Below are positions 1-42,979 of a DNA stretch of 42,979 bases, piece by piece (positions within the stretch are counted from its first letter, which is position 1; the number at the start of each line of letters is the position of its first letter). The notes beneath the pieces were generated by a model. That model did no database searches. It was given only the letters and a program-made list of their open reading frames with translations, and was not told where the DNA came from. The DNA comes from a virus. The stretch covers positions 1 through 42,979 of the IMG/VR virus record IMGVR_UViG_3300032731_000405; one strand, given 5' to 3'. A program made the position numbers and the translations under genes.

Positions 1-142
1 CGGTATCTCCATTTGATGGCAAAGATACGGTGTTGTTAGCATGGGAGATAGATAAACTCTATGAATATATTCAACAACTACTCAAAGAACAGATAGCGAA
101 GTATCAACGACGAGAGGACGAACATTGTAGGCAGTTAGATGA
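1..142. repeat. Left copy of a 142-base near-identical end repeat
   Basis: Bases 1-142 match 42622-42763 with one visible difference (g at 98, t at 42719). After base 142 the two copies diverge completely. The repeat lies inside coding sequence, covering the central part of a small coiled-coil protein gene at both ends. A perfect terminal repeat would suggest circular or redundant DNA; the mismatch and the sharp divergence point instead to paralogous gene modules or to two population variants joined at the contig ends. Confidence 0.9.
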
Positions 143-215
143 ACTCTACGCCATGACCAAGAGCGAATGGATAGCCGAGTTTTACAAGACAAGGGGGAAA
201 GATGGAGGCCTATAA
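1..215 (+). CDS. Small coiled-coil protein, 5' end missing
   Basis: The reading frame is open from base 3 and stops at 215. The first visible start is a GTG at 30, but the related gene at 42579-42863 carries the same frame with an upstream ATG, so the true start lies outside the window. Visible features are a charged, probably alpha-helical stretch (WEIDKLYEYIQQLLKEQIAK) and a C-terminal tail (DELYAMTKSEWIAEFYK) that differs from the copy at the other end. It overlaps the next gene by 14 bases. Function is not recognised; it looks like one of the modular early phage proteins. Confidence 0.6.
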   Translation, partial: VSPFDGKDTVLLAWEIDKLYEYIQQLLKEQIAKYQRREDEHCRQLDELYAMTKSEWIAEFYKTRGKDGGL

Positions 216-570
216 AATCGGGGCGGTTCTAACGAGCCACAGTAGCCTGAGAGACGGATCACTTAAATTCACGTTTGTCACGGCCAGGGAGATCAAGTCC
301 CCGGAGTCCATAGAAAACGCCTCCAAATTTCTAAATCTACTAAATAGCGAAGGATGGCTCATATTTGCCCCAGGTGACGCGCAAGAGGTTGAGATACCGC
401 AGGGACCACCTTCGGAGTTTAAATCGCGTAAGACCCCCTCAGAGCGACTCAGGAACGTGCTATTTGTGAGGTGGCGTGAAAACGGTGAAAAAGGAAATTT
501 CGAGGACTTTAGAACGAGGGAAATGGAAAGGATCATCGACCATGAAAAGAGTTTCTTGCCCAAAACCTAG
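202..570 (+). CDS. Hypothetical early protein, 122 aa
   Basis: The ATG at 202 has a good ribosome site (aggggg, about 5 bases upstream) and overlaps the end of the preceding gene. The protein is soluble, with no membrane segment or Cys pairs; the N-terminal half looks like a mixed alpha/beta domain (MEAYKIGAVLTSHSS start) and the C-terminal half is basic and polar. I do not recognise the family. Its place directly before an HNH protein and a winged-helix protein in a closely overlapping set suggests an early nucleic-acid-related role, but that is inference only. Confidence 0.7.
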   Translation: MEAYKIGAVLTSHSSLRDGSLKFTFVTAREIKSPESIENASKFLNLLNSEGWLIFAPGDAQEVEIPQGPPSEFKSRKTPSERLRNVLFVRWRENGEKGNFEDFRTREMERIIDHEKSFLPKT

Positions 571-844
571 AAAAATAAAAGACAGAGGGTATCTGGATTG
601 GCTTAAAACCCAAAAATGTGTCATGTGTCGGTCCCTGGCTGACGACCCCCACCACCTTCCGAGGGTCAATACGAGCAGGAGGTCGAACGATCACGACACT
701 ATACCCGTCTGCCGGCGTTGCCACGATCACATCAAGGACCGGCCCAGTTGGGAGAAGGGGATTATGGACGAACTGAAGTGGTACGCCCAGTATTACCTGA
801 AGAAATACGTCGAAAAAGGCCACGAACTGAAGGGGATCACATGA
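542..844 (+). CDS. HNH/treble-clef nuclease-like protein, 100 aa
   Basis: The protein shows a CVMC pair, then PHHL, and later PVCRRCHDHI, the zinc and His-His-Asn-His layout of small HNH/treble-clef proteins found beside phage replication genes (DUF968/Nin-region type). The ATG at 542 is chosen because MKRVSCPKPRKIKD is a natural start with an AAAGGA-like site upstream; an in-frame ATG at 476 would overlap the previous gene by 95 bases. A DNA nicking or junction-processing role is likely from the family, but the exact substrate is unknown. Its stop overlaps the next start as ATGA. Confidence 0.72.
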   Translation: MKRVSCPKPRKIKDRGYLDWLKTQKCVMCRSLADDPHHLPRVNTSRRSNDHDTIPVCRRCHDHIKDRPSWEKGIMDELKWYAQYYLKKYVEKGHELKGIT

Positions 845-1167
845 AAAACCAATGGGAATATGATTTTGGTGGAGAGCCGGCCCACGCGAAGGGGTCCAAA
901 ACGTCCAGGGAGGCGGCGCAGTCTCTAACGTCCATTATTTCGGACCTGACGAAAACAGTCTATGAGTTCATTGTGTCGTCTGGCGGTGCGACCTGCGACG
1001 AGATCGAGGTGGGGTTGGAGATGAGACATCAGACAGCCTCGTCCCGGACCTGGGATCTGGAGAGAAAAGGATACATCGAGGAATCTGACGAAAAAAGACT
1101 TACCCGGTCTGGTCGGAGAGCTAGGGTTCTAGTGCCTGTTAGGAAGAAGCAGATGAAACTGATTTAA
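841..1167 (+). CDS. Winged-helix DNA-binding protein, 108 aa
   Basis: The ATG at 841 overlaps the previous stop by four bases; an in-frame start at 718 would lie deep inside the HNH gene and is rejected. Residues 34-90 or so (TKTVYEFIVSSGGATCDEIE, then LEMRHQTASSRTWDLERKGY) read as helix, helix-turn-helix and wing, typical of small phage winged-helix proteins with MarR-like folds. The tail is basic. It probably binds DNA as a regulator; the target is unknown. The last codons and stop (gatgaaactgatttaat) are duplicated at 1407-1423. Confidence 0.7.
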   Translation: MKNQWEYDFGGEPAHAKGSKTSREAAQSLTSIISDLTKTVYEFIVSSGGATCDEIEVGLEMRHQTASSRTWDLERKGYIEESDEKRLTRSGRRARVLVPVRKKQMKLI

Positions 1168-1183
1168 TGCGTTGGAGGTGTTT

Positions 1184-1384
1184 ATGAGAAAGATAAAGAA
1201 GGTGATACACTTTGGGACCATTGACGATGAAATATATGATTTTGTCGTGCTAAGTAACGATAATAGATTTTGGCATATCTGTTTTGAAGTAGATGGGGAA
1301 GGAGAATGTTCTTTGTCTGAACCTGGCTGGACGGCGTGGGAAGAAATGGAATGTCCACCACTTCCTCAAGGGGATGAACGATAA
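1184..1384 (+). CDS. Hypothetical small acidic protein, 66 aa
   Basis: The start is the ATG at 1184 because GGAGGTG lies 4 bases upstream; the TTG at 1172 would put the ribosome site inside the gene. The protein starts MRKIKKVIHFG and continues with a beta-rich, acidic, Trp-containing domain (FWHICFEVDGEGE). No family recognised. The ribosome-site context gcgttggagg recurs ahead of the gene at 1578, so the two share the same translation signal. Confidence 0.6.
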   Translation: MRKIKKVIHFGTIDDEIYDFVVLSNDNRFWHICFEVDGEGECSLSEPGWTAWEEMECPPLPQGDER

Positions 1385-1406
1385 TGGACATAGGGTGGAT
1401 AAAACT

Positions 1407-1423
1407 GATGAAACTGATTTAAT
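1407..1423. repeat. 17-base direct repeat of the 1152-1168 gene end
   Basis: The 17 bases gatgaaactgatttaat occur at 1152-1168 (end of the winged-helix gene) and again at 1407-1423. Here they end a 12-codon mini-ORF starting at 1384. The copy sits just upstream of a promoter-like TTGACA, so it marks a probable past duplication or recombination junction by which the promoter and leader that follow were acquired. Confidence 0.8.
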
Positions 1424-1426
1424 TTG

Positions 1427-1455
1427 TTGACACCACTTTGAGATGAGAGTAGAAG
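1427..1455 (+). promoter_or_regulatory. Putative sigma-70 promoter (TTGACA, weak -10)
   Basis: A perfect TTGACA at 1427-1432 is followed after 17 bases by TAGAAG at 1450-1455, which matches TATAAT at four of six positions. The predicted transcript would begin near 1461-1463, exactly where the structured leader starts. It would drive the small Cys gene at 1578 and the replication genes behind it. Confidence 0.5.
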
Positions 1456-1462
1456 GGGAGTA

Positions 1463-1560
1463 TGAGACAGAAAGAAATCCAAAATAGAAAATCCCATATA
1501 GGATTACACGGGTGGAATGCTTCATGCTTTCTGTCTCAGCCCGTGCCTGTATGGGATTTT
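1463..1560 (+). other. Structured RNA leader with long hairpin and pseudoknot
   Basis: Bases 1488-1502 pair with 1546-1560 (15 pairs, one G-U). After a 4-base bulge, 1507-1512 pairs with 1540-1545 (cacggg/cccgtg). The 27-base loop contains 1527-1538, a perfect 12-base complement of 1463-1474 (tgagacagaaag) upstream of the hairpin. So the upstream arm can pair with the hairpin loop as a pseudoknot, or compete with the hairpin. The element sits between a TTGACA promoter and the ribosome site at 1566-1570. It could be a leader switch, a small phage RNA or a protein-binding site; I do not recognise a known RNA family. Confidence 0.6.
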
Positions 1561-1577
1561 GTGCGTTGGAGGCGATA

Positions 1578-1781
1578 ATGGAAGATTTAAGAATTATCGA
1601 AACAAAGCAATGTTACTGCATCATTTGCGGCGAGTGGTTTCATCTGGGCGATCCTCAATTTCTCGAAATCTGCGATTCATATGGCATCGAAACCGGTGTC
1701 TGTTTTGTCTGTTGGAAAAAAATGGGCAAGAGTTTGTCTTGGTTCAAAAAAATAAATCGAAAAGAATATGAAGCAAACTAA
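1578..1781 (+). CDS. Small Cys-rich (zinc-finger-like) protein, 67 aa
   Basis: The ATG at 1578 follows GGAGG by 7 bases. Longer in-frame starts (1512) run into the structured leader and are rejected. Visible pairs are CIIC near residue 14 and CFVC near residue 42, which could bind one zinc ion as in a treble-clef or ribbon fold. Tail is basic. Function is unknown; it is the first gene behind the structured leader and overlaps the start of the initiator gene by 14 bases. Confidence 0.6.
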   Translation: MEDLRIIETKQCYCIICGEWFHLGDPQFLEICDSYGIETGVCFVCWKKMGKSLSWFKKINRKEYEAN

Positions 1782-2544
1782 AGCACAGCTTGAAGATGGC
1801 TATACGCGCATCGCCAAAGAGATAGTGGAGAAGTTGAGCCTTCTCTCACTAACCGGCGGTGAACTTCGTATCATGCTGACGGTTATGAGAAAGACCTACG
1901 GATGGAGAAAGAAGAAAGACCGCATCAGTCTTAGTCAATTTGAAAAAGCGACCGGACTACATCACACCAGCGTATGCAGAGTGGTCAAGAAGCTAGTAGC
2001 GCAGAGGCTACTACTAAAGACAGACGGCATTTATTCAATAAATACAAGGACTAATGAGTGGGGGGTAGTAGCACACACGCTACTAGCACAGAAGCCACTA
2101 GCACAGAAGCCACTAGCACAGAAGCCAGTAGCGCAGGAGTTGCCTGCTAGTAGCGCACACGCTACTGAAAGTAGTAGCGCACACGCTACACACAAAAGAA
2201 AGAAAGAAACTATACAAAAGAAAGTAGAGGCTTCGCCTCATACCAAAGAACTTATCACCCATTTTTCTTCCCTATACGAACAGACATATAAAAACACCTA
2301 CATCCCCGTATGGGGTAGAGATGGTAAAATAATCAAAGACCTTGTGGCGGGCATGGGTGGTAATAACGGTGATGGGGTGAATAACATCAAGGGCCGAATG
2401 AAAAACTACTTTGATCCTAGTTATAAATATAAAGGCAACTGCGACATACCTAGCTTTCAGAGGGCTTTTAACAGACTCGGTGCTGGCGACAGCAAAAAAG
2501 GATCAGATGATATCTTTTCTGACACAAACGGGGTGAACATATGA
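1768..2544 (+). CDS. Replication initiator, lambda O-like
   Basis: Residues 1-95 form a winged-helix domain typical of the phage replication protein O N-terminus (ELRIMLTVMRKTYGWRKKKD, then LSQFEKATGLHHTSVCRVVK). In this family the domain binds origin iterons and the C-terminal part recruits the helicase. The middle (about residues 100-140) is a repetitive LAQKP and SSAHAT linker encoded by DNA repeats that look like iterons, as in lambda, whose origin lies inside gene O. The C-terminal part (IPSFQRAFNRLG) resembles the helicase-recruiting end. The stop overlaps the helicase start (ATGA). The exact partner, phage or host helicase, is inferred from the adjacency. Confidence 0.85.
   Translation: MKQTKAQLEDGYTRIAKEIVEKLSLLSLTGGELRIMLTVMRKTYGWRKKKDRISLSQFEKATGLHHTSVCRVVKKLVAQRLLLKTDGIYSINTRTNEWGVVAHTLLAQKPLAQKPLAQKPVAQELPASSAHATESSSAHATHKRKKETIQKKVEASPHTKELITHFSSLYEQTYKNTYIPVWGRDGKIIKDLVAGMGGNNGDGVNNIKGRMKNYFDPSYKYKGNCDIPSFQRAFNRLGAGDSKKGSDDIFSDTNGVNI
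1996..2190. repeat. Iteron array and probable replication origin
   Basis: Four 16-base dyads of the form GTAGC-N6-GCTAC lie at 1996-2011, 2068-2083, 2150-2165 and 2174-2189. Between them are three perfect 15-base tandem repeats (actagcacagaagcc) at 2082-2126 with a degenerate fourth. All are inside the initiator gene, in the linker region, as the iterons of lambda are inside O. This strongly suggests the initiator binding sites and the origin. An A-rich tract (cacaaaagaaagaaagaaac, 2191-2210) follows immediately and could be the unwinding region. Confidence 0.75.
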
Positions 2545-3785
2545 GAGACTTAACTAAACGCTATCTAGGCTCAATCCTACTCAGACCAGACAATCTCATC
2601 AAGCACAAGGTTCAAACAGACGACGTCCATACAGACTACCGGGATCTCTATATGGCTATGATTGAGATTTTCGCCTCTAGTGACGGCCTCTCCGAACAGA
2701 CGCTATATCTTAAATGCAAAGACGAAAAATGGTGGCCCGGAACAGACCAGATCACCGCCTTGACGGAGGTGGCTGCCATACAGTCGCTATGTTCTACTTA
2801 CAGGAAAGAACTCTTGAAGGCGTCTAAACTTAATAAATTCAATATCTGGATGGAAAACATCAAGAACATCAGCCAGAGCCAGGACGATTACCTAGAGGTC
2901 GCCCAAAAAGAACTCATGGAGTTGACCAACGACGAGATAAGCCGCCCATACCAGGACCTAAAGACGGCCTCAAACGAATGGTTTAGCGAGCTAATAGACG
3001 ATACTGGGACCTCTAAAATCAAGATAGAGCCATTTATAGACGAAAATTGGCTTATCTACCGAGGGGGCCTTCACATAGTCGCCGGTCGTCCGGGCATGGG
3101 AAAGACGTCGCTTGCCCTATACATGATTCAGCAAGCACTCAAGAACGATCACGGGTGTCTGCTGTTCTCACTCGAAATGCCAAACGCTCAGATATTCAAA
3201 AAGTTATACGGAAACTGGGGAAATACCTACGATATTGATTACAGGATTGGGACCACGATTGACAAATACAAGGATCTCCCGCTTTATCTGTCTGACAGAA
3301 CGATAAACATTGACAGCATTAGGAGCGTTTCTAAATTTGTAAAACAGCGTCACGATATAAGCCTGATCGTGGTTGATTACTTGCAACAGATCGAGTCCAG
3401 GGGGAATTTGAGCCGGGAGGAACGAGTTTCCAATGTATCCAGGCAGCTCAAACTCTTATCAAAAGAAACCGATTGCGCGGTGATTGCCGTCGCCCAACTT
3501 AACCGACAAACCGAATCAAGGGATGGCAGACGGCCAACATTATCTGACTTGAGAGATTCAGGACAGATCGAGGCTGATGCTGATAGCGTGGTTTTGCTCT
3601 ACCGGCCAGAGTATTATGCTAAACTGGCGAAAAAAGAATGTCCCGAACACCAGAAAAATCTCGTCGAGGCCATTGTTGCGAAACAAAGAATGTCTGAAAG
3701 CGGGCTGATGTTTGCTCGGTGGGATAGGTCAATCAACGATTGGCGGGGATGGACTAAACGAGAAAACCAACAGGGGGCCATATGA
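2541..3785 (+). CDS. Replicative DNA helicase, DnaB-like
   Basis: The C-terminal RecA-like domain of DnaB helicases is clear: Walker A GRPGMGKT at residues 182-189, Walker B VVDYLQQI at 277-284, and AQLNRQTESR near 318 with the SDLRDSGQIEADAD segment after it. The N-terminal domain (1-100) is short and fits a DnaB-type N-terminus. At 414 residues it is slightly smaller than typical bacterial DnaB (about 450-470). It unwinds DNA 5'-3' at the fork using ATP. The start overlaps the initiator stop by four bases. No phage primase or polymerase is visible, so those are probably supplied by the host. Confidence 0.93.
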   Translation: MRDLTKRYLGSILLRPDNLIKHKVQTDDVHTDYRDLYMAMIEIFASSDGLSEQTLYLKCKDEKWWPGTDQITALTEVAAIQSLCSTYRKELLKASKLNKFNIWMENIKNISQSQDDYLEVAQKELMELTNDEISRPYQDLKTASNEWFSELIDDTGTSKIKIEPFIDENWLIYRGGLHIVAGRPGMGKTSLALYMIQQALKNDHGCLLFSLEMPNAQIFKKLYGNWGNTYDIDYRIGTTIDKYKDLPLYLSDRTINIDSIRSVSKFVKQRHDISLIVVDYLQQIESRGNLSREERVSNVSRQLKLLSKETDCAVIAVAQLNRQTESRDGRRPTLSDLRDSGQIEADADSVVLLYRPEYYAKLAKKECPEHQKNLVEAIVAKQRMSESGLMFARWDRSINDWRGWTKRENQQGAI

Positions 3786-3991
3786 ATCCATTTTGTCCAA
3801 AATGCGAAGCTACACTCCAAGACGAAGGCGCGGGGATATATTACTGCAATAAATGCAGTTGGGGCGGAACGCTCGAAGAATTAAAATCTACCCCGCACAA
3901 GCCGACAACCGAAGAAAAGCGTGAGTTTTTTTTAGACGTGGAAAAGGAAGATGATGAAGAAATTTCAATTCAGGGGACCGCTAAAGTATAG
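3782..3991 (+). CDS. Zinc-ribbon small protein, 69 aa
   Basis: Starts as ATGA overlap with the helicase stop. FCPKCEATL at the N-terminus and YYCNKCSWGG form a four-cysteine zinc ribbon; the rest is a charged, acidic tail (LDVEKEDDEE). Such ribbons bind nucleic acid or proteins; a specific role cannot be assigned. It overlaps the following nuclease gene by 41 bases. Confidence 0.7.
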   Translation: MNPFCPKCEATLQDEGAGIYYCNKCSWGGTLEELKSTPHKPTTEEKREFFLDVEKEDDEEISIQGTAKV

Positions 3992-4307
3992 AAACACTCC
4001 CACGTCAGTTGACGGGTGGAGGTTCGATTCAATCGTCGAGTCCGAGCGATACCGAGAGTTGGTGCTATTGAAATCGCAGGGGACGGTTATCCATATCGAG
4101 ATCCATCCCGTATTCAGATTGACCCCGGACATCACATACAAGGCCGACTTCCTGGTGATCTATAAATCCCACCTAATCGAGGTCGAGGACGTCAAAAGTG
4201 CCTTCACCGTGAAAAACAGAGATTTTATCATCAAGCGTAAACTGTTCGATTCAACCCATCCGTTCGCACCTCTCAGCGTGTTGATACGGAAGAAAGGAAG
4301 GAAGTGA
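3951..4307 (+). CDS. DUF1064-like phage nuclease, 118 aa
   Basis: KYRNTPTSVDGWRFDSIVES, then ERYRELVLLKSQG and later IEVEDVKS and FIIKRKLFD follow the conserved order of DUF1064 proteins, a PD-(D/E)XK-like phage family often found beside replication genes and thought to cut branched DNA. Candidate catalytic positions are Asp26, Glu30, Asp66, Glu79 and Lys82. The tandem ATGs at 3951 and 3954 follow AAAAGGAAG; either could be the start. Family assignment is by eye and the substrate is inferred. Confidence 0.75.
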   Translation: MMKKFQFRGPLKYRNTPTSVDGWRFDSIVESERYRELVLLKSQGTVIHIEIHPVFRLTPDITYKADFLVIYKSHLIEVEDVKSAFTVKNRDFIIKRKLFDSTHPFAPLSVLIRKKGRK

Positions 4308-4576
4308 TGAGAAAAGTAGGGGATATAATTATGGAAGTTATCACATGGATAGGGATTATGGCAGTAATATATGCTATGGTCTGTGCCGGCAATTTTATGA
4401 ACTGGGAGAGAAGCAAGAAAGTGACCGGGGCCATAAATCAGGCTCAATCGGCAATAAGTCAGGCCCAGGCGAATAACCAGATGGTCAGCGGGATGATCGG
4501 CGAACTCAAAGACTTGGATACGAAAGAGGTCAATCAAGTCCTCCGCAAGTATCTCGGACAGGGAGGTCCTAAATGA
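4307..4576 (+). CDS. Membrane protein with coiled-coil tail, 89 aa
   Basis: The ATG at 4307 overlaps the previous stop; GTG at 4304 is an alternative one codon upstream. Residues 9-29 or so (IMEVITWIGIMAVIYAMVCA) form one transmembrane segment, followed by a Gln/Ala-rich helix (INQAQSAISQAQANNQMVSG) likely to form a coiled coil in the cytoplasm or periplasm. AAGGAAGG precedes the start. The function is unknown; a membrane anchor for a phage complex is possible. Confidence 0.7.
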   Translation: MRKVGDIIMEVITWIGIMAVIYAMVCAGNFMNWERSKKVTGAINQAQSAISQAQANNQMVSGMIGELKDLDTKEVNQVLRKYLGQGGPK

Positions 4577-4968
4577 CAATGAACGTGGATATCATCCGAA
4601 GAAGTGGAAACCTCGAATACAGAACCGGGACCCACTCGAAGAAGTGTATGAAGTGCGGCCAGCTTAAAGACATATCGCTATTTTACAAAGCAAAAAAGAG
4701 TGTTGACGGCAGACAGTCGTATTGCAAGAGTTGCCAAAGTGAGGCGAATCGGACCAGCCAGAAGAAAAGGTCTAAAAACAAAAAATTGAGTGCAGCCATG
4801 AAAGCGTCATGGGTGAAAAGGCGGAAGAAAACAGGCAAAGAGACTCTGAGCGTCGGAATGACCAACATGGAATGGATCACGGAACTGAAAGGGCTGTTGA
4901 GCCGCAAGCCCGACACAATTATTCTCTCGACTTCTAACGGAAATATTGCTTTAACTTTGACGATCTAG
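4573..4968 (+). CDS. Zinc-finger protein, 131 aa
   Basis: Residues 20-60 carry CMKCGQLKDISLFYKAK and, after a basic turn, YCKSCQSEANR, a four-cysteine finger seen in phage HNH-associated and DNA-binding proteins (the KxCxxCxxxKxxxxFY type). The centre is very basic (KKRSKNKKL, VKRRKKTGKE). The end (DTIILSTSNGNIALTLTI) is a beta-like tail. No complete HNH motif is visible, so a nucleic-acid-binding role is more likely than a nuclease. It starts four bases inside the previous gene. Confidence 0.65.
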   Translation: MTMNVDIIRRSGNLEYRTGTHSKKCMKCGQLKDISLFYKAKKSVDGRQSYCKSCQSEANRTSQKKRSKNKKLSAAMKASWVKRRKKTGKETLSVGMTNMEWITELKGLLSRKPDTIILSTSNGNIALTLTI

Positions 4969-4976
4969 GAGGAGTG

Positions 4977-5141
4977 ATGCGAGGAAAGGTGGCGAGACAT
5001 CTGAGAAGGATCACGCGAAAATACGGTGAGAACGTATTGCATGACACCCCAGGGACGCAGATAAAATACGTTAAGGGCCAGAGGAAGGCGTATAAAGCGT
5101 TTAAAAAGATGTTATCCCGTGGGGTATTGAGGGGGAAATGA
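4977..5141 (+). CDS. Small basic protein, 54 aa
   Basis: The ATG at 4977 has a strong AGGAGG ribosome site (4968-4973) and the frame stops in TGA at 5139-5141, overlapping the next ATG. The product MRGKVARHLRRITRKYGENV and onward is highly basic, with no membrane segment, and is helix-rich. It could bind nucleic acid, but nothing more can be said. Confidence 0.65.
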   Translation: MRGKVARHLRRITRKYGENVLHDTPGTQIKYVKGQRKAYKAFKKMLSRGVLRGK

Positions 5142-5353
5142 TGAGCGAGTGCAGGATGATTCGTGGGTTCGCTAGAGATTGGATTTGGTATTGCCCACCG
5201 AAAATCACTTACGAGCAGATGATACCGCCCAAGACGTTTGATGAGGTATTGAACATAGAGCCGCCATGTGTGAACAAAGATGTTTTTACAAGATGTCAGA
5301 AGATAGCCAGCGAGTGCGTATGTACCGACTACCGACCAAAATTATGGAGATAA
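5138..5353 (+). CDS. Hypothetical small Cys-containing protein, 71 aa
   Basis: Two tandem ATGs (5138, 5141) lie behind GAGGGGGA. The product has scattered Cys residues (SEC, WYC, PPC, TRC, ECVC) without a clear CxxC pair set, and aromatic and Pro-rich stretches. I do not recognise it. It ends 22 bases before the outer-membrane protein gene. Confidence 0.55.
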   Translation: MMSECRMIRGFARDWIWYCPPKITYEQMIPPKTFDEVLNIEPPCVNKDVFTRCQKIASECVCTDYRPKLWR

Positions 5354-5375
5354 CTGCCCTGAAAGGAGGATGTAG

Positions 5376-5924
5376 ATGAGGAAAATTTTGTTACTTGTGG
5401 TGATGCTCTCAATGGTGAGTGCAGTAGCCCATGCGGATTTAAAATTCCGCGCACAAGGAAGCCCTGCTTTCAGTATATTGACAAAATATACCGAAGTGCC
5501 AGGAGTAAACGTCCGGGATTTTAACGTAGGCGCGAACTTTGAGGCCTCGGTGGAATTCTGGAAAGGTATCGGGTTTGGTATGGATTTCTTATATATGCCA
5601 GGTTCGTTTAGTATTGCCGGTTTTCCGGATGGTGATCTGAATATGTACGGATTGACCTTCGGCCCGCGTTACTACCTTCCAATCGCTCAAAACTTTGAGG
5701 CCTATGCTCTCGCCAATTTCGGTTGGTATAGATCAAATGGATCTTTGCTCGGCGTATCAATGCAAAAAGACGATTGGGGAATGAATTTCGGTGTTGGACT
5801 CAACTATATTTACAAAAATATGACGGTTGGAGTGAAATTTGCGGCTAATTACCTCGCCAACATTGGCGGTGGTGATGATGCTATGATTTACTCGTTAGGC
5901 CCGACGATAGGCGTTCGGTTCTAG
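5376..5924 (+). CDS. Outer-membrane beta-barrel protein with signal peptide
   Basis: The N-terminus MRKILLLVVMLSMVSAVAHA is a Sec signal peptide with an AHA-D cleavage site. The mature part alternates hydrophobic and polar residues with many Gly and aromatics (NVGANFEASVEFWKGIGFGM, YGLTFGPRYYLP) and ends in Phe (PTIGVRF), the Omp C-terminal signature. About 162 mature residues fit an eight-strand barrel of the OmpW/OmpA/Ail-Lom size. A strong AAAGGAGG site precedes the ATG. The protein would insert in the host outer membrane. By analogy with phage Lom-like proteins it may alter the cell surface or block superinfection, which is inference. Confidence 0.82.
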   Translation: MRKILLLVVMLSMVSAVAHADLKFRAQGSPAFSILTKYTEVPGVNVRDFNVGANFEASVEFWKGIGFGMDFLYMPGSFSIAGFPDGDLNMYGLTFGPRYYLPIAQNFEAYALANFGWYRSNGSLLGVSMQKDDWGMNFGVGLNYIYKNMTVGVKFAANYLANIGGGDDAMIYSLGPTIGVRF

Positions 5925-5935
5925 CTTGACGGTGC

Positions 5936-5962
5936 GGTGGCCCTTCTCAGGGCGGGGCCACC
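5936..5962 (+). terminator. GC-rich hairpin after the outer-membrane gene
   Basis: GGTGGCCC at 5936-5943 pairs perfectly with GGGCCACC at 5955-5962 around an 11-base loop. It starts 12 bases after the stop of the outer-membrane protein. No T-run follows, so it may act as a weak or factor-dependent terminator or an mRNA 3'-end stabiliser rather than a strong intrinsic terminator. Confidence 0.5.
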
Positions 5963-5988
5963 TTACCACTCAGGGGATCGGGGGATCA

Positions 5989-6207
5989 ATGAAAGACCCG
6001 GAATTATTGAACGGGTGGAAACAGATCGCGGCACTTTTTGACGTTAATCGTCAAACAATTTTGGGCTGGCATAAATTGAGGCCAATGCCAATCGTTAGGG
6101 TTAGAGGTAGAGTTTACGCATTTAAACCGGCAGTTAAAAAATGGTTTGCCTTATTTAAACTAGACGAACAAAGGGGGGAAGATGGGTTATCCAGTAAGCA
6201 CTCTTGA
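5989..6207 (+). CDS. Helix-turn-helix DNA-binding protein, 72 aa
   Basis: The ATG at 5989 follows CGGGGG; the in-frame upstream start at 5926 would run through the hairpin and is rejected. LLNGWKQIAALFDVNRQTIL followed by GWHKLRPMPIVRVRGRVYAF matches the excisionase/MerR-like HTH plus wing seen in small phage DNA-binding proteins. Likely a transcription or recombination accessory factor. No integrase is present, so an excisionase role is unlikely. Confidence 0.7.
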   Translation: MKDPELLNGWKQIAALFDVNRQTILGWHKLRPMPIVRVRGRVYAFKPAVKKWFALFKLDEQRGEDGLSSKHS

Positions 6208-6415
6208 GGAGCGAACGGTTGAGTTGAGACGGTACAACGTGAAAGATAATTTTTGGCTGTTCAACTTGAAATGTGAACAGGCAATCGAGATCAATCTTGC
6301 GTTTAGCCTGGCCGAGCTGAAAGACATTCTTAAAATGGCCGAGAAAATGAAGGCCTCCACGCTGAAAGATGTCAAGGGCGCGTCCAGGGCCAGGGCAAAG
6401 GGAAAGATCAACTAA
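6182..6415 (+). CDS. Hypothetical protein, 77 aa
   Basis: ATG at 6182 with AAAGGGGGGAAG directly upstream, overlapping the HTH gene by 26 bases. The N-terminal half is beta-like (VELRRYNVKDNFWLFNLKCE), then a helix (AELKDILKMAEKMKAS) and a basic, Ala/Arg-rich tail. Family not recognised. Confidence 0.6.
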   Translation: MGYPVSTLEERTVELRRYNVKDNFWLFNLKCEQAIEINLAFSLAELKDILKMAEKMKASTLKDVKGASRARAKGKIN

Positions 6416-6425
6416 ATAAGATTGC

Positions 6426-6465
6426 TTCATTTTGTGCTTGCAATCCTCTGTGAAAAGAGTATTCT
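6426..6465 (+). promoter_or_regulatory. Putative promoter P1 with shared 14-base element
   Basis: TTCATTTTGTGCTT at 6426-6439 is identical to 7679-7692 and nearly identical to 39385-39398. It overlaps a -35 of TTGCAA (6438-6443), and 16 bases later TATTCT (6460-6465) is a fair -10. The transcript would start near 6472 and carry the leader hairpin ahead of the gene at 6508. Confidence 0.55.
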
Positions 6466-6474
6466 TTACGGAGA

Positions 6475-6490
6475 TCGGCAATTAAGCCGA
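6475..6490 (+). promoter_or_regulatory. Leader hairpin CGGC-AATTAA-GCCG
   Basis: tCGGCaattaaGCCGa (6475-6490) forms a five-pair stem with a 6-base loop. The same element, with one loop change, occurs at 7729-7742, in both cases between a promoter and a ribosome site. This is a repeated regulatory leader, possibly for mRNA stability or translation control. Confidence 0.6.
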
Positions 6491-6507
6491 GAGGAAAGGC
6501 GGCCAAA

Positions 6508-6825
6508 ATGAGAGTGGAAAATTTCAAAAATCGTGATGGGAGGCCCGTCGCGAATCAATTTCTCATCTTTGAAGATGAGAACCCGACGAGCGGCAACGCA
6601 GTAGTTTATTTCCAAAGTTATGAAACGGTTATTGCGAAGCGAGACAAATTCAGAGCTGGCGAGGCCAAACGACAGATTTGGCTCGACAGAGACGGATGGG
6701 ATTACAGCACCACAACCGGCAAGTATCGCAATCAATTCTTAGATGAAACCAAAAAAGAAACCGAGAAAAAAATCAAATCAGGCGAATATATTTTGACCGA
6801 CCTTAATGAGGGGGGGGTAATATGA
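6508..6825 (+). CDS. Hypothetical protein, 105 aa
   Basis: First gene behind promoter P1, ATG at 6508 with GAGGAAAGG about 8 bases upstream. The protein reads as a beta-rich N-terminal half (VENFKNRDGRPVANQFLIFE, VVYFQSYETVIAKRD), a WLDRDGWDYSTTTGKYRNQF segment, and a charged helical tail. The Trp-Asp-Tyr-x-Thr-Thr-Gly-Lys motif is distinctive, but I do not recognise the family. It is translationally coupled to the next gene (4-base overlap). Confidence 0.65.
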   Translation: MRVENFKNRDGRPVANQFLIFEDENPTSGNAVVYFQSYETVIAKRDKFRAGEAKRQIWLDRDGWDYSTTTGKYRNQFLDETKKETEKKIKSGEYILTDLNEGGVI

Positions 6826-7037
6826 CCAACTCAGTAAACACATTTATTGAAAATATGAAACTCAATCAAGAATGTTTCGCCCAGGGGGTGAAGCAGGGTA
6901 ACAAAATCGCCGTGTCAAGGATCAATGAGGCGATTGTACTACTAAGGGCCGAGATTGATTCTTCCGGCGCAAGCGATAATATCGAGGACGCGATCAAAAT
7001 TTTGGGCTTAATTATTAACGCGGGCGGTGCAATATGA
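6822..7037 (+). CDS. Hypothetical helical protein, 71 aa
   Basis: ATG at 6822 overlaps the previous stop and follows GAGGGGGGG. The product is mostly alpha-helical (INEAIVLLRAEIDSSGASDN, IEDAIKILGLIINAGG) with no motif. Function unknown; it belongs to a run of small co-translated early genes. Confidence 0.6.
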   Translation: MTNSVNTFIENMKLNQECFAQGVKQGNKIAVSRINEAIVLLRAEIDSSGASDNIEDAIKILGLIINAGGAI

Positions 7038-7294
7038 CCGACCAAGAGAGCATTTGTATAAATTGCGGCAAGAAAATAAGCGACGCGGTAACGGTCTGGA
7101 ACGATTGCGCCGAGCCTCTTTGTGGCACGATCTGTCTTTATGAGGATAAATATATAACATATGTCAACGACACGCTTGAACATGGTAATTATTTGGGGCT
7201 TTATTCGTTCAAAGAGTGGATAGAATTTGAAACAGACGACTTGCCAGAAAACGAAGCAACTAAAACAATAAACGAATGTCTAAGGAGGGTATAA
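7034..7294 (+). CDS. Zinc-ribbon small protein, 86 aa
   Basis: ATGA overlap with the previous gene. ICINCGKKISDAVTVWNDCA and PLCGTICLY give Cys pairs consistent with a treble-clef zinc finger at residues 5-35; the rest is acidic and aromatic. It belongs to the set of small Cys-pair proteins in this phage. Role unknown. Confidence 0.6.
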   Translation: MTDQESICINCGKKISDAVTVWNDCAEPLCGTICLYEDKYITYVNDTLEHGNYLGLYSFKEWIEFETDDLPENEATKTINECLRRV

Positions 7295-7297
7295 ATC

Positions 7298-7594
7298 ATG
7301 AGAAATATCGAAATAAACATCACAACGGCTAGAATTAAATCTTACTCGGTGACGTTAGAGGAAGATAACCCAAGAGTGACCGCCACCATTGGGCTTTTCG
7401 CGGGTGACGAACTGATTTCGGAATATTCGATTTCCACCGCATCTTGGGCCGACGAACACAAGAGGTTCAACATCAGCCCGGATCTTATGCAATCCATCCT
7501 GGGGGCATCCCACGAACTTGAAAAGGTTGTCACGCGACATTGTGAGGAAAGACAACTAAGACTGACGGAAGGTCAATCAAAGGGGGACGAATGA
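7298..7594 (+). CDS. Hypothetical protein, 98 aa
   Basis: ATG at 7298 follows AAGGAGG. Beta-strand-rich N-terminal two thirds (EINITTARIKSYSVTLEEDN, VTATIGLFAGDELISEYSIS) and a helical end. Family not recognised. Its stop overlaps the start of a 27-residue membrane peptide gene. Confidence 0.6.
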   Translation: MRNIEINITTARIKSYSVTLEEDNPRVTATIGLFAGDELISEYSISTASWADEHKRFNISPDLMQSILGASHELEKVVTRHCEERQLRLTEGQSKGDE

Positions 7595-7674
7595 CTTTCA
7601 AGATATGGCCCCTGGCGGTGTTCGTCCTATGGGGAGCGATAGCAATCTATATTGACTATAAGTCATCAAAGTAA
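7591..7674 (+). CDS. Tiny membrane peptide, 27 aa
   Basis: ATG at 7591 overlaps the previous stop as ATGA and follows AGGGGG. The product is MTFKIWPLAVFVLWGAIAIY plus IDYKSSK: one transmembrane helix with charged ends. Size, overlap and ribosome site support a real gene. A toxin-like, membrane-modulating or regulatory peptide is possible; nothing specific is shown. Confidence 0.55.
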   Translation: MTFKIWPLAVFVLWGAIAIYIDYKSSK

Positions 7675-7678
7675 GGGG

Positions 7679-7718
7679 TTCATTTTGTGCTTTACATCTT
7701 CCAAAAAAAGCGTACGAT
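7679..7718 (+). promoter_or_regulatory. Putative promoter P2 with shared 14-base element
   Basis: TTCATTTTGTGCTT at 7679-7692, identical to P1. The -35 is TTTACA (7691-7696) and, 16 bases later, TACGAT (7713-7718) is a modest -10. A transcript starting near 7725 would carry the leader hairpin at 7729-7742 and the gene at 7762. Confidence 0.5.
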
Positions 7719-7728
7719 TGGGATCGCT

Positions 7729-7742
7729 CGGCAATCAAGCCG
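7729..7742 (+). promoter_or_regulatory. Leader hairpin CGGC-AATCAA-GCCG
   Basis: CGGCaatcaaGCCG differs from 6476-6489 by one loop base. It lies 6 bases before the AGGAGG ribosome site of the gene at 7762. The same order of 14-mer, promoter, hairpin, ribosome site is seen at 6426-6510. Confidence 0.6.
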
Positions 7743-7761
7743 GGAAACAGGAGGTGGTCAG

Positions 7762-7980
7762 ATGGTAACATATCAAGAGGCAGGGAGATCGGAAGGGCTT
7801 GAAGGGGAAACGCTCCGCCGGTTCATCAACTACATGACAACGCGGTGGGCGGGTGATGAAAAGCTAAACTGTTGCTGTGGATACGCCCAGGAGTGGGCGC
7901 GTAGGTTCAAGGGCGGTCGCGAATTCAGCGCGTCCGACTTTACAGGCCAGACGGTTTTGGAATTAATGGAGGTGGAATGA
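7762..7980 (+). CDS. Hypothetical protein, 72 aa
   Basis: The ATG at 7762 is chosen because AGGAGG lies 7 bases upstream and a predicted promoter and leader precede it; an in-frame start at 7687 would place the promoter inside the gene. The protein is largely helical with a CCCGYAQEWARRF segment containing three adjacent cysteines. Function unknown. It overlaps the next start by four bases. Confidence 0.65.
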   Translation: MVTYQEAGRSEGLEGETLRRFINYMTTRWAGDEKLNCCCGYAQEWARRFKGGREFSASDFTGQTVLELMEVE

Positions 7981-8162
7981 TGGAAAATAAAAACATAAAA
8001 GACGTTTACCAGATAACAGAATACGAAGGAAAAAAAGCGACCTGGAACAAGATCGGCACGGCGTTCAAGAATACAGACGGAGTTCTAAACGTGATATTGA
8101 ACTCCCTGCCGGTGGATGGCCGGTTGCACATAAGGGATCAGCGTACAAAGGGGGAGTCATGA
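7977..8162 (+). CDS. Small conserved-type phage protein, 61 aa
   Basis: Starts in GGAGGTGGAATGATG. The body YEGKKATWNKIGTAFKNTDG, VLNVILNSLPVDGRLHIRD has the pattern W-x-K-I-G-x-A-F then D-G then P-x-x-G-x-x-x-I-R that recurs in many small phage and plasmid proteins of unknown function. I recall the pattern but cannot name a family. Role unknown. Confidence 0.65.
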   Translation: MMENKNIKDVYQITEYEGKKATWNKIGTAFKNTDGVLNVILNSLPVDGRLHIRDQRTKGES

Positions 8163-8272
8163 GAAAACTCTGGACGAAAGAGCTGTGGGCGTTTTACGCT
8201 GTGATGGGAGCCTATGCCGTCACCATTACAGGGGCTTTAATCTACATGGCATTTTTAGGGGGTGCATTATGA
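8159..8272 (+). CDS. Tiny membrane protein, 37 aa
   Basis: ATGA overlap with the previous stop and AAAGGGGGAG upstream. The product MRKLWTKELWAFYAVMGAYA plus VTITGALIYMAFLGGAL is one long transmembrane helix with a basic N-terminus, so N-in topology is likely. The stop overlaps the next ATG. Function unknown. Confidence 0.6.
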   Translation: MRKLWTKELWAFYAVMGAYAVTITGALIYMAFLGGAL

Positions 8273-8583
8273 CGATTGAAAGAAACAAAGCCGAGGAAAG
8301 CGGCGAGTGTGTAAATTGCGGTTGCCCGATAGATCAAGGGGAGGATTGCTTCCTGGTGGATTGGTCAATGTGCTGTTGTAAGGCATGCGCCAACCTGGAG
8401 GCGTTCAGAGTCCGACGGGCCTCCCTGTGCGAGTGCGGCAAGGGCGAGCGATTCCCTCAATATGATCGTTATGGGATTTATTGCGGGAAAATGTGTGATG
8501 AATGTTACGAGGCGAAATATGCCTGTGCAGATCCGGAGTGGCAATTCGATCCTGGCGACGCCGGGGAGAGCCTCGACTACTAA
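8269..8583 (+). CDS. Double zinc-finger protein, 104 aa
   Basis: The ATG at 8269 overlaps the preceding stop and follows AGGGGGTG. Cys pairs CVNCGCP, CCCKACA, CECGKG, YCGKMCDECYE suggest two treble-clef zinc sites at residues 14-45 and 55-85. The tail is acidic. It is the last gene before the strong terminator. A protein- or nucleic-acid-binding role is likely, but no family is recognised. Confidence 0.65.
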   Translation: MTIERNKAEESGECVNCGCPIDQGEDCFLVDWSMCCCKACANLEAFRVRRASLCECGKGERFPQYDRYGIYCGKMCDECYEAKYACADPEWQFDPGDAGESLDY

Positions 8584-8601
8584 CAGACCGACCAAAGAGA
8601 A

Positions 8602-8632
8602 AAGGCCTCGACTCACGTCGGGGCTTTTTTTT
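8602..8632 (+). terminator. Strong intrinsic terminator of the early block
   Basis: An 11-pair stem (aaggcctcgac / gtcggggcttt, two G-U pairs, tetraloop tcac) is followed by eight Ts at 8625-8632. It lies 18 bases after the last early stop and separates the early block from the packaging and head genes. Confidence 0.9.
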
Positions 8633-8741
8633 GTCTATATCCTGGCCCCGCTGATCCGAGCGCGTCCAGTACGGAGCAACCTCGAAATCCATTTATACAA
8701 AAACACCCCAACAACAGACAAAGACTATGTATTAACATATC

Positions 8742-8770
8742 AATACGGTTTCCCTGATCTATGTTATAAA
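8742..8770 (+). promoter_or_regulatory. Possible late promoter (-10-like TATAAA)
   Basis: The spacer after the terminator (8633-8807) must hold whatever starts late transcription, unless there is read-through. TATAAA at 8765-8770 is a fair -10, but the -35 region at 8742-8747 (aatacg) does not match TTGACA, so an activator or anti-terminator may be needed. The rest of this spacer shows no other structure. Confidence 0.3.
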
Positions 8771-8807
8771 TAATAAAGGGCGATTTGATTCTGGACTCTC
8801 GGGGGCC

Positions 8808-9161
8808 GTGATCGAAAATAGAAACTCACATGAAGAAAAATCATTTACAAAAAAGCCTGATTTATCGAATCCAGGCCTCCAGCGTCCGGACACCCGCCTC
8901 CTACACAAGATAAATTCCGCGCTAACCCTTACAAACAACCTAGTCAGAGACTTAACCTCAATAGACGAAGTAATCAAAAAGATCGTAGAAACCCAAGCCA
9001 AACGACACAAAAAGCGGAGCGGCCAGGATAAGATCATAGATTTTCGCGCAACCACCCAAACAGACCAATTAAATCAAATCTATCCACAACCAACAGAGAA
9101 CCACACAAAGAGAACACAAAAAAAAAGAAATAGAAATTCACAACTCAAACCAAGAGGATAA
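8808..9161 (+). CDS. Doubtful polar Lys/Asn-rich protein, 117 aa
   Basis: The frame is open from a GTG at 8808, without a clear ribosome site. The product is rich in Lys, Asn, Thr and Gln, with one helical segment (LLHKINSALTLTNNLVRDLT, SIDEVIKKIVETQAKRHKKR) and a disordered tail. The DNA is visibly richer in A than its neighbours. The helix could be a small DNA-binding domain. It lies directly before the small-terminase-like gene. It may be a real first late gene or a chance frame. Confidence 0.4.
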   Translation: MIENRNSHEEKSFTKKPDLSNPGLQRPDTRLLHKINSALTLTNNLVRDLTSIDEVIKKIVETQAKRHKKRSGQDKIIDFRATTQTDQLNQIYPQPTENHTKRTQKKRNRNSQLKPRG

Positions 9162-9171
9162 GAAATACACC

Positions 9172-9651
9172 ATGGAATCAAGAGTAGAAAAAAGAGAAAA
9201 AGCAAGGGAAAAGACCGAAAGAGCAAGGGTTAAGAAGGAATTGGAAAGGGATAAATTGAACGGGAAAGGGGGCTTTCGTGTAGGTGCTGGCCGACCCAAA
9301 GGCTCTCATGGCTTACTGACCCGATCCCTCAGATCGAAGATCAAGGCTGGCCGACTGATTAAGTTCCTCCAGGCTTTAGCGGACGGTGATATCGAAGGCT
9401 CTACGGTTACAGAGCGCAAAGACGCGGCCAGCATACTGTTAAGGAAGGTTATGCCAGACGTGAACAAGACCGAGATCGAGTCAGGGGTGACTTTCAAGCC
9501 TGTAGAGATCGCGATCAAGGGCGACAGGGCACCAGCAGAGGTCAAGGCGGTTCAGAACGCGGAGCAGGGCAAGGCTCCTGCACCTGCGGGCGTACAGGCT
9601 CCAGATCAGGATGCGGCCCCGGCCCCAGTTAATCCAGAGGTTTTAAACTAA
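9172..9651 (+). CDS. Terminase small subunit-like protein, 159 aa
   Basis: The motif GGFRVGAGRPKGSHGLL near residues 28-45 is the Gly-rich start seen in many phage small terminases and related DNA-recognition proteins, followed by a helical region (IKAGRLIKFLQALADGDIEG, VTERKDAASILLRKVMPDVN). The N-terminus is a highly charged helix, and the C-terminus is an Ala/Pro-rich linker. In packaging, the small subunit recognises the viral DNA start site and controls the large subunit. Position upstream of the large subunit supports the call. The ribosome site is weak (agagga, rather far). Confidence 0.7.
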   Translation: MESRVEKREKAREKTERARVKKELERDKLNGKGGFRVGAGRPKGSHGLLTRSLRSKIKAGRLIKFLQALADGDIEGSTVTERKDAASILLRKVMPDVNKTEIESGVTFKPVEIAIKGDRAPAEVKAVQNAEQGKAPAPAGVQAPDQDAAPAPVNPEVLN

Positions 9652-9652
9652 A

Positions 9653-9892
9653 GGTACGTACTATGATAGAATACACAAAGAAAGAGGCTAACAAGCATAT
9701 AAGTCGGATACTTAGAGAGGCTGAGGTCCAGGATATTTTGATAACAGAGCGAGGGATGGGGGTAATTCTGCTCTCAAAGTACGTACAAGGGGGTAAAAAG
9801 GTACGTACAACTGAGGATAAGGTACGTACAACTGAGGATAAGGTACGTACAACTGAGGATAAGGTACGTACAACTGAGGATAAGGTACGTAC
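9653..9892. repeat. Seven GTACGTAC palindromes with 21-base tandem repeat
   Basis: The palindrome GTACGTAC occurs at 9654-9661, 9779-9786, 9801-9808, 9822-9829, 9843-9850, 9864-9871 and 9885-9892. The last five are in 21-base tandem units starting at 9800, 9821, 9842, 9863 and 9884 (the last shortened). The 21-base period is two helix turns, so all sites face the same side. The first site overlaps the ribosome region of the gene at 9663. The array lies between the terminase genes, making a packaging-start, operator or centromere-like role plausible. Confidence 0.9.
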
Positions 9893-9974
9893 AGAGGATG
9901 AGAAGGTTGCAACCTTTCTTGAGAAGGTTACAACAGATGATCGGCCATTCAGGTCGTTTCCGAAGCCGGGGTAA
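9663..9974 (+). CDS. Phd/YefM-like DNA-binding protein with 7-residue repeats
   Basis: Residues 1-41 (MIEYTKKEANKHISRILREA, EVQDILITERGMGVILLSKY) resemble the N-terminal fold of Phd/YefM antitoxins: helix, then strand-turn-strand ending in a V/I-L-L-S motif. Such domains dimerise and bind palindromic operators; Phd itself binds GTGTACAC-type palindromes. Residues 46-79 are five copies of KVRTTED (the last shortened), encoded by the GTACGTAC repeats. No toxin gene follows; the next gene is the large terminase, 2 bases after the stop. So this may be a stand-alone, self-binding DNA protein. The fold assignment is by eye. Confidence 0.6.
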   Translation: MIEYTKKEANKHISRILREAEVQDILITERGMGVILLSKYVQGGKKVRTTEDKVRTTEDKVRTTEDKVRTTEDKVRTEDEKVATFLEKVTTDDRPFRSFPKPG

Positions 9975-9976
9975 TC

Positions 9977-11368
9977 ATGGATCCAACCCAACCGAATAGA
10001 ATCGAATTAGAGCGACATCAGGCCGACTTTATCCAGGCTAAGGAGCAATATACAGCGTTATTTGGGGGCATTGGTAACGGTAAGACGTTCGCCGCGTGCT
10101 TGAAGGGGATCCAGCTCTCGGCGCGTTACCCTAACAATCTTGGTTTAGTTGGCCGGTTCACCTATCCAGAGCTGAGGGATTCGACCCGTGAGGAGTACCT
10201 GCACGTCTTGGGGATGCTCTATCCCCCGAAGGCTTACAAGATCAACAAAACCGAGGGATCTGTTACGTTATGGAACAAGAGCGCGACGATCTTCAGGCAT
10301 CTTGAGGACTCCAGGAAGCTACTTGGCCCCAACTTGGGGTGGTTCTATATCGATCAGGCGGAAGAAGTGGATGAGGACGTATTCAGCACGTTACAGGGGC
10401 GGCTACGTCGTCCGAGGATCGGGGAGTTGAGCGGCATGATAACCGGCAACCCTCACGGTCATGATTGGGTCTATCACAAGTTCGGGATGCAGTACGGTTG
10501 GAACGATCAGAACCGGCAGACCAATTACGCGCACAGTTCTAATTACCGGATGATAACAGCCCCGACCCATTCGAACGCTGACAACCTTCCCCCTAACTAT
10601 GTCAGCCAGCTCCAGGAGTCTTACAGTAAAGAGTGGTTTAACCGCTACGTTTTAGGGTCTTGGGATGGATGGGCGGGGATGATCTTTGACGTGAGCAAGA
10701 TCGGCAGTTACGACAGGCTCCCTGATATTGAGATGATATTCACCGGTTGTGATCCAGCGATCTCGAAGGAGAAGGAGGCCTGCGACACGGCTTTTAGTAC
10801 GATAGGGGTAGGCAAGGACGGGTATTACTATGATCTTGAGACGATAGCGGAGCATTGGACGTTTCTCGAGACATTGGAGCAGATCCGGGCGATTCAGGAG
10901 CGATTCAAGGGTTACAAGGTACGGCATTATTTAGGGGTAGAGAACACGGCTTATCAGGAGAGTTTGCGGGAGGCGGCAGAGCGAGACTTCCCGGAGTTGG
11001 AAGTGCATGGCATAGCGGCTGATCGAGACAAGTTTAGGAGAGCGCGGTCGGTATCTCATATAATTCAACAGGGGTTATTCAGGAGTAATAATAAGGAGTT
11101 GTTGGCAGATATGAGTGCATTTGATCCGGATGCGAGGGGCAAGTTAAGGAAGGATCGAATTGACGCGTTGGTTCATGCTTTGCATATGGTACAGTTATAC
11201 GCGCCGATAAACCGGCCTATGGTGACGGTACAGGATCAGTTTAAGGGGATGGACAGTCATCAGGCATGGTTCAAGCAGACGCAGGATTACGCTCGTCACC
11301 AGTTAGAGGGCGTTGATAACGTGGACGAATACAGTCCATCAACAGGGGGCGACCCCGACTACTATTAG
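9977..11368 (+). CDS. terL: Terminase large subunit
   Basis: Walker A GGIGNGKT at residues 30-37, Walker B-like GWFYIDQAEE at 121-130, and the ITGNP motif near 155 form the packaging ATPase. The RNase H-like nuclease part shows FTGCDPAISK with Asp259, VEN with Glu322 and DRIDALVHA with Asp396. The 463-residue length is normal for TerL. It pumps DNA into the prohead through the portal and cuts the concatemer. The C-terminal tail is acidic (GVDNVDEYSPSTGGDPDYY), probably for portal contact. Confidence 0.95.
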   Translation: MDPTQPNRIELERHQADFIQAKEQYTALFGGIGNGKTFAACLKGIQLSARYPNNLGLVGRFTYPELRDSTREEYLHVLGMLYPPKAYKINKTEGSVTLWNKSATIFRHLEDSRKLLGPNLGWFYIDQAEEVDEDVFSTLQGRLRRPRIGELSGMITGNPHGHDWVYHKFGMQYGWNDQNRQTNYAHSSNYRMITAPTHSNADNLPPNYVSQLQESYSKEWFNRYVLGSWDGWAGMIFDVSKIGSYDRLPDIEMIFTGCDPAISKEKEACDTAFSTIGVGKDGYYYDLETIAEHWTFLETLEQIRAIQERFKGYKVRHYLGVENTAYQESLREAAERDFPELEVHGIAADRDKFRRARSVSHIIQQGLFRSNNKELLADMSAFDPDARGKLRKDRIDALVHALHMVQLYAPINRPMVTVQDQFKGMDSHQAWFKQTQDYARHQLEGVDNVDEYSPSTGGDPDYY

Positions 11369-11377
11369 GAGGAATAA

Positions 11378-13354
11378 ATGGCAGTAACAATCACAAATCT
11401 CCGCTATCAGAGCGAGGGGAGTCAGATGAAGGTTGAGGGGACGTTGACCTTTGACACTTCTTATCCGACAGGTGGAGAAGCAATCACGGCGGTACAGTTA
11501 GGAATGGCGAGGATTGACCAGTTTTACATTGAGGATTCGGAGGGTTACACCTACGATTCCGACATAGTTTCTGGCAATCTCAGCACGAAGATCGTGGTCT
11601 ATGACGCGACGGCATCTGGGGCTATAGGGACGGAGCAGACTCACGTTCATCCAGTTGCATTGGATGGTGGGTCGAGTGCGGCGGTCAGTCATACACATGC
11701 GGACACGTTGGCGGTGAACGCTGCAGCGTGTACAGGAACGAGTGCAGCGGGGTCGTCCCACACCCATGCGGACACGTTAGCGGTAGGTTCGGCGGCTTGT
11801 GCAGGAACGAGTGATGTAGGGGCTAGCCACACCCATGCTGATACATTAGCTGTAAATGCAGCCGCTTGTACTGGGACGAGCGCGGTAGGTGCTTCCCATG
11901 TTCATGCGGTTGGGTCGTTGGCGATAACCGACGCGTCGTTCACAGGATCGTCAGCAGCGGTGAGTCATAATCATGCGGACAATTTAGCGATTAATTCGGC
12001 GGCTTTGACGGGATCGTCGGCGGCGGTGAGTCATACCCATGCGGACACGTTAGCGGTAAATAGCGCAGCTTTGACGGGAACGTCGGCAGCCGGGGCTTCT
12101 CACACTCATGCGATAGCGGGAGTAACGAACGCGGTAAGTGACGTCACGGCGATGATAGCCTATCCCGATGGGGCGGGCATTACGAAGCCTGTAATTGCTT
12201 TAACGCATAACGCTGATCCGGTAGCGAATTTAGCCGCTTCTCTTTTATTTGTAACCGAGGCATACGAGTTAGCAGGGGCCAACGTGGGTATTCTTCAATC
12301 GAATTGTGCTGGCACGACGAGCATTTCCGGTGAGACAGCGAACGGGACTGTTTACGCAGTAGCGGCATCGACGAGATTTTGGGTGACTCATAATGCAACT
12401 CCAACAGGCGTTCAGATTTACGTTAATGAGGGTGCGGCAGATCAGTTGGAATGTATTTCTCCGACAGGGGCAGATTGCTATGTTATGTTTCCATTTGAGT
12501 CAGCAGCGGGGTCGGTAGCAGCTGGTTGTGCGGTAAAGATCACTCATAACGCGTCGGCGGATTCGGGCAAGGTACTTTATTTCGATGATAATGGTGCGGC
12601 AGACGCTCAGTTAGTATTTATTGATGCTGGCGCAGGTGGTGGAGTAATACCGGCAGCCGACATTCTTCCGATTTTAAACACCGGAACGATAATTGGCGAG
12701 AGTTCTGTAGTGGGCGTAGCGGCTGCTCAGGGATTAACTGGCAATGTTACCGCTGAGGCCACCCATACTCATGCGGTAGGTTCTTTGGCTTTAAACGACA
12801 CCACGTTGAGTGGTTCGGTCACGGCGGAAGCGGCCCACGTTCATGCGGTTGGCACGTTGGCCTTAAACGACACCACATTAAGTGGTTCGGTCACGGCGGA
12901 AGCGGCCCACGTTCATGGCGTAGGGACTTTTGCTCTTACGACAGCCGCCTTAACGGGATCGGCAGATGCAGAAGCGGCCCATACTCATGCGGTTGGAAGT
13001 TACGCGCTTAATGACACAACTTTAAGCGGTTCGGTCACAGCCGAAGCGACTCACACTCACGCAGTAGGTTCAATCGCTCTAAACAGCACAGCGTTGACCG
13101 GTTCAGTTACAGCAGAAGCCGCTCACACACACGCCGTTGGGAGTTACGCATTGAACGACCTTACTCTCTCTGGCTCAGTTACCGCCGAGGCAGCACATGT
13201 TCATGGTCCGGGATCACTCGCAGACGCAGCTACCGGAGTTTCGGCAGCAGCACACACACATAGTTTAACTGGTGCAGGAGCAGCCCTTACAGAGGTTGCC
13301 CCGGCCACAAACCTATCGACTTTAGCCGTCGACTTTATGGCTATTGGAGTTTAA
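11378..13354 (+). CDS. His-x-His repeat structural or fibre protein, 658 aa
   Basis: At least 16 HxH motifs (SHTHADTLAV, AHVHAVGSLALND and variants) lie in two repeat blocks of about 20-25 residues per unit, residues 85-260 and 455-650. Between them is a globular region of about 190 residues (from about 265) with THN motifs. HxH repeats in T4 gp37 bind iron along the trimeric fibre tip, so a metal-stabilised trimeric fibre or fibrous decoration is the best guess. The Ala/Gly/Thr/Ser-rich composition fits beta-fibre proteins. Unusual is its place between terminase and portal. AGGAGG precedes the ATG. Confidence 0.65.
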   Translation: MAVTITNLRYQSEGSQMKVEGTLTFDTSYPTGGEAITAVQLGMARIDQFYIEDSEGYTYDSDIVSGNLSTKIVVYDATASGAIGTEQTHVHPVALDGGSSAAVSHTHADTLAVNAAACTGTSAAGSSHTHADTLAVGSAACAGTSDVGASHTHADTLAVNAAACTGTSAVGASHVHAVGSLAITDASFTGSSAAVSHNHADNLAINSAALTGSSAAVSHTHADTLAVNSAALTGTSAAGASHTHAIAGVTNAVSDVTAMIAYPDGAGITKPVIALTHNADPVANLAASLLFVTEAYELAGANVGILQSNCAGTTSISGETANGTVYAVAASTRFWVTHNATPTGVQIYVNEGAADQLECISPTGADCYVMFPFESAAGSVAAGCAVKITHNASADSGKVLYFDDNGAADAQLVFIDAGAGGGVIPAADILPILNTGTIIGESSVVGVAAAQGLTGNVTAEATHTHAVGSLALNDTTLSGSVTAEAAHVHAVGTLALNDTTLSGSVTAEAAHVHGVGTFALTTAALTGSADAEAAHTHAVGSYALNDTTLSGSVTAEATHTHAVGSIALNSTALTGSVTAEAAHTHAVGSYALNDLTLSGSVTAEAAHVHGPGSLADAATGVSAAAHTHSLTGAGAALTEVAPATNLSTLAVDFMAIGV

Positions 13355-13364
13355 GGAGGGTTAA

Positions 13365-13682
13365 ATGGCAATCGCAGTAAACGAAACATATTGTTTAAAG
13401 CAAGCCGGAACGTATCCTGCCTTGACCCTACTTGTGGGGACGGCAGATGCGGATTCAGGGACCACGTTTTCGATTATACCTGGGGACAACGACGTTAATA
13501 TTGACGGATCGGCTGGACTGAGGAAGATCGCAGCGTGGGTATTCACCTGCACGTCGGGTGAGGAGGCTGTAAAGGCGGTCAAATCGTATAGCGCAGCACA
13601 AGATGGAGAGATTTTAACCTGCACGGTGCAGTCGGGAGCCACTTATGATTGGTGGATTCTCGCTGAAGATGCCGGAGCATAA
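13365..13682 (+). CDS. Small structural-type protein A, 105 aa
   Basis: It is a clear relative of the next gene: both share TYPALTLLVGTADA/NFPALTMVVGTASA, the NxxIxGSAG(L/V)RKI segment, the (S/Y)xSxEEA segment and a closing (D/N)WW(I/V)LxEDxGA. Beta-rich, with no membrane segment, it could be a capsid decoration or fibre-associated protein. AGGAGGG precedes the ATG. Family not recognised. Confidence 0.65.
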   Translation: MAIAVNETYCLKQAGTYPALTLLVGTADADSGTTFSIIPGDNDVNIDGSAGLRKIAAWVFTCTSGEEAVKAVKSYSAAQDGEILTCTVQSGATYDWWILAEDAGA

Positions 13683-13692
13683 GGAGGATTAA

Positions 13693-14010
13693 ATGGCAGC
13701 ATCAGTAACAGAAACCGGCGTTTATAAGATGGCCGGAAATTTCCCTGCGTTGACGATGGTAGTAGGAACAGCGTCCGCAGCGTCAGTCACGGAGTTCATT
13801 ATCAAACCGGGTTCAAACGACACGAACATCGAGGGGTCAGCGGGAGTGAGAAAGATCATGACCTGGGGTTTCTCATGTTATTCCAATGAGGAGGCCGCGG
13901 AAGCTGATCGTAGTTATGACGCGACTCAGGATGGTGACATTGTGACAGTTACCTGTCAGGCGAACGCCACATATAATTGGTGGGTGCTTGGAGAGGATAA
14001 CGGAGCCTAA
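13693..14010 (+). CDS. Small structural-type protein B, 105 aa
   Basis: A tandem duplicate of the preceding gene with the same length and the same ordered motifs (see its entry), roughly half identical by eye. AAGGAGG at 13681-13687 gives a strong start. Paired duplicates in a head operon suggest two related decoration or adhesion subunits, possibly with different partners. The stop overlaps the next ATG (taATG). Confidence 0.65.
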   Translation: MAASVTETGVYKMAGNFPALTMVVGTASAASVTEFIIKPGSNDTNIEGSAGVRKIMTWGFSCYSNEEAAEADRSYDATQDGDIVTVTCQANATYNWWVLGEDNGA

Positions 14011-14225
14011 TGTTTAAATGCGAGAAATGCAGAATCTATCAAGACGAGATTAAGCATCTCCGCGAGGAAACGGCGAAGCTGTTGGATCGTATCATATTGC
14101 TAACGGATTTAAACGCTTATGGTGCGGTCCATCAGCCGAAACCGGACCCCAGCTACTTTGGTGGTGGGAACGACGACGAGATTACTTTTGATGAATACGG
14201 TCAAAAGATAATAAAGGGGAATTAA
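14010..14225 (+). CDS. Small coiled-coil protein with CxxC, 71 aa
   Basis: The N-terminus FKCEKCRIYQDEIKHLREET carries a CxxC pair, then a leucine-containing coiled coil (AKLLDRIILLTDL), a Pro-rich linker and an acidic tail. It overlaps both neighbours by one base (taATG junctions), so it is tightly coupled to the portal gene. Small proteins just ahead of portals are common in phages; no function is known to me. Confidence 0.6.
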   Translation: MFKCEKCRIYQDEIKHLREETAKLLDRIILLTDLNAYGAVHQPKPDPSYFGGGNDDEITFDEYGQKIIKGN

Positions 14226-16252
14226 TGAAAGATTTATATTCAGAGGACACCGCTAAAGTTGGGACGTTTCTTTCTGAATTTTTTGATGAAGAGCAGAAGT
14301 ATAAAAGTGCTTGGGGCAAACAGGCCAAGCGAAACGTAGCCTTTGCTAACGGAGATCAGAATATAAATCCAACAGCGTCCCCGATTATGGTTAATAACCA
14401 GCCGGTGAATTATTCAGCCGACTCACGTCAGAACGCCTATATAGGAAACGAGATCGAACCTATCGTGAGAACTTTAGTTTCCTATATGACGAGACAGAAA
14501 CCAACGGGTGATGTTTACCCCGATGGTCAGGAGCAGTCACAGAAGAATGTAGCGAACGTAGCCAATGTGATTTTAGAGGCGAAGTATGATTTAGACCACG
14601 AATACGATACCTCTCAGATGGCCGCCTTTTGGGCACTTACCACCGGTTGCGTTTGGGCCAAAGATTATTGGGACCCAAACGCCGGCCTTTACGTTCCTAA
14701 CAAAGGCCCTGATGGAAATGTTATTTTAGATCAAGAGGGAAATCCCACCGATTCGAAAACTGGAAATAACGCTGTAGCGGTTAAAACTGCTTTTGAAATG
14801 ACCGTCGATCACAGCACTACGAATTTCCGTGACCAACCGCTTGTAATGGAATCTTATATGATGGACGCGGATTGGGCGAAGGAAGCCTTCGATCAACAAG
14901 CCCCCGGTTACACAGGGAAGGCAGCGAACATTCAATCGGTCACCGATCAGGCCTCAACGAAGGAAAGCACTTTAGAAACGATGAACATGTATGAGGAGAT
15001 GAAGTATGCTCTTCCGGTTGTGGGTGGAACGAAGATAAAGGGAAAGAATAAAATTCTCGTTCAGGAATGTTATATAAGACCGAACAGGAAATATCCTAAA
15101 GGCAGAATGTTAATAAAGGCGGGCAACCAATGGGTTTATGATTCTGGTGAAATGGGGTCGCCGTATTACATGAGGCTCGAAGAAGTCAACTGGCATCCCT
15201 ATACTTATTTTCAATACGAACCTTACATTGGACGTTTTCTTGGAAAGAGTTTAGTCGAGCAGCTCATTCATCTTCAAGTGAGACTGAACGAAATTAACGG
15301 AGCGATTTTAGAAAACGCGAATACATTAGCAAAGCCGAATGTTCTAGCCGCAGAGAATCAATTAAAGAAGGGGATTCTAACCGGAGCTGGTGCTAAAGTT
15401 TATACTTACCGAGCCATCCCCGGAGCGCCACCCCCCACGACGTTTGCCGGCACACCCTTACCACAGCAGTTTTTCAAAGAGAAAGAAGAAATCTTAAACG
15501 CTATGGTGAGAATTGCAGGGACTAACTTTGTTATGCAAGGTCAGGCCCCATCGGGAGTTTCCGCTGCGTCAGCTATCTCTCAACTCTTAGAGAACGCATC
15601 GTCACAGCAAAGCAATATGATGCTTGCTTGGGAGAAGTTTCACGAAAGACGATACAATAAAAAACTAAGAGTGATTCATAAGTTCCACAAATATCCAGAT
15701 GAGAATCTCGATAGATATGTGAAACTCATGGATCAGGACGCGCTTCAGAGTGAGGTTCAGGATTTCGTCGGGCAGGACGACTTGAGTGATGGAATTACTT
15801 ATAAACTCGAATACGGCTCGATGATACCTAAGTCCGACACAGCCAAAAGAGATTTATACAAAGAACTTGGTAAAGAAGGGTTGCTTGGGAACATTAAAGA
15901 GGACCCAAATCTTCAGTCTCAGATGCTTGAAAGACTTGGAGAGAAACCGTTCGACAACGAGCAATCAACGGAAGTGAAAAAAGCAAAATGGGAGAACGAA
16001 AGAATTAAAAAGATGCAGCCGGTAGAAGTTTCTCCCCTAGACATTGACGCCATACATTTAACGGTTCACGTTTCAGACGTTCAGAACCCAACCTTCTTAG
16101 AGAACGCTGAAGATCAAATCAAGATCACAGCAGACGATCACATCCAACAGCACAAACAGCAGATGCAAGAGAAGAAAATGGCGCAAATGCCACCCCCTCC
16201 ACCCCCAGGGGCAGAGGGAACACCTGGACCTCCGGGTCCACCGCCCGCATAG
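14225..16252 (+). CDS. Portal protein, 675 aa
   Basis: The central region has typical portal features: the Tyr-rich Y-F-Q-Y-E-P-Y segment, FLGKSLVEQLIHLQVRLNEI, then NGAILENANTLAKPNVLAAE, which follow the pattern of P22-like and other podovirus portals. The 675-residue length also matches. The portal forms the dodecameric ring for packaging and tail attachment. The C-terminus is collagen-like and Pro-rich (PPPPPPGAEGTPGPPGPPPA), an unusual tail. AAAGGGG precedes the ATG. Confidence 0.88.
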   Translation: MKDLYSEDTAKVGTFLSEFFDEEQKYKSAWGKQAKRNVAFANGDQNINPTASPIMVNNQPVNYSADSRQNAYIGNEIEPIVRTLVSYMTRQKPTGDVYPDGQEQSQKNVANVANVILEAKYDLDHEYDTSQMAAFWALTTGCVWAKDYWDPNAGLYVPNKGPDGNVILDQEGNPTDSKTGNNAVAVKTAFEMTVDHSTTNFRDQPLVMESYMMDADWAKEAFDQQAPGYTGKAANIQSVTDQASTKESTLETMNMYEEMKYALPVVGGTKIKGKNKILVQECYIRPNRKYPKGRMLIKAGNQWVYDSGEMGSPYYMRLEEVNWHPYTYFQYEPYIGRFLGKSLVEQLIHLQVRLNEINGAILENANTLAKPNVLAAENQLKKGILTGAGAKVYTYRAIPGAPPPTTFAGTPLPQQFFKEKEEILNAMVRIAGTNFVMQGQAPSGVSAASAISQLLENASSQQSNMMLAWEKFHERRYNKKLRVIHKFHKYPDENLDRYVKLMDQDALQSEVQDFVGQDDLSDGITYKLEYGSMIPKSDTAKRDLYKELGKEGLLGNIKEDPNLQSQMLERLGEKPFDNEQSTEVKKAKWENERIKKMQPVEVSPLDIDAIHLTVHVSDVQNPTFLENAEDQIKITADDHIQQHKQQMQEKKMAQMPPPPPPGAEGTPGPPGPPPA

Positions 16253-16295
16253 GGCAAATCGGATCGGCTCGTTACCGCCGTAAAAGGAGAGTAAG

Positions 16296-17147
16296 ATGTC
16301 AGAAGAAACGACTGTAGTAGAAGGGTCAGAGGGGGCGGTAGATACCGAACCCACCGTTGACTATTCTACAGGAGAGTCGTCAACTCCAGACGTATCGGAG
16401 GAAACTCCGGAGGCTTCGTCAGCCGAGGAAGGAGATCCCGGTAATGATGCCGGGGAAGAGGTATTGCCTTTTGGCAAGCACCCGCGATGGCAAAAGCAAC
16501 TAGATACGAACAGAACATTAGCCTCGCAGGTCAAGGAACTGACGGCAAAGTACGAAGCCGCTCAAGGGCCAATGAACCTCGACAAATGGATCAGAAATGA
16601 TCCAGAGGGTTTCCACGAATGGTTTAAGACTCAATTACCGAATAAGGTAGAGCCTGGATCAGAAGAGGACCCTTACGCCGACTTTGAGCCAGAAGTCGCT
16701 GACCGATTCAAGAGATACGATGCCGCGCTTGACAAAGCAGAGCAACGTGAAAAGGAATTCGAGCAGCAGAGCGTGGCGAAACAGAAGGCGCAGGTCGAGG
16801 AAAATCAAGGTAATGTTGATGAGGCTTATGAGGGCCTTATCAAAGAGTCTGGTTATGTTGACGAGAAAGGGGTTGGAAACGACGATTTTTTAGACGTTTT
16901 AGCCGACGCCACACTTGCCAGACTGACTGCAATCGCAAAAAATCCAAGACTTCCGACAATCAAGGAGTTAAAGACGGCTTACGATTCAGTTACCAAAGGT
17001 CTAACAGCAGTTAGTAAAATGCAGCGGAAACAGGAAGTTTCCGAAGTGCCGCCGTCAGGTTCGAGAAGCGGGACAGCACCAGATCGTAAAACCTCCATGA
17101 CAGACGATGAAAGGGTATTAGATATAGCGAAAACGCTAGGAGGATAG
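16296..17147 (+). CDS. Scaffolding-type protein, 283 aa
   Basis: Acidic, helical and disordered composition with a Glu/Ala/Ser-rich N-terminus (TVVEGSEGAVDTEPTVDYST), a Gln/Lys/Glu coiled coil (DKAEQREKEFEQQSVAKQKA) and an Arg/Lys-containing tail, placed immediately upstream of the capsid gene. This is the usual profile and location of a scaffolding protein, which guides capsid assembly and then leaves. No protease motif is visible. AAAGGAGAG precedes the ATG. Confidence 0.75.
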   Translation: MSEETTVVEGSEGAVDTEPTVDYSTGESSTPDVSEETPEASSAEEGDPGNDAGEEVLPFGKHPRWQKQLDTNRTLASQVKELTAKYEAAQGPMNLDKWIRNDPEGFHEWFKTQLPNKVEPGSEEDPYADFEPEVADRFKRYDAALDKAEQREKEFEQQSVAKQKAQVEENQGNVDEAYEGLIKESGYVDEKGVGNDDFLDVLADATLARLTAIAKNPRLPTIKELKTAYDSVTKGLTAVSKMQRKQEVSEVPPSGSRSGTAPDRKTSMTDDERVLDIAKTLGG

Positions 17148-17148
17148 A

Positions 17149-18354
17149 ATGACAATAGCGAACTTGACACAAATGGACGCGATTTTTAAGCGCAACTATA
17201 ACGAAGGGGCAGATGTTCTGATTAAACAGCAGAACCTCAAGGCTCCGATTTGGAGTAAATTTAAACAGTCACCGTTAAAACCCTCACCACAGGGCATTTA
17301 TAACCCGGTGACAATGCAAGGCAACGAAGCGGGTGGGGCGATATGGGAAGAAGAAAGTTTCCAAGCACCAGATGCGATCGAGCCGGCACAGCCATCAATC
17401 TCCGCCAAACTCGTCGTATGGCCGTTCTATGTAACAGGATCGGTTATTCGCCAGAGTGAGACGGATAAAGTGGCGTTTGCCAAAGGTTTAGACGCACAGC
17501 AGCAGGATAACTTGGGCCGTATGTATGCCGACCTCAACCGTCAGGCTTGGGGAACAGGAACCGGCCAGATCACTCTTGCTAACGGGGCTGGTACACCGGC
17601 AACAGCTTTGATCGTTGATGACCCATTTCCATTTAGAGTTGGCATGAAGATCGACGCTTATGCTTCGATCGGTGGGGCCTTAGAGATAGATGGGGTCGAA
17701 ATCACGGCAATCAACTACACAACCTCGACATTGACGATTGCGAGTTCAACTTGGTCGAATAACGCAGTCATCTGTAAGAAAAACGTCTTAAACGGCGTAA
17801 CCGGCACAACCTATAAAGAGCTGATGGGATGGAGAGGTATCTGTGATACCACGACATACTCAGCGACTTTTGAGGGTGTTGCTGTAGCAGATTACTCTCA
17901 ATGGCAGGGAAATGTAGTAAGTGCGGCAACCGCACCGGTATCTCAGGATCTCTTACAGAGGACCTTTAACCAGGCCGCAGTTATCGGTGGAGAAACCCCC
18001 GATATGCTTTGTTCAAACTACGGTCAGGCCAGAACCTTCCTAAACACCGAACTCCAGAAAACTCGTTATGAGCCGGGTTCAGTAAAAGGTGGGAACACCG
18101 TCCTTAAATGGGGACCGATGGAATGGATCGTTGACCACACATATCCGATTGCAGAAGTCGGTATGATGGTTAAATCTGGAGTTGAAAAATTCCAGACCAA
18201 AGACGTCCATCTCTCCGATCTTCCTGGACAGTCCTTGTATCAGATAGTGGGTAGAGACGCCATTGGCGGATACTATTGCTATCAGGGGAATTTGGGAACC
18301 TGGAAGAGAAACAACCAGAGCAGACTCATTGATTTGACCGAACCTACATTCTAA
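17149..18354 (+). CDS. Major capsid protein, 401 aa
   Basis: The protein has the N-terminal arm and the order of helices and strands of HK97-fold capsids, with E-E-S-F-Q-A-P-D-A-I-E near residues 67-77 and a Gly/Asn/Thr-rich middle domain (residues 140-230) that may be an inserted lobe. Placement after the scaffold and portal, and the 400-residue size, support the call. It assembles the icosahedral shell. A strong AGGAGG site precedes the ATG, 1 base after the scaffold stop. Assignment to a specific capsid family needs a structural search. Confidence 0.85.
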   Translation: MTIANLTQMDAIFKRNYNEGADVLIKQQNLKAPIWSKFKQSPLKPSPQGIYNPVTMQGNEAGGAIWEEESFQAPDAIEPAQPSISAKLVVWPFYVTGSVIRQSETDKVAFAKGLDAQQQDNLGRMYADLNRQAWGTGTGQITLANGAGTPATALIVDDPFPFRVGMKIDAYASIGGALEIDGVEITAINYTTSTLTIASSTWSNNAVICKKNVLNGVTGTTYKELMGWRGICDTTTYSATFEGVAVADYSQWQGNVVSAATAPVSQDLLQRTFNQAAVIGGETPDMLCSNYGQARTFLNTELQKTRYEPGSVKGGNTVLKWGPMEWIVDHTYPIAEVGMMVKSGVEKFQTKDVHLSDLPGQSLYQIVGRDAIGGYYCYQGNLGTWKRNNQSRLIDLTEPTF

Positions 18355-18366
18355 AGGGTGGGGTAA

Positions 18367-18384
18367 GGGGGGCGAAAGCCCCCC
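18367..18384 (+). terminator. GC hairpin after the capsid gene
   Basis: GGGGGGC-GAAA-GCCCCCC: seven perfect pairs closed by a stable GNRA tetraloop, 13 bases after the capsid stop. No T-run follows, so it may lower read-through or protect the capsid mRNA rather than end transcription fully. The next gene start (18401) lacks a clear ribosome site, and the hairpin lies between the G-rich tract and that start. Confidence 0.7.
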
Positions 18385-18400
18385 GATACCTTAAAATATT

Positions 18401-18889
18401 ATGTCACTAGCACACGACGAAACAGGCAGACGGATCGACGCAACATATAAGATCATTTCACATGACTTCGAGCGTCGATTGAAACAATTTGACCCCAGGC
18501 TTAAACTGGTATTCGATCAGGGGCGAGATCGGTGGGTCATATTAGAACAGGCTTATGACAATAGCGGGTGGAATATCATTATTACCGCAGAAGATAATGA
18601 TGGTAATCCACAACCTTTAGGTGAATGGGTTTTTAACAAACTTTGGGTCTATAGACAACGATGGGCTGCCAAGCAGAGGATGGGAACTGACAAATGGCTC
18701 GACAAACTGGCTAACGAAGCAAAGGCTCAGAAAGACAAAATGCAAGCGGATGCGTCTGACGAAAATCGGGCGATGATTCGTGACGACATAACCCAATGGC
18801 GAAAAGCAGCAAGAGAGGTCGCGGGCGACCCTGCCTCAGACGCTAAGGCTGGTTATCGTAAAACCACAACAAAACCTAAAGGAGAATAA
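18401..18889 (+). CDS. Hypothetical head or connector protein, 162 aa
   Basis: ATG at 18401 lacks a Shine-Dalgarno match, so the start is uncertain. The protein is mixed alpha/beta with Trp-rich strands (VILEQAYDNSGWNIIITAED) and a long helical tail (KWLDKLANEAKAQKDKMQAD). No membrane part. Its place between capsid and the connector-like genes suggests a head-completion protein or minor capsid component, which is inference. Confidence 0.6.
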   Translation: MSLAHDETGRRIDATYKIISHDFERRLKQFDPRLKLVFDQGRDRWVILEQAYDNSGWNIIITAEDNDGNPQPLGEWVFNKLWVYRQRWAAKQRMGTDKWLDKLANEAKAQKDKMQADASDENRAMIRDDITQWRKAAREVAGDPASDAKAGYRKTTTKPKGE

Positions 18890-18890
18890 A

Positions 18891-19535
18891 ATGGCAATCG
18901 CGATGTATAATACAAGTATGGAGAAATATAGAATTCAATGTTGTTCACAGGTCTTTACGTTTGAGCCGAGGGCTGTAACAGAGGTCCCGGATGCGTTTGT
19001 GACATATCTTTATAAGGACTATAAGAAAAACGGAATATTCCCAATCTATCCAAGCGACACGCCGGAGATGCTTAAAATCAAGTCAAAAGAGGCTTTGCTC
19101 GCTTATAGAGACGGGGTACTCAGAGAGAGAATCACAAACTACTATTCTCAAGCTGATGAATTTAAAAAAAGAGGAATCACTTTAGAAGAGAACAAACATT
19201 TTAAAACGGCGAAGAGATGGAATTCAGAGATTATGCAATTTCTAAACATCGAAGAGCCGATCGACGAAGAACTTTCTTTCTTAACTGACGAGCAGAGAAA
19301 ACAGACGGGTGAAGAGAAAAAGCTGGTTTTTATGGATCAGAATATTTCAGACCCAAAGAAGATCAAGGCAGCAGTTAAAGCGACCACAGCCCAAGAAAGG
19401 GCAGCCGTCGCATTGAGACACGCAGAGGATAACGCCAAAGCCCTCATAAAGAAACAACAGTCCGTGATAGATGAGATTTTAACCGGCGAGACAGACGCCC
19501 CGGTGGTAGAGAAAAAGAGTAAAAAGGAGGCATAA
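18891..19535 (+). CDS. Hypothetical head-completion-type protein, 214 aa
   Basis: ATG at 18891 with TAAAGGAG upstream. N-terminal part mixed (IQCCSQVFTFEPRAVTEVPD), then a largely helical, Lys/Glu/Ala-rich C-terminal half that could be a coiled coil (AAVALRHAEDNAKALIKKQQ). It ends directly where the next gene starts on a TTG. No family recognised; the position suggests a virion or assembly role. Confidence 0.6.
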   Translation: MAIAMYNTSMEKYRIQCCSQVFTFEPRAVTEVPDAFVTYLYKDYKKNGIFPIYPSDTPEMLKIKSKEALLAYRDGVLRERITNYYSQADEFKKRGITLEENKHFKTAKRWNSEIMQFLNIEEPIDEELSFLTDEQRKQTGEEKKLVFMDQNISDPKKIKAAVKATTAQERAAVALRHAEDNAKALIKKQQSVIDEILTGETDAPVVEKKSKKEA

Positions 19536-20171
19536 TTGTCAACTTTAGTGACGATGGTTGGAAATATCAGCCGCAAACTCGGAGATCAGACCGTCGGTAA
19601 CTTCTATTCAGCCGCCAAGATCAAGCAGTCAGTAGGCGAGGCCTTACGTTATTACGTTCAGCAGATGGTCCTCAGAGGCGTTGGATATTTTGAAGATACC
19701 GCAGACCTTAACCTTGTAGCAAACACAGAGGCGATTGATCTTACAGCCTTGTCTCCAACATATTGGTTCACGTCTCAGATCGAGAGATACGTTACAGGCG
19801 GGACGATACCTCTAACGATGAGTGAGAGGCGTTACACGTCCAACATCTCAATAGGTGTTGGGTCCGGTGACTCCTATCTTCCTAATTATAAGTATAGGGG
19901 GACCGATCTCATTTTAGAACCGACCCCTTCGGCGAGCGAAACAGCCGGTCTGAAAATTGATTATGTCTATGTCCCTACGTTTCCAACGTCTGCTAGTGCA
20001 GATGCCTTTGAATTTGATGCCAACTTCCCAACTATTTATGAGGTCAACGTCGAAAACAGGGCGGTCATTACCCTCTTGGAGGGGATGGAGTCCGTTGGCG
20101 GAGTGGTGGATTGGCAGACCTGGAGGCAGGATTTAGCGGATTTAGACAGGGTATTTATGGATTCAATATGA
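19536..20171 (+). CDS. Adaptor or connector-like protein, 211 aa
   Basis: The start is a TTG at 19536 with a strong AAAGGAGG site 6 bases upstream, and no better ATG exists. Helical N-terminus (VTMVGNISRKLGDQTVGNFY, then AKIKQSVGEALRYYVQQM), strand-rich middle, and a helical end with W-Q-T-W-R-Q-D-L. This resembles phage adaptor/tail-accessory proteins (P22 gp4-like or similar) that sit under the portal. Size and position fit; sequence identity cannot be tested here. Confidence 0.6.
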   Translation: MSTLVTMVGNISRKLGDQTVGNFYSAAKIKQSVGEALRYYVQQMVLRGVGYFEDTADLNLVANTEAIDLTALSPTYWFTSQIERYVTGGTIPLTMSERRYTSNISIGVGSGDSYLPNYKYRGTDLILEPTPSASETAGLKIDYVYVPTFPTSASADAFEFDANFPTIYEVNVENRAVITLLEGMESVGGVVDWQTWRQDLADLDRVFMDSI

Positions 20172-20238
20172 CGTGACGAAGGTCAAGATAGCGTCCAATA
20201 TGTTGGAGTGAACTACAACAATTTTTAAGGAGGAACGA

Positions 20239-20712
20239 ATGAGAAAACTGATTGTAATGCTGAGTTTATTGCTGGTTCTACCAGCGGTCACGGTGTTTGC
20301 GGCTCCAGACACAACCGTAACCAAGATGGGTCCAGCCCCCTCGACTATTACAGGGAGCCTAGACGGTGAGGTCCTAGATATAGGAAACGGGGATCTAGGA
20401 GATGCGAATACTTCGTATTTGTATTTTGGTCTTTTAAAGGCGGGTTTTAACGCCTTTTCGCTGCAATATACTGTTCAGGCAACGACTCTGACAATAGAAA
20501 TTTCTAACGATCTCCCTGACGTTGCCAACGCATCAGCCGTATGGACGGACGTCACTTTAGTCGCCACCGATGGTGCAGCGGCTACGATTACAGCCACCGG
20601 GAGTTTAACGGTCGCTAAATCAATGCCCTGGAGTAGGGTTAGGATCAAACGGCTCACGACGAACGCTACGAACGCCTTGAAAATGGAACTTACCAGAATG
20701 AGGTTAAACTAA
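20239..20712 (+). CDS. Signal-peptide protein next to the fibre gene, 157 aa
   Basis: N-terminus MRKLIVMLSLLLVLPAVTVF plus AAPDTT is a clear Sec signal peptide with A-A cleavage. The mature part is beta-rich with Thr/Ala/Asn repeats (ISNDLPDVANASAVWTDVTL), and looks like a small beta-sandwich. AAGGAGGA precedes the ATG. A signal peptide on a gene inside the virion operon is unusual; the protein could be exported, or the segment could be a hydrophobic N-terminus of a virion protein. Function unknown. Confidence 0.6.
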   Translation: MRKLIVMLSLLLVLPAVTVFAAPDTTVTKMGPAPSTITGSLDGEVLDIGNGDLGDANTSYLYFGLLKAGFNAFSLQYTVQATTLTIEISNDLPDVANASAVWTDVTLVATDGAAATITATGSLTVAKSMPWSRVRIKRLTTNATNALKMELTRMRLN

Positions 20713-23700
20713 TGAAATACATTAAATATCTGTCATTGGTCTTGTTATTGGTGGCCTCGACGTCTTTTGCCAATAACTACTGGATACCCAATTCCGGGGA
20801 ATATAACCAACGGCTTTTTGAGCGACCTGCCGATCCTGCATATTTTACAAATGTAGGAAACGTCTATACTAAAGAAGTGGCCGGCGTTACTGAACTTTTT
20901 TATGAAGATGACGCCGGAAACGTGACTCAGCTTTCTGCTGGTGGTGTAGTCCCTGTTCCAACTTATTGGACGAGAACTGGTACGCTTTTATATCCAACGA
21001 CCACAGCCGATGACGTCGGTGTGGATAATACTGGAACGGGTGTTTCCTCTCCTTACTTTTATTTGAGAGGTGATAATGGTACCAACGAGATCGAAGGAAA
21101 CATTCGGCTCGTTACCGGGGCCAATCCTTACCTCCAGATCAGCGTAGATGACGACGGAACGACTCCTACAAGCGTCCCGATGATGAATATATTTGATACC
21201 AAGATAAACTTTCCGAATATCAATTTTCAGCTTGCCACGACAAAGACGACCGCAGGGAATGGAACGACTCTTGACTTAGCAGCCGCGAGTGGAAATACAT
21301 CCGGCGTAGGGGGTTCAATCACATTGACCGCCGGTGATGGCGTGGGGACAGATAAAGACGGTGGTATCATTGAATTGAACGTAGGCGACCCGACGGGAAC
21401 AGGCTCACCAGGAGAAGTTGGTTTTCTACAAGGTTCAATAGGTTTTCTTTCTATCCTTAATGAATCAGGAAGTGGTTCTCTGGAAGCAGAAAATGGCGCG
21501 GCGGGTGGCGGAAACGCTTATAGCCTTTACCTTAAAGGTGGCGATGCCCAAGCCGGTGATAGCGACGGTGGTGTAATTGTCATTCAAGTAGGTAATCCAA
21601 CAGGCACAGGTAATATAGGACTTGTAGGATTTGAAACATCTAGCACAGAATTTCTAATTATAGAGCCAGACGCGGTTGCAGCCACAAGTGTAGATATACT
21701 CGGCGGTGAAGTCACAGAAAATGATGGTATAGATGTAAATGTAATGGCTAGTGATGCAGATGCAGCTGCCGTCGCTAAAGATGGCGGAATTTTAACCCTA
21801 CATGGTGGAGCAAAAGCCAACGCAGGAACGGATGGATATACCAAAGTCGGCGCAGGAGCAGGAACGCCCGGTGATTTAACCCCCGCAGACGACGATCTTT
21901 ATGTTGAAGGTAGTTTAGAAGTCGATGGATCGTTTTATACGGCTGCTGTCAGTAGCACAGGAGCGATAAGCGGAACGACCATTGACGCTACAACGAAATT
22001 CACTTCAGGCCTTTTCGAGTGTGATGACGCAGGAAATAATTGTCTTATAACCCATGTGGATATGGGCGCGATTGATTCAACTGCTAATGATATAATCGTG
22101 CAAGCGTCAGATGCCGGAACGACGTCAGCAGGTGCAAATGGTGACGGTGGTGCCTTAGAACTTCACGGTGGCGACGCTAAAGGAACTGGCGACCGTGATG
22201 GTGGCGCGATAGTCTTAGACACAGGATCGGGAGTTAATGCCGGGATGAACGGTAACATTACGTTAGGAACTAATGGCGGTGAATACGGTGGGTTCATGTT
22301 TGAAGGAGCAGTCCCCGCTTTAGTTTTGTATGGTTCAGATGGTGCTGCCGGCGGCGCAGATGGTTTCGCGGTTGGTCTTGTCGCAGGAAGCGGCGCTGAT
22401 CCCGCTGCTACTGACAGGGAAGGCGGAGATGTCATATTAGCAACTGGAGCAAAAGCAAATGCGGGTGATGCAGGGACGATTGATTTTTATTTCGATGGTT
22501 CGCCGGGTGTTGGGGTTCACAACGTTCAATTCCTAGATAGAGGTAGCGCACAGACGGACATTATCTCACAAATAGCTGATAGTGCGGGTCTTAACGGGTT
22601 TAGAATAGGGTTGAGTCATCAATGGACTGCTGCAACAAATGCAGATCGGTTAATATCTTTTCAGTTAAATCTTCCTACAGGGAACGAAGTTGGTTGGATA
22701 AGCAAAAGTGGAAATCTAAACTTCTCAGATGCTTATATAACAAATCTCTATAGCGGTTCATACACAAGTGGAAGTGCTGCAGATTTTCTTATTTACAATA
22801 AACAGATCGTATCCGCAGGGAACTACGCTGGCTATGATGTTAAGCTGTATGCCGCCGATGCTAAGAACGATGGTGGCGCGGGTGGAAGCGGTGGAAATGT
22901 TGAACTTTATGCCTCAGACGCTTCGGCAGGAGGCGCACAGGATAACGACGGTGGTCTAATCATCCTCGATGCCGGTGTAGAAACGAACGCAGGGCTTCCG
23001 GGATATATCAGGATGACAGCAAACGCCGGTGCTATATTCGGTGCTGATTTTGTTCCTGTTGGGGTTGATGGTTTTGCGGTTGTGCCAAATGCGGCGAGTG
23101 GAGGCATAGCGCACATGATGTTAAACTATGCTAATCTTGCATCCGGAAAACTTCTTTCAATAGGAGATAATTTCGATCTGGCCGCAGGAACGTATGACGA
23201 AAAGGTCTATGTCAATTTCGATGGAAGTCTAAATATCACACAAGATACTCTAGCGGCGCAGATGCCCTATTTAATTCGTGTTGCTGATGGCGACCATACG
23301 AACATGACACTTTCAACTGAATATCAGGCTGTATTGTTTAATTTCGATGGTGTCAAACAATGGGCGACAGGTGCTATTGCTAATCAAAGGCACTTCACTA
23401 TCGAAAGACCTACCTACGCCTTTGTCGGTGCAAGCACAATCACATCAGCCGCGACGTTCTATATAGTGGGCGCGCCGATAGCAGGAACAAACGCTACGCT
23501 AACAGATTCCTATGCGGCTGCAATCGGTGGTCGTGTCTTGGCAGGTTCACCTGGCACATACAATACACAATCCAATAAGGGATTTATCACAAGTAGTTAC
23601 ACCGCAGGTGCAGATGTCGATAATTCTGGTGCGTTTCAAGCGAACGTAACAGGATGGGCAACTGGTCACGTTTCAGGAAACGACACATGGGGTTTTCAGG

Positions 23701-24368
23701 CAACGCTCACAGGAGATGGTGACGACAATGGTCACGTTTATTCGGCCTTCAATGCCGCCACGGTCACGCCTAATGGTGGAACGGCCACATACAAAGCAAT
23801 CAACGTGAATGATACAGGATATAATTTCATCATAGATTCAGATTCACCTGTAAATATCAGAGCATATGACAACACGATGAAACTTTGGACGACTCGTTCA
23901 ACGACCGGAGCAGGATATGACGTTGAATTAGAAGCCTCCGATGGATTTGATGGCGTTCAAAATGGCGGTAATATCATCCTCGATCCGGGTGAGCCGTCAA
24001 CTACAGGCCGCGATGGTTATGTAAAACTGTATGATAGGATAGCGACAGAAAGAGGCGGCCCTGCTGAAATAACGGCAGTAGGCACAACAATCGTTTGTGA
24101 TGCGGCTTTCTGTGAAGTATCTGCTGATGCTGCCTATGTGATGACATCTACCCCGACTCTTGCCGCTGGTGCGGATGGCGAAATCTTAATCATTGTCGGA
24201 GTGAATGATACCAATACCATAACGCTCCAAGACATAAGCAATCTCGGTGGTTCTGGATTAATTTTGGCAGGAAACGCAGATATGGTTCTTGGAAGCGGCG
24301 ACAGCCTCATACTGTTATACAGCACAAGGTCGTCACATTGGTTAGAACTGTCCAGATCGGATAATTAG
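20712..24368 (+). CDS. Large fibre-like protein with signal peptide, 1218 aa
   Basis: The first residues MKYIKYLSLVLLLVASTSFA are a signal-peptide-like segment with A-NN cleavage. The body is made of repeats with GGxxxLxxGDA..DGG.I.L..G... patterns (LYLKGGDAQAGDSDGGVIVI; LHGGDAKGTGDRDGGAIVLD; GGNIILDPGEPSTTGRDGY), typical of a long beta-solenoid or trimeric fibre. The C-terminal part (TNTITLQDISNLGGSGLILA, LGSGDSLILLYSTRSSHWLE) looks like a fibre-end domain. It ends in TAG overlapping a GTG of a gene remnant. The signal peptide is unexplained for a virion fibre assembled in the cytoplasm. Confidence 0.7.
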   Translation: MKYIKYLSLVLLLVASTSFANNYWIPNSGEYNQRLFERPADPAYFTNVGNVYTKEVAGVTELFYEDDAGNVTQLSAGGVVPVPTYWTRTGTLLYPTTTADDVGVDNTGTGVSSPYFYLRGDNGTNEIEGNIRLVTGANPYLQISVDDDGTTPTSVPMMNIFDTKINFPNINFQLATTKTTAGNGTTLDLAAASGNTSGVGGSITLTAGDGVGTDKDGGIIELNVGDPTGTGSPGEVGFLQGSIGFLSILNESGSGSLEAENGAAGGGNAYSLYLKGGDAQAGDSDGGVIVIQVGNPTGTGNIGLVGFETSSTEFLIIEPDAVAATSVDILGGEVTENDGIDVNVMASDADAAAVAKDGGILTLHGGAKANAGTDGYTKVGAGAGTPGDLTPADDDLYVEGSLEVDGSFYTAAVSSTGAISGTTIDATTKFTSGLFECDDAGNNCLITHVDMGAIDSTANDIIVQASDAGTTSAGANGDGGALELHGGDAKGTGDRDGGAIVLDTGSGVNAGMNGNITLGTNGGEYGGFMFEGAVPALVLYGSDGAAGGADGFAVGLVAGSGADPAATDREGGDVILATGAKANAGDAGTIDFYFDGSPGVGVHNVQFLDRGSAQTDIISQIADSAGLNGFRIGLSHQWTAATNADRLISFQLNLPTGNEVGWISKSGNLNFSDAYITNLYSGSYTSGSAADFLIYNKQIVSAGNYAGYDVKLYAADAKNDGGAGGSGGNVELYASDASAGGAQDNDGGLIILDAGVETNAGLPGYIRMTANAGAIFGADFVPVGVDGFAVVPNAASGGIAHMMLNYANLASGKLLSIGDNFDLAAGTYDEKVYVNFDGSLNITQDTLAAQMPYLIRVADGDHTNMTLSTEYQAVLFNFDGVKQWATGAIANQRHFTIERPTYAFVGASTITSAATFYIVGAPIAGTNATLTDSYAAAIGGRVLAGSPGTYNTQSNKGFITSSYTAGADVDNSGAFQANVTGWATGHVSGNDTWGFQATLTGDGDDNGHVYSAFNAATVTPNGGTATYKAINVNDTGYNFIIDSDSPVNIRAYDNTMKLWTTRSTTGAGYDVELEASDGFDGVQNGGNIILDPGEPSTTGRDGYVKLYDRIATERGGPAEITAVGTTIVCDAAFCEVSADAAYVMTSTPTLAAGADGEILIIVGVNDTNTITLQDISNLGGSGLILAGNADMVLGSGDSLILLYSTRSSHWLELSRSDN

Positions 24369-24394
24369 TGGGCATACAGCTTCAAACAGTAGAG
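24368..24394 (+). pseudogene. Remnant 5' end of the downstream tail gene
   Basis: The GTG at 24368 overlaps the fibre stop and would give MGIQLQTVE, very close to MGIPLTTVE at the start of the gene at 25066. It stops being related just at 24395, exactly where the - strand endonuclease reading frame ends. It looks like the original start of that gene, displaced by the insertion. Confidence 0.65.
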
Positions 24395-25003
24395 TCAAGT
24401 AACCTTACACCTTTTGGAATGTTTGGGTGCAGTTATGGCGATATTAATAGGCCATCCACTTCCGAATCTCCACAAAAGGCTGCTAAAGGTTGTATGACAT
24501 CTTTTATCTTTAGACCATTCTCTTATTGTCTTTTTTTCTCCAAAAGCATTATAAAATATATTACTTCTCATATTGTTCGATTGAACAACATTTGTAGCCC
24601 ATCTACAATTTTCAGGGGAATATTCTTTATTATTATTTATTCTGTCAAGTGTGAGAGGTCTGTTGTTTCTAAATTTTTTGGCCCAATGGTAAAAAGATTC
24701 AAAATTATTGTTCCATTCAATACATACTTTAATTCCTCTGCCCCCATAGCGTTTATAGTTAGGGTGATTTTTATTGTTACATCTTTGTTTCATTCCATCC
24801 CAAATATTATAAAGTCTAGTGGCACTTTTGCCATGTTTAAAATTAGTGTTTTTCGTATATTTGAGAGATTGTTTATAACAATGAAAACTACAAAAAGTTT
24901 TTCCATTTGGTTTATTTGTGTTTCCAAACCATCGGCCCAATTCCATTTTAGGTGGTTTTTTAAAAATCTTTTTACAATGTTTGCATTTTTTAATGTATTC
25001 CAT
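24395..25003 (-). CDS. Homing-endonuclease-like protein with zinc finger, 202 aa
   Basis: Residues 7-43 form a Cys-rich finger (CKHCKK, CSFHC). Residues 63-137 (RLYNIWDGMKQRCNNKNHPN, YGGRGIKVCIEW, LDRINNNKEYSPENCRWAT) match the phage homing endonuclease/AP2-HNH-type family. A related gene is at 40041. The - strand orientation is opposite to all surrounding genes, and the DNA is AT-richer by eye. A consensus promoter at 25010-25038 would start transcription at the ATG, so translation is probably leaderless. This is a mobile gene that cuts DNA at an empty site to spread itself. Catalytic residues are inferred. Confidence 0.82.
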   Translation of the reverse strand: MEYIKKCKHCKKIFKKPPKMELGRWFGNTNKPNGKTFCSFHCYKQSLKYTKNTNFKHGKSATRLYNIWDGMKQRCNNKNHPNYKRYGGRGIKVCIEWNNNFESFYHWAKKFRNNRPLTLDRINNNKEYSPENCRWATNVVQSNNMRSNIFYNAFGEKKTIREWSKDKRCHTTFSSLLWRFGSGWPINIAITAPKHSKRCKVT

Positions 25004-25009
25004 AGTCCG

Positions 25010-25038
25010 ATTTTACTAAAAAGAAACAGTTGTGTCAA
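25010..25038 (-). promoter_or_regulatory. Consensus sigma-70 promoter of the - strand endonuclease
   Basis: Read on the - strand: TTGACA (25038-25033), 17 bases, TAAAAT (25015-25010). The predicted start, about 7 bases beyond, falls on the ATG at 25003. So the transcript would be leaderless, and this endonuclease has its own transcription independent of the phage operon. Confidence 0.75.
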
Positions 25039-25065
25039 TATTAAAATGACGAAGGGGGGTGCTGA

Positions 25066-27381
25066 ATGGGTATCCCTTTAACTACCGTGGAATGGAACGA
25101 TCACGGTGGAGGGTTAGACTTAATCTCAAGCCCGACCAAAACCCCGGATGACAACGCCACTCTTAGTTTAAATGTAGATTATTCCACAGATGGGGCCGTA
25201 TTCACTAGGAACGGGTCCACGATCCTCAATTCCGGCCACCAGATGACGTCTGATCTTGTTACTTATGGAATATACGACTTTTGGAAATCCAACGGATCAC
25301 ACGTTCAGGTGATAAACGCAGGGACGACGATCAAACACAGCTTAACCAACCCAGTAAACGCGGTGACAGGCCTCACAGCAGCGATTCCATGCTTCGAGAT
25401 ACAGGTTACAGCCGACGACGAATATCTCTTTTGGGGGAACGGGTTAGACACCAACCTGAAATTCGATGGGACCACATGGACGAATTGGAGCATACCCAGG
25501 GCGGCACCCCCTACTTTTGCCACAATAAACGCCGGAGCAGGAGTTTTGGCAGCCGGGACCTATACCTATTACAGAGAAGATGCCAGAACGGTGGCAGGAA
25601 CGATCGTTCAAGTCGGCGAATTGAGTATAGCAGGGACCCATACAATCGCTCCTGGTGACGCTCCTGCGGATATTCAGGTGAATATTCCAGTAGCAGCAGA
25701 TACCCAGGTCAACGCGAGGGTTATATATCGAGTGAAGATAGCCTCTAGTATTGCCTACAGGCTGACTGCGGGGCCAACGGTATCAAACAACACCGCAACG
25801 ACATATGATGACGTCCTGGCCGAGGCCGATCTAGGGGCTTATGCTGAGGCGGAATACGACAATCAGGCGGCTCCTAAATCATCTGTTTTCGCTGAATTTG
25901 GCGGACAGATGTATATGAGGGACGATGCGAGAAAAACAGATTTCTACATAGCCAAAGCCTACAAACCATGGAACGTCCCGACTAACTCCCTCACAATAGC
26001 AGACGGCAGAATAACCTGCATGAAGCGGTTTTATAACTACCTCGTTATTGGGACCGAACGAAGTATTTGGACAATGAGTTCGTCGGGTGATTTCAACAAA
26101 ATATCGTCCAAAGTAGGCATAGTGAACAATAGATGCGCTGATGGAGAGGCCTCTTTATATATTATGGGAACGAATCGAAAGATATATAGACTGACCCCTA
26201 CCGACCTGCTCTCGGCAGAGATTGATTTAAGCAATCCAGTTTCTCAGATAGTCGATCGGATGTTCGACCAGATTGGTGGAAGCGCAGAAGAATATATCGC
26301 ATTAAAATATTTCACAAAACCCAATGTTTCTAAATTGGTAATTGCGGCTCCAGAGGGGGCAAGCACCAATAGTCAGATTATTGTATTTAATGAAAAACAG
26401 TCTATTGTTAAAGGAAAACCGGTTTGGCAGAAATGGGACAATTTAAAGGCCTCAGCGATTCAGGTTGTCAGAATTAACCGCGAGACGATTCTAGTTTCAG
26501 GGGATTATAACGGGTTCTTATGGAAACTAGATGACGATTCTACAAACGGAGACGGAGCGGAAGTCAACGGGACTGCTACGTCTGGCGGAGCCTCCACTAT
26601 AATTGATACGTCAGTTTTAGATGAAACTGGGACTTCCACAGCAGGGTTAGCCACCACCCTAGAAGATACCTCTAAGACGTGGACAGTAAACGAATGGCTC
26701 GCAGATGAAATCTATGTATCAAGTGGGCCAGCGGCGGGAGATTATAGGGTCGTTGCGGGCAACACAGCTAATACTATCACCGTAACCTTACCCTGGACCG
26801 CGCCTCCGGGTGCGGGCGCGACCTATTCCATAGGTGGTTTTCCTGTAGATGATTATATTGGAATGAATGTCACGATCGTGGAGGGAACTGGAGAGGGTCA
26901 AAAGAGGGTTATTTCAGCTAACGACGATGACACCTTAACGGTGAGCGTCCCCTGGACCGATGCACTAGATGATACAAGCGAATATTCCGTCGGAGGGTAT
27001 GACCATTATCATTACACCAACTGGAAATTCGTCACCGGGTCCTATGAGACACTCTCACAACTCTGGTTTCTATGGGTCAACGCCAATGCTTCAGGAGATT
27101 ACAATATCAAAATGATTATGCAGCTAGATTTCGACACAACGCTGACTAATCAGGTGGAGATTTTAATAAACCTGAAGGCGGAAAACACTATTTGGGGTGC
27201 TTTTATTTGGGGGGCGGCAGTTTGGGGATCACATTCCGTCTTTCTTGACAGATTCAGGCACTATGCGCGCTTTAGAGCCGTTAGATTTGGATTTTACCAT
27301 AGGTTAGCCGGGCAACCCTGGCAGATAAACAACTTAGGAGCGTCAGCACAAGATAGAGGCTTGATGTTCCAACCGATGTAG
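25066..27381 (+). CDS. Large tail or structural protein, 771 aa
   Basis: ATG at 25066 with AAGGGGGG about 7 bases upstream. The protein is beta-rich throughout (SLNVDYSTDGAVFTRNGSTI), with a beta-propeller-like region around residues 270-480 (KRFYNYLVIGTERSIWTMSS, NRKIYRLTPTDLLSAEIDLS) and Ala/Gly/Thr-rich parts (residues 490-640). It follows the fibre gene and could be a tail nozzle or hub component. The start MGIPLTTVE is also present as MGIQLQTVE at 24368 ahead of the endonuclease insertion. Family not named. Confidence 0.65.
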   Translation: MGIPLTTVEWNDHGGGLDLISSPTKTPDDNATLSLNVDYSTDGAVFTRNGSTILNSGHQMTSDLVTYGIYDFWKSNGSHVQVINAGTTIKHSLTNPVNAVTGLTAAIPCFEIQVTADDEYLFWGNGLDTNLKFDGTTWTNWSIPRAAPPTFATINAGAGVLAAGTYTYYREDARTVAGTIVQVGELSIAGTHTIAPGDAPADIQVNIPVAADTQVNARVIYRVKIASSIAYRLTAGPTVSNNTATTYDDVLAEADLGAYAEAEYDNQAAPKSSVFAEFGGQMYMRDDARKTDFYIAKAYKPWNVPTNSLTIADGRITCMKRFYNYLVIGTERSIWTMSSSGDFNKISSKVGIVNNRCADGEASLYIMGTNRKIYRLTPTDLLSAEIDLSNPVSQIVDRMFDQIGGSAEEYIALKYFTKPNVSKLVIAAPEGASTNSQIIVFNEKQSIVKGKPVWQKWDNLKASAIQVVRINRETILVSGDYNGFLWKLDDDSTNGDGAEVNGTATSGGASTIIDTSVLDETGTSTAGLATTLEDTSKTWTVNEWLADEIYVSSGPAAGDYRVVAGNTANTITVTLPWTAPPGAGATYSIGGFPVDDYIGMNVTIVEGTGEGQKRVISANDDDTLTVSVPWTDALDDTSEYSVGGYDHYHYTNWKFVTGSYETLSQLWFLWVNANASGDYNIKMIMQLDFDTTLTNQVEILINLKAENTIWGAFIWGAAVWGSHSVFLDRFRHYARFRAVRFGFYHRLAGQPWQINNLGASAQDRGLMFQPM

Positions 27382-27388
27382 AGGTTTT

Positions 27389-27721
27389 ATGATAAAGGCA
27401 TACAAAGTAGGTTTTTGTCCTCAATGTGGAAAGAATATCATGGTGGCCGATTGTAAAGGCTACATGACGTCGATGAAAGTCAATTTCAGACAGGCGGAAC
27501 TTAAATTCTCCGATGGTCACAGGGTGAGATTGCACATTTGTTCTGATTGCCTTGCGAGTCCAGACGCCGACACGCTTATGGAAGCGATCACTCATCCCGG
27601 ATCGAGGGCAGCGAGACAGGAAGAACTTGTTAGAATCAAGGAAAAAGGCAAACCAATATCTATTTCAGAGGTTTCCCCTCGCAGACATTGGAAACGCGAT
27701 TGGAAGGAGCTAAATGGTTAA
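27389..27721 (+). CDS. Zinc-ribbon protein in the tail operon, 110 aa
   Basis: FCPQCGKNI near residue 9 and, after a beta-like segment, ICSDCLASP near residue 50 give a four-Cys zinc site; the rest is basic and helical. Starting with ATG 7 bases after the previous stop, it overlaps the HNH gene by 8 bases. Function unknown; it is conserved in place between the tail protein and the HNH insertion. Confidence 0.6.
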   Translation: MIKAYKVGFCPQCGKNIMVADCKGYMTSMKVNFRQAELKFSDGHRVRLHICSDCLASPDADTLMEAITHPGSRAARQEELVRIKEKGKPISISEVSPRRHWKRDWKELNG

Positions 27722-28400
27722 GCAATGCGAATATTGTGGCAAAGAAATATCGGTTAAACCGTGCCGAGCGCATAGGCATAATTTCTGTTCGCATGAATGT
27801 TATTCAAAATCCATGAAGATATATGTGAAAGTCATGTGTGATGCTTGTGGTAAAGTATTAAAAAGAAAACCATCCGGTGTTCAGGCTGAGAATTTCTGTA
27901 ACTTGAAATGTAGAAGTGCTTTTAGGCAAGGCAAAAATCATCCTAGATATGTAGAATACCCAGTAAAATATTGTGTGATATGCGGTGGAGAACTTCCGCA
28001 TTATCTTGCGGGTAAAGAAGAATCGAAATATTGCAGTAGAAAATGCCAAAATATTGGAATTACTGGTGAGAACAATTATTGGTGGAAGGGCGGCGTATCT
28101 TTTGAATCGTATCCATCTGCCTTTAGTCTTGATTTGAAAGAATTAATAAGGAAAAGGGATAACTATGTTTGTCAGGCTTGTGGAAGAACACAAGAAGATG
28201 AGCAGAAAGAATTTGGCAAACGGTTGTCAGTTCATCACATTGATTCAGATAAAAATAATAATGTTCCTGAAAATCTAATCACAACTTGTCAGCGTTGCAA
28301 TTCAGTTGCACGTGAAAATCAAGAGCATTGGATGGGTATTTATACAAACATAGTAGAGAAAAAATCAATAAATACAGGAGGTTCTAGTGGCGACAAATAA
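27714..28400 (+). CDS. HNH homing endonuclease with zinc fingers, 228 aa
   Basis: Three N-terminal Cys-pair fingers (CEYCGK, CDACGK, CVICGG, each followed by a second Cys pair) cover residues 5-111. The HNH core is YVCQACG (151-157), LSVHHID (171-177), then NLITTCQRCNS (187-196). It is a free-standing HNH homing endonuclease. Its last codons supply the AGGAGG site and overlap the GTG start of the next fibre gene, so it could be an insertion at that gene's 5' end. AAGGAG precedes its ATG. Confidence 0.88.
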   Translation: MVKQCEYCGKEISVKPCRAHRHNFCSHECYSKSMKIYVKVMCDACGKVLKRKPSGVQAENFCNLKCRSAFRQGKNHPRYVEYPVKYCVICGGELPHYLAGKEESKYCSRKCQNIGITGENNYWWKGGVSFESYPSAFSLDLKELIRKRDNYVCQACGRTQEDEQKEFGKRLSVHHIDSDKNNNVPENLITTCQRCNSVARENQEHWMGIYTNIVEKKSINTGGSSGDK

Positions 28401-29643
28401 TGTGACCCTACTCGATGGGACTACAGCCTACGCCTCGGACGTTGAGGATAAGGTCAACCCACTCTATACAGACATAGACAACTCGAATATCGCAGCGGGA
28501 GCCGGGATCGTCGCCTCGAAGATCGCCGGGGGAACATTCTCCCCAGGGACTTACTCCTTCGCCGGATCGACTATTACAGATTTAGGAACGATTCTCACAA
28601 TCGACATCGACGGTGGAACGATCGACGGAACAGTTATAGGCGGAGCGGTTGCTGCTGATGGCACTTTCGTCACGCTTGGAGCGACGACAGCAAACATCAC
28701 AACTGCAAACATTACAAACGCAGCTATCACAACACTTACAGGCCAGCCAGCTTTAGCAGATTTCACCAATATGACCCATACTCACGCTGCTGCTGCAACG
28801 GGCGGAACTCTCACTTGGGCCAACGCGCTTGTGGTGGCTGATGCTGGGAACCATACTCACGCAAGCAACTTGCAGGGGAATACACTTCTTTGGACGGATA
28901 TATTTTCAGTCGTTTCGGCTGGGGACCACGATCACACCAGCACCACAACGGGTGGTGCATTGGGGGCCACGTCTCTTCTTGCTCATAATCATAGTAGCGC
29001 GGGAACAGGTGGAAATATTCTTGGCACTTGCCAGTCCATTGAGGTGGGTTCGTTGCGGTTGGCATCTACCAGTATTGAAGATCATTTAACAGCGACAAAT
29101 TATGGTGCAGTTAGATTAAATCAGGTTGGTTATGGCGGAGGCACGACATACGCTAGAAATACTTTAGTTTACGATGGAAAAGGGGCCATCGTTGCTCAAT
29201 TTGCTGGACTTTCAAAGGATACTTTTATTTCCGGCTCTGCTGGTAATGGAAATTTATATGTTGCTGAGGCCGTTTCGAACTTGCCAACAAGCGGTGCAGA
29301 CATGAGTGGTACGGCCATTTCTGCCAATAAACTAATATGTGGTCAAGCAGTCGCAAAGGCATGGGTAACATTTACCTGCGGTCCTGCTGGCGGGACAACA
29401 ATACATGAGGCTTATAATGTAGCCAGCGTGGATCAAGCCTCAAGCACGATAACATTTGGCAAAGATTTTGCATTTACTAACTATTTTTGCATGGGCCATG
29501 TTACTGATGGCCTAACTAAAGGCGCATTGATGAGGGCAAATACAAAAAATGCGGGAACAACAGTTGTTATTTCAGATGCCTGGGCTGGCCTTCAAGTAAG
29601 AACTACATATGAATTCATTTGGTTTGGAACATTGGTAGCTTAA
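28387..29643 (+). CDS. Tail fibre-like protein with HxH motifs, 418 aa
   Basis: GTG start at 28387 with AGGAGG 5 bases upstream, inside the end of the HNH gene. Gly/Thr/Ala-rich repeats (GTIDGTVIGGAVAADGTF) and four HxH motifs (THTHAAAATG, NHTHASN, DHDHTST, AHNHSSAG) suggest a trimeric fibre with metal sites. The C-terminal domain (residues 230-418) is globular. It may bind the host. The HxH motifs link it to the 658-residue protein at 11378. Confidence 0.65.
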   Translation: MATNNVTLLDGTTAYASDVEDKVNPLYTDIDNSNIAAGAGIVASKIAGGTFSPGTYSFAGSTITDLGTILTIDIDGGTIDGTVIGGAVAADGTFVTLGATTANITTANITNAAITTLTGQPALADFTNMTHTHAAAATGGTLTWANALVVADAGNHTHASNLQGNTLLWTDIFSVVSAGDHDHTSTTTGGALGATSLLAHNHSSAGTGGNILGTCQSIEVGSLRLASTSIEDHLTATNYGAVRLNQVGYGGGTTYARNTLVYDGKGAIVAQFAGLSKDTFISGSAGNGNLYVAEAVSNLPTSGADMSGTAISANKLICGQAVAKAWVTFTCGPAGGTTIHEAYNVASVDQASSTITFGKDFAFTNYFCMGHVTDGLTKGALMRANTKNAGTTVVISDAWAGLQVRTTYEFIWFGTLVA

Positions 29644-29681
29644 CAATGGGGGGAAAAGTGGAGAATAAAACAGGTGGAACG

Positions 29682-29924
29682 ATGAAAGTCTCAAAGATCA
29701 ACGTGACAACGATCGACGGAGAACAGAGCGAATATATAGCTGTAGAGCATAATATCAATGAGGCTATTATCGCGAAAACAAACGAAGGGATTCATGTATT
29801 CGCCAATCCCTTTCCTGTGATTAAAATGAAACTCATGGATGGATCGTCTGTAGTCATCCCTATGAGTCAGATTAGGGAAGTCAGGGCGGTTGAGGAAGAA
29901 ATGGAAATGGCAAAGAAGGTATAA
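29682..29924 (+). CDS. Small protein in the tail operon, 80 aa
   Basis: The start is uncertain: ATG 29682 (after AGGTGG), GTG 29658 or ATG 29646. The natural-looking start MKVSKINVTTIDGEQ supports 29682. Beta-rich, with an acidic end (VRAVEEEMEMAKKV). The stop overlaps the GNAT start by one base. Function unknown; possible fibre chaperone or accessory, inferred from position only. Confidence 0.55.
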   Translation: MKVSKINVTTIDGEQSEYIAVEHNINEAIIAKTNEGIHVFANPFPVIKMKLMDGSSVVIPMSQIREVRAVEEEMEMAKKV

Positions 29925-30382
29925 TGCGATTAACGCCGTTCAAACAAATGTATGCACCGCGTGTTCAAGAGTGGCAGAACGATCCCTCTTACGCGAAGTT
30001 CTTTAGAGGCATAGACCGTTATCTTACGCTTGATGAGTGCGCTCATATCGGCGAAGTGTTGCGGGCGGAAGTGCTGATGATCCTGGACAAGGATATCGTT
30101 GGAATGATCTCTATCAAGAGGGACCCTTTTAGCGTGGCCTGGTATAGCACCCTAATTGACAAGGGCTTCCAGAAAAACGGCATGGGGACCGAGGCGACCA
30201 GACTAATGGAGGAATATCTATTTAAAACGGGGAATATCAGGAAAATTATGACCTACACAACCTCTGAACTTCATAACGTCCTGAGCGAGACTTTAGGATA
30301 CGAGATCGAGGGCGAATTGAAGAATCAGGTGTATGTCAATGGAGCCTATGAGAATTTAACGATATTTTCAAAGATGAGGTGA
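29924..30382 (+). CDS. GNAT-family N-acetyltransferase, 152 aa
   Basis: The acetyl-CoA-binding motif Q-K-N-G-M-G-T-E (residues 83-90) followed by A-T-R-L-M-E-E-Y is a typical GNAT motif A. The surrounding strand-helix order (VEVLMILDKDIVGMISIKR, YEIEGELKNQVYVNGAYENL) fits ribosomal-protein-type GNATs. It probably acetylates an amine on a protein; the target could be a virion or host protein. One-base overlap with the previous gene places it in the structural operon. Confidence 0.85.
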   Translation: MRLTPFKQMYAPRVQEWQNDPSYAKFFRGIDRYLTLDECAHIGEVLRAEVLMILDKDIVGMISIKRDPFSVAWYSTLIDKGFQKNGMGTEATRLMEEYLFKTGNIRKIMTYTTSELHNVLSETLGYEIEGELKNQVYVNGAYENLTIFSKMR

Positions 30383-30385
30383 TCT

Positions 30386-31303
30386 ATGAGTTTTGTAGCA
30401 GATATGTTTACTGGCGGCGGTGGTGGTGGTGGCCCCACGGGGTATCAATCTCCCCATTTAAAGGAATACGAAGGAGCCGGCAGAGAGGGGATTTATAGCC
30501 GTATAGGGGCCAGGAAAAAGAAGGATGGTGGTTATGATTTTAGCGAAACTGGGAAGCCCATAGGTGTTGGAAAAGCCAAAGAGGGTTATGACTTCGGGTC
30601 CTATGACGCCGCCATGAAGAAAATGGGTGAATACAGCCCTATGGATGAAACCTACGCCTCCGGTTACACGCCAGGGCAATATGGTGCGACCACCTTTGAC
30701 TATAAGACCAGACCCAAAGAATACGCTGATATGGCTATTGAACAGGGTGGAAAGGGCATTAAAAGACAGGGCGCGGGGATGCTTGAGAAACTCCGTGAGA
30801 CGGTTGGAACGCGCAGACCTGGGTTACTTCTTAAAGCGGGAGAAGGCTCACAGAGACAGACCGGTGAGCAATTAGCCGATATGCAGACACAGATTAGAAT
30901 GAAAGAGATGGAGAAAGGCACAGACCTCGCCGTTCAACAGCAGAAGGACCAGGCTGAAGAGAATTATAGAAAAGCCGGTTTTGACGAAGATACAGCGAGA
31001 TTCAAAGCCAATGAGGACTTCAAGGCTTATGGTTCAAGGGCTGACTTGGAATCAAGAACAGCAGATGAGAGATTTCGTAGAGATACAGGTAGCGGCGAGA
31101 TGGCCGGCAAGAAGATCGGCCTGGAGTCAACCGTCGCTGGTGGAGAGAGAGACTACGCTGATCGTGGGATGGAATATCTGATGGATTGGTTCAAGAGCAA
31201 CGCAGGGATTACCGGCGATTCACAGAGGGCTGCGGCGCAGGACAAGACCAATAGAAGAGGTCAATCACTTGATTTCTTGAGTAAAGTGAATCCTTTTGGT
31301 TAA
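30386..31303 (+). CDS. Internal virion-type protein, Gly-rich start, 305 aa
   Basis: A Gly-rich N-terminus (MFTGGGGGGGPTGYQS), Tyr/Gly/Lys-rich middle, and helical C-terminal half with many Arg/Gln/Glu (RMKEMEKGTDLAVQQQKDQA) suggest an elongated internal or ejection protein. GAGGTGAT precedes the ATG. It precedes two other likely internal proteins. No enzymatic motif is visible. Family not recognised. Confidence 0.6.
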   Translation: MSFVADMFTGGGGGGGPTGYQSPHLKEYEGAGREGIYSRIGARKKKDGGYDFSETGKPIGVGKAKEGYDFGSYDAAMKKMGEYSPMDETYASGYTPGQYGATTFDYKTRPKEYADMAIEQGGKGIKRQGAGMLEKLRETVGTRRPGLLLKAGEGSQRQTGEQLADMQTQIRMKEMEKGTDLAVQQQKDQAEENYRKAGFDEDTARFKANEDFKAYGSRADLESRTADERFRRDTGSGEMAGKKIGLESTVAGGERDYADRGMEYLMDWFKSNAGITGDSQRAAAQDKTNRRGQSLDFLSKVNPFG

Positions 31304-31316
31304 GAAAGGGGCAGAA

Positions 31317-32099
31317 ATGAGAAGTATGTACACTAATCGCTTTAAAGAGAGGCAGCCTTCAAAGACTAACCTCTTTAACAGAGGTCAAATTCAGGGGTTT
31401 AACCCTGAAGAGGCCCCCATAGAGTTTGATCCAAGCATGGCAGAGCAGACTATAGGTCCTGACGAGGAGACTATGGGAGCAGAGGGGGTCGTCCCCCAAG
31501 AGTCGATGGCTCCTGATCCGAATGAAGCCCCTCCAAAGAAGAGTTTTGGGACCAAACTTAAAGAATTTTTCACTACCCGGAACATCCAGGGGACTGATCC
31601 TAAAACCGGTGAAAATGTAGATGAGTTTGGAGTGCCTCTCCCGATGGAGGAAAAATCTGGTCTAGGCAAACAGATCCTCGAAAAGGGTCTTCCTATGGCT
31701 TTTTCAGCTTTAAGCGGTCAGGGGATTATCCCAGGCGCGATGGCGGCCTTGAGTGGTTCTGCCGGTAGGCGTAAAGAAAGCAGAGAGGCCCAACAGGAAT
31801 ACGGGAAAACCCGTGCCGACACAATGGGGGATATATCTGATCGTGACCTAAAAAGACGGCAGATGGAGGAAATGGCAGATTATAGAGAGAAAATGGTGGA
31901 CTTAAAAGTAGGCCAGGTAGGTAAACCAACCACAGCCAAAACAGACAAAGAGATGCTTGATTTAGAAACACAATATAGATTGGATAGGAACTCTCTCACC
32001 GACGCACAGGTGGAACAGCTAAATTCATGGTATCGTCAGAGACGCACTAAACAGTCAGATGTTCCAGAGGCGGAAAATGATTTTCCGCCATTTGAATAG
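31317..32099 (+). CDS. Internal virion-type protein, 260 aa
   Basis: ATG at 31317 follows AAAGGGG; a TTG at 31296 upstream in frame would put the ribosome site inside the gene. The N-terminal third is Pro/Glu-rich and disordered, the centre has a Gly/Ala hydrophobic segment (GLPMAFSALSGQGIIPGAMA) that could enter or pass a membrane, and the rest is charged and helical. This fits the small ejection-type proteins found before a large internal protein, by position. Assignment is tentative. Confidence 0.55.
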   Translation: MRSMYTNRFKERQPSKTNLFNRGQIQGFNPEEAPIEFDPSMAEQTIGPDEETMGAEGVVPQESMAPDPNEAPPKKSFGTKLKEFFTTRNIQGTDPKTGENVDEFGVPLPMEEKSGLGKQILEKGLPMAFSALSGQGIIPGAMAALSGSAGRRKESREAQQEYGKTRADTMGDISDRDLKRRQMEEMADYREKMVDLKVGQVGKPTTAKTDKEMLDLETQYRLDRNSLTDAQVEQLNSWYRQRRTKQSDVPEAENDFPPFE

Positions 32100-32107
32100 G
32101 ATAATCA

Positions 32108-35100
32108 ATGTCACCAAATCAGGGACTTACTTCTAGGCGTAGACCACCGAGGGACGAACTTGACAAGTTGCTCGGTGTTGACCGATCGGCTCAAGGTTCG
32201 CCGAGAGATAGACTCGATAGAACACTCGGTATCGAGGAAGAGAAGCCTCCAAAACCGGTAGAACCTGCTGATGAGAATGGCCTTTATAACCGCGCTAAAA
32301 AAGGTCTGCAAACGGTCGGTGAGGATATATCAAAAACATGGGGAGGGCTTGGTAGAACTGCTGGGTCAGCCTTTACTGGAGCAGTTTCCCATACAGGCGA
32401 TTTGTTAAAAGGAGCTATGGAGAGAGCCTGGGAGGCCAGGCCTGATAAACTCAAAAAACAATCAGAAGAGATGCGAGCCGCCGATCCTTCGCTTAGAGAT
32501 TTAGGGTCTGATGTCGCTGGTCTAGGCAAGAAGTTAAGCGATTATTACAAGCCAGAGAGATTTTTCGATCAGGAGAAAGTCGCTCAAACAAGAGAGGACT
32601 ATCCCATAGCGTCGAGAGTGGCCGGGGGCATTGGACAGGCTCCGGTGGATCTTGCTAAACTGGCAGGAGCTACGGCAGCGGGTGGCCCAGTATTAGGTTT
32701 TGGAGCGTTAGGTGGAGCTGAATCATATGCCAGAGGCGACGACACTACAAATATTTTAGCAAATACCGCTAAAGATATGCTGGTAGGCAAGATATTCAAA
32801 GGGATTGGAGGCGTTAGTAGGCCTGTCAAGGCTGGTGCCTTAGCAACGCTAGGAGGCACCCAGTCAGCTATTGAAGGCGGTAGTGCTGAAGATATTATAG
32901 CCGGAGGCATCACACTTCCAGCTATTGCTCTTCCAGGTTCTAAACCTGGCGGAACGACTGCAAGGCAATTATCTCGCAATATAAAGCCAACTCCTAAAAC
33001 TAAGATATTGTCACCGGTCCCTGGGGTTAAACCACAATTTGATCCAAGAGCAGCCATTGAAAGAACTGTAGAACGTCCTGGGAGGACCGCTAGAACGATG
33101 GAACCAGAGGCGGCTACTCCCCAAGAGGTTTCAGCATACACCGGTGAACCTATGCCGGTCAGGCCGCCGAGAAGAAGTCTCTTCAGGGGAGCCAAAGAAG
33201 CGATGGAGATGCCTGAAAGACAGAGAGGCGTCACCGATCTCGCGATTCCCGGAGAACTACAGAAAGCCGTGCCGAGGCGTAAGGCTCACGTTGAAGAACC
33301 CACACAGGCCTCTCCGACGGACATTAAGAGATATTACGGTGAGATCATCAAGCAGATGATAAAGCCTAAACAGGACGCCATCCCTCTTCCAGAGAAGGCT
33401 AGAGGCGCGATGCCGCTCGCTAGGCCAACGGACTTACAGCCACCGAAACCAAAACTCAAAGGATTCGTTCAGGAACCTACAAAGGCAACTCCGACGGACA
33501 TTCAACGATTTTACGGGGAAAAGATTAGAAAGGCGATCAGGCCCGAACCTGACGTGATCCGAATGGAAGAGAAGCCGACAGGGCAAAAGGCACTTCCTGC
33601 TCCTTCTGGAAAGCCGACGATTGAGCCTATCGAGGGTGCGCCAAAACCCAAAAAGGGTGCTTCACTTCTGAAGAAAAAGGCAGAGCCAAAGATCGAGAGT
33701 ATTCGGTTTGAGCCAGAGAAACCAGCCGTTGAGCCCAAACCAGTAGTGAAAGAACCGCCAGCCCCGGTAGCACAAAAACCGATGCCTAAATACGGGGACA
33801 GGAAGGTCGTAGAGAAACCGGCAGTAGAAGCCCTTAAACCAGTAACAGAGGTCCCAAAAGGGAAGCCCACAGAGGCCCCCAAAAAAGGCGCAGGACTACT
33901 CAAGAGGGCCGGAGCCGAACGCACTTCAGGTAAATACGATCTGAAAGAGCAGAAGGCCTATCTCATAGACGCCCTTAAAGAGGCCAAGAAGAAGGCCCCG
34001 GAGGTCGCTGATCGTTCTGATATTAAAACTACTGGCAGGGATGTTGGAGAGACTAAATTCGGTAAGACCGATATGGTCGAGATCAAGGTTCCGGACGATG
34101 GCACGTTCAAGGTTATAAACGATCAGACCGCGATTAACAATATGATGGCGAAGGTCAAGAAGAGTTTCCCTGAAGTAGAGTCGAGGGGCCGTAGCCTGAA
34201 AAAGGTTAAACAGCCTTCTATTAAGCCCTCCGTGAAACGTCTTTCAGCCGATGAGATCGAATTTTTTAATCCATACAAAGCTAAAAAACAGGGGATCGTT
34301 GAGGTAAAAGGTGAGCCTGAACGCAATAAGTATGCCGACGGCTATTACACCAACGGTCATTATCTCCTGAAAACTGAAAAGCCCGCTAAAGTATCCGTCA
34401 CGGAAATGAGCAAAGAGCAAACCTCCAATATGAGAGCGATATTGGATAAAAAGGTTTCAGAGGCCAAAATAACGGGCGAGATGAAATATGAAAATAACCC
34501 ACAGAACTACGTTCTCGTTGAGGGTGGCGGTCAAAAGGTTTTCTTAAATGCCAATTATGTCGATAGTGTGATGTCCAAACATCCCAAAGCAAAACCGTTT
34601 ATGGGAAAAACGCCAACCGACGCTGTAATGTTCAAGGTGGGCAACGAGAATGTCGGGGCGATAATGCCACTCAGGGAACCCGGATCTCTCAAACCCTTCC
34701 AAACCCGCATCCAGGAGTTGAAAGGATCGGATCTAAAAAAAAATGAAACAGCAGTAGGCTACGGTGGTAAAGAATATACCATAAAAGGGGAACCCGAAAA
34801 GGGCAAAATCGAGAAAAAGAACTATGTCTATCCTAAAACCAAAGAAGGCGTCTTACAGGACATTAAGGGAACCGCCGTCAGCGTGGCCGATGCAGCAGCA
34901 GAGGGCGTTGACCAAATCTTAAAAATATTTGCTCCCGCCGCCAGAGGCAAGAAGGCTAAATTCTCCGCTAATGTGTTAAGGGGAGAGCAGGGAAAAGTCC
35001 ACGTCGATTATATGAAGGCTGAGAGGGCCTTAAAAGAGGCTAAAAAGTATTTTGACTCTAAAACAGATGCAGAGATTACAGAATTTATAGATAATGGCGA

Positions 35101-37813
35101 AAGAGGGCGTCCTCAGAAAGACACTAGAATCCAGAAATTCAGCGATACGATGGAAACGATAGTCAAGGACCGTCGAGAGAAAATCCAAAGACTTGGCAAA
35201 GGGAAATTGGTCACATTCCATAAACACTATTTTCCTCGAATATGGGATATGTCATTTAAGGATGCCGGCTCTAAGGTTAGAAACCTCTTTTCCAGAGATA
35301 AAAAACCATTAGAGGGTGGAAAGAGTTTCTTGAAACGTCGTTCGTTTGAATTCTATAAAGACGCCATAGATGCGGGTCTAAGGCCTAAATCCCGCAATCC
35401 AGTAGATACTTTAATCCACAAAGTTCAGGAGATGGATCAGTTTATTATCGCTAACTCTTTCCTAGATAGTCTAAAAGAGAGCCACAATAAGATATTTGTC
35501 CCCGCTACGGGCAAATCCAAGCCTCCTAAATCATGGGTGAGACTTCCTGACGAGGTAGGGACCGTTTATGGCCCTCCAGAGAGAATCATGCCCGAATATG
35601 TCGATAAGTCGATGTATAATGGACTTTTGGGTGTCGCCAAAAAACTCGGTGTTAAGCATGAGAGAAAAGCAGGGTTTGGCCGAAAGAAGGCATTGGGGTT
35701 AGCCTATAAAGGGTCTAAAAAGGTCGAGACTCAGTATGCCACAGAACTATCGGTTTTGGCCCATGAGATTGGTCATCAACTAGATTTCAAATATGATCTT
35801 TGGAATACATTATTCAAGAGAGAGTCCGGGAAGGGATTTAAACCTGGGAGATCAGAATTCAGGGCTATCGCAGAACTGACCGGGGATCGTCCAGGGGCCA
35901 CAAAGAAGGTTGAGAAGATGGCCCAGGTCGTCGAGGCCTATGTTCATGCCCCCGCCAGGATGAAAGAAGTGGCTCCGAGGGCTTTCGCAGAATTTGAAAA
36001 ATTCCTAGAAAAACACCCTGACGTTAAAGGATTAAAAGATATTCGTCCGGGGATCGAGTTGGAGAAATTGACCACAGATATCGACCTGGGAGGGTATGTC
36101 CTTAAAGGTCATTGGTACGTTCCAGAAGAAATAGGGACCGTTATAAACAACTATCTCAAAAAAGGCTTGAGGGAAAAATCAGGAATCTACAGAGGGGCTA
36201 TGGAAGGCGCAAATCTACTCAACCAGGTCACGTTGGGGATGTCCGGCTTTCACGCTGTAATGACTACCGTAACGATGATGGAATCAAAGTGGTCAACGGC
36301 CATGAATAAAATAGCCAAAAAGCAATATGGTAGTGCCGTCAAAGATATTATAACAGCCCCCGCTGCGCCAATCGAGGCGTTGAGAGAGGGGACCAAATTA
36401 TATAAAGAGGCCCTTGTAGATGGCACATACCCCGAATTAAGACCGTTCGTTGAAATGGCTATGGAGGGGGGACATAGGTTTGAAGTCCCGTCTCAATATA
36501 AATCTCAGTTCGCCAAGAGGATGATTAAGGCGTTAAAGAAGGGCAACGTCGTAACGGCTGCTCTCAATTCACCATTTGCTCTCATTGAGGCCGCCGCATG
36601 GCCCACGATGCAATGGTTGGTCCCACGATATAAGTCGGGATTATTCATGAAACTGGCTAGAATGGAGATGAAGAAACATCCCAATATGACCCCTGAGATG
36701 CGAGTAGAAAAAGCCGCGAAGATAATTGATACCGTCGATAACCGCCTCGGTCAGTTAGTCTATGACAATATTTTCTGGAATAAGACCGCGAAGGATATAG
36801 GGCATTTATTGGTCCGGTCGGTCGGGTGGAACTTGGGTTCGTTCAGAGAGCTGCTCGGAGCCGGCAAAGACCTCACGGTCAATAGCGTGAAGGCTGCGAT
36901 GGGGAAGAAAAGCCCCACCAGTTATCGTATAGCCTATCCGTTGGCGATGTTAGCGTTTGACGCTCTGCTAGGGGCCACGCTTACCTATACGTTCACCGGG
37001 GAGGGTCCAAAGGAGTGGAGAGACTATTTCTATCCCCGTAATGGAGAGACGGACGAGGATGGTAAACCCATGCGGATAGTGATCCCAAGTTACACAAAGG
37101 ACATATTCGCCTATGGTATCCAACCGGGGTCCACCATTTTACATAAGGCAAACCCTCTTGTCACAGTAGCCTGGGATATGCTCCAGAATGAGGATTTCTT
37201 TAATACCGAGATTAGACACGCCAACGATCCGTTTGTGAAACAACTCAAAGATTTGGCAGAATTTGGCTTAAAAGAGGCTCAACCATTCTCTATCCAGGGA
37301 TATAAACAACAGCGTGAGAAGGGGATGTCAGTCGGTAAATCTCTCATGGCCCCATTCGGGTTTCCACCGGCCCCTCAATACATTACTAAAAGCGCGGCTG
37401 AAAAGAAAGCTACTGATTTTGTTGTCAGGAAACTCCCCCAGGGGTCGAGGACCAAACAGGAGTTTAAAGAGGCACAGGAGAGGAAAGATATTCGCAGATC
37501 GTTAAAGAAAGGCGACAGAAACAAACTGATTAGAGCAGAGCGTGAGGGAAGAATCACGGAACGTCAGAAAACGACGCTTGAGGCCGATGCTAAATTGACA
37601 AACCTTCAAAGACTGTTCAAGCGACTAGCTCTGGAAGATGCCGTAGAGGTCTATCGGGTTGCCACCAAAGAGGAACGGCGAAAACTTTATAAGGTGCTTC
37701 GTAAGAAATATAAGTCTAAAATGAAGAGTGCAACTCCCGCGCAGAAAGCGAAATACAAGGAACTGGTCCGGGGCGTCTCTAAGAGTCTCAAAAAAGGAGG
37801 AAAAAATGAGTGA
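32108..37813 (+). CDS. Giant internal (ejection) protein with zincin motif, 1901 aa
   Basis: At 1901 residues this is the largest gene. Residues 1-330 are helical; 330-620 is a Pro/Lys-rich linker with three imperfect repeats (ATPQEVSAYTGEPMPV; QASPTDIKRYYGEIIK; KATPTDIQRFYGEKIR). Residues 1217-1224 read A-H-E-I-G-H-Q-L, an HExxH zincin motif, with Glu residues about 27-33 positions later as a possible third ligand. The last 500 residues (helical, with NIFWNKTAKDIGHLLVRSVG and a short hydrophobic segment) resemble the large polyvalent protein-associated domains of phages. It is probably injected and may help DNA cross the envelope. Zinc protease activity is inferred. Confidence 0.75.
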   Translation: MSPNQGLTSRRRPPRDELDKLLGVDRSAQGSPRDRLDRTLGIEEEKPPKPVEPADENGLYNRAKKGLQTVGEDISKTWGGLGRTAGSAFTGAVSHTGDLLKGAMERAWEARPDKLKKQSEEMRAADPSLRDLGSDVAGLGKKLSDYYKPERFFDQEKVAQTREDYPIASRVAGGIGQAPVDLAKLAGATAAGGPVLGFGALGGAESYARGDDTTNILANTAKDMLVGKIFKGIGGVSRPVKAGALATLGGTQSAIEGGSAEDIIAGGITLPAIALPGSKPGGTTARQLSRNIKPTPKTKILSPVPGVKPQFDPRAAIERTVERPGRTARTMEPEAATPQEVSAYTGEPMPVRPPRRSLFRGAKEAMEMPERQRGVTDLAIPGELQKAVPRRKAHVEEPTQASPTDIKRYYGEIIKQMIKPKQDAIPLPEKARGAMPLARPTDLQPPKPKLKGFVQEPTKATPTDIQRFYGEKIRKAIRPEPDVIRMEEKPTGQKALPAPSGKPTIEPIEGAPKPKKGASLLKKKAEPKIESIRFEPEKPAVEPKPVVKEPPAPVAQKPMPKYGDRKVVEKPAVEALKPVTEVPKGKPTEAPKKGAGLLKRAGAERTSGKYDLKEQKAYLIDALKEAKKKAPEVADRSDIKTTGRDVGETKFGKTDMVEIKVPDDGTFKVINDQTAINNMMAKVKKSFPEVESRGRSLKKVKQPSIKPSVKRLSADEIEFFNPYKAKKQGIVEVKGEPERNKYADGYYTNGHYLLKTEKPAKVSVTEMSKEQTSNMRAILDKKVSEAKITGEMKYENNPQNYVLVEGGGQKVFLNANYVDSVMSKHPKAKPFMGKTPTDAVMFKVGNENVGAIMPLREPGSLKPFQTRIQELKGSDLKKNETAVGYGGKEYTIKGEPEKGKIEKKNYVYPKTKEGVLQDIKGTAVSVADAAAEGVDQILKIFAPAARGKKAKFSANVLRGEQGKVHVDYMKAERALKEAKKYFDSKTDAEITEFIDNGERGRPQKDTRIQKFSDTMETIVKDRREKIQRLGKGKLVTFHKHYFPRIWDMSFKDAGSKVRNLFSRDKKPLEGGKSFLKRRSFEFYKDAIDAGLRPKSRNPVDTLIHKVQEMDQFIIANSFLDSLKESHNKIFVPATGKSKPPKSWVRLPDEVGTVYGPPERIMPEYVDKSMYNGLLGVAKKLGVKHERKAGFGRKKALGLAYKGSKKVETQYATELSVLAHEIGHQLDFKYDLWNTLFKRESGKGFKPGRSEFRAIAELTGDRPGATKKVEKMAQVVEAYVHAPARMKEVAPRAFAEFEKFLEKHPDVKGLKDIRPGIELEKLTTDIDLGGYVLKGHWYVPEEIGTVINNYLKKGLREKSGIYRGAMEGANLLNQVTLGMSGFHAVMTTVTMMESKWSTAMNKIAKKQYGSAVKDIITAPAAPIEALREGTKLYKEALVDGTYPELRPFVEMAMEGGHRFEVPSQYKSQFAKRMIKALKKGNVVTAALNSPFALIEAAAWPTMQWLVPRYKSGLFMKLARMEMKKHPNMTPEMRVEKAAKIIDTVDNRLGQLVYDNIFWNKTAKDIGHLLVRSVGWNLGSFRELLGAGKDLTVNSVKAAMGKKSPTSYRIAYPLAMLAFDALLGATLTYTFTGEGPKEWRDYFYPRNGETDEDGKPMRIVIPSYTKDIFAYGIQPGSTILHKANPLVTVAWDMLQNEDFFNTEIRHANDPFVKQLKDLAEFGLKEAQPFSIQGYKQQREKGMSVGKSLMAPFGFPPAPQYITKSAAEKKATDFVVRKLPQGSRTKQEFKEAQERKDIRRSLKKGDRNKLIRAEREGRITERQKTTLEADAKLTNLQRLFKRLALEDAVEVYRVATKEERRKLYKVLRKKYKSKMKSATPAQKAKYKELVRGVSKSLKKGGKNE

Positions 37814-37982
37814 GAACATGAGCATCACCGTAGAAGTTGGCAAGGCTGACAAGGCAGAACCCAACAGACTACAGGACATGGTTAAAATGATGGATGGTGA
37901 GCCTCCTAAGAAGGACAAAAAATACACCGACACCGGACACTATGGAGAGCGCAAGAAAGGCCTCTTCGGAAAGGTAAAATAA
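37806..37982 (+). CDS. Small acidic/basic protein, 58 aa
   Basis: ATG at 37806 has GGAGG just upstream; the in-frame ATG at 37728 is inside the large gene and is rejected. The product, MSENMSITVEVGKADKAEPN and onward, is polar, mostly disordered and ends basic (GERKKGLFGKVK). No domain visible. It overlaps the previous stop by 8 bases and the next ATG by one. Confidence 0.55.
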   Translation: MSENMSITVEVGKADKAEPNRLQDMVKMMDGEPPKKDKKYTDTGHYGERKKGLFGKVK

Positions 37983-38209
37983 TGGTCGTCACCGAAATTT
38001 CGGTTGTCATCTGCATCATTGGGATCCTCAATGGGGCGCAAATCCTCTATATGAACAAACTTGGTAGAAAGATCGAGAAATTGAGCAACGGGTGTTTTGA
38101 GAGGCACATGAAGATCGCCAGGGAAGAGGGCGCGAACGGTCAAACGGTTAAGGCCCTCCACAGGCGTTTAGACGAGCTGATAGAGATGGTTGGCAAACGG
38201 GAGGGGTAA
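37982..38209 (+). CDS. Membrane-anchored coiled-coil protein, 75 aa
   Basis: A transmembrane segment at residues 3-22 (VTEISVVICIIGILNGAQIL) is followed by a helical tail (LGRKIEKLSNGCFERHMKIA, TVKALHRRLDELIEMVGK). N-out or N-in topology cannot be set. Such proteins beside a phage lysin may be holin partners or lysis regulators; the position supports a lysis-related role. Confidence 0.55.
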   Translation: MVVTEISVVICIIGILNGAQILYMNKLGRKIEKLSNGCFERHMKIAREEGANGQTVKALHRRLDELIEMVGKREG

Positions 38210-38212
38210 GGG

Positions 38213-38446
38213 ATGAAAAAGTTAAAACCTGTTATAAAGCAAGAGGTTATGTTCGAGAAATATGCGGACCTTGAAGAATATCTCATCTTTGAGATCAAAA
38301 ACCATGTAGGATATCCCAATATGACCTATCGAGTCGAACAGCCAAAAAATCGTAAATGTAAACTGGAGATAATAATTGATGAACCTATGGACTTTGGTGA
38401 AAGGACTTATGCGAATCCGAGATGTAGCGGTCCCCGTACACTTTAA
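38213..38446 (+). CDS. Hypothetical protein, 77 aa
   Basis: ATG at 38213, 4 bases after the previous stop, with a GGAGGGG tract upstream. Lys/Glu-rich with a beta-like middle (YRVEQPKNRKCKLEIIIDEP). It overlaps the endolysin gene by 68 bases in another frame, so one of the two starts may be misplaced. No domain recognised. Confidence 0.5.
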   Translation: MKKLKPVIKQEVMFEKYADLEEYLIFEIKNHVGYPNMTYRVEQPKNRKCKLEIIIDEPMDFGERTYANPRCSGPRTL

Positions 38447-38807
38447 GAGCGAGGAACTTTGCGAAGAGTTTCGGAAGGTCGATCCGAGAATCCAGGCCAT
38501 TACCCTGATGCTCGCCTTCCACTCCTATTATAACTGGAAACACACTATTACAGTCACCTGTATATACCGGTCCCAGGGGGACCAAAACTATTACTATAAA
38601 AAGGGCTTGACTAAAGCCCGCCACAGCCCTCATACTTCATGGAGGGCCATTGATATACGATTGAAAGACATACCGAAAAGGGCAGATGAGATGGTTACAC
38701 TTTTGAATAAGGGGTTCCCCCGCAGCGACCAATACAAGACGGCTCTGGCACATGGCAAAGGCTCCAATTTTCATTGTCATATACAGGTCCCGTCAAAAGG
38801 AGGTTGA
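38379..38807 (+). CDS. Endolysin, M15-type peptidase, 142 aa
   Basis: S-P-H-T-S-W-R-A-I-D (residues 83-92) is the SxHxxxxAxD zinc motif of M15/VanY-like peptidases, with His85 and Asp92; F-H-C-H-I-Q-V at 131-137 gives the HxH ligand. Zinc-dependent cleavage of cell-wall peptides follows from the family (L-Ala-D-Glu or similar endopeptidases in phages). No signal peptide, so a holin is needed. The start is ATG 38379; TTG 38376 and ATG 38409 are alternatives. Confidence 0.85.
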   Translation: MNLWTLVKGLMRIRDVAVPVHFKSEELCEEFRKVDPRIQAITLMLAFHSYYNWKHTITVTCIYRSQGDQNYYYKKGLTKARHSPHTSWRAIDIRLKDIPKRADEMVTLLNKGFPRSDQYKTALAHGKGSNFHCHIQVPSKGG

Positions 38808-38808
38808 T

Positions 38809-38970
38809 ATGAAGGCAGGGATTAAAACGACTGAATTTTGGATAACGGTGGCGGTATGCTTGGGGTCGGTTGCGGCAGAGGTCGCCAAGATCCTTCCAGA
38901 CAAGTGGGCGGCGATCCTGATAGGCATCTCCACAGTAGCCTATACGATTAGCCGGGGGTTAGCAAAATGA
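38809..38970 (+). CDS. Holin-like protein, 53 aa
   Basis: ATG at 38809 has a strong AAAGGAGG site. Two hydrophobic helices (TTEFWITVAVCLGSVAAEVA and KWAAILIGISTVAYTISRGL) separated by a short charged turn (KILPDK), with a basic end. This is the size and pattern of class II holins. It starts 1 base after the endolysin stop, and likely lets the endolysin reach the wall. The ORF frame from 38752 is rejected because the ribosome site is at 38797-38804. Confidence 0.75.
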   Translation: MKAGIKTTEFWITVAVCLGSVAAEVAKILPDKWAAILIGISTVAYTISRGLAK

Positions 38971-39215
38971 CCTTAAAACCCTTGTACGCGAGGCTGTTTG
39001 ACATGATCGGAGCGATAGTCAGGCTACTGGTCGATTTCTTCGGCTACGCTGCTTTGAAGAGAAAATGGAAGGAGAGACGTGCGATATCTTTTATACGCCA
39101 AAAGGCTCGTATTGTTGCCGGCAATCGGCGCCGTCTTATTGATAGCGTTGACGAGCTGCGCGAAACAGATAAACCCGGAGAAGCCACCACTATACGACAT
39201 ACCTCCGATCGGTGA
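38967..39215 (+). CDS. i-spanin (Rz-like) candidate, 82 aa
   Basis: ATG at 38967 overlaps the holin stop by four bases. The N-terminus (LFDMIGAIVRLLVDFFGYAA) could be a membrane or membrane-surface helix and is followed by a basic helical region (LKRKWKERRAISFIRQKARI). The reading frame overlaps a lipoprotein gene in another frame by 137 bases, the classic Rz/Rz1 arrangement. It is shorter than usual Rz proteins (about 150), so the call is tentative. Confidence 0.55.
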   Translation: MTLKPLYARLFDMIGAIVRLLVDFFGYAALKRKWKERRAISFIRQKARIVAGNRRRLIDSVDELRETDKPGEATTIRHTSDR

Positions 39216-39384
39216 TATTCTCGACAGAGCCATCCCTGATTTCGATGAATCCCTGGGGGCCGAGTTCTATTACGACAAATTCATCTCGGAACGCATTATG
39301 AGAATCGACGTTGAAGGGGCCTGGGAAGAGTGCGAGATGGACCTAAAAAACACAATTCGTGATTGCGACGATGTGATCTTTTAA
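39079..39384 (+). CDS. o-spanin (Rz1-like lipoprotein), 101 aa
   Basis: GTG start at 39079 with AAGGAGAG directly upstream, in another frame inside the 38967 gene. Signal sequence and lipobox L-T-S-C with Cys27 (LLPAIGAVLLIALTSC), then a Pro-rich N-terminal mature part (INPEKPPLYDIPPIG), features of Rz1. The mature protein would be anchored in the outer membrane and pair with the inner-membrane partner to disrupt the envelope. Length is a little longer than typical Rz1. Confidence 0.8.
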   Translation: MRYLLYAKRLVLLPAIGAVLLIALTSCAKQINPEKPPLYDIPPIGDILDRAIPDFDESLGAEFYYDKFISERIMRIDVEGAWEECEMDLKNTIRDCDDVIF

Positions 39385-39423
39385 TTCAAATTGTGCTTGA
39401 CATACAAAAGATATTCCTATAAT
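39385..39423 (+). promoter_or_regulatory. Promoter P3 with shared 14-base element
   Basis: TTCAAATTGTGCTT (39385-39398, 12 of 14 as in P1 and P2) overlaps TTGACA (39397-39402). TATAAT (39418-39423) follows after 15 bases, slightly short spacing but two perfect boxes. The start would fall near 39430, only a few bases ahead of the regulator ATG at 39434. Confidence 0.8.
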
Positions 39424-39433
39424 ATCCTTGAGT

Positions 39434-39634
39434 ATGAAAACACAAAACGTGCAAAAAGCCCTCAAGTGGATAATCAGAAAAGAACGCTATCGGTTTCACC
39501 ATTCTATCGTGAAGGCGATTGGTTGTCCTCACACTTCTCTCTATCGTTGGGAGAGTGGGCAAACCCTACCGAGCAAAAAATATGTTCAAAGACTTGTCGA
39601 TATTTATCCATATGTCAGTAAACTTTTAAAATAG
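39434..39634 (+). CDS. HTH (XRE/Cro-like) regulator, 66 aa
   Basis: HSIVKAIGCPHTSLYRWESG is a helix-turn-helix of the XRE/Cro class, followed by QTLPSKKYVQRLVDIYPYV, which fits the HTH_3 fold. The ATG at 39434 is 11 bases after the -10 box, so the mRNA would be almost leaderless, as for lambda cI from PRM. No ribosome site is visible. A TTG two codons upstream (39428) is the only other start. It likely controls its own promoter and perhaps P1 and P2, which share the 14-base element. Confidence 0.8.
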   Translation: MKTQNVQKALKWIIRKERYRFHHSIVKAIGCPHTSLYRWESGQTLPSKKYVQRLVDIYPYVSKLLK

Positions 39635-39645
39635 AAAGGAGTGCC

Positions 39646-39849
39646 ATGACCAAACCCAAACACATGATGATTCTGGATGTAATTATGAATGGAATTCGGA
39701 ACGTCCAGGTAGATGAAACAGGAAGAAAGGAGGTGGCGAACGAGGCGATCTACTACACCGACATCGAGTTGCCGTATCAACTTGCGTTAGCAGATCGTGA
39801 TGCGCTTAGAGCGAAGTTAAGACGTGCGAAGATACAAAAACTTAACTAG
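39646..39849 (+). CDS. Hypothetical protein, 67 aa
   Basis: ATG at 39646 with AAAGGAG 5 bases upstream, 11 bases after the regulator stop. Beta-like N-terminus (MILDVIMNGIRNVQVDETGR), acidic middle and basic helical end (ALADRDALRAKLRRAKIQKL). Unrecognised. It belongs to the operon of the HTH regulator. Confidence 0.6.
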   Translation: MTKPKHMMILDVIMNGIRNVQVDETGRKEVANEAIYYTDIELPYQLALADRDALRAKLRRAKIQKLN

Positions 39850-39858
39850 GAGGCTACC

Positions 39859-40038
39859 ATGACCAATGAACCTCAAGAAATTTCAGAGCCAACAAAAACG
39901 TGCGAAGAATGTGAAAGAACACTTCCCAAAGACGATATGATCGAACGCTATAGCGGATGGTACTGCCCGGTCTGTGACGACCAGCTTGGCAGGGACCTTG
40001 CGATAGATGCGAAGATCGACGAAAGTAGAGGGAAATAG
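39859..40038 (+). CDS. Zinc-ribbon protein, 59 aa
   Basis: ATG at 39859 with AGGAGG just upstream and stop at 40036-40038. Pairs CEEC (residues 15-18) and CPVC (36-39) form a zinc ribbon around a W-Y core; the tail is acidic. It is short but has a good start, the right spacing and no overlap with neighbours. Role unknown. Confidence 0.65.
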   Translation: MTNEPQEISEPTKTCEECERTLPKDDMIERYSGWYCPVCDDQLGRDLAIDAKIDESRGK

Positions 40039-40040
40039 CC

Positions 40041-40535
40041 ATGAGAACAGACCTAATTCAAAACAGATATGCCCTTAAACATGGTCTGACCCCAAGAGGT
40101 AAACCGCCAAGATTATATAATATATGGAGAGGAATGAAAACCAGATGCTCTAATAAAAATGGTTCTGGTTATAAATATTATGGCGCGAGGGGTATCAAGC
40201 TATGTAAAAGATGGCACGCATTTGAGGTTTTTTATGAGGATTTGAACGAGGCTTATCAAACACATTGTAAAGAATATGGAATAAAAAATACCACATTAGA
40301 CCGGCTGAACAACAACGGAGACTATTCACAAAAAAATTGTCGGTGGGCAACATGGACTCAACAAAACAACAATTCCAGAATGTGTCGTAACTTAACCTAC
40401 GATGGGCTGACATTAAATATAACACAATGGGCGAAAAGGGTGAATTTGAAATATGTTACTCTCTACAGAAGATTATTTATTATGAAATGGTCTATTGAGG
40501 AGGCTCTCACCACTCCAGTAAGGAGGACGATGTGA
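40041..40535 (+). CDS. Homing-endonuclease-like protein, 164 aa
   Basis: RLYNIWRGMKTRCSNKNGSG (residues 24-43), YGARGIKLCKRW (47-58), LDRLNNNGDYSQKNCRWAT (86-104) are the same blocks seen in the - strand endonuclease at 24395, without its N-terminal finger. This is a free-standing nuclease that probably spreads between phages. The ATG follows GAGGGAAATAGCC. It is locally AT-richer by eye and inserted between small early genes and the RecB-family nuclease, whose GTG lies inside its last codons. Confidence 0.8.
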   Translation: MRTDLIQNRYALKHGLTPRGKPPRLYNIWRGMKTRCSNKNGSGYKYYGARGIKLCKRWHAFEVFYEDLNEAYQTHCKEYGIKNTTLDRLNNNGDYSQKNCRWATWTQQNNNSRMCRNLTYDGLTLNITQWAKRVNLKYVTLYRRLFIMKWSIEEALTTPVRRTM

Positions 40536-41302
40536 TTGACAACATAAGACAAATAAATAATTATTGTTTTGACGAAAGATTCTACGAAAAAACTGTAAAC
40601 ATAGATGGAAAAGAGTTTTTAATCTATCAGCCGTCCGTCACACACATTATTTCCTGTACCTATCCCAAAGATTTCGGCTTACTTCAATGGCGCGGAGACG
40701 TAGGAAACAAGCGGGCTGAAGAGATACTCGATGAAACGTCAGCCGACGGCACGTTCGTCCACAGAGCCATCGAAGAGATACTTACTGGGAAGAAAATCGT
40801 CAGCAGTATAATCTCAACAAACTTTTCGCCAAAGCGTTCTCTTAAAATAAAGAGATGCCTCAAAGCATTTCTCGATTGGGCGGAAGAGTATAAACCGAAA
40901 GTCCTCAAGACTGAATTTATCACATGGTCGGACAAGTGGAACTTCGCCGGGACCGTCGATCTTCTATGTGAGATTAAAGGCGAAACCTATCTGGTGGATT
41001 TCAAAACATCGAAGTCCATTCAACGCGCACACAAGGTTCAGATTTGCGCCTATGGGATGGGTGAGCCGGTGAAGCACGTTGCGTTATTACAATTAGGCAA
41101 CACAACGAAAAAGAAATATTCGTTCAACGTATTAAAACAAGTGGATCGCGTCAAATACACAAAACAATTTATCGAAACAAACAAACTGTTCAAAATAATG
41201 AACCCGAACGCCAAGCCGAACAGCGAGACGTTCCCGGAGTTTTTTGAACTAAAAAAGGAGAAAAAAGATGAAGGGACGCCTAAAAATAAAGTTGGGAAAT
41301 AA
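40532..41302 (+). CDS. PD-(D/E)XK RecB/Cas4-like nuclease, 256 aa
   Basis: GTG start at 40532 with AAGGAGG upstream, overlapping the endonuclease stop. His77 (GTFVHRAIEE), Asp143 (GTVDLLCE), Asp156/Lys158 (LVDFKTSK) and QICAYG (Gln170, Tyr174) are the full RecB-family nuclease motif set. Such phage proteins are exonucleases or nickases in recombination and replication, acting with an SSB; the next gene encodes an SSB-like protein. No iron-sulfur Cys cluster of the Cas4 type is visible. Confidence 0.85.
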   Translation: MIDNIRQINNYCFDERFYEKTVNIDGKEFLIYQPSVTHIISCTYPKDFGLLQWRGDVGNKRAEEILDETSADGTFVHRAIEEILTGKKIVSSIISTNFSPKRSLKIKRCLKAFLDWAEEYKPKVLKTEFITWSDKWNFAGTVDLLCEIKGETYLVDFKTSKSIQRAHKVQICAYGMGEPVKHVALLQLGNTTKKKYSFNVLKQVDRVKYTKQFIETNKLFKIMNPNAKPNSETFPEFFELKKEKKDEGTPKNKVGK

Positions 41303-41618
41303 AACCCTGGAGATTTCGGGAGAGGGAGCCGACAAAGATATAATTAAGAACCTGGCTATCTGGTGCAGCTTACCGGAGAAGTGCAGTTGTGGATCGGAAA
41401 ACATCGGTCTGTATTATAAAAACCCGAAGGGCAACGACTATTATGGATTGAAATGTCAGGACTGTATGGCGGAGTTTATAATCCATCAGTTCAGGGACAA
41501 GTCAGGGTTTTATATCAAGGCCGAGGACAAGTGGGAGATATGGCAGAGCAACGAGTCCGGCGCGAGCGAGAAGGCCCCGGAAACCCAGGCAGCAGAGGAT
41601 GACACTATTCCTTTTTAA
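41268..41618 (+). CDS. Zinc-ribbon protein with SSB-like acidic tail, 116 aa
   Basis: ATG at 41268 has AAAGGAG in its ribosome region and overlaps the nuclease gene by 35 bases. C-S-C-G near residue 39 and K-C-Q-D-C near 63 form a zinc site; the surrounding beta-strands (LKIKLGNKTLEISG) could be OB-like. The end A-E-D-D-T-I-P-F closely matches the E. coli SSB tail DDDIPF, used to recruit replication and repair proteins. So it is probably a single-stranded-DNA-binding or SSB-partner protein. A canonical SSB OB fold is not evident by eye. Confidence 0.65.
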   Translation: MKGRLKIKLGNKTLEISGEGADKDIIKNLAIWCSLPEKCSCGSENIGLYYKNPKGNDYYGLKCQDCMAEFIIHQFRDKSGFYIKAEDKWEIWQSNESGASEKAPETQAAEDDTIPF

Positions 41619-41650
41619 TTTGGTCGTGGAGGCCGTGGGTAGTCCTCGGC

Positions 41651-41684
41651 GGGAGGGGTGGGTGCTGTAGTGGCGGCCCCTCCC
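41651..41684 (+). other. GC hairpin between the SSB-like and next gene
   Basis: GGGAGGGG (41651-41658) pairs perfectly with CCCCTCCC (41677-41684) around an 18-base loop. No T-run follows. It lies in the 87-base gap before the gene at 41706 and could modulate read-through or mRNA stability. Confidence 0.55.
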
Positions 41685-41705
41685 TACTCCTAAAAAGGGG
41701 GAAAA

Positions 41706-42164
41706 ATGAACAGGGAAGATATAATCAAGGCGATACATGAAGGAGAAAAGAATTGGATTATCGGAGGTAAAGACAGAGAGTTTTGTGAAACTGCTCCTAG
41801 AGAAGAGTGTATAGCCTCCGCCATCATGGAAGTGTTGAAAGAGAGGGAATGGACTAAAGATATGTACAACAGAGATGTATGCGATACTTGTGGGGCAGTA
41901 CAACATACAGTTCCAGAGTGGGAGCAAAGAATAAACATTTTTGCGGAGAGGTTAGACCACGAAACTGAACGAGACAAGGGGACAAAACAACATACTGTTT
42001 TCAACTACAACGGAAAGAGAATAGGTGACTATCTCAAAGACTTCATACGTTCAGAGTTTAAGAAGTTGGGTGAGGAGGTTGCTTTCTCTGACGATCAATA
42101 CTTCAGGGAATTAGTTCAACCACACATTGATAAAGCCCTCAAGAAAAGGGGGGTAGATGTCTAA
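41706..42164 (+). CDS. Hypothetical early protein, 152 aa
   Basis: ATG at 41706 follows AAGGGGGAA. The protein is highly charged and helical (REDIIKAIHEGEKNWIIGGK, RLDHETERDKGTKQHTVFNY), with one Cys pair VCDTCGA near residue 58. No domain recognised. It overlaps the next gene by 8 bases. Confidence 0.6.
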   Translation: MNREDIIKAIHEGEKNWIIGGKDREFCETAPREECIASAIMEVLKEREWTKDMYNRDVCDTCGAVQHTVPEWEQRINIFAERLDHETERDKGTKQHTVFNYNGKRIGDYLKDFIRSEFKKLGEEVAFSDDQYFRELVQPHIDKALKKRGVDV

Positions 42165-42576
42165 AGAACTGGATAAGAGAGCATGGGATGGTGTGTTAGA
42201 GGATGTAAAAACAACTGTTTCAGATGGAACCGTAGATATGGTGGAGACTTGGATGAAATGCCCTAAGTGTGACTATCCAATGATGTTTGCGGGAGTGAGC
42301 CAAGGCGAATGGCGTAAGTTAAATGCCCTACTAAAAGAGAAAGAGAAAGAGATAGAGCGAGAGCAGAAAGCAAATAAAACGCTATGTCTAGGGATGGATT
42401 ACTCACAATTAGAGATAGAGAAGTATAAGAAGGTAGTAGAGGCGGCTAAAGAAAGCCTTGCATATGGAGATGCCATACAGACATTAGGTACTATGCCTAT
42501 ACCATATCCCTTATATTCAGATTGGATAAAGAGCAAGAAGGCAGTTGGAGAAGCCCTTAAAGAACTGGAGGAGTAG
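42157..42576 (+). CDS. Hypothetical protein with shared coiled-coil module, 139 aa
   Basis: ATG at 42157 with AAAGGGGGG upstream. A KCPKCDYPM zinc-like pair near residue 34, then a long coiled coil (LKEKEKEIEREQKANK) and YKKVVEAAKESLAYGDAIQT, a block that recurs almost unchanged in the next gene. The end ALKELEE and the following TAG-AGATGAAA junction are also shared with the next gene. So it is one of a family of modular proteins. Function unknown. Confidence 0.6.
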   Translation: MSKELDKRAWDGVLEDVKTTVSDGTVDMVETWMKCPKCDYPMMFAGVSQGEWRKLNALLKEKEKEIEREQKANKTLCLGMDYSQLEIEKYKKVVEAAKESLAYGDAIQTLGTMPIPYPLYSDWIKSKKAVGEALKELEE

Positions 42577-42578
42577 AG

Positions 42579-42863
42579 ATGAAAGACTGGAAGAAAGAGT
42601 TAATAGAAAAAAGCTATGGAACGGTATCTCCATTTGATGGCAAAGATACGGTGTTGTTAGCATGGGAGATAGATAAACTCTATGAATATATTCAACAACT
42701 ACTCAAAGAACAGATAGCTAAGTATCAACGACGAGAGGACGAACATTGTAGGCAGTTAGATGAGTATAAGAAAGTAGTAGAGGCAGCTAAAAAGTATGTG
42801 GAAGTATGGACAAAAGAAACTTATTGGGGACTACACTACGTACTCAAAGAACTGGAGGAGTAG
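42579..42863 (+). CDS. Coiled-coil modular protein, 94 aa
   Basis: ATG at 42579 behind GGAGGAGTAGAG. It contains the 142-base segment also seen at the left window end (WEIDKLYEYIQQLLKEQIAK and on), then YKKVVEAAKKYVEVWTKETY shared in part with the previous gene, and LKELEE at the end. It is a mosaic of repeated modules. Function unknown. Confidence 0.65.
   Translation: MKDWKKELIEKSYGTVSPFDGKDTVLLAWEIDKLYEYIQQLLKEQIAKYQRREDEHCRQLDEYKKVVEAAKKYVEVWTKETYWGLHYVLKELEE
42622..42763. repeat. Right copy of the 142-base end repeat
   Basis: Matches 1-142 with one difference (t at 42719, g at 98). It lies inside the gene at 42579-42863. See the left copy for interpretation. Confidence 0.9.
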
Positions 42864-42871
42864 AGATGAAA
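42846..42871. repeat. 26-base gene-junction repeat
   Basis: aaagaactggaggagtagag plus atgaaa occurs here and at 42559-42584. It contains the end of one gene (KELEE, stop), the GGAGGAG ribosome site and the next ATG. Such repeated junctions permit recombination that swaps whole small genes. Confidence 0.9.
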
Positions 42872-42979
42872 CCATTTACTGTAAGCACTAGTATTGATCC
42901 TGATAACCCTAAGAAAGAGGTACATTTAATTATTAATGGGGATAGTGTAGGGATATCTGTTACTAGTGCCTTAGGACTA
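42866..42979 (+). CDS. Hypothetical protein, 3' end beyond window
   Basis: ATG at 42866 behind GGAGGAGTAGAG; the frame is open to the window end (MKPFTVSTSIDPDNPKKEVH, then LIINGDSVGISVTSALGL). It looks like a beta-rich start. No family recognised. Confidence 0.55.
   Translation, partial: MKPFTVSTSIDPDNPKKEVHLIINGDSVGISVTSALGL

Follow-up and report, generated by a model that had tools for sequence, protein, structure and literature searches.

In the plasmids of the IncI-alpha group, a pseudoknot activates translation and an antisense RNA regulates it; the pseudoknot switch in the I-complex/IncI-alpha rep leader was reportedly described by Asano and Mizobuchi in 1998 (cited in PMC10724649). 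Among phages, the T7 early mRNA and the lambda N and cIII leaders carry stems that are cut or bound by RNase III. Translation of the leader peptide preceding rep in I-complex plasmids (the repB leader) is required for rep expression (PMC10286972). RNase III binds the mRNA of lambda cIII and lifts a structure that inhibits it (PMC2777011); modulation of the lambda N leader by this enzyme is described in work cited in PMC5725501. Unfolding of a ribosome-binding site (RBS) through upstream translation is an established mechanism of coupling between genes (PMC12548453). In the MS2 coat-lysis, f1 VII-IX and rpmI-rplT pairs the upstream frame crosses a structure that hides the RBS, and stop and start overlap (PMC12548453).

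We compare these systems with a leader located upstream of the replication genes of a virus. The DNA analyzed, hereafter the window, is a stretch of 42,979 nucleotides (positions 1 to 42,979 of IMG/VR record IMGVR_UViG_3300032731_000405). Like the I-complex/IncI-alpha rep control (repY-repZ/repB-repA), the phage leader combines a short leader ORF ahead of replication genes with a structured RNA, one loop of which can pair with a segment farther away, and with apparent coupling to the next gene. It differs in that the phage pairing would cover the start codon of the leader ORF, whereas the IncI pseudoknot activates translation, and in that the first coupled phage gene (67 aa) is not the initiator. 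No homologous IncI-type leader/rep or replicon was found in 72,556 plasmids, and the genes downstream are of the phage O/DnaB type. A consensus scan of the minus strand near the region found no sigma-70-like site that could serve as promoter for an antisense RNA, such a scan being unable to exclude an RNA of this kind.

The lambda cIII mRNA and N leader resemble our leader, which would likewise be an early-gene leader with an inhibitory structure near the RBS. However, no sequence relation was found to these bistable or RNase III-modulated leaders, and the fold described here lies inside a small ORF. The likeness to MS2, f1 and rpmI-rplT extends to a frame that crosses a structure partly covering the next RBS and to the overlap of stop and start, but the upstream frame is here a 38-codon orphan with a putative 12-nt lock of its own on the start codon. 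In function, coupled leader ORFs with a structure over the RBS, the I-complex rep leader and the RNase III-responsive lambda leaders come closest; none is related in sequence, and membership of these groups is not claimed.

Hairpin, loop complement and leader ORF

The features of the region and of the genes that follow it are given in Table 1. The preliminary description of this DNA had drawn a hairpin of 15+6 pairs at 1488-1560, with a 12-base segment in its loop complementary to an upstream one. Every claimed base pair is present, both in the sequence and upon folding, and the complement is perfect. RNA folding, which had been named as a check, bears the structure out: the minimum free energy of 1455-1590 is -45.5 kcal/mol (z = -3.95), and none of 200 shuffled sequences is equally stable. 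The basal helix, which extends the stem downward, reaches a pairing probability near 1 after position 1569 has been transcribed. The segments 1463-1474 and 1527-1538 form the sole perfect 12-nt inverted repeat with a loop of up to 120 nt in the window, where whole-window shuffles contain 0.25 on average, and shuffling the local 126 nt recreates such a complement in 6 of 20,000 trials. The 15-pair stem, with G-U pairs allowed, is less special alone (4 in the window versus about 1 per shuffle). What is improbable is the hairpin combined with the 12-nt complement, and the case rests on this combination rather than on the stem.

Table 1. Positions of the leader features and downstream genes in the window
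Feature	Position	Strand	Remarks
TTGACA box, weak promoter candidate	1427..1432	+	Hexamer 17 nt downstream is TAGAAG
Shine-Dalgarno-like AAGGGGAG of leader ORF	1453..1460	+	Anti-SD duplex -7.9 kcal/mol; spacing short, 2 nt
Leader ORF, 38 codons, MRQKEIQNRKSHIGLHGWNASCFLSQPVPVWDFVRWRR, then stop	1462..1578	+	Spans the whole structure; ATG and SD
Arm a, UGAGACAGAAAG	1463..1474	+	Perfect 12-nt complement of 1527-1538; overlaps leader ORF start codon
Basal helix UCCAA	1478..1482	+	Extends stem downward; pairs with UUGGA 1566-1570, inside downstream Shine-Dalgarno region
Main stem, 5' arm	1488..1502	+	Pairs with 1546-1560; 15 pairs, one G-U (1499:1549); from sequence and folding
Upper stem, 5' arm	1507..1512	+	6 pairs with 1540-1545; 4-nt bulge 1503-1506 (5' side) beneath
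Arm a', CUUUCUGUCUCA	1527..1538	+	Within main-hairpin loop; complement of arm a
Upper stem, 3' arm	1540..1545	+	Partner of 1507-1512
Main stem, 3' arm	1546..1560	+	Partner of 1488-1502
Shine-Dalgarno UUGGAGG(C) of gene at 1578	1566..1573	+	Anti-SD -9.3 kcal/mol; half paired in hairpin base
TAATG	1576..1580	+	Leader ORF stop overlapping start of gene at 1578
67-aa protein, two CxxC-type pairs	1578..1781	+	Proposed first gene controlled; no accepted family match
Lambda O-like replication initiation protein	1768..2544	+	Phage_rep_O E=5.8e-25; TIGR01610
DnaB-like replicative helicase	2541..3785	+	phrog_19 E=4e-67

The picture of a non-coding leader is probably incomplete, as the preliminary description had overlooked a 38-codon ORF that would be coupled to the gene at 1578. 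The gene at 841 has the same anti-SD energy at its start as this ORF. When the region was shuffled 5000 times with the TAA fixed, an ATG frame with an SD ran into that stop over at least 38 codons in 4 cases and over at least 30 codons in 13. Among the traits of a coupled leader ORF, an RBS of its own upstream and a stop overlapping the downstream start (TAATG) are present, but a coding-like upstream frame is not: its codon usage resembles that of non-coding frames, with a score of -10.0 bits where real segments average +8.5 and where 0.7% of those of 38 codons score this low. The constraints of the structure could have caused this usage, and leader peptides do not strictly require coding-like codon usage. 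Neither phages nor the loci compared yielded a homologue of the peptide.

We compared the fold with synonymous recodings of the leader peptide (z = -3.9). Just 1 of 2000 variants is as stable, so that the peptide sequence does not account for the fold; among synonymous permutations of the ORF, 3 of 1000 reach the native stability. The region thus seems to carry an RNA fold as well as a plausible leader ORF, the ORF being the less certain of the two.

Predicted competing folds and the start at 1578

On the growing RNA, pairing of 1463-1474 with 1527-1538 forms, together with two nested helices, a fold of -23.3 kcal/mol that dominates in transcripts ending at about 1542-1551. The main hairpin overtakes it at about 1554-1557 and prevails outright from about 1557. 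This order is independent of the 5' end, since transcripts starting at 1384, 1440 and 1462, the three that were tried, agree. It is therefore plausible, on these calculations, that two folds compete, the 12-bp pairing while the RNA is being made and the hairpin afterwards. The preliminary description had left the choice between a pseudoknot and a two-state switch. The fold energies speak for the two states, while a full 12-bp pseudoknot on the intact hairpin appears strained, the linker reaching about 87 Å against about 92 Å of stacked helix by a crude estimate. A pseudoknot of 8 bp would fit (-10.8 kcal/mol) and keep the small loop hairpin intact, by an equally crude geometric estimate.

The hairpin also bears on the downstream start. 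The GGAGG core of the Shine-Dalgarno sequence is about 47% unpaired natively and 80% unpaired when the main stem is held open. In addition, 1573-1579 can pair with 1593-1599 in a 7-bp hairpin across the start codon of the gene at 1578, and the AUG is 66% paired through this separate small hairpin. As the Shine-Dalgarno sequence is only half occluded, the block may be leaky. Two other candidates, a GTG at 1512 as in-frame upstream start of the 67-aa gene and an ORF at 1517-1771, are disfavored by a weak SD or poor codon usage.

When a ribosome is modeled as a mask near the end of the leader ORF, the SD and start of the gene at 1578 become free, and the pairing of arms a and a' re-forms behind the ribosome with a probability of 0.99 at codon 34 and 0.44 at codon 37. 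The fold and ribosome models are equilibrium calculations with crude masks, so that a mechanism is suggested by them, not proven. Taken together, the structure is real, it can by calculation take two folds, and it carries a tiny ORF ending on the next start, which may amount to a translation switch.

Relatives, promoter and neighboring genes

In position and size the region is like the riboswitches and leader RNAs of Rfam, but no family matches it, whether at gathering score or at a relaxed E-value, in agreement with the earlier statement that no known riboswitch or phage RNA could be recognized. Sub-threshold matches to CRISPR-DR17 and a snoRNA were put down to chance. Comparison of the region by blastn with phages, plasmids (72,556) and E. 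coli genomes returned nothing real, and exact two-arm DNA patterns were absent from IMG/VR viral contigs and GTDB genomes; a mobile element with copies elsewhere is unsupported by these same collections. Protein scans with DnaB, the 67-aa gene and the gene at 17149, each alone, revealed no relatives. The terminase has relatives in distant phages only (about 37-52% identity), with no other window gene in common save one weak portal match. Relatives of the O-like protein were found at 12 loci (31-47% identity), and the DnaB alignment comprises 160 loci (at most 43% identity); the leader peptide and the 67-aa gene are absent from all of these loci. A covariance-model search had also been proposed. 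Built from the single sequence and run over 252 loci, the model gave nothing convincing (best E 1.7), and its minus-strand self-match is merely the palindrome. In the collections searched, the leader region is a single orphan locus, with no relative carrying it.

The TTGACA box at 1427, described earlier as a perfect promoter box placing the transcript start at the first arm, is exact, yet one of 24 in the window. TAGAAG is the only tolerable -10 hexamer, matching at 4 of 6 positions and without the final T. The site fails a promoter scan, and the predicted start at about 1462 is therefore unsupported. As the upstream genes run in the same direction, read-through into the leader would be equally likely.

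The position before the replication genes, also part of the preliminary description, is borne out by the Phage_rep_O and DnaB-like matches downstream. Neighboring genes of the operon likewise overlap stop to start. Within the O-like gene, 2069-2136 contains 4.5 copies of an iteron-like 15-bp repeat (TAGCACAGAAGCCAC). These are probable iterons of a lambda-like origin, the lambda origin likewise having its repeats within the gene. At about 2080-2200 the minus strand folds very stably. On the other side of the leader, the duplicated boundaries GATGAAACTGATTTAAT and GCGTTGGAGG (1142-1174/1397-1429 and 1161-1186/1555-1580) flank a gene at 1184-1384, and CGATAATGGA is found twice, at 1379 and at 1573. 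This arrangement suggests an insertion of the gene at 1184-1384 that separated the gene at 841 from the leader and left 12 codons of the 841 tail behind as a remnant (1384-1422).

Several other regions of the window deserve mention. The gene at 5376-5924 encodes an outer-membrane beta-barrel protein (OMP_b-brl, E=1.5e-10) whose N-terminus is signal-like and which may serve in surface exclusion or host modification; a beta barrel of the outer-membrane type suggests a Gram-negative host. Two intergenic gaps are structured. The 87-nt gap at 41619-41705 has a hairpin, GGGAGGGG...CCCCTCCC, directly upstream of the gene at 41706 and folds at -43.1 kcal/mol (z = -3.3 versus mononucleotide shuffles). 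The 46-nt gap at 18355-18400 follows the 401-aa gene at 17149, which from its position is taken as that of the major capsid protein, and contains a strong hairpin (-26.5 kcal/mol, z = -4.2) that probably acts in termination or processing. Repeats are found near the terminase gene: 9663-9974, directly before the terminase gene, encodes a small protein with 4.6 exact 21-bp repeats (KVRTTED), and 11378-13354, adjoining the terminase, a 658-aa protein built from degenerate repeats of 66-72 bp (HTHADTLAVN.. type) with no PHROG match.

Alternative readings and a proposed switch

The leader might be non-coding, its hairpin and 12-bp pairing, as a partial pseudoknot or two-state element, regulating initiation at 1578 directly through a ligand or protein, and the ORF being incidental. 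Bistable folding, partial occlusion of the SD and a codon usage that is not coding-like are all consistent with such a leader. We nevertheless hold it unlikely, as an ORF with both an SD and a TAATG overlap is improbable by chance and no Rfam family matches. Equally unlikely in our view is a hairpin for mRNA processing or stability between early genes, that is, an irregular stem with a putative site for the host RNase III that would free the RBS at 1578, the 12-bp pairing being secondary. Although its 21-28 pairs or so, its asymmetric bulge, a compatible stem length and its place directly upstream of the RBS recall the lambda cIII (PMC2777011) and N leader (cited in PMC5725501) precedents, such a hairpin leaves the perfect 12-nt loop complement and the coupled ORF unexplained.

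A DNA-level origin, either as inverted protein-binding sites or as a quasi-palindrome or recombination scar of local duplications with no RNA function, is harder still to credit. The area is visibly rearranged, as the duplicated boundaries and the two copies of CGATAATGGA attest, and the 12-nt inverted repeat is a lone one against a whole-window expectation of 0.25. However, a relic of this sort would hardly combine a strong hairpin, an SD overlap and a start-codon overlap, and it has no copies in phages, plasmids, E. coli, viral contigs or GTDB genomes. As for an intrinsic terminator or attenuator at the 3' arm of the hairpin, a weak terminator-like match at 1540-1555 is outweighed by a tail consisting only of AUUUUGUG and by a d'Aubenton-Carafa score of -34, where values below 0 indicate no terminator. 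By this score the arm does not qualify as a GC-rich stem followed by a U-tract, and we rejected this reading as extremely improbable.

The account we prefer, if tentatively and with slightly less than even confidence, is a cis-acting translation switch heading the replication operon, in which a short coupled leader ORF is joined to a bistable hairpin that locks start codon and RBS. The pairings, their improbability, the order of the folds and the ORF with its SD and stop/start overlap are computed. The switch would stand at the head of a tightly packed operon of the 67-aa gene, the O-like initiator and the DnaB-like helicase. In the finished RNA, a 28-pair hairpin would bury half of the SD of the gene at 1578, whose start codon would be further weakened by the 7-bp hairpin. 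The free 5' segment 1463-1474 could pair with the loop of the hairpin, in part as a pseudoknot, and would then cover the start codon of the leader ORF. A ribosome could start on this ORF most easily on nascent RNA, before 1527-1538 emerges, and would then melt the hairpin; terminating on TAATG, it may reinitiate at the start of the gene at 1578 or simply expose it. Once the ribosome has come to the last part of the ORF, re-formation of the 12-bp pairing behind it could limit further entry. What we infer is that the leader ORF is translated and coupled, how the 12-bp pairing acts, and any trigger.

We may also hypothesize a closer analogy, a leader-peptide/pseudoknot switch like that of IncI rep but of independent origin, where the 5' segment locks the start of the ORF and only ribosomes on nascent transcripts would open the replication genes; this stricter version seems unlikely.

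As a single orphan case, the cis-acting translation switch is at present of value as a hypothesis that can be tested by mutating defined base pairs. The timing of phage replication genes is usually ascribed to transcription. If true, a self-contained lock made of RNA and leader peptide at the entry to the O/DnaB operon would represent a second, translational timer and a parallel to plasmid copy-number control.
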